Source: a virus
DNA: 20,448 nucleotides
Strand: one strand, 5' to 3'
IMG/VR virus record: IMGVR_UViG_3300009285_014251
Span: 1 to 20,448 of that record
Positions 1 to 20,448 of the stretch are shown piece after piece. Under the pieces are notes generated by a model. It saw nothing but the letters and a program-made list of their open reading frames with translations, was not told the origin of the DNA and did no database searches. The stretch's first letter is position 1; each line of letters begins with the position of its first letter. Both the position numbers and the translations under genes were made by a program.

Positions 1-97
1 GCTGCTCGGGCGTGTAGGACTCCCGGGCGTCGTTGGAGGCGCCCAGCACGCCGGCCAGCAGTTCGGAGTAGTTGCGAGGGCGTGCGTACTCGGTCAT
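1..97 (-). CDS. Partial CDS, N-terminus of an unrecognised late protein
   Basis: Only the first 32 codons are present; the gene continues beyond the left edge. The visible protein begins MTEYARPRNYSELL and continues with a small-residue-rich stretch and then DARESYTPEQ. The start is the ATG whose complement lies at 95-97. It is preceded by an AGGGAGAT Shine-Dalgarno about 5-8 bases upstream, and the previous gene stops only 11 bases before it, as expected for the last visible member of the late operon. The neighbours look like lysis-type membrane proteins, so a lysis or tail role is possible, but nothing in 32 residues identifies a family. The gene call is fairly secure; the function is unknown. 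Confidence 0.6.
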   Translation of the reverse strand, partial: MTEYARPRNYSELLAGVLGASNDARESYTPEQ

Positions 98-108
98 GGC
101 GGATCTCC

Positions 109-486
109 CTATGCGCCGCGACCGTGCAGCGCCTCGTTCACCAGCGGGATCAGCTCTCTGATAACCCTATCGCTGAGCGTCATCATCTGCACCTCCAGCC
201 TAGCCAGCGAAGCGGCATGAAGCGGAGCAGAATCGGTGACAGATAGACGGAAACGGGTGTTCTCGTTCACTTGCCCATTGAGCTTGTCCAACTTGGTGCA
301 GGCCTCACCCACCCGCTGGCCGTGCCCATCCATGCGTTCATCTAAGTGTTCCAGCCTTCCGGCGAAGTCGTCCCGCGTCTCCCGCACCTGCGAGAGGACC
401 CACTTCCCGAACCCGGCCGCCACGCCCGCCGAAGCCGCGCCTGCGGCCCCGGCCACAGACAGTAGTTGAACGACCTCTCCATCCAT
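109..486 (-). CDS. Small membrane-anchored coiled-coil protein (125 aa), possible lysis-associated protein
   Basis: The protein has one N-terminal hydrophobic, Ala/Gly-rich segment at about residues 5-28. A charged, probably helical region follows at about 30-75, with regular Leu/Val spacing typical of a coiled coil, and then a second helix at about 90-118. There are no catalytic motifs. The ATG at 486 is preceded by GAGGGAC. The gene begins 12 bases after the stop of the holin-like gene. One membrane span plus a coiled coil next to a holin candidate is compatible with an accessory lysis or spanin-like protein, but there is no lipobox and no recognised family match. Its position downstream of the fibre gene is the usual place for a lysis cassette. 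The function is inferred from shape and position only. Confidence 0.6.
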   Translation of the reverse strand: MDGEVVQLLSVAGAAGAASAGVAAGFGKWVLSQVRETRDDFAGRLEHLDERMDGHGQRVGEACTKLDKLNGQVNENTRFRLSVTDSAPLHAASLARLEVQMMTLSDRVIRELIPLVNEALHGRGA

Positions 487-498
487 GGTCCTGTCCCT

Positions 499-711
499 CT
501 ACTTGTTCAGGTCCAGCGTCCACCGCTGGAGTAGCCGGATCACCCCGGCGATCAGCGCCGTGAGGGCCGCCGTCTTGATCTGCTGCGGCTGGAAGCTGCC
601 TACTTGGAAGGCCTGCAATCCAGCCACAGCAGCGCCACTCACCAGCGGGATCACCGTATGCCGCACCGCTGACTTCACATCACCCAGTTCAATACTCCAC
701 TTCGCACTCAT
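499..711 (-). CDS. Putative holin (70 aa)
   Basis: This short protein has a charged N-terminus (MSAKWSIELGDVKSAVR) and two hydrophobic segments, about residues 18-36 and 46-62. They are separated by a short polar turn containing PQQ, and the protein ends with a small charged tail RWTLDLNK. Size, two-span topology and the pattern of a first helix, turn, Ala-rich second helix and basic end match many small phage holins, which permeabilise the inner membrane for endolysin release. The ATG at 711 lies one base after the stop of the fibre gene and uses an AAAGGAG Shine-Dalgarno located inside that gene, so translation is probably coupled. No endolysin is visible; it may lie left of the window. A generic two-span membrane protein is the alternative. 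Confidence 0.5.
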   Translation of the reverse strand: MSAKWSIELGDVKSAVRHTVIPLVSGAAVAGLQAFQVGSFQPQQIKTAALTALIAGVIRLLQRWTLDLNK

Positions 712-712
712 C

Positions 713-1975
713 TCAGACTCCTTTCTCGTCTACGAGTACGTCCTTGCCCTTCACGCCCTTCTTCACAACCAACACGACACCCTGAAACACCGCCAAGCCG
801 ATGACGATGTACTGCAGGTTGTCGATCTGCTCTTGCTGGGCATCGTTCTGTTCCATCAGGTAGAGGATAGCCACCTGCTGCCCCTGCACGATGGGATCAA
901 GGCTGTAGCCTGTGGTGTCCGGCTCGACAAACGGATTGAGCGCCCGACTCAGGCGGGCCACGTCCTGGCCCATGAAGCCCTGCCGCACCTGCAGAGAGTC
1001 GGCCTGGATCTTGGCTCGCAGCTCCACTCGCCTGGCACTGTCTGCCACGGTGTCGGGATCGGCCCAGTTGCGCTCCACGAAGTCTCCTGTATAACGGTAT
1101 CGGTAGGGCATCACGAAGCGCAGGGCTGCCAACACGGAGTCCCCGTTGACCTCGGTGATGTCCGTCTTCCACGCCCGGGAGGATGAACAGTTCGTCCACG
1201 AGGTCTCGGAGGGGTCGATCTCGGAGCAGTTGGTGCTAGAGTGTATCTCTAACTGGTGGTCGCCTATGTTGAACGTGCCGTCGATGTCTGAGGTAATCTG
1301 CCCGTTCGAGTTCATCTTGAACAGGGGAACGCTGTTGATCTGCACATCTAATTGATACCAGTTTGCGACAGCAGAGAATCCGACAAAGGAAGCACCGGTG
1401 ACGTCCCCCATCTTAATCTCATTGCCGTCAATGTAGATCTTGGAGGTCACACTGCCGTTGCTCACGCGAATGCTATCTCGCAAGGTGCCCTTGACGCGCA
1501 AGATGTCGGCAGCGGTGTCGCCCAAGAGCACGGTCCCCGGAGCAGAGAACACCGAGGCAATTACAGCGACCGAATCCAGAGTCGCCCCTTTCGAGCCCCG
1601 CAAGACCTGAGCCCCTCCCGCTGTCATGGAGATGGCGTCTGCCCCCGGAAAGTATATCCCAGTGTTCAGATCGCCGAGGCGGGTGATGGCCGGAAGTGCC
1701 GAGGTGCCGGCGGAGAACGGGATGGCGATGGTGGAGGTGGTGTCCACGACCGTCCCGCCAGCGGAGGCGGAGTCCGCGATGATCGCGCCCACGGTGTCTC
1801 GCAGGCCGCCAAGATGGATACCGCCGCTCGCCGCCGGGCTGAAGATCACAGTGCCAGTGACCCGGAGTGTCTGCGAGGAATCCAGATAGGTCGTGTCGGC
1901 GCGGGTCTGACTTACCGTCGCCGCCGACGGCACCGCCCACAAGATCAGCAGAAGGGAAAGCAGTCTATATCTCAC
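713..1975 (-). CDS. Tail fibre/appendage protein with C-terminal S74 intramolecular chaperone domain, signal-peptide-like N-terminus
   Basis: I place the start at the GTG at 1975, giving 420 residues. It is preceded by GGAG eight bases upstream and overlaps the previous stop by 11 bases; a longer frame reaches further upstream but without support. Residues 1-20 form a hydrophobic, signal-peptide-like segment (RYRLLSLLLILWAVPSAA). About 30-260 is repetitive and beta-rich, with many Asp/Thr/Ser. About 264-385 fits the Peptidase_S74 (endosialidase-type) chaperone: a Ser followed by the RAWKTDI box, a later GFMGQDVARL box, and a terminal helix YLMEQNDAQQEQIDNL that would trimerise. In known members this domain folds the fibre and cleaves itself at the Ser. 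A second hydrophobic stretch follows at about 389-404. Both membrane-like segments are unusual for a tail fibre. The S74 assignment is good; which appendage it forms is unknown. Confidence 0.75.
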   Translation of the reverse strand: MRYRLLSLLLILWAVPSAATVSQTRADTTYLDSSQTLRVTGTVIFSPAASGGIHLGGLRDTVGAIIADSASAGGTVVDTTSTIAIPFSAGTSALPAITRLGDLNTGIYFPGADAISMTAGGAQVLRGSKGATLDSVAVIASVFSAPGTVLLGDTAADILRVKGTLRDSIRVSNGSVTSKIYIDGNEIKMGDVTGASFVGFSAVANWYQLDVQINSVPLFKMNSNGQITSDIDGTFNIGDHQLEIHSSTNCSEIDPSETSWTNCSSSRAWKTDITEVNGDSVLAALRFVMPYRYRYTGDFVERNWADPDTVADSARRVELRAKIQADSLQVRQGFMGQDVARLSRALNPFVEPDTTGYSLDPIVQGQQVAILYLMEQNDAQQEQIDNLQYIVIGLAVFQGVVLVVKKGVKGKDVLVDEKGV

Positions 1976-2561
1976 TGGCGAGGCTCCATGGCACGACGGT
2001 GCCGGGAAGGTTGAACAGGATCCGCCCATCGCTGGCGTGGTCCTTGGTGACGATGCCGATGAGCTGAACGATGTTCCCCGCGGTGGGCAGGGTGTACGTG
2101 TAGCCTCCCGGGGTGGCGCTGAGGTATACCTTGGTACCTACCGACTGAGCTGAGGTGTCCAGGCCGGTAAGCTCGTACACCTGCTCGAAGGTGCCGTCGG
2201 CGCCGGTGTTGATGGCATCCGGTAGGATGCCCATGGCGTAGGCGGCGCTCCCCGGGGCCGCCGACTGGGCGTTGACCACGAGGGGGTAGGTGTCGGTGCC
2301 ATCGGAGTACGTACTCGACAGGCTGACGATGGAGCCAGCCACCAAGACCACGCCGGTGGAGTTGTGGCACTTGTGCCGCAAGCCTCGGGGATTGGCGTGG
2401 CTGCGCAGGTTCACCTGACGGAAGCCGTTCGTCTGCGCGTTCACGTAGTCCAGCAGGGTTGTGTTGATGAGCGTCAGGATCTGCGTCAGAGGCGTCTCGA
2501 CGTCGGCCCAATCGTTGGTCTCGCCATTGACGCCGTTCAGGGTCAGGTTCAGAGTGGGCAT
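1965..2561 (-). CDS. Beta-rich virion protein, tail- or fibre-associated (198 aa)
   Basis: The protein has a short N-terminal beta segment (MPTLNLTLNGVNGETNDW), a helix at about 22-45 (TPLTQILTLINTTLLDYVNA) and then an extended Gly/Ser/Thr/Val-rich region to the end. It reads like the small beta-barrel structural proteins in phage tail modules (segments such as GIVTKDHASDGRILFNLPG). No catalytic motif is seen. The ATG at 2561 follows directly after the TAG of the beta-propeller gene. Its own stop overlaps the GTG start of the S74 fibre gene by 11 bases, so the two products are probably made together and may sit together, for example as a fibre-attachment or receptor-region protein. That role is inferred from position; I do not recognise the family with certainty. 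Confidence 0.6.
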   Translation of the reverse strand: MPTLNLTLNGVNGETNDWADVETPLTQILTLINTTLLDYVNAQTNGFRQVNLRSHANPRGLRHKCHNSTGVVLVAGSIVSLSSTYSDGTDTYPLVVNAQSAAPGSAAYAMGILPDAINTGADGTFEQVYELTGLDTSAQSVGTKVYLSATPGGYTYTLPTAGNIVQLIGIVTKDHASDGRILFNLPGTVVPWSLASEI

Positions 2562-4172
2562 CTACCTGCGGTCCTCCACGTAACCGAACAGCTCCCAGGC
2601 GTCGATCATGAACGCCCCCTGGATGTTGCCGTTGTCGAACATCCGCAGCTCGAATCGGGTTCCGCCGACAGCAGCGTCTGCCCTTTCGCTGACAAACTCA
2701 CCGGAGTTCCATTTCCCACCGCCCCAGGTTGAGCCCCCCCATACCGTCAGGTTGGCGCTCAGGTCAATGGTGGCCGTGCCGCTGCGCGTGCCGCCGTCGG
2801 CAATGATCTCCACGTAGAGATCACCGGCAACCTGCGTGGCGTGCGTCCGGCAACCCCGCACGGACTTATGGAAGGAAGCTACGCCCTCCTCCTCGCCGGA
2901 GTAGCCGCGGCGCCGCATGTCTATCGGAATCTGCGATCCCTGGTCCAGGTAGACCGACGGCGCGTCGTACTCGTACACCACGCCGTTCCGCGCTCCGAAG
3001 CACCGCTCCTGCCCGGCGGCCGAGGGATGCCCGCTGGAATCGACCCTGGCCGTGAACAACGCGTCACACGGCACGTATCCGAGGTTGGCGTTGTCGCGGA
3101 TACCCCAGTACGGGTACTCGATCTTGCCATCGGCGAAGTCGATGGCGGACTCCACATCGACCCACAGAATGAGGTCATTGGCGCTGGAGCCCAAGGAACT
3201 GACCCCGAACCGCACTTGTCCGAACTCCGGCACGTAGGCCGCCTCCACCTGGTTGTACCGGCTAGCCTCCAGGGCGGGCGCGGACTGGTAGGCTTCACCG
3301 CGCACCGAGCGCATGATGGGGTCCATGAGGGACACCAGCGTTGGCCGCGAGCCGCTATAGGACAACATGTACGGGCCGTTGTTGCTCCAGAAGAAGGCGT
3401 AGGACTTCGACTGGTCGCCCCCCTTGGCGCCCTCGACCTCGATCCAGCTGCGGTGTGTGACGATGCCGACGGTGCCGGAGATGTCGAAGTTGTCCCAGTC
3501 CCGGGGGTTGTCGGTGGAAAGCTGGTAGGCATGGGTTGACTGTCTGGTCTGGACGATCACGTACGGCCCCAGGCGTCCCAGGTTGGTCAGGCCGCTGGAG
3601 GCCTCGGCGCTATCGACGATAACCGCCAAGGAGGCGTCCCAGTCGGTCTCATCGCGGATCCCGGACGGGTAGAACAGGTGTTCGCTTCCAGAGACTCCGG
3701 CCACCAGCAGGCGTTCGGCGTGGACCGTGCCGAACTGGGCGGCCGGCGGCGATCCCCCTACGGCCGTCCAGGTGCCCGCCGAGGTCATGGATCTGAAGTT
3801 GGTGCCGTTCATCAGCAGGAGCTTGTCGTTGAAGACCAGCATCTTCGGGGCGGCGTTCGCCAGGCCCTGGGACTGCGCATCGAACTCCCCCGTGGCGGTG
3901 TTGTACAGGTACGCATCCCCGGTGTTCACCACCACCATCTTCTGGGTGCCGCCCTGAAAGTGGGCATCGAACCCTCCCAGCATATCAGCCCCGGAGGCGA
4001 TGTCGGTGGTGTGGATACGCCGGATGCCGCGGAACTTCGTCAGGGCCTTCCGGTTGAAGACGTGCAGGTTGCGCAGCAGGGAATACCGGACCACGGCCTG
4101 CGACGCGCTCTGTCGGATGCCGTCGTATATCTGCCCCTCGGGCAGGGTCAGCCGGCCGTCTCTCTCCAGCAT
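2562..4172 (-). CDS. Putative beta-propeller neck/tail hub protein (P22 gp10-like stabilisation protein)
   Basis: At 536 residues, the protein shows repeated blade-like beta segments through about residue 400 (for example QKMVVVNTGDAYLYNTATGEF, KLLLMNGTNFRSM, ERLLVAGVSGSEHLFYPSG and DLILWVDVESAI). A C-terminal beta-sandwich rich in Gly and Trp follows at about 430-536. This order resembles the packaged-DNA stabilisation or tail-hub proteins of podoviruses such as P22 gp10, which close the portal channel after packaging and join the neck to the tail needle or knob. Its position just after the adaptor and two small proteins fits that role. The ATG at 4172 abuts the previous stop with only a weak GGGCGG upstream, suggesting translational coupling. 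The match is by pattern, not by alignment, and a T7-type tubular protein B is an alternative. Confidence 0.55.
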   Translation of the reverse strand: MLERDGRLTLPEGQIYDGIRQSASQAVVRYSLLRNLHVFNRKALTKFRGIRRIHTTDIASGADMLGGFDAHFQGGTQKMVVVNTGDAYLYNTATGEFDAQSQGLANAAPKMLVFNDKLLLMNGTNFRSMTSAGTWTAVGGSPPAAQFGTVHAERLLVAGVSGSEHLFYPSGIRDETDWDASLAVIVDSAEASSGLTNLGRLGPYVIVQTRQSTHAYQLSTDNPRDWDNFDISGTVGIVTHRSWIEVEGAKGGDQSKSYAFFWSNNGPYMLSYSGSRPTLVSLMDPIMRSVRGEAYQSAPALEASRYNQVEAAYVPEFGQVRFGVSSLGSSANDLILWVDVESAIDFADGKIEYPYWGIRDNANLGYVPCDALFTARVDSSGHPSAAGQERCFGARNGVVYEYDAPSVYLDQGSQIPIDMRRRGYSGEEEGVASFHKSVRGCRTHATQVAGDLYVEIIADGGTRSGTATIDLSANLTVWGGSTWGGGKWNSGEFVSERADAAVGGTRFELRMFDNGNIQGAFMIDAWELFGYVEDRR

Positions 4173-4478
4173 CTATGCCGCCCGACCGCGGTAGATGACG
4201 ACCACGGGCGTCAGGGTGGCGCACTTCACGCGGATGCCGGTTCCGAAGACGGAGCCCACCTCCACGGAAACGGGGGGCGTGCCGTTGCCGCCGGTCTTGT
4301 AGGTGAAGGCACCGAAGGTGCCAACCGCCGTGGTGCCGTTGTAAACGGTCACCGTATCGGTGGTGGCGCGGCCGATGGGGAAGATCAGGCGGACCAGCTC
4401 GCACTCGCCGGTGAACACCTGGGTCCCCGTGCTGGTGGCCACCCTGGTCCAGATGGGGATGGAGCCTACGTCAATCAT
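4173..4478 (-). CDS. Small beta-rich virion protein of unknown function (101 aa)
   Basis: The protein is almost entirely short beta-like segments rich in Thr, Val and Gly, with two cysteines (around residues 26 and 86) and a basic end (YRGRAA). Its composition suggests a single compact beta-sandwich, as in small head or tail completion proteins. The ATG at 4478 overlaps the upstream stop as ATGA and is preceded by a strong GGGAGG eight bases away, so start and gene call are well supported. It lies between the adaptor region and the beta-propeller protein, so a neck or tail-tube accessory role is plausible. I do not recognise a family. Confidence 0.6.
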   Translation of the reverse strand: MIDVGSIPIWTRVATSTGTQVFTGECELVRLIFPIGRATTDTVTVYNGTTAVGTFGAFTYKTGGNGTPPVSVEVGSVFGTGIRVKCATLTPVVVIYRGRAA

Positions 4479-4726
4479 CGTCGGACCTCCCTCCTGGCCT
4501 GCGGTGGCATCTTGGGCGCCGCGACGAGGGCCCTCTCGGTCGCCTCGCGGGCCGCCACCTCCTGAGCTGCTTTCTCGGCCGCCTCGCGGGCCGCCGTCAC
4601 CTCGGGCTGCTCCCGGCCGTCAGGGCCGGGCACCATACCGCGCCGGTTGGCTTCCGGCGACTGGGCGCCCTTCGTGGGAACGTAGTTCGTGTCGATGCTG
4701 CCGGGTTCGATGCCTCGCCTGTTCAT
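4475..4726 (-). CDS. Small Ala/Glu/Arg-rich protein of unknown function (83 aa)
   Basis: Residues 1-42 look disordered and rich in Pro, Gly and Arg (RRGIEPGSIDTNY; the segment NRRG recurs at 2-5 and 27-30 with RRG..PG spacing, suggesting a short internal duplication). Residues 43-68 form one strongly charged Ala/Glu helix, and the end is basic (PPQARREVRR). The ATG at 4726 has GAGGAG just upstream, and the stop overlaps the next ATG by four bases. Such small charged helical proteins in head-tail modules are often internal or assembly proteins, but no family is recognised. The coding call rests on the Shine-Dalgarno site and the tight overlap at both ends. Confidence 0.5.
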   Translation of the reverse strand: MNRRGIEPGSIDTNYVPTKGAQSPEANRRGMVPGPDGREQPEVTAAREAAEKAAQEVAAREATERALVAAPKMPPQARREVRR

Positions 4727-4735
4727 GCTCTCCTC

Positions 4736-5671
4736 TCAGTCCCCGTGGAACCACACCTCCACGGTCTCGCCGCGGAAGTCCTGGCGTTCCTCCAGCCAGG
4801 ACATGAGCGCCTGCCAGCGGCCCGGACGCCCCGGGCTGCCGTAGTACTCCGTCTGGATCTCCCGGTACCGGGTCCTGCCCTTGACGGCCGCCTGGCGGGC
4901 CGCCGACAGCACCACCACGTCCCGGAAGTCCTCCGGTACGGGGCTCATCACCGCCACCCTCGACCCCGAGGCCCCCGCCACCAAGTTCGTGGTAAACGCC
5001 TCAGAGACGGTGATTACCCGGGTCGAGCCGGCGTAGTCGGAGATCGTCCGGTACTGCCCGGCCCCGGTCCCCGACACCACCAACAGCGTCATGCCGTTGT
5101 AGTAGTCGTCCCGGTTGTCCACTACCCCGTAGGTGGTCGAGTAGTCCGGGGAGGTGGACCAGTTCAAGGTGACGGTCGTGGTCGTGGTGGCCGTCAGCGT
5201 TCCCTGGAGCATGTTGCCGTAGGCCGGGGCGTACATGTACCGGATGCCGTTGCTGACCGCCGTGTTCGGCGTCGGGGTGACGCGCGCCTGGTCCCCCTGC
5301 AGGGTGATGTGGGGGGTGCCCTCGGCGTCCCAGGGCCAGTTGGCCGTCTCCGTCTCCAGGTAGCGACGCAGGTCCACGTCGTAGACGTAGTAGTAAGGTG
5401 TCCCGGAGATACGGTTCTCCACCGCCAACCATCGGGTTCCGAGCCGGGCGTTGAGTGGCAGGTCGTAGAGCGCCTGGTCGGCCACCAGGGAGATGTCGTA
5501 GGTGGCCACGAACGCTGACGGGCAGCTCATCTGGATGGTGCGCACGAGGTCTTGCTGTGCCACGTGCAGTCGGTACATGAGCCGGGCGTCGCTCCAGAAG
5601 GCGGCGCTGGGCTCGTCCAGCCAGTCGCGCAGGTCGGCCAGCATCTCCGCGGGGGTCGTCAGGAGGCTCAT
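4736..5671 (-). CDS. Putative head-to-tail adaptor protein (311 aa)
   Basis: Residues 1-45 (AEMLADLRDWLDE, FWSDARLMYRLHVAQQDLVRTI) carry the helical signature common to phage adaptor and connector proteins that dock beneath the portal: a helix, a short acidic loop containing W and D, then a long helix ending near a conserved hydrophobic strand. Residues 55-150 are beta-rich (ALYDLPLNARLGTRWLAVE). About 155-245 looks like an inserted immunoglobulin-like domain rich in Thr and Val. The C-terminus (about 250-305) returns to helix (DFRDVVVLSAARQAAVKGR, WQALMSWLEERQDF), which would pack against the first helices. The start at 5671 abuts the upstream TAG and has GAGGTC upstream. The position before the beta-propeller protein matches adaptor genes in P22/SU10-like phages. 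The family call is by pattern. Confidence 0.55.
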   Translation of the reverse strand: MSLLTTPAEMLADLRDWLDEPSAAFWSDARLMYRLHVAQQDLVRTIQMSCPSAFVATYDISLVADQALYDLPLNARLGTRWLAVENRISGTPYYYVYDVDLRRYLETETANWPWDAEGTPHITLQGDQARVTPTPNTAVSNGIRYMYAPAYGNMLQGTLTATTTTTVTLNWSTSPDYSTTYGVVDNRDDYYNGMTLLVVSGTGAGQYRTISDYAGSTRVITVSEAFTTNLVAGASGSRVAVMSPVPEDFRDVVVLSAARQAAVKGRTRYREIQTEYYGSPGRPGRWQALMSWLEERQDFRGETVEVWFHGD

Positions 5672-6181
5672 CTAGACCTCGACCACCTGGGCATACCGGG
5701 GCAGGGCGTGCCCGCTGAGGGGATGCCGGCGGCGCGCCCCCAGCCACTCGCCGCGGCGGCAAGGCGATTCCTCGGGAATCATCAGGTCGGCCATGGGCAC
5801 GTTAATCGCCCCGATCTGGGCGTCGATCTCCTTGACGATCTGCCTCCGGTGCTTCCTGGCCACGTCCTGGATGTGGTTGGAGAAGTCCCGGTCGATGCTC
5901 TCCTCGCGGCGCTGGTTGGCCTGCTCCATCTGGCGCAGGGCGTGCATCCCGATCCGCCAGGTATCAGCCTCCGCCAGGGCATTGAGGGTGCGCTGGTCGA
6001 GAGGCCGGAAGGAGCCGTCGTCCTGGCGCACTGTCATCACCACGAAGGTGCGGTCATACAGCCTCGACGAGTCCGAGATCGTGCGCAGGATCTGCCACCG
6101 CTCCTTCTCCCGGTTCCAGCGCACTGACAGGCGCCGATCGTACCTCTTCAACTCCTTCAGGAAACACCGGTCTGGCGTCAC
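5672..6181 (-). CDS. Conserved-looking phage protein of unknown function (169 aa), starts inside the upstream gene
   Basis: The protein begins FLKELKRYDRRLSVRWN..KERWQILRTI, a beta/turn pattern I associate with small structural-region proteins of many phages but cannot name. Residues 40-75 hold further strands and a helix. About 80-130 is a long charged helix (LRQMEQANQRREESIDRDFSNH), probably a coiled coil. About 135-169 is basic. The start is a GTG at 6181 with GGGAGG eight bases upstream. Both start and Shine-Dalgarno lie inside the methyltransferase-glycosyltransferase gene, giving a 128-base out-of-frame overlap. It precedes the adaptor gene directly. A head-completion or internal role is possible but not shown. 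Confidence 0.6.
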   Translation of the reverse strand: MTPDRCFLKELKRYDRRLSVRWNREKERWQILRTISDSSRLYDRTFVVMTVRQDDGSFRPLDQRTLNALAEADTWRIGMHALRQMEQANQRREESIDRDFSNHIQDVARKHRRQIVKEIDAQIGAINVPMADLMIPEESPCRRGEWLGARRRHPLSGHALPRYAQVVEV

Positions 6182-7841
6182 CTTCCATCCTCCCGAGCAT
6201 CGTCAGGTACCGCGTCCGCGCGTGTTCGTAGTCGAAGAACCTGACCTTCTCCTGGGCCTGCTTCGCCACCGCCGCGTACCAGTCGGGATCCGCCAGCAGG
6301 CGCTTCACTCGAGCCCGTGCGCCCAGCACATCCCCCGGCATCACGGTCAGCTCTGGAAAGCACTCCCGCTGCGCCCAGACGTTGGGGTAGCCGACGCAGG
6401 GCACCCCCAGGGCCGCCAGCTCGATCTGGCTTCGACCGCAGACGTGGTGGGTGTAGCAGTCCACCACCAAGACCGACTTGGCCATCAAGGCCACGGCCAC
6501 CTCGCCCCCCAGGTAGCCCTCGTGGATGTAGTCGTACATCAGCGCCGGGTAGTCGATGGCGCTCCCGGTGGGGTTGCCGCAGGGCGTCAGGCGCCCGATC
6601 ACTCGGGTCTTCAGGCCGCAACCCCGGAGCATCCAGTAGGGCAGGTAGTCCTGGTTGTCGCGGTGGAGCATGACCAGGGCGTCGATCCGCTCGTGCCGCG
6701 GCTTCGCGGTGGCGCCGATGGCCTCCACGTCGGCCGGGTGCGGGATCACGTACACCGGCCGCCCAACGAACTCCGCCAGCATCCGGGCGGCGTGCGGCTC
6801 TACCGACATGATGTAGTCGGCGCACCGCAGCTGATCCAGCAGCAACTCCGGGTAGGGCGGGTACATGTACCAGAACTCCGGGGCGTAGTCGAGGTTGACC
6901 ACCAGCTTGGTGTCCGACCGCGGCCCGAGTTGCTTCCGCACCCGCCGGGGCGCGTCGAAGTTGGTGCCTGAGAGCTGCACATGCACCACGTCGAACTGTT
7001 TGAGGTCCGGGATCGAGGCCACCGGCGCGGCGAACCCCCGGAACAGGCGTTGCCAGTTGAAGACCCCGGTCTTGATCCGCCCGTCACCGGAGATGTCGTT
7101 AGCCTGCTGCGTCTCCGTGGTGGTCCCGGAGATCATCACGAACCGCAGGTCCACCTCGCGCTTCTCCATTGAGATCACCCAGTTGGTCGTGCCCTCCTGG
7201 GTATGGATCTGGCTGACGGCCACGGGGTAGTGCCGGCTGCCCTGCTCCGATACCAACGCTACCAGGGCCTCGACGCGGGCCGCGTCGAACTCGTGCAGAT
7301 GCTCCAGGTTGAAGTCATTGACCCGCCTCGGCATGGTTACAAACAGCAGCCCCCCATCGGCCACCAGGCCCCACAGGATCCTCATGGCCGCCTCGGGGTC
7401 CACCAGGTGCTCCAGAAGCTCCATGCAGGTCACGGTATCGTACTGCTTGCCCTGAGAGGGCAGCTCGTCGAGGTCCGCCAGGAAGAAGTGGTCGGCGCGG
7501 GTGGCAGTGGATTTACGGGCGAAGCGCACGGCCTCCATGGAGCAGTCGCAGCCCCAGGCGTCCTTGCCGTGCGCGATGAGCGCGCCGGTCAGGAGCCCGG
7601 GGCCGCAGCCCACGTCGAGGAACGAGCCGGAGCGACGCCGGATCTTCTCCCAGATCACTCCCTGGCGTTCGTTCAGGGTGATCTCGCCGGTCTTGCCCCA
7701 CTTATTCCACTGCGGACAACGCTGCAGGGCCGCGCGGAAGAAATGGTCGTAGGCGGCCCGCCACTGCCTGGCATCCGCCGTCGGGGCCGTCTGTCTCCAG
7801 GCGCTCAGGTCTGGACCGTTCCGGCCGTTCCTCTTGCTCAT
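6054..7841 (-). CDS. Fused SAM-dependent methyltransferase and GT-B glycosyltransferase (595 aa)
   Basis: Residues about 50-225 are a class I methyltransferase. Motif I is FLDVGCGPGLLTG (about 74-86), the acidic post-I region is WGCDCS, motif II is YDTVTCMELLEHL, and motif III is GGLLFVTMP. Residues about 232-570 resemble a GT4-like glycosyltransferase: a Rossmann half with FDVVHVQLSG and VVNLDYAPEFW, a linker YVIPHPADVEAIG, and a nucleotide-binding half with SQIELAALGVPCVGYPNVWA. The ATG at 7841 has GGAGG five bases upstream; a GTG one codon earlier is less well spaced. The last 42 codons overlap the next gene out of frame. The enzyme probably adds and methylates a sugar, but whether the target is a virion protein, DNA or host glycan is unknown. 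It sits within the capsid-tail genes, which favours virion modification or simple insertion as a moron. Confidence 0.75.
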   Translation of the reverse strand: MSKRNGRNGPDLSAWRQTAPTADARQWRAAYDHFFRAALQRCPQWNKWGKTGEITLNERQGVIWEKIRRRSGSFLDVGCGPGLLTGALIAHGKDAWGCDCSMEAVRFARKSTATRADHFFLADLDELPSQGKQYDTVTCMELLEHLVDPEAAMRILWGLVADGGLLFVTMPRRVNDFNLEHLHEFDAARVEALVALVSEQGSRHYPVAVSQIHTQEGTTNWVISMEKREVDLRFVMISGTTTETQQANDISGDGRIKTGVFNWQRLFRGFAAPVASIPDLKQFDVVHVQLSGTNFDAPRRVRKQLGPRSDTKLVVNLDYAPEFWYMYPPYPELLLDQLRCADYIMSVEPHAARMLAEFVGRPVYVIPHPADVEAIGATAKPRHERIDALVMLHRDNQDYLPYWMLRGCGLKTRVIGRLTPCGNPTGSAIDYPALMYDYIHEGYLGGEVAVALMAKSVLVVDCYTHHVCGRSQIELAALGVPCVGYPNVWAQRECFPELTVMPGDVLGARARVKRLLADPDWYAAVAKQAQEKVRFFDYEHARTRYLTMLGRMEGDARPVFPEGVEEVRSAPVSALEPGEGAVADPAHDLGLVEAV

Positions 7842-7881
7842 CACCGCCTCCAGGGTTTCGGGTAGTCCGAAGGTACGGAGC

Positions 7882-8517
7882 CTACCCTGCGGCCGCGAGG
7901 TCGGCGAAGACGTTGACCCCCTCGTAGGCGCTGGCGGCCAGGAGCGGGATGTAGTCGATCTCCAGGCCGAGGAACTGCACCTCGTCGGCCGAGAAGGCCG
8001 TCAGCACGTCCGCCTCCACGTTCCAGGCGATCACTCCTTGCCGAGCGGTGAAGTCGAACTTGTTGGCGCTGATGATCCCGCGCGACGTGCGCTTGAGCAC
8101 CAGCGTCGTGGTGGCCGCCGGCGATTGCGCGGCGATCACGGTATCGAGCGCCGTGGACGGGGCAACCAGCGCCTCGTTGAAGTCGGCCTGATCGTAGGTC
8201 ACCACCCAGGTGATGGCGTCGGTGGTGGACACCGCCCCGTTGTTCGCCCAGATCACGCGGACGCCGAGCTCCTGCGTCACGTCGATGATCGTGGGCGTTA
8301 CCAGATCAAGGGTCGTAAAGGAGTCACCTTCGGCGGCTACCTCGCCACCGAAGTGCCCCAGCGACCCCAGCTCGTCGAGCAGGGGCGCGCCGTCGTCCAG
8401 GCCGGTGAGTTTGGCGATAGCGGTAGTAGGTCCGGCGGCGGCGCCGTAGAAGCCGAACTCGCCGACGGGGATGCGCCGCACCTGGCGCAGCCATTCGATG
8501 TTGCGATCACGGATCAT
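7882..8517 (-). CDS. Probable virion protein of unknown function (211 aa)
   Basis: The N-terminus is basic (MIRDRNIEWLRQVRRIPVGEFGF). A mixed, mainly beta protein follows, rich in Ala, Thr and Val, with segments such as FTTLDLVTPTIIDVTQELGVRVIWAN (split here by composition, not by motif) and a C-terminal region EVQFLGLEIDYIPLLAAS. Both ends are clear: ATG 8517 with AAGGATCC upstream, and a stop about 40 bases before the methyltransferase-glycosyltransferase start. It follows the capsid and decoration genes after a hairpin-rich gap, the usual place for a head-fibre or head-completion protein. No family is recognised. Confidence 0.55.
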   Translation of the reverse strand: MIRDRNIEWLRQVRRIPVGEFGFYGAAAGPTTAIAKLTGLDDGAPLLDELGSLGHFGGEVAAEGDSFTTLDLVTPTIIDVTQELGVRVIWANNGAVSTTDAITWVVTYDQADFNEALVAPSTALDTVIAAQSPAATTTLVLKRTSRGIISANKFDFTARQGVIAWNVEADVLTAFSADEVQFLGLEIDYIPLLAASAYEGVNVFADLAAAG

Positions 8518-8546
8518 GGATCCTTACTCCACAGTTGGCCCCCGAG

Positions 8547-8572
8547 GGGGGCGCCCCGGGCGGAGCGCCCCC
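8547..8572 (-). terminator. Strong GC hairpin between decoration gene and downstream gene; possible terminator/attenuator
   Basis: The 96-base gap between the stop at 8614 and the start at 8517 holds an 8-bp perfect stem (8547-8554 with 8565-8572, ten-base loop). It also holds an overlapping 5-bp CCCCC/GGGGG stem at about 8539-8550 that would compete with it. There is no T-run on either strand, so an intrinsic terminator is not certain. The position just after the highly expressed capsid and decoration genes suggests partial termination or mRNA stabilisation that lowers downstream expression. Confidence 0.4.
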
Positions 8573-8613
8573 GTCACGGGATACTACAGGATGATCTCCT
8601 GACCCTCCTTGGA

Positions 8614-9069
8614 TCAGTCGTTGGGCTCGTCGCAGCGTACGACCACGGCGACAGATGCCATGGCCCCGGCCGCGCCGTTGGCCTTCGCGTCGCAGTCCAG
8701 GCTGAGCAGGTCCCGGTTGTAGACCTTGCCCGCCCGAGTGCCCGAGAAGGCCCCGCCGGACAGCACGTTGGGCACCGTTGTCGCCGCGGCCCCGGTCGCG
8801 GTCTTGGTGAAGTAGACCATCGACGTGGTGGTCGAGAAGATGCTGGTGCCGTTGATGTTGATGTCGAAGCGCGTGGCGCTCGTCGTGCCGGTGGGCGTGG
8901 TGACGCACCGCGCCTTGATGTCGACGATGGTGCCGCCCTGGCCGTTCAGGCCCTCCACCAGGACGGCGCTCTGCGCCGTGGCGATGGCCAGGGTGCCGGT
9001 GTCGAACAGGTGGAAGACCCGGTAACGGAGGGCGTCCGTGGTTACCACGTCCTGCATCAGGACAGCCAT
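8614..9069 (-). CDS. Putative capsid decoration/head protein with beta-barrel (151 aa)
   Basis: I start this gene at the ATG at 9069, which has a textbook AAGGAGA seven bases upstream and lies 14 bases after the capsid stop; a much longer frame runs back through the capsid gene and is a shadow. The protein is beta-rich. Its central box SATRFDININGTSIFSTT resembles jelly-roll phage head or receptor proteins in which an NGTSIF strand recurs, and a C-terminal strand ASVAVVVRC follows. There is no catalytic motif. Immediately following the major capsid gene is the classic place for a decoration (cement) protein, and the very strong ribosome site fits high-copy production. The role is inferred. 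Confidence 0.6.
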   Translation of the reverse strand: MAVLMQDVVTTDALRYRVFHLFDTGTLAIATAQSAVLVEGLNGQGGTIVDIKARCVTTPTGTTSATRFDININGTSIFSTTTSMVYFTKTATGAAATTVPNVLSGGAFSGTRAGKVYNRDLLSLDCDAKANGAAGAMASVAVVVRCDEPND

Positions 9070-9083
9070 GTCTCGTCTCCTTC

Positions 9084-10268
9084 TCAGGTTTCGGACAGGT
9101 CGCGGATGTTGACGCTGTTCCCCGGGTCGGTGCAGGCCATCTCGGCGTAGTAGTAGAGCAGCGCCTCGTAGGCCGCCTCGTTCGACACCTTGTGGAGCGT
9201 GCTGCCGTCGGTGTCGTCGAAGTCCCAGTCCGCCAGCTCGTAGCGGGTGAAGGTGGACTCGTCCAGCCACCAGAAGTTGTTGGCCGGCGCGTCCCGGTCG
9301 GCGACGATGGGCTTGCCGTTGAAGTCGAGGGCGGTGAAGCCCCCGGCCAGGGTCATCGACGGGGTGTACCGCCGATCCGGCGCCATCAGGTTGCCGATCT
9401 TCCGCCAGAGGTTGTAGGTGCCGACCCCCAGGCTGATCTCCCCCTCGCCGTTCTGCTCCGCCTGCAGGAAGCCCTGCTGGAGCAGGTCGAGGGTGACCGG
9501 CCGGTTGGTGCCGCTGTTGGCGAGGATCTGCCCGGCGAACTCCGCGTAGGTAGACCTGGAGATGCCGTGCAGGGTGGTGACATAGGTGGTCGAATCGACG
9601 ATTCCCTGGATGCCCATGATCTCGTTGCCGCGGGCATCCTCCCGGAAGACCCAGGAGTTGTCGGTCCAGGTCTGCGCCGAGGCCAGCGTTGCCGTGGTGC
9701 CGCTGACCGCCGACACGGAAATGGAATTGACCTCCTGCGTGCCGCCGGACTTGGCGGTGTAGATGTCGATGACCATGTTGATCTTGACGAAGTGCCCGGA
9801 GTCGAGCACCAGCGCCGTGGTAGCCACCCCGGCGCCGTTGGCCCGGCCGACGGCGCCGAAGCCGTCTCCCCACAGCTGCCGGTTGATGTCGTTGCGGGCG
9901 TCTCGTTCGAGGCCCCGCATCTCGGCGTCCATGACCTTGGCGAAGGCCCCCTCCGCGGAGGCCGTAGCCTTGATCGACGGCAGGGTGAACTTGCAGGTGC
10001 CGTAGTTGTAGACCATCGGCACCAGCATGTCCACGTAGGTCTGGTTCTGCGGCGACGGCGTGGTGCCGCCGTCGGCGCGCGCGCCCACCGACTGGGTGGG
10101 CCGCATGTTGACGGGAACGACGGCCCGGCGGCCGGTGAAGTCGGCAGCTTCCGACGTCCGCTGCAGCCGGGCCATGAGGATGCGCTTACTGTTGATGACC
10201 GTCCGCAACTTCCGGCCGTAGTCCTCCTTCAGCACCGCATCGAAGGTGGTAAGGGTGGCGCCTGCCAT
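9084..10268 (-). CDS. Major capsid protein, HK97-type fold (394 aa)
   Basis: The N-terminus (FDAVLKEDYGRKLRTVINSKRILMARLQR) is a helical arm. Residues about 44-85 fit an E-loop (GRRAVVPVNMRPTQSVGAR). Residues about 103-135 form the long spine helix (AFAKVMDAEMRGLERDARND). A beta-rich region at about 145-245 may be an inserted domain, and the P-domain-like C-terminus ends EALLYYYAEMACTDPGNS. Order, length and position after the scaffold support the major capsid subunit that builds the icosahedral head. The ATG at 10268 has GAGG seven bases upstream, and the scaffold stop is 16 bases before it. No protease gene or obvious cleaved propeptide is seen. Confidence in the role is high although the fold is judged by pattern. 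Confidence 0.85.
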   Translation of the reverse strand: MAGATLTTFDAVLKEDYGRKLRTVINSKRILMARLQRTSEAADFTGRRAVVPVNMRPTQSVGARADGGTTPSPQNQTYVDMLVPMVYNYGTCKFTLPSIKATASAEGAFAKVMDAEMRGLERDARNDINRQLWGDGFGAVGRANGAGVATTALVLDSGHFVKINMVIDIYTAKSGGTQEVNSISVSAVSGTTATLASAQTWTDNSWVFREDARGNEIMGIQGIVDSTTYVTTLHGISRSTYAEFAGQILANSGTNRPVTLDLLQQGFLQAEQNGEGEISLGVGTYNLWRKIGNLMAPDRRYTPSMTLAGGFTALDFNGKPIVADRDAPANNFWWLDESTFTRYELADWDFDDTDGSTLHKVSNEAAYEALLYYYAEMACTDPGNSVNIRDLSET

Positions 10269-10283
10269 TGGTTACCTCGGGTG

Positions 10284-11162
10284 TCAGGCTCCGCCCGCGG
10301 CGATCTGCTTGATACGGCGGGCCACGTGCTGACGCCAGTTCTTGCCGCCGAAGGTGTTCTCGGGGGCGGTGGACTTCATCAGCTTGACCACCACATCGTC
10401 GCGGGCCGCGAGGTTCCCCCCGCGGCGGGTTGGGGGCGGAGCTTCGGTGGATTCGTTGTCCAGTTCGTCCTCGTCCTGTTTCTGCCGGTCCGCTTTCGCG
10501 CCCAGGTACCGCTGATGCTTGGCGCGAAAGAGCTTGATGGCCTGGTCGGTGGTGAAGTTGTTGCCGTACCGGCGCAAGCCGTCCATCATCACTGACTCCT
10601 TGAAGATTTCCTTCTCGGCGTCGGTCAGGCCGGCGCGAACCATGACGGTATCGAGCTGGGACTCGAAGTCGTTGAGGATCTGCTTGCCGGAACTCTCCCG
10701 CAAGCTCCCCTCGATCCCCTGGAGGCGCTGTCCGACGGCGCCCACGACGAGGTTCACGAGGCCCTTCCCGTAGTCGCGGAAGAAGGCTTTCGTCTCCTCG
10801 GGCACGTCGGCGTACTTCTCACCGAAGAACTGCTTGGTGAACGCCTCGATGGGGTCCTGCGAACCCGGTGTCGCCCCGGGCTGCCCGCCGCGCAACAGCG
10901 CGGCCATGGCGCCCTGGGTGCGGGCCAGGTCCTGCTTCAACTGCGCCAACTCGTTGGATGTCGATGCGGTCTCCTCTGAGGCTTCCTCCTCGGAGTCCTC
11001 ATCTACCGAGCTGGTGTCTGCCGCCTTCTTGTTCCCGGCGGCCGAGGGCGCGTCGTCGCTCAGCAGGACGCGCAGGTCGTCGTCGTTCAGATCCGGCTCC
11101 GGCTCCACCGCAACTCGGGACTGTGGCGGGGTGCCGAGCATGAATCCCTGTTCCTGGGGCAT
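10284..11162 (-). CDS. Capsid scaffolding protein (292 aa)
   Basis: The protein is highly acidic at the N-terminal half, with LNDDDLRVLLSDDAP (about 25-39) and an Asp/Glu/Ser run VDEDSEEEASEE (about 53-64). Helical coiled-coil segments follow (ELAQLKQDLARTQGAMAALL at about 71-90; later QRLQGIEGSLRESS), and the C-terminus is very basic (NWRQHVARRIKQIA). An acidic, helical body with a basic capsid-binding C-terminal helix is the hallmark of P22/phi29-type scaffolds, which guide procapsid assembly and then leave. It lies exactly between portal and major capsid. The ATG at 11162 is preceded by AAAGG. The call rests on composition plus position, since scaffolds diverge quickly. Confidence 0.8.
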   Translation of the reverse strand: MPQEQGFMLGTPPQSRVAVEPEPDLNDDDLRVLLSDDAPSAAGNKKAADTSSVDEDSEEEASEETASTSNELAQLKQDLARTQGAMAALLRGGQPGATPGSQDPIEAFTKQFFGEKYADVPEETKAFFRDYGKGLVNLVVGAVGQRLQGIEGSLRESSGKQILNDFESQLDTVMVRAGLTDAEKEIFKESVMMDGLRRYGNNFTTDQAIKLFRAKHQRYLGAKADRQKQDEDELDNESTEAPPPTRRGGNLAARDDVVVKLMKSTAPENTFGGKNWRQHVARRIKQIAAGGA

Positions 11163-11178
11163 GGTTGCCTTTCCGCGC

Positions 11179-13371
11179 TTACCGCGCTGTCACTGCCTGG
11201 GTCTGGGCTTCCCGCTGATCTCCGAAAGCCCCCGACTCGGCGACCTGGTTACTGACGGACTCCGTGGAGCCCTTCGCGGCTTGCGCCGCCATCATCGCCT
11301 GCTGCGCCTGGGCCTGCATGGCCTGCTGATGCGACATCGCTCGCTGGATGATCTGCATCTGCACCGGCGGCGACAGGGCGTCAAACTCGGATGTCTTGGT
11401 GAAGTCGGACAGAATCTGGAAGTGGATCGGATGCACGTCGAAGGGCAGCGGTGGCGGCACCGGCTGGCCTTCCTTCATGCGATTGAGGAGGCGGATGGCC
11501 TTCTTGGCGTCGAGCCTATACTCCGTCTCGAAGCCTTCGACGCCCAGCACCTCCAGGAGTTTGGCCCGGACCTGCGGCTGCCGGGGATCTCCCAGCCATC
11601 CCTTGTCGGCGGCCATGATCGTCTTCTGCTGGCGCGCGCTCTCGGAGTGCAGGATGCCGCGCTCCACCTCGACCACCACGTCCACGGTGTTGCCGATGTC
11701 AGCGCCGCGGTAGTGGTACGCCTCCATCTCCTGGTTCTCACCCAGTACTCGAACCAAGCGGTAGTCCTTCCACTCCTTCCGGGAGATGAGCAGCTTGCGC
11801 TGTTCGTGGCGTCCCAGGGCGGCCTGCCACCGTTTCATCAGCGGGCCGAACCGCCGGTACGCCTGTTCCTGCAGAAGGTTGAGGGCAACGCCCGCCTCGA
11901 CCCCGGTGGGGGCTTGGCCGCTGAGCACTTCCTGGGTACCGAAGATGTCCTCCAGATCGACCCGGCACTGCTCCCGCTCCTTGTAGATGTCGCCGGGCAG
12001 TCCGGCGCCGGGGATCTTCTGCGGCGAGGCCCCGCCGGTGTTATGGGGGTTGTACCGGATCAGCAGACCGGGCCGCCCGTCGATAAAGGTCACCCCGGAC
12101 CCCTGGGGAATCGTCCACTGCGGGTTCAGCATGGTCTTCCGGTTCAGGATGACGTTGGAGTCGATGGCGTTGAGCCGCTTCTGGACCGGGATGGCCGCCG
12201 GCATGGGGCCGATGCCCCACATCTCGCCGGGGATCTTGCGGTAGGGCACGTGCTCGTAGGGCAGGTGGCCGTCGAGGCGCTTCTCCAGGTCGCCGTCGTA
12301 GAGCAGCTTGCCGCTGGCGGTGACGATGTACTTGCCGTCCTTGAACTTGTCACTCGGCACATGCCGGAAGTAGTGAACGCGCACCATGGACATCTTCTTC
12401 TCCTGGGCCTGGGAGAAGTAGTGGCTGCGCGCCGAGGAGACGAACCCGGTGAACTGGTCGATCTCCAGGTCTTCGGCGATCACCTCGCGGGCCTTGCTGC
12501 CGAACTCGTTCTTCAGCTCGTCCAGGTCGTAGGGCACGACTTCATCGACGTACATGACCCGGGAGAAGTCGTCTCGGGGCTGGGGGTACCAGTTGAACAG
12601 GTTGACGGCGGCCTCACAGACCTCGCCTGTGCTGAACTCCCGGTAGAGCGGCCGGCCCTGGTTGTCCCGCATCTTCTCGACCCGGATGTCGTAGAGGGGC
12701 TCGCCGGTGGGGCTGCGTTGCGGCCGGTCCTGCAGGCGGAGGGTATCGCGGGAGCAGGCTGGACAGGTCTGGCCGTCCGCCTGGGGCGGGAACTCCTCGC
12801 CGCACATGGCGCAGGTGGCGGCCGGCTGGGTGATGGGGTTGCTGATGGTGCGCTCGCGCAGGCGCCGCTGCAGGACACCGGCCGCGGCGTCCCAGTTGGC
12901 GTAGAGGACGCAGTTGCCGGTGGTCACCAGCCAAGCGGCGGCGTCGAGCTGGAGCATCGGGGTATGAAGATGGTCCCGCAGGTATCGAAGGATCCGCTGG
13001 GCCGCCTGGGAGGCGTCCACGTCGGATTGGTCCTGGGTCGCCGGCCGGGCGATGGGCGAGAAGTCCGGCGAGGTCAGGATGTCGACGATGCGATCGTAGG
13101 GCTTGGAGAGGTAGTCAGTGGTCGGGGTGGGGATCCAGGACTCTAAGCTATTGCGGGTGAAGCGGTTAGACATGGCGTCGAACCGCACCCACTGCTCATT
13201 GGTGACGAACAGGATGGCCTCGCGCCAGTGGCGTTCGAGGACCAACTTGAAGCCCTTGAGGTAGGTATAGGCGTTCTGTACCAGGGCGACCGTCTCATCG
13301 ACGGTCTTGGGCTTCTGGAACTCGGCGACCGGCGACCCCTGCCGGCCCATCGTCATGTTCGTGGTCGCCAT
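11179..13371 (-). CDS. Portal protein with an internal four-cysteine zinc ribbon (730 aa)
   Basis: Length matches large podoviral portals (P22 gp1 is 725 residues). The N-terminal region (about 25-135) is helical. About 320-480 contains the clip/stem-like core (MWGIGPMPAAIPVQKRLNAI and NRKTMLNPQW). About 490-560 has DIFGTQEVLSGQAPTGVEAG, typical of phage portals. The end is a Gln/Ala/Met-rich helix (about 660-705), like a portal barrel. The portal dodecamer forms the DNA entry channel and binds the terminase. Oddly, residues 187-206 hold CAMC and CPAC pairs 12 residues apart, a zinc-ribbon-like knuckle not found in P22 portal. The ATG at 13371 lies just after AGGGGG; ATGs at codons 6 and 8 are alternatives. 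Confidence 0.85.
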   Translation of the reverse strand: MATTNMTMGRQGSPVAEFQKPKTVDETVALVQNAYTYLKGFKLVLERHWREAILFVTNEQWVRFDAMSNRFTRNSLESWIPTPTTDYLSKPYDRIVDILTSPDFSPIARPATQDQSDVDASQAAQRILRYLRDHLHTPMLQLDAAAWLVTTGNCVLYANWDAAAGVLQRRLRERTISNPITQPAATCAMCGEEFPPQADGQTCPACSRDTLRLQDRPQRSPTGEPLYDIRVEKMRDNQGRPLYREFSTGEVCEAAVNLFNWYPQPRDDFSRVMYVDEVVPYDLDELKNEFGSKAREVIAEDLEIDQFTGFVSSARSHYFSQAQEKKMSMVRVHYFRHVPSDKFKDGKYIVTASGKLLYDGDLEKRLDGHLPYEHVPYRKIPGEMWGIGPMPAAIPVQKRLNAIDSNVILNRKTMLNPQWTIPQGSGVTFIDGRPGLLIRYNPHNTGGASPQKIPGAGLPGDIYKEREQCRVDLEDIFGTQEVLSGQAPTGVEAGVALNLLQEQAYRRFGPLMKRWQAALGRHEQRKLLISRKEWKDYRLVRVLGENQEMEAYHYRGADIGNTVDVVVEVERGILHSESARQQKTIMAADKGWLGDPRQPQVRAKLLEVLGVEGFETEYRLDAKKAIRLLNRMKEGQPVPPPLPFDVHPIHFQILSDFTKTSEFDALSPPVQMQIIQRAMSHQQAMQAQAQQAMMAAQAAKGSTESVSNQVAESGAFGDQREAQTQAVTAR

Positions 13372-13380
13372 CTTCCCCCT

Positions 13381-13396
13381 GTCTCAGAAGTGAGAC
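13381..13396 (-). promoter_or_regulatory. Short perfect stem-loop at the head of the portal mRNA
   Basis: A 6-bp inverted repeat, GTCTCA and TGAGAC with a four-base loop, ends about 10 bases before the portal ATG. It lies directly downstream of the predicted start of the 13406-13434 promoter and just before the Shine-Dalgarno G-run. It could stabilise the 5' end or modulate portal translation. Stem and position are seen; function is inferred. Confidence 0.35.
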
Positions 13397-13405
13397 CCTG
13401 GGGGG

Positions 13406-13434
13406 AAGGTAGGCAGGTCCCGCCGCAACGTCAA
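13406..13434 (-). promoter_or_regulatory. Candidate sigma70-type promoter upstream of portal
   Basis: On the minus strand there is a TTGACG -35 (13429-13434), a 17-base spacer and a TACCTT -10 (13406-13411), which matches the most conserved first, second and last -10 positions. It lies in the only sizeable gap of the packaging/head part of the operon (13372-13482). It could give portal, scaffold and capsid an extra transcription start separate from the terminase genes. Confidence 0.4.
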
Positions 13435-13482
13435 GCGGGACAAAGACGTGAGCGCAGAACTGGGGGTTCAGCAGGAGGCGAG

Positions 13483-14175
13483 TCAAGGCCCGGCCCGGGC
13501 GCGCGCCAGCAAGGCCAGCGCCTGGGCTACCAGGTCGGGCTCCTTGACGGAGCCGACGACCACGCCGTCCTCGGCGGGCAGGAGGGCGGCCGCGAGGTCT
13601 TCGAGGGCGGTGGCTACCAGATCACCCCAGGCGTCCCATGGGTAGAGGTACTGGCTGCCCTGGCGGACGGGTTGCTTGAGGTGCCGGCTGACGGTGACGG
13701 TGAACGGCGCGGCCTGCAGGGCGGCGAGCAGCAGGGCGGTCAGGTCGAAGGGGCCGTCGGCGGTAGCGGGATGCGGATCCCCGGGATTCCGCAACCGGTC
13801 GAGGTGGTCGAACGTCCCGGGGGCCGTGCGCGCCACCTGGAGTTCCTCGATCCCCGGGATTCCGCTTCCCCATGACGACGGCACCCGCAGGGTCAGGGTA
13901 GCGTCGTCCCGCCGCACGAAGTCCAGGGGCATCTGTTCCTCGGCCACGCGGCGCCAGATGGCCAACTCCTGCTCATTGGGAGGGTCGGCCGCGGCGGCGG
14001 AACTCACCCCCGCCTGGACGATCTCGCGCCAGCCGTCGCTGCCGGGGGGCGGGTTCTTCTGCTCCCAGCCGGGTCCGCCGACCAGGGCGGGCAGGACGTG
14101 CTCCTCGCCTTTGTCGTCGACGCCCACTACATCCTGCGCCTCGCGGCGCGGGGCGCCACCGGAGTACTTGGCCAT
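13483..14175 (-). CDS. Unknown late-operon protein between terminase and portal (230 aa)
   Basis: The ATG at 14175 overlaps the previous TGA (TGATG) and has GAGGAG six bases upstream, so I reject the longer upstream frame. The protein begins MAKYSGGAPRREAQDVVGVD, has an acidic/Pro-rich linker, a helical box NEQELAIWRRVAEEQMPLDFVRRDD (about 85-110, given as landmarks only), beta segments with IPGIEELQVARTAPGTF, and an Ala/Leu-rich helical C-terminus. A 17-base direct repeat occurs inside it (13776-13792 and 13849-13865) in two different frames. No family is recognised. Its place between terminase and portal suggests a packaging or head-assembly accessory. Confidence 0.6.
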   Translation of the reverse strand: MAKYSGGAPRREAQDVVGVDDKGEEHVLPALVGGPGWEQKNPPPGSDGWREIVQAGVSSAAAADPPNEQELAIWRRVAEEQMPLDFVRRDDATLTLRVPSSWGSGIPGIEELQVARTAPGTFDHLDRLRNPGDPHPATADGPFDLTALLLAALQAAPFTVTVSRHLKQPVRQGSQYLYPWDAWGDLVATALEDLAAALLPAEDGVVVGSVKEPDLVAQALALLARARAGP

Positions 14176-14465
14176 CAGGGGCTCCTCGGGACCTTGGAAG
14201 CGAAAGCGCCTTGGCCCGGCATGGCGCCCTCCACGTCTTCGACCCCGGAATGAGGGCTGCGCACCAGCGGCTTGAACTGGCCCGTTTCCTGATCCACCCA
14301 TCCCAGGCTTCCGTCTGGCTCGCTCATGACCGCGGCCATCTGCCCGGACAGGGCCATGAGGCGGTCGAGGGTGCGGTTATGGGCGCGGCGTTCCACGGCC
14401 AGCATCCAGGAAGCCCACACGGCGACGAACAGGAACAGGCCCACCATGATCCAGACGCTCACCAT
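14175..14465 (-). CDS. Single-span membrane protein in the terminase-portal interval (96 aa)
   Basis: Residues 2-23 form one strong transmembrane segment (VSVWIMVGLFLFVAVWASWM). A basic amphipathic helix follows (ERRAHNRTLDRLMALSG, about 25-41) and then a polar tail. The C-terminal peptide GQGAFASKVPRSP is encoded by a copy of the dispersed repeat described separately, so the tail may have been acquired by repeat insertion. The ATG at 14465 overlaps the end of the terminase nuclease gene by seven bases, and the stop overlaps the next ATG. Topology would be N-out or N-in with a cytoplasmic tail; function is unknown. The tight overlaps support it as a real gene. Confidence 0.6.
   Translation of the reverse strand: MVSVWIMVGLFLFVAVWASWMLAVERRAHNRTLDRLMALSGQMAAVMSEPDGSLGWVDQETGQFKPLVRSPHSGVEDVEGAMPGQGAFASKVPRSP
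14192..14214 (-). repeat. Dispersed repeat copy A (in-frame, encodes GAFASK)
   Basis: The minus strand reads GGCGCTTTCGCTTCCAAGG, differing from the family core by one base at the start. It forms the C-terminal codons Gly-Ala-Phe-Ala-Ser-Lys of the membrane protein. Confidence 0.75.
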
Positions 14466-15199
14466 ACCATCGCCCCCAGTTCCCAGTCGGGCCGTTCGCG
14501 CTCGAGGCGCTCAAGGGCCTTCTCGGAAAGTTTCTGCTCCCGGGTCTTCGGCGTCTCCTCGGTCAAGAGGTCCAGTCCCAGGACGGACGCCTCGACGACC
14601 TGACCGGCGACCATGGGGGCCAGGTCGTCCTTGCCCTTGGATTTCATCCAGACGGCCCACATCTGGCAGGCGCCGAGGTAGGCGAACACGGCGTCGTCGT
14701 GGCCGCCGGGAATGGCTTCGTACTTGCCGCGGGCGTTCTGGCTGAAGATTTCCAGCTGGTCGAACAGGGTCTTCGACATCGGCCGGATCGACCCGTCCCG
14801 GGTCCAGGACAGGCCGTGCCGCACCATCCAGTTCCGGGTAAGGGTGTTGGTGTTCCAGCCTGGCTTCCGGGTATCCACGGGCCCGGCCTGCTGGCCGAGT
14901 TTCTGCTCGAAGTGCAGGTTGGGGTAGCGCAGTTCGACGAGCTTGTTGTTGGGGGTCTGGTCCTTGTTGTTCTCGAAGCAGCCGTAGGCCCAGTTGTAGT
15001 ACTCGCCCATGTCGTAGGCCAGTTCGCCCAGTTCGTTGCCGGCCAGCTTCCCCACGTACTCCGCCACCTGTAGCCCGTCTTCGCAGCACAGCCAGCAGAG
15101 GGCGGAGTCATCGCCGTGCTCCAGCCCTTCGGCGGGGTCGCCGAAGAAGACGTAGTGCTTCTCTGGCTGGGGCTCGAAGGCCCGGCGCACGCCTTCCAT
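14459..15199 (-). CDS. terL (C-terminal part): Terminase large subunit, nuclease half (separate gene, 246 aa)
   Basis: The product is the RNase H-like endonuclease domain that cuts concatemeric DNA during packaging. Asp21 in HYVFFGDPAEGLEHGDDSA and the following Glu/Asp residues (about 24-31) fit the first catalytic cluster, and GHDDAVFA (about 167-174) supplies the C-terminal acidic pair. The end is a charged helical tail (about 218-240). The ATG at 15199 overlaps the stop of the ATPase gene as TGATG and has only a distant GAGGCGG upstream, so it probably relies on translational coupling. In related phages the two domains are one chain of about 500-600 residues; here 351 + 246 would fit that length with little lost. 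A sequencing frameshift is the main alternative. Confidence 0.8.
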   Translation of the reverse strand: MEGVRRAFEPQPEKHYVFFGDPAEGLEHGDDSALCWLCCEDGLQVAEYVGKLAGNELGELAYDMGEYYNWAYGCFENNKDQTPNNKLVELRYPNLHFEQKLGQQAGPVDTRKPGWNTNTLTRNWMVRHGLSWTRDGSIRPMSKTLFDQLEIFSQNARGKYEAIPGGHDDAVFAYLGACQMWAVWMKSKGKDDLAPMVAGQVVEASVLGLDLLTEETPKTREQKLSEKALERLERERPDWELGAMVW

Positions 15200-16254
15200 C
15201 AGGCCGCCGCCTCGAAGCGCAGCTTGCCGTCGACGCCGCGCAGGGGCCAGCCAGTGACGATCTGCGAATCCGGCGGCGCGCCGGCTCGCAGGGCGCGGAT
15301 CAGGTCCCGGTCGAAGGCCAGCTTCATGCCCAGCGGCGTGAACATCCCGTAGGCGCGGGCGTCCATCTCGTCGGCGTCCCACTGGGCCACGAGGGCTTGC
15401 TTGGCGGTCTCCGGCAGGTGGGGGTTGTGGAAGAGGGACCAGGAGAAGAAGTCGATCCCCTTCTGTTCGCGGGGCACGTACAGGTCCTGAAAGATCCAGG
15501 GGATGCCGTGGATCCGGTCGAAGACGGGGGTGCAGGTACCGATGATCTGGCCTTCTCGGTCAATGGTGCGGGCGTAGAGTTCGGAGTAGACGTCCTTGGG
15601 AGGCACCTCGTCAAAGTGGCCCTTGTCGATCTTCGTGCCCTGGAAGGCGATGCGGCCGGCGGAGGAGTACTTGAAGTCGATCCGCGAGCCGTTGGTGAAG
15701 CCGATGTAGTTGTTGCGGAAGCCGCCCTTGGGGGAGTAGTGGATGTCATCGGCCACCAGTTCCCAGCCATAGGACAGTTGGTTGGGTCCCAGCACCTGCT
15801 CGGCGAAGGTGCGTTGGACGATCTCGATGCTGGTGTCTTCGGTGTCGGAAACGACCCAGATGTCCACAGGCGGCGTGAATCTGGCGCTCGGCCCCTTGGA
15901 GATCACGTCGATGCCGAGGCAGTCGGCGGCGTCTTCCATCAGTGCCATCTCGGTTTTGCCGGCGCGGTTGCCGGCGGTAACCCAGCGTTGTCGGGCGCGA
16001 GAGGCGCAGAAGCCGATCTGGCAGGGGTTGTCGTCGGAGGTATAGCCGAACGGCTGCCAGCGAACGAGCGGGAACTGGGCGACCTTGAGGACCTGCTCAA
16101 AGCCTTGGGGATTGGCTTCGGCCAAGAGGTCGCCCAGGGCGGGGTCTGCCTCCAGGCCGCGGGCCAGGGCGGCAATGTCGGCGAACGACGCTTTCGCTTC
16201 CAAGTTGGAAGTAACCGGGTCCGAGGCTGACGCTGCCGCTTCCAAGTCAGCCAT
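15199..16254 (-). CDS. terL (N-terminal part): Terminase large subunit, ATPase half (351 aa)
   Basis: This is the packaging motor ATPase. Walker A is AGNRAGKT (about 94-101), the Walker B-like box is GHFDEVP with Asp215/Glu216, and a coupling-type motif IGTCTP lies at about 238-243. It ends at residue 351 just after the ATPase-nuclease linker (GWPLRGVDGKLRFEAAA), where the nuclease gene begins. Residues 1-40 are an Ala/Glu-rich extension containing two copies of the dispersed repeat (peptides LEAAAS and LEAKAS). This extension lies outside the conserved domain and was probably created or lengthened by the repeat. The ATG at 16254 overlaps the end of the MerR-like gene by eight bases. The enzymatic assignment is strong. 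Confidence 0.88.
   Translation of the reverse strand: MADLEAAASASDPVTSNLEAKASFADIAALARGLEADPALGDLLAEANPQGFEQVLKVAQFPLVRWQPFGYTSDDNPCQIGFCASRARQRWVTAGNRAGKTEMALMEDAADCLGIDVISKGPSARFTPPVDIWVVSDTEDTSIEIVQRTFAEQVLGPNQLSYGWELVADDIHYSPKGGFRNNYIGFTNGSRIDFKYSSAGRIAFQGTKIDKGHFDEVPPKDVYSELYARTIDREGQIIGTCTPVFDRIHGIPWIFQDLYVPREQKGIDFFSWSLFHNPHLPETAKQALVAQWDADEMDARAYGMFTPLGMKLAFDRDLIRALRAGAPPDSQIVTGWPLRGVDGKLRFEAAA
16187..16204 (+). repeat. Dispersed repeat copy B (encodes LEAKAS in the ATPase gene)
   Basis: GACGCTTTCGCTTCCAAG lies in the N-terminal extension of the ATPase gene and is read on the minus strand as Leu-Glu-Ala-Lys-Ala-Ser. It is followed by TTGGAAG, giving a small palindrome around CTTCCAAGTTGGAAG. 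Confidence 0.8.
16229..16246 (+). repeat. Dispersed repeat copy C (encodes LEAAAS in the ATPase gene)
   Basis: GACGCTGCCGCTTCCAAG differs from the core by two bases. It begins three codons into the ATPase gene and is read on the minus strand as Leu-Glu-Ala-Ala-Ala-Ser. Confidence 0.75.
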
Positions 16255-16420
16255 GGCTCATAAGGCGAGTGGCGCTCCGCAGGTCGGCGGGGGTGAAGAT
16301 GCGTCGATTCGCCGAGTCGCGCCGGTCGGGGATCAGGCCGCGCCGTACGTAGTTGCGCAGTGTCTCCGTGGAGCAGCCGGCGCGCTTGGCGGCGGCGCCG
16401 ATGTGAAGAATGGGTCTCAT
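16247..16420 (-). CDS. MerR-type helix-turn-helix protein, candidate small terminase subunit or regulator (57 aa)
   Basis: Nearly the whole protein is a MerR-like winged helix: HIGAAAKRAGCSTETLRNY (about 6-24), the wing turn VRRGLIPDRRDSANRR, and FTPADL entering the next helix. The dimerisation helix of true MerR regulators is missing. It is the first gene of the minus-strand operon and overlaps the terminase start by eight bases. Small terminases sit there, and lambda gpNu1 uses a MerR-related winged helix to bind DNA, so a pac/cos-recognition subunit is plausible. A transcription factor acting on the adjacent 16471-16498 palindrome is the alternative. The start is the ATG at 16420; its ribosome site (GGAAG) lies inside dispersed repeat copy D. 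Confidence 0.7.
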   Translation of the reverse strand: MRPILHIGAAAKRAGCSTETLRNYVRRGLIPDRRDSANRRIFTPADLRSATRLMSHG

Positions 16421-16440
16421 GACGCTTCCGCTTCCAAGGC
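16421..16440 (+). repeat. Dispersed repeat copy D (5' untranslated, supplies a ribosome site)
   Basis: GACGCTTCCGCTTCCAAGGC is identical over 20 bases to copy E at 18010. It lies immediately before the ATG of the MerR-like gene. Read on the minus strand it provides two GGAAG sequences 4 and 10 bases before the start codon. Confidence 0.8.
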
Positions 16441-16452
16441 CTCCGGCCTCAC

Positions 16453-16481
16453 TTGACTTGGCCCTCCGTTCTTTGTATATT
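16453..16481 (+). promoter_or_regulatory. Sigma70-type promoter for the plus-strand gene block
   Basis: TTGACT (16453-16458), a 17-base spacer and TATATT (16476-16481), placing transcription start near 16488, about 20 bases before the first ATG. The -10 box lies in the left arm of the palindrome at 16471-16498. This is the best promoter match in the window. Confidence 0.7.
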
Positions 16482-16498
16482 GATAGCAATATACAAAG
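16471..16498. promoter_or_regulatory. 28-bp perfect palindromic operator over divergent promoters
   Basis: The arms CTTTGTATATTG (16471-16482) and CAATATACAAAG (16487-16498) are perfectly complementary around a four-base ATAG centre. The palindrome covers the -10 boxes of both divergent promoters, the classic arrangement for a dimeric repressor that shuts both directions. It is AT-rich within a GC-rich genome. The binding protein is unknown; the two flanking genes encode the nearest candidates. Confidence 0.7.
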
Positions 16499-16515
16499 GA
16501 ACCCCGGCATGTCAA
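16488..16515 (-). promoter_or_regulatory. Sigma70-type promoter for the minus-strand late operon
   Basis: On the minus strand there is TTGACA (16510-16515), a 16-base spacer and TATATT (16488-16493). The predicted start is near 16481, leaving a leader of about 60 bases before the MerR-like gene. The -35 box overlaps the start codon of the 72-aa plus-strand gene, so the two promoters overlap face to face. Confidence 0.6.
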
Positions 16516-16727
16516 GCAAGGACCTCGGCGTCAAGCCGCACATCGACCGCCTTCGGCGCTTCATCAAGGCGGAGCGCCAGATGCGGGAGCAGGTCTTCCA
16601 ACCGACCAGCATGGACCGCCGCAAGCTGCGGGCGCAGAAGCTGGCCGACTGTGACGAGGCGTTGCTGGCGCTGCAGTTCATCGAGGAGGTCTTCATTCCT
16701 CGCGTCAGGCAGGAGGAGTTGTTTTGA
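16509..16727 (+). CDS. Small helical protein of unknown function, first gene of the plus-strand block (72 aa)
   Basis: The protein is predicted almost entirely helical. A basic amphipathic helix (HIDRLRRFIKAERQMREQVF, about 11-30) is followed by a loop and a second long helix (about 37-66) ending FIPRVRQEELF. The many Arg/Lys residues would suit a DNA-binding or dimeric helical protein. The ATG at 16509 has AAGGA about ten bases upstream. Its stop overlaps the glycosyltransferase start as TTGA, so the two are translationally coupled. Because it is the first product of the divergent control region, it is a candidate ligand for the palindrome, but there is no helix-turn-helix signature that I can name. 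Confidence 0.6.
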   Translation: MSSKDLGVKPHIDRLRRFIKAERQMREQVFQPTSMDRRKLRAQKLADCDEALLALQFIEEVFIPRVRQEELF

Positions 16728-17683
16728 TCTCGTCGGTGCCGACGGTGATGATCTTCGACCGGATCGGGTCCTTCGTGCAGGTCTTCGTGGACCGGGCCAA
16801 GGTCAGGGGTTGGAAGGTCCTCTTGGCGAAGGGCGAGGTCAATCCCGAGCTGATCGAGCAGTGCGACGTGATCTACTGCAACTGGTGCGATCATCTGGCG
16901 GTGTCGCTGGCGCAGAAGAAGTGGCCGGGGAAGCTGGTGGTAATGGTGCGCAGCTACGAGGCCTACGCCGGCTTCTTGGGGGCGATGCATTGGGAGCACG
17001 TGGACCGGCTGGTGTATGTTTCGCCGCACATCCGCGAGTACTGCCAGTTGACCTATCCGATTCCGGGCTCGATCCCGGTGTCCTACGTGCCGGATTGCGT
17101 CGACGTGCAGCGGTTCCCGTTGAAGGCGGACCTCTCGCCTGGCAAGGTGGTCGGCTTCGTCGGTCGGCTCGGGGCGCCGAAGCACGCCGAGTGGCTGGTG
17201 GCGGCGGCGTACGACTTCCCGGATTACCGGTTCCGCTTCAAGGGGCCGTTCGAGGATCGCCGGCTGGCGCCGTTCTTCGCGTACCATCAGGCGAAGGCGG
17301 GCAACCTGGAGGTGGAGGGGCCATCGGGGGAGCCGTGGTTCGGCGGGCAGGGGGTGAACGCCTTCTTGGAGGGGTGCCATTACATCGCCTCGCCGTCGTT
17401 CCACGAGGGGACGCACATGGCGCTCTTGGAGGGCATGGCGAAGGGTCTGTTCCCCCTGTGCCAGGACCGGCCCGGGGCGGTGGTGGCGCCGGACTACCCG
17501 GTGTACCGGTCGATGCGCGAGTTCGGGGCCTTGCTGGAGGCGAGCAGGCCCAGTCCGGCGCACCGGGTCTGGGTGGAGGAGCACCGGCACGTGACGCGGC
17601 AGTGGGCGGCGGTGGACGCCTTGTTCGAGGCGGTGGCGCCGTCGCCGATCATCTTACCCCCTCGGGGGGTGAAACTCAACTAG
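16724..17683 (+). CDS. GT4-type glycosyltransferase (319 aa)
   Basis: This is a GT-B enzyme that would transfer a sugar from an NDP-sugar. The N-terminal half (about 1-135) has a Rossmann pattern with DVIYCNWCDHLA, LVVMVRSYEAY and RLVYVSPHIREY. The linker YVPDCVDVQRFPL (about 121-133) is the typical GT4 hinge, VVGFVGRLGAPKHAEW (about 142-157) opens the C-terminal half, and EGTHMALLEGMAKG (about 228-241) is the E-x7-E motif contacting the donor (Glu228, Glu236). It is a little short for the family. The start is TTG at 16724, with AGGAGG seven bases upstream and a TTGA overlap; an ATG at 16748 is less well placed. The acceptor is unknown: host surface glycan, phage DNA or virion protein. Confidence 0.78.
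   Translation: MISSVPTVMIFDRIGSFVQVFVDRAKVRGWKVLLAKGEVNPELIEQCDVIYCNWCDHLAVSLAQKKWPGKLVVMVRSYEAYAGFLGAMHWEHVDRLVYVSPHIREYCQLTYPIPGSIPVSYVPDCVDVQRFPLKADLSPGKVVGFVGRLGAPKHAEWLVAAAYDFPDYRFRFKGPFEDRRLAPFFAYHQAKAGNLEVEGPSGEPWFGGQGVNAFLEGCHYIASPSFHEGTHMALLEGMAKGLFPLCQDRPGAVVAPDYPVYRSMREFGALLEASRPSPAHRVWVEEHRHVTRQWAAVDALFEAVAPSPIILPPRGVKLN
17656..17670 (+). promoter_or_regulatory. Short GC stem-loop near the end of the glycosyltransferase gene
   Basis: ACCCCC (17656-17661) pairs with GGGGGT (17665-17670) around a three-base loop, inside the last codons of the glycosyltransferase and 22 bases before the next start. It is not followed by T residues, so an intra-operon mRNA stability or partial termination element is more likely than a full terminator. 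Confidence 0.25.
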
Positions 17684-17692
17684 GAGGGAGAC

Positions 17693-17884
17693 GTGAAGCA
17701 GATCCTGTCGGAGAGTGAGATCATCGAGGCGATCCGGGCGCACTACGAGTTGGACCCGAAGCAGTCGGTGACGCTGTCCTCGAGCCGGAAGCGGGGGGCC
17801 CCGGCGGCGGAGTACAGCGCCTTGGTGGAAGACCTCGACCTGTTCCCGCCGGAGCCGTCCGTGTCGAAGCCGAAAGGACCGTAG
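17693..17884 (+). CDS. Small acidic-tailed protein of unknown function (63 aa)
   Basis: An N-terminal helix (KQILSESEIIEAIRAHYEL, residues 2-20) is followed by a basic stretch TLSSSRKRGAP and a C-terminal acidic/Pro-rich tail (ALVEDLDLFPPEPS). The GTG start at 17693 has an excellent AGGAGGGAG just upstream. The stop overlaps the next start as TAGTG, placing it firmly in the operon. There are no cysteines or catalytic motifs, and no family is recognised. Confidence 0.55.
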   Translation: MKQILSESEIIEAIRAHYELDPKQSVTLSSSRKRGAPAAEYSALVEDLDLFPPEPSVSKPKGP

Positions 17885-18213
17885 TGGCGACCATGAAGGA
17901 GTTGGACGCCGAGCAGGCGAAGGCGGCGGAGAAAGTGGCGATCAACCTCCTGCACCGGGCGCCGCTGGGCATGGTCATCACCTCGACGCCGCGGGGGGTG
18001 CAGGCGACAGACGCTTCCGCTTCCAAGGCGGAGGGCCAGCTGCTTGTGCTTCCAAGGCCGGCCTTCCAGACGGCGCACAACTGGTGGGGGAAGGGGTATC
18101 GCTTCGCCGATCCCAATCATCGCCGGCTGGTGGCCGCGGCGTTCCGGGCGATCCTGGAGCAGATCGAGGCGGAGTGGGGGCCGATCCCGGACGACCTGGG
18201 GCACTGGTCGTGA
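17884..18213 (+). CDS. Unknown protein carrying an in-frame dispersed repeat (109 aa)
   Basis: The start is a GTG at 17884 overlapping the previous stop, with AAGGA five bases upstream; an ATG three codons later is an alternative. An N-terminal helix (ELDAEQAKAAEKVAINLLHR) is followed by MVITSTPRGVQ. The peptide TDASASKAEGQ (about 42-52) is encoded by a perfect repeat copy, with a second partial copy just after. The C-terminal part is helical and looks more conserved (AHNWWGKGYRFADPNHRRLVA split as AHNWW and FRAILEQIEAEWG). The repeat appears to split an otherwise continuous protein, as expected for an inserted element tolerated in a loop. No family is recognised. Confidence 0.55.
   Translation: MATMKELDAEQAKAAEKVAINLLHRAPLGMVITSTPRGVQATDASASKAEGQLLVLPRPAFQTAHNWWGKGYRFADPNHRRLVAAAFRAILEQIEAEWGPIPDDLGHWS
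18010..18029 (+). repeat. Dispersed repeat copy E (in-frame, encodes DASASKA)
   Basis: GACGCTTCCGCTTCCAAGGC is identical to copy D. It is read in the gene's own frame as Asp-Ala-Ser-Ala-Ser-Lys-Ala, in the middle of a 109-residue protein. Confidence 0.8.
18048..18058 (+). repeat. Dispersed repeat partial copy F
   Basis: GCTTCCAAGGC repeats the right half of the core 18 bases after copy E. It is followed by CGGCCTTCC, so the arms AAGGCC and GGCCTT form a small palindrome. Confidence 0.5.
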
Positions 18214-18392
18214 GCAAGGCCCGCTGGCCAGGGAGGGGCAAGCCGGCTCGGATGGCGCCCCCCCAGGCGTCCGGCCGGCGGTGTTGGCGGTGCGGGAAGA
18301 CGGCGGCGCCGTCCTGGAAGCGGATCGACCGGAAAGTAGTGGCCTGCTGCCGGTACTGCGGGGGGCGCCTTGACCCACTTGACACCAAGTAG
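18210..18392 (+). CDS. Small zinc-ribbon protein (60 aa)
   Basis: The start is a GTG at 18210 overlapping the previous TGA by three bases (GTGA). Residues 1-22 are basic and Pro-rich. The fold is a single treble-clef or zinc ribbon with CWRC (25-28) and CCRYC (46-50), 18 residues apart and each followed by a Gly as in rubredoxin-type knuckles. Such one-domain ribbons bind nucleic acid or protein partners, including RNA polymerase in some phages. The specific partner is unknown. The four Cys and tight overlap make the gene call reasonable. Confidence 0.6.
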   Translation: MSKARWPGRGKPARMAPPQASGRRCWRCGKTAAPSWKRIDRKVVACCRYCGGRLDPLDTK

Positions 18393-18398
18393 TATCTT
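18370..18398 (+). promoter_or_regulatory. Promoter placing transcription start at or next to the ATG of the next gene
   Basis: TTGACC (18370-18375), a 17-base spacer and TATCTT (18393-18398). The ATG at 18405 lies seven bases after the -10, and no Shine-Dalgarno precedes it, as in leaderless transcripts. Confidence 0.5.
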
Positions 18399-18404
18399 CA
18401 TCTC

Positions 18405-18599
18405 ATGGTTGAGACCATCGTCTTCCACGACCCCCTACCACCGCACGACCCCCTGGACGTGCGGCCGGGGAAGTTCTGCGTCCGGTGCCCGGCGGAGTGG
18501 GAGCCGGACGACCAGGTGTGCTGGGCCTGCGGCGCGGAGAAAAGCATCGGGGACCGTGAAAAAGTTCTTGACAGGGAAGGTCTGATCTCGGTATCTTGA
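18405..18599 (+). CDS. Small zinc-ribbon protein, probably leaderless (64 aa)
   Basis: The N-terminus is VETIVFHDPLPPHDPLDVRPG. Two CxxC knuckles follow, CVRC (about 25-28) and CWAC (about 39-42), each ending in a short turn, and then an acidic tail GDREKVLDREGLISVS. The spacing gives a compact ribbon similar in size to the preceding protein, so the two may be paralogues or partners. No ribosome-binding site is present before the ATG, while a promoter ends seven bases upstream. Its last codons also contain the promoter of the downstream leader. No enzymatic function is indicated. Confidence 0.55.
   Translation: MVETIVFHDPLPPHDPLDVRPGKFCVRCPAEWEPDDQVCWACGAEKSIGDREKVLDREGLISVS
18568..18597 (+). 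promoter_or_regulatory. Promoter for the structured leader and DUF6496-like gene
   Basis: A consensus TTGACA (18568-18573), an 18-base spacer and TATCTT (18592-18597), the same -10 hexamer as the 18393 promoter. The predicted start is near 18604, giving a leader of about 245 bases before the ATG at 18851. Confidence 0.55.
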
Positions 18600-18603
18600 G
18601 GCC

Positions 18604-18850
18604 CAAGGGGGAGTCGCCGCCTCTGAGGGTATCGGTTCACCCTGGGTAGCCGCGCTTGGCAGAGTGGCGTCCCACACGACCCTCAGAGGATGGGCTTCGG
18701 CCCACGGGCACCCTCAGTCCCCGGCGACCCTCTGAGGGTTTCGTGTTTGCCCCCAAAGGCCCGGGGGCTACGCCGGGGCCGGCTCCGTAGGAGTCCGGTG
18801 GAAACGCCACACCTCGGGAGAGGGACGGATGACCGCAAGGAGCCGGCCCC
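18604..18850 (+). ncRNA. Structured 5' leader RNA, candidate riboswitch-like regulator of the DUF6496-like gene
   Basis: The module at 18620-18739 has CCTCTGAGGGT at 18620-18630 and again at 18729-18739, and the exact complement ACCCTCAGAGG at 18679-18689. The middle strand can therefore pair with either outer copy, giving mutually exclusive helices. A TGGGC-TTCG-GCCCA tetraloop hairpin (18691-18704) lies between, with a partial fourth copy at 18710-18720. A GCCCCC/GGGGGC hairpin follows (18749-18768). The final module has GGGGCCGGCTCC (18775-18786) pairing perfectly with GGAGCCGGCCCC (18839-18850). The latter contains the Shine-Dalgarno GGAG and ends at the base before the ATG. Inside are GTGG/CCAC and CCTC-GGGA-GAGG hairpins, and a competing CC-GCAA-GG hairpin overlapping the site. 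No known riboswitch motif was recognised. Confidence 0.55.
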
Positions 18851-19111
18851 ATGAGCACCGCGACCTGTGACCCCATCCTGAAAGAGGGGTACATGCCCGG
18901 AAGCGAACGCGTCTCTCGCCGCAAGCCGAAGACCAGGACTGGCGCCAAGTCCTGTAAACGCCGCAAGATGCGCAAGGTGATGCGGGAGTTCAAGGAAGGG
19001 CAGCTCCACTCCGGCTCCCACAACGGCCCCGTGGTCAAGACCCTGGGCCAAGCCATCGCCATTGGCCTGTCAGAGTCCGGCCAGTCGCGCGCCAAGAAGA
19101 AAAAGCGCTGA
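18851..19111 (+). CDS. DUF6496-like small basic protein (86 aa)
   Basis: Residues about 38-80 match the DUF6496 pattern: KVMREFKEGQLHSGS, a basic loop and QAIAIGLSESGQSRAKKKK. The family is short, very basic and common in phages and bacteria, with no established biochemical role; nucleic-acid binding is often assumed from charge. The N-terminus (SERVSRRKPKTRTGAKSC) is Arg/Lys-rich, and a diverged copy of the dispersed repeat may lie at 18899-18913. I chose the ATG at 18851 because AAGGAG lies eight bases upstream. The ATG at 18893, with AGAGG close by, would shorten it by 14 residues. The stop overlaps the next gene as TGATG. Translation is probably controlled by the leader stem that buries the first site. 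Confidence 0.7.
   Translation: MSTATCDPILKEGYMPGSERVSRRKPKTRTGAKSCKRRKMRKVMREFKEGQLHSGSHNGPVVKTLGQAIAIGLSESGQSRAKKKKR
18899..18913 (-). repeat. Possible diverged dispersed repeat copy J
   Basis: GGAAGCGAACGCGTC differs from the reverse core GGAAGCGAAAGCGTC by one base. It lies near the N-terminus of the DUF6496-like gene in a frame different from the LEAKAS copies, so it may be coincidental. Confidence 0.35.
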
Positions 19112-19320
19112 TGGCCTCCTGGATCGGCAAATACGACCTCGGCCGGGAGTCCCCCACCCTGCGCCCCCAGCGCCGGGAAGGACCGCCCCGCACCCCCTAC
19201 TACTCCGTCCCCCTCTTCAGCGGTCCCGTCTCCCGCGAGTACGTCGAACTCTTCCGCCGCTGCGGCTGGCGGATCCGATACAGCCGGCGCCTGGCCCTGA
19301 ACAGCAAGACCCCGGGATGA
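19111..19320 (+). CDS. Small basic protein of unknown function (69 aa)
   Basis: The start overlaps the previous stop (TGATG) and the end overlaps the next ATG (ATGA). The protein is Arg/Pro/Tyr-rich. A first half with MASWIGKYDLGRESPTLRP is probably disordered, and a second half (YYSVPLFSGPVSREYVELFRR) looks like a strand-helix unit and ends WRIRYSRRLALNSKTPG. There are no cysteine pairs or catalytic motifs. The overlaps on both sides are the main evidence for coding, and no family is recognised. Confidence 0.5.
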   Translation: MASWIGKYDLGRESPTLRPQRREGPPRTPYYSVPLFSGPVSREYVELFRRCGWRIRYSRRLALNSKTPG

Positions 19321-19775
19321 AGACTGACGCCAAGCTCACCTGCCCCAGGAAGTCCTGCCAGCACTACGGCAAGCCGCGCCTGACCCGGGCCGGCCCGCAC
19401 CTCAAGGCGACCTGCGCCCGCTGCGGAGCCTACCTCCGGTTCTTGAAGCAAGCACATGGCCCACATCAGAATAAACCGGCCTACCTGGAAGATCGAAAGC
19501 CCGCCTCCAAGGCCATCCATCGACCCGACCTGGTAGCCGCCTACAATACCCGGTCCGTGCCCAAAACACCGCCGGACCACCTCGAGTGGAAGCCGTCCCG
19601 CTTCCTGCTCAACGAAACCTCGGAACAAGCCCTGCTGTCGCTGTCCATCTGGCATAAGGTGACAGCCCTGCTGCGCTTGGAAGCGAAAGACGCTTTCGCT
19701 TCCAAGGCGTCCGCGCCCTACGCGACCCGCGCGCCTTCACTTCCAAGACGACAGATCCGGCCAGCCGCCGGCTGA
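19317..19775 (+). CDS. Zinc-ribbon protein with repeat-derived C-terminus (152 aa)
   Basis: I start at the ATG at 19317, which overlaps the previous stop (ATGA); the longer upstream frame is rejected. Residues 9-48 form a zinc ribbon: CPRKSC (9-14), then the box GPHLKATCARCGAYLRFL, a pattern I associate with small phage zinc-ribbon proteins. Residues 50-115 are Lys/Pro-rich and poorly defined, followed by a helix (about 100-120). The last 35 residues (RLEAKDAFASKAS...) are encoded by an inverted pair of the dispersed repeat, so the C-terminus may be a late addition. Nucleic-acid binding is plausible. The partner is unknown. Confidence 0.6.
   Translation: MKTDAKLTCPRKSCQHYGKPRLTRAGPHLKATCARCGAYLRFLKQAHGPHQNKPAYLEDRKPASKAIHRPDLVAAYNTRSVPKTPPDHLEWKPSRFLLNETSEQALLSLSIWHKVTALLRLEAKDAFASKASAPYATRAPSLPRRQIRPAAG
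19676..19708. repeat. Dispersed repeat copies G and H, head-to-head perfect hairpin
   Basis: CTTGGAAGCGAAAG (19676-19689) and CTTTCGCTTCCAAG (19693-19706) are perfect 14-bp complements around a three-base centre. The right copy completes the core to 19708. Together they encode Leu-Glu-Ala-Lys-Asp-Ala-Phe-Ala-Ser-Lys-Ala, i.e. both peptide types in one frame. Confidence 0.85.
19733..19747 (+). repeat. Diverged dispersed repeat copy I
   Basis: GCCTTCACTTCCAAG matches the core GCTTTCGCTTCCAAG at 13 of 15 bases, 25 bases after copy H. It is in a different reading frame from the others, so it is less certain. Confidence 0.45.
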
Positions 19776-20448
19776 CCGCTGAGCACCACCATAGGCCGGC
19801 TGCTCAGAGCCGGCCCCCGTCGTCCCGCCGGAAACGGCCTCTGCCAGGCCACCCACCTGGTACCACCGGTTCTGCGCAGCCTGGAAGGGCAGGCCAGATT
19901 GAGAGGGCACTGGAGAAGGCCCTTCGCGGGAGCCCGCGACCCCCCATCCAAGCTGCCTGGACCAAACCCAGACCCATCGCGCCGCCGGAACAGACACGCA
20001 AGCCCCCACAAAGAGCCACTGCGGAAGTCACCAGCGGAGGCGTGAGCCCACGCCAACCCCCGAGAGCTGGACGGACTACCCGGGCCAGCTCACCCCAGCT
20101 ACCGGAGATTGCATGCCGCCCTGAGCCAAAGAGAGTGCCGCCGCCCCCATGGTAGGGAAGATCACGGGAGGGCAACCGGCTACCTGACGACACTCCCCCA
20201 CCGCCCCCGACATACGCCCCGCATACCTCACGCGAGGGCTGTACCGTCCGCCCCAGATCGCCGAGTAACCCCTCGGTGGCCTGGGGCGGACTCCGCTCGC
20301 ACCCTTCGCTCGGGCTGTAGAAGGGCGCGACCGACCCGCCCAGGGTCCCGCGGAGTCCCACCCGACCACCCCCGTGTCCCCCCGCTCATACCGCAAACCC
20401 CCGTAACAGAGGGGTCCCTCTCCTCGGGGGGGGGCACCGGGGGCGCGC
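19776..20448. other. Gene-poor, stem-loop-rich right end (673 bases)
   Basis: No plus-strand reading frame with a credible start or ribosome site is present. The minus-strand frames are Gly/Arg/Pro-rich shadows. The plus strand is C-rich. Stem-loops, read on the plus strand, are: GGCCGGC/GCCGGCC at 19794-19815, 18 bases after the last stop; TCGCGGG/CCCGCGA at 19924-19939; GGCGTG/CACGCC at 20039-20054; a very long hairpin at 20246-20291; CCCTTC/GAAGGG at 20302-20325; and AGAGGG/CCCTCT at 20408-20421, followed by nine G residues. The first could terminate the plus-strand block although no T-run follows. The rest is unexplained: a noncoding RNA, an origin, a packaging region or degraded sequence are all possible. 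Confidence 0.5.
20246..20291 (+). other. 46-base strong hairpin in the gene-poor right end
   Basis: GTCCGCCCCAG (20246-20256) pairs with CTGGGGCGGAC (20281-20291). After one A/C mismatch and a U-G pair the stem continues with CGCCGAG (20259-20265) against CTCGGTG (20272-20278), around a six-base loop. The two wobble pairs are G-U only if the plus strand is the RNA; on the minus strand they would be A-C mismatches. This points to a plus-strand transcript. Confidence 0.5.

Follow-up and report, generated by a model that had tools for sequence, protein, structure and literature searches.

An 18-bp repeat dispersed through one third of a phage sequence, probably a young family spread by insertion into genes and spacers

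The window analyzed here is an IMG/VR virus record of 20,448 bases with 66% G+C, probably an incomplete genome. It contains an asymmetric 18-bp repeat unit, GACGCTTYCGCTTCCAAG, in seven strong copies within positions 14193 to 19706 and in three weaker ones. The copies have unrelated flanks and are confined to 14.2 to 19.7 kb, one third of the sequenced part of the phage genome. They probably form a young family of short dispersed repeats, specific to this lineage and propagated by DNA-level insertion in either orientation. The minus strand of the window encodes the split terminase, portal, and capsid proteins, and small plus-strand genes lie to the right of 16.4 kb. The copies and the features around them are as follows, with L002 and L022 denoting two related phages.

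14175 to 14465, minus strand: gene for a 96-aa membrane-like protein carrying copy A, about 71 to 72% identical in L002 and L022
14193 to 14210, minus strand: copy A, GGCGCTTTCGCTTCCAAG, matched by both the weight matrix and the 20-mer
15199 to 16254, minus strand: gene for the ATPase part of the terminase large subunit, carrying copies B and C (PHROG 2, E value 2.4e-12; PF03237)
16187 to 16204, plus strand: copy B, GACGCTTTCGCTTCCAAG, encoding LEAKAS in the terminase ATPase gene, to which it runs antisense
16229 to 16246, plus strand: copy C, GACGCTGCCGCTTCCAAG, beginning 8 nt into the terminase ATPase gene, also in antisense, and encoding LEAAAS
16421 to 16438, plus strand: copy D, GACGCTTCCGCTTCCAAG, intergenic
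16453 to 16515, no single strand: divergent pair of sigma-70-like promoters adjoining copy D, with 11/12 and 10/12 matches
18010 to 18027, plus strand: copy E, GACGCTTCCGCTTCCAAG, encoding DASASK midway in a 109-aa open reading frame
18039 to 18056, plus strand: weak copy F, GCTGCTTGTGCTTCCAAG, matrix score 16.7
18896 to 18913, minus strand: weak copy, matrix score 16.6, directly 3' of the likely start codon of a DUF6496 protein (Pfam)
19676 to 19693, minus strand: copy G, inverted partner of copy H
19689 to 19706, plus strand: copy H, GACGCTTTCGCTTCCAAG, contributing DAFASK to the C-terminal tail of a putative small zinc-ribbon protein
19730 to 19747, plus strand: weak copy I, CGCGCCTTCACTTCCAAG, matrix score 15.8

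Several searches of the window identified the same set of sites. Allowing up to three mismatches, a 20-mer matched at six places (14191 on the minus strand, 16187, 16229, 16421, 18010, and 19689), compared to 0.00 expected from shuffled sequence. A 12-mer core matched 11 times against 0.52 expected, recovering the inverted copy at 19676 and the weak copies at 18039 and 19730; two of the 11 are weak stray matches at 2684 and 3680. The 10-mer CGCTTCCAAG is the most over-represented in the window, with seven occurrences where a third-order Markov model predicts 0.116. Using a weight matrix, which was built from the strong copies and is therefore independent only in separating the weak ones, the seven strong copies score 23.9 to 29.9, the three weak copies 15.8 to 16.7, and all remaining positions at most 11.0. 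Matches scoring at least 15 number 10 in the window, whereas 0.06 (Markov model of the left 14 kb) to 0.18 (whole-window model) are expected, in agreement with the frequency above chance supposed in the original prediction. The 20-mer, 12-mer core, and matrix matches also fall where that prediction had placed the copies, and copies D and E are, as it noted, identical over 20 bases. It had further found the left 14 kb to be free of copies, and no matrix match scoring at least 15 occurs in the left 14.19 kb, that is, left of 14190. This empty stretch would be unexpected under random insertion unless structural genes reject the word.

Could these matches simply reflect a chance or codon-bias likeness among Ala/Lys/Ser-rich protein tails? 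Some of the peptides are indeed low in complexity, but shuffled sequences yield none of the matches, and the copies are spread over both strands, several frames, and one intergenic site, an arrangement that codon bias cannot produce, as had been argued at the outset. The copies also coincide with the largest insertions relative to the related phages. The counts refute this reading, and we assign it a negligible probability. An origin from assembly artefacts or adapters is likewise thought unlikely, since the copies differ from one another by substitutions, have unique flanks, and keep reading frames open.

The most informative comparison is with the two relatives, both IMG/VR records: L002 (7.9 kb) and L022 (a 17-kb contig). 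Among the three phages, portal proteins are 82 to 84% identical and terminase ATPase proteins 77 to 80% identical, with all pairs about equidistant; portal and terminase proteins together differ by 16 to 23%. The 10-base core is absent from L002 and from the L022 contig even when one mismatch is allowed, no matrix match occurs in the initial 5 kb of that contig, and k-mer counts reveal no comparable repeat family of their own in either relative. The window and L002 share 7.7 kb at 78% identity, within which the window has three insertions of at least 6 nt: one of 45 nt (45 to 51 nt) at the terminase N terminus, one of 27 nt where the 96-aa protein ends, and a third, unrelated, of 12 nt. The terminase and 96-aa insertions coincide with copies A, B, and C, which are all the copies in the interval shared with L002. 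Relative to L022, the only window insertions longer than 15 nt lie at the same two element sites. In the 96-aa protein, copy A contributes GAFASK to the C-terminal tail; it lies about 17 nt ahead of the ATG of the next gene and corresponds to a window-specific insertion of 27 or 29 nt compared to L002 and L022, whose orthologues are without the tail.

At the terminase start, a focused alignment with L002 resolved an 18-nt gap equal to copy C and a 33-nt gap comprising copy B plus 15 nt. This result was obtained with three of the four gap costs tried, the lowest cost fragmenting the gap, and two gaps are resolved against L002 but not against L022. The exact 18-nt placement of copy C rests on a 10-nt homologous spacer that is identical at 7 of 10 positions. 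In protein terms, the window reads MAD-[LEAAAS]-ASD-[PVTSNLEAKAS]-FADIA where L002 reads MAE-TAD-FADIA, and ahead of the FADIA/FAAIA motif the window has a net 17 additional codons compared to L002 and 15 compared to L022. The original prediction had reasoned that orthologues without the repeat codons would speak for insertion, and such orthologues are seen in both relatives at the terminase N terminus and at the 96-aa tail. Together, these alignments provide strong evidence that the copies at the two testable sites (two of the five repeat clusters) arose by insertion, and they bear out the suggestion of a DNA-level family inserted into coding and noncoding sequence, in that two relatives are without the segments at two sites. 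Site D has no alignable counterpart in the relatives, and no orthologues of the 109-aa and zinc-ribbon proteins were found; we infer that insertion also accounts for the copies at these three places. Mobility of the word may in turn be deduced from this pattern of presence and absence.

Because the three lineages are about equidistant, a single gain explains the pattern more simply than parallel loss in both relatives, and gain rather than loss would be the direction of change judged from these two relatives alone, with no outgroup. At 93% mutual identity, the six copies closest in sequence resemble each other more than the phage lineages do, as would fit a spread after these lineages diverged; the likeness could also be maintained by selection for a binding site. 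The comparison shows some copies that appear to have been inserted recently, six codons at a time, even into a terminase gene.

Recombination boundaries marking the exchange of modules between phages would offer a different account of the same sites. Most copies do lie at gene junctions, L022 has an extra gene at the HTH/terminase junction, and the relatives have lysin-like genes instead upstream of the HTH gene. However, the testable sites differ by a small insertion only, and synteny with L002 is unbroken on both sides of them. No exchange partner is visible, and no other scanned phage is known to carry several copies, making this explanation quite unlikely.

Insertion of the unit is readily tolerated by reading frames. 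Read directly from the sequence, the unit amounts to six codons and is free of stops in every frame, so that frame-neutral insertion needs no special explanation. The conservation of frame across unrelated genes that drew attention to the family holds for the strong intragenic copies, which use one frame per orientation (GAFASK, DASASK, and DAFASK in one; LEAKAS, LEAAAS, and LEAKD in the other), but not for the weak copies, which lie in other frames. Counting B/C and G/H as linked pairs, the shared frame amounts to a coincidence of about 1 in 27 and speaks only weakly for protein-level selection.

The hallmarks of transposons and of structured repeats were largely missing. Although the family had been described as palindromic, a single element is asymmetric and has no inverted ends; only the 19676/19689 pair is palindromic. 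In that pair, copies G and H together read CTTGGAAGCGAAAG-ACG-CTTTCGCTTCCAAG, with 14-bp arms and a 3-nt loop, and they are the sole pair able to form a hairpin. No copy region folds significantly better than its shuffles (z scores of -1.69 for the G/H pair and -0.48, 1.04, -0.09, and 0.57 for the others), and with fold energies this ordinary, RNA structure was rejected as the basis of the repeat. Terminal inverted repeats and target-site duplications, the criteria for MITEs, were both absent on inspection of the boundaries of one site, copy C, and no copying enzyme is visible in the record.

We propose that the 18-bp word was inserted at the DNA level, in both orientations, across one third of the sequenced phage. 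Copying would most likely have proceeded by replication-linked template switching or another homology-poor event; a transposase is unlikely, given the lack of inverted ends and of any visible target duplication. Within a gene, an insertion would merely add residues resembling LEAKAS or DAFASK. Harmful copies would then have been lost, and the surviving ones would mark the least harmful spots: at either end of genes, in protein tails, in the middle of one protein, and at one place between genes. A bolder version, which we offer tentatively and as decidedly less probable, is that the unit is an actively spreading, frame-neutral, stop-free mobile word whose copies enter genes and spacers without a transposase and possibly give the phage new binding sites through insertion rather than point mutation. 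To our knowledge, which does not rest on an exhaustive search, no smaller family of repeats inserted in frame would then be known.

Insertion of short repeats into protein genes is already known from Rickettsia, Wolbachia, and organelles. Organelle short dispersed repeats and GC clusters are units of tens of bases found in spacers and permissive coding sites, without transposase hallmarks, and are usually palindromic. The phage unit resembles them in its size class and in the kinds of sites it occupies, and differs in that theirs are organelle genomes and usually palindromic units. In phages, no documented example is known to us from a small literature search. The Rickettsia palindromic elements (RPE) span 105 to 146 bp, end in inverted repeats, and contain long stem-loops (PMC2229807). 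Like the phage word, RPE and the Wolbachia protein-coding palindromes are lineage specific and occur in frame in unrelated genes as well as between genes, with orthologues that are without them. The parallel with Rickettsia drawn in the original prediction is thus sound as to in-frame insertions missing from orthologues, and it breaks down as to form: the phage unit is 18 bp (18 to 20 bp conserved; inserted segments of 18 to 51 nt), asymmetric, and unstructured, with neither the length, the palindrome, nor the inverted ends of RPE. In its working, then, the family is like protein-coding insertional repeats, while its size and structure set it apart from RPE. With empty sites in two relatives and one alignment in which an inserted segment coincides with the conserved unit, the phage presents a small, tractable system for studying how very short units multiply without a transposase.

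The chief rival reading accepts multiplication by insertion and holds that the word is a candidate binding site (operator, stoperator, replication, or packaging) of a phage or host protein, kept by selection near divergent promoters. The word is asymmetric, with a tightly conserved core, and occupies a limited range of the phage. Copy D lies between the divergent promoters and a leftward MerR-type HTH gene, whose start codon it adjoins, in a region where five sigma-70-like sites were found against 0.4 expected; copy C and the weak copy at 18896 lie at gene starts, and some copies are paired 41 to 42 nt apart. Precedents exist in mycobacteriophages. Cluster A stoperators, also short asymmetric words dispersed through a phage genome, are oriented according to transcription and lie in promoters and short intergenic gaps (PMC9283540). 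The start-associated sequences (SAS) of cluster K phages lie 3 to 7 bp upstream of starts, in one orientation and throughout the cluster, and in phage TM4 one ESAS site is missing altogether, not just diverged (PMC3203893); like the word described here, SAS and ESAS are phage-specific, dispersed in one part of the genome, and in some cases abut start codons. The copies in the window, in contrast, are mostly intragenic, occur in both orientations relative to genes and independently of transcription, and are absent from relatives; only copy D is near a promoter or directly upstream of a start codon. The relatives also keep the neighboring MerR-type HTH gene without any site, and this 57-aa protein was the only repressor candidate among the right-third proteins scanned. 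We therefore regard a binding site as rather unlikely to be the better description. The phage also allows one to ask if dispersed words of the stoperator and SAS type can themselves arise by insertion.

Short repeats, including REP/BIME-like ones, are common in bacteria, and a host-derived repeat picked up by the phage would be a possible source of the word. Searches beyond the window, which the original prediction had directed at relatives and candidate hosts, speak against this: a scan of 84,980 prokaryote species returned 18 single matches to the 18-mer and no contig with two exact matches. In 396 actinobacterial genomes, a single 16-mer match was found in one, the center genome that had been chosen for having a match. 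Within IMG/VR, the 18-mer occurs in one contig and the 16-mer in 106, with one exact match each among the contigs listed. By a rough estimate, the prokaryote and IMG/VR numbers are about what chance would give. A host origin is mostly refuted by these single matches, no bacterial genome with many copies having been found, and we consider it very unlikely. In the scans of prokaryotes and IMG/VR, the repeat family is thus known from this record only. Among loci with two matrix matches, inspection covered L016 and L089 only, and these two look coincidental. A search of a phage collection for related isolates gave no nucleotide match, and the terminase and capsid proteins are only about 24 to 30% identical to those of actinobacterial and other phages.

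The large terminase appears to be split over two neighboring genes in the window (14459-16254), the first encoding the ATPase part and the second encoding the second part, which has a terminase PHROG match. This two-gene arrangement is common to the window and two IMG/VR relatives without the repeat family, L002 (7.9 kb) and L022 (from a 17-kb contig). The terminase start in the window is overlapped by a minus-strand gene for a 57-amino-acid MerR-type HTH protein (about 16247-16418), which occupies the position expected for the small terminase subunit and is conserved in both of the two relatives. Between its HTH and terminase genes, L022 has an additional gene of 149 amino acids (L022:6151-6600), at the same junction that holds repeat copies B and C in the window.

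Upstream of the HTH gene, the relatives carry apparent lysin-like genes (L002:1-130 and L022:5414-5965), as assigned by eye; in the window this place is taken by a divergent promoter region (16419-16452). Sigma-70-like promoters, which are rare in sequence this G+C-rich, lie at 16453-16515, 18370-18398, and 18568-18597 and are well in excess of chance (5 versus 0.4 expected).

The first 5 kb of the L022 contig contains a tandem array of a 15-nt unit and exact dispersed repeats of 26 to 28 nt (L027:2569-3995, numbered within those 5 kb), neither related to the 18-bp repeat family of the window. Within the structural gene block of the window, a 596-amino-acid open reading frame (6054-7844) looks, from its sequence, like a putative methyltransferase-glycosyltransferase fusion.
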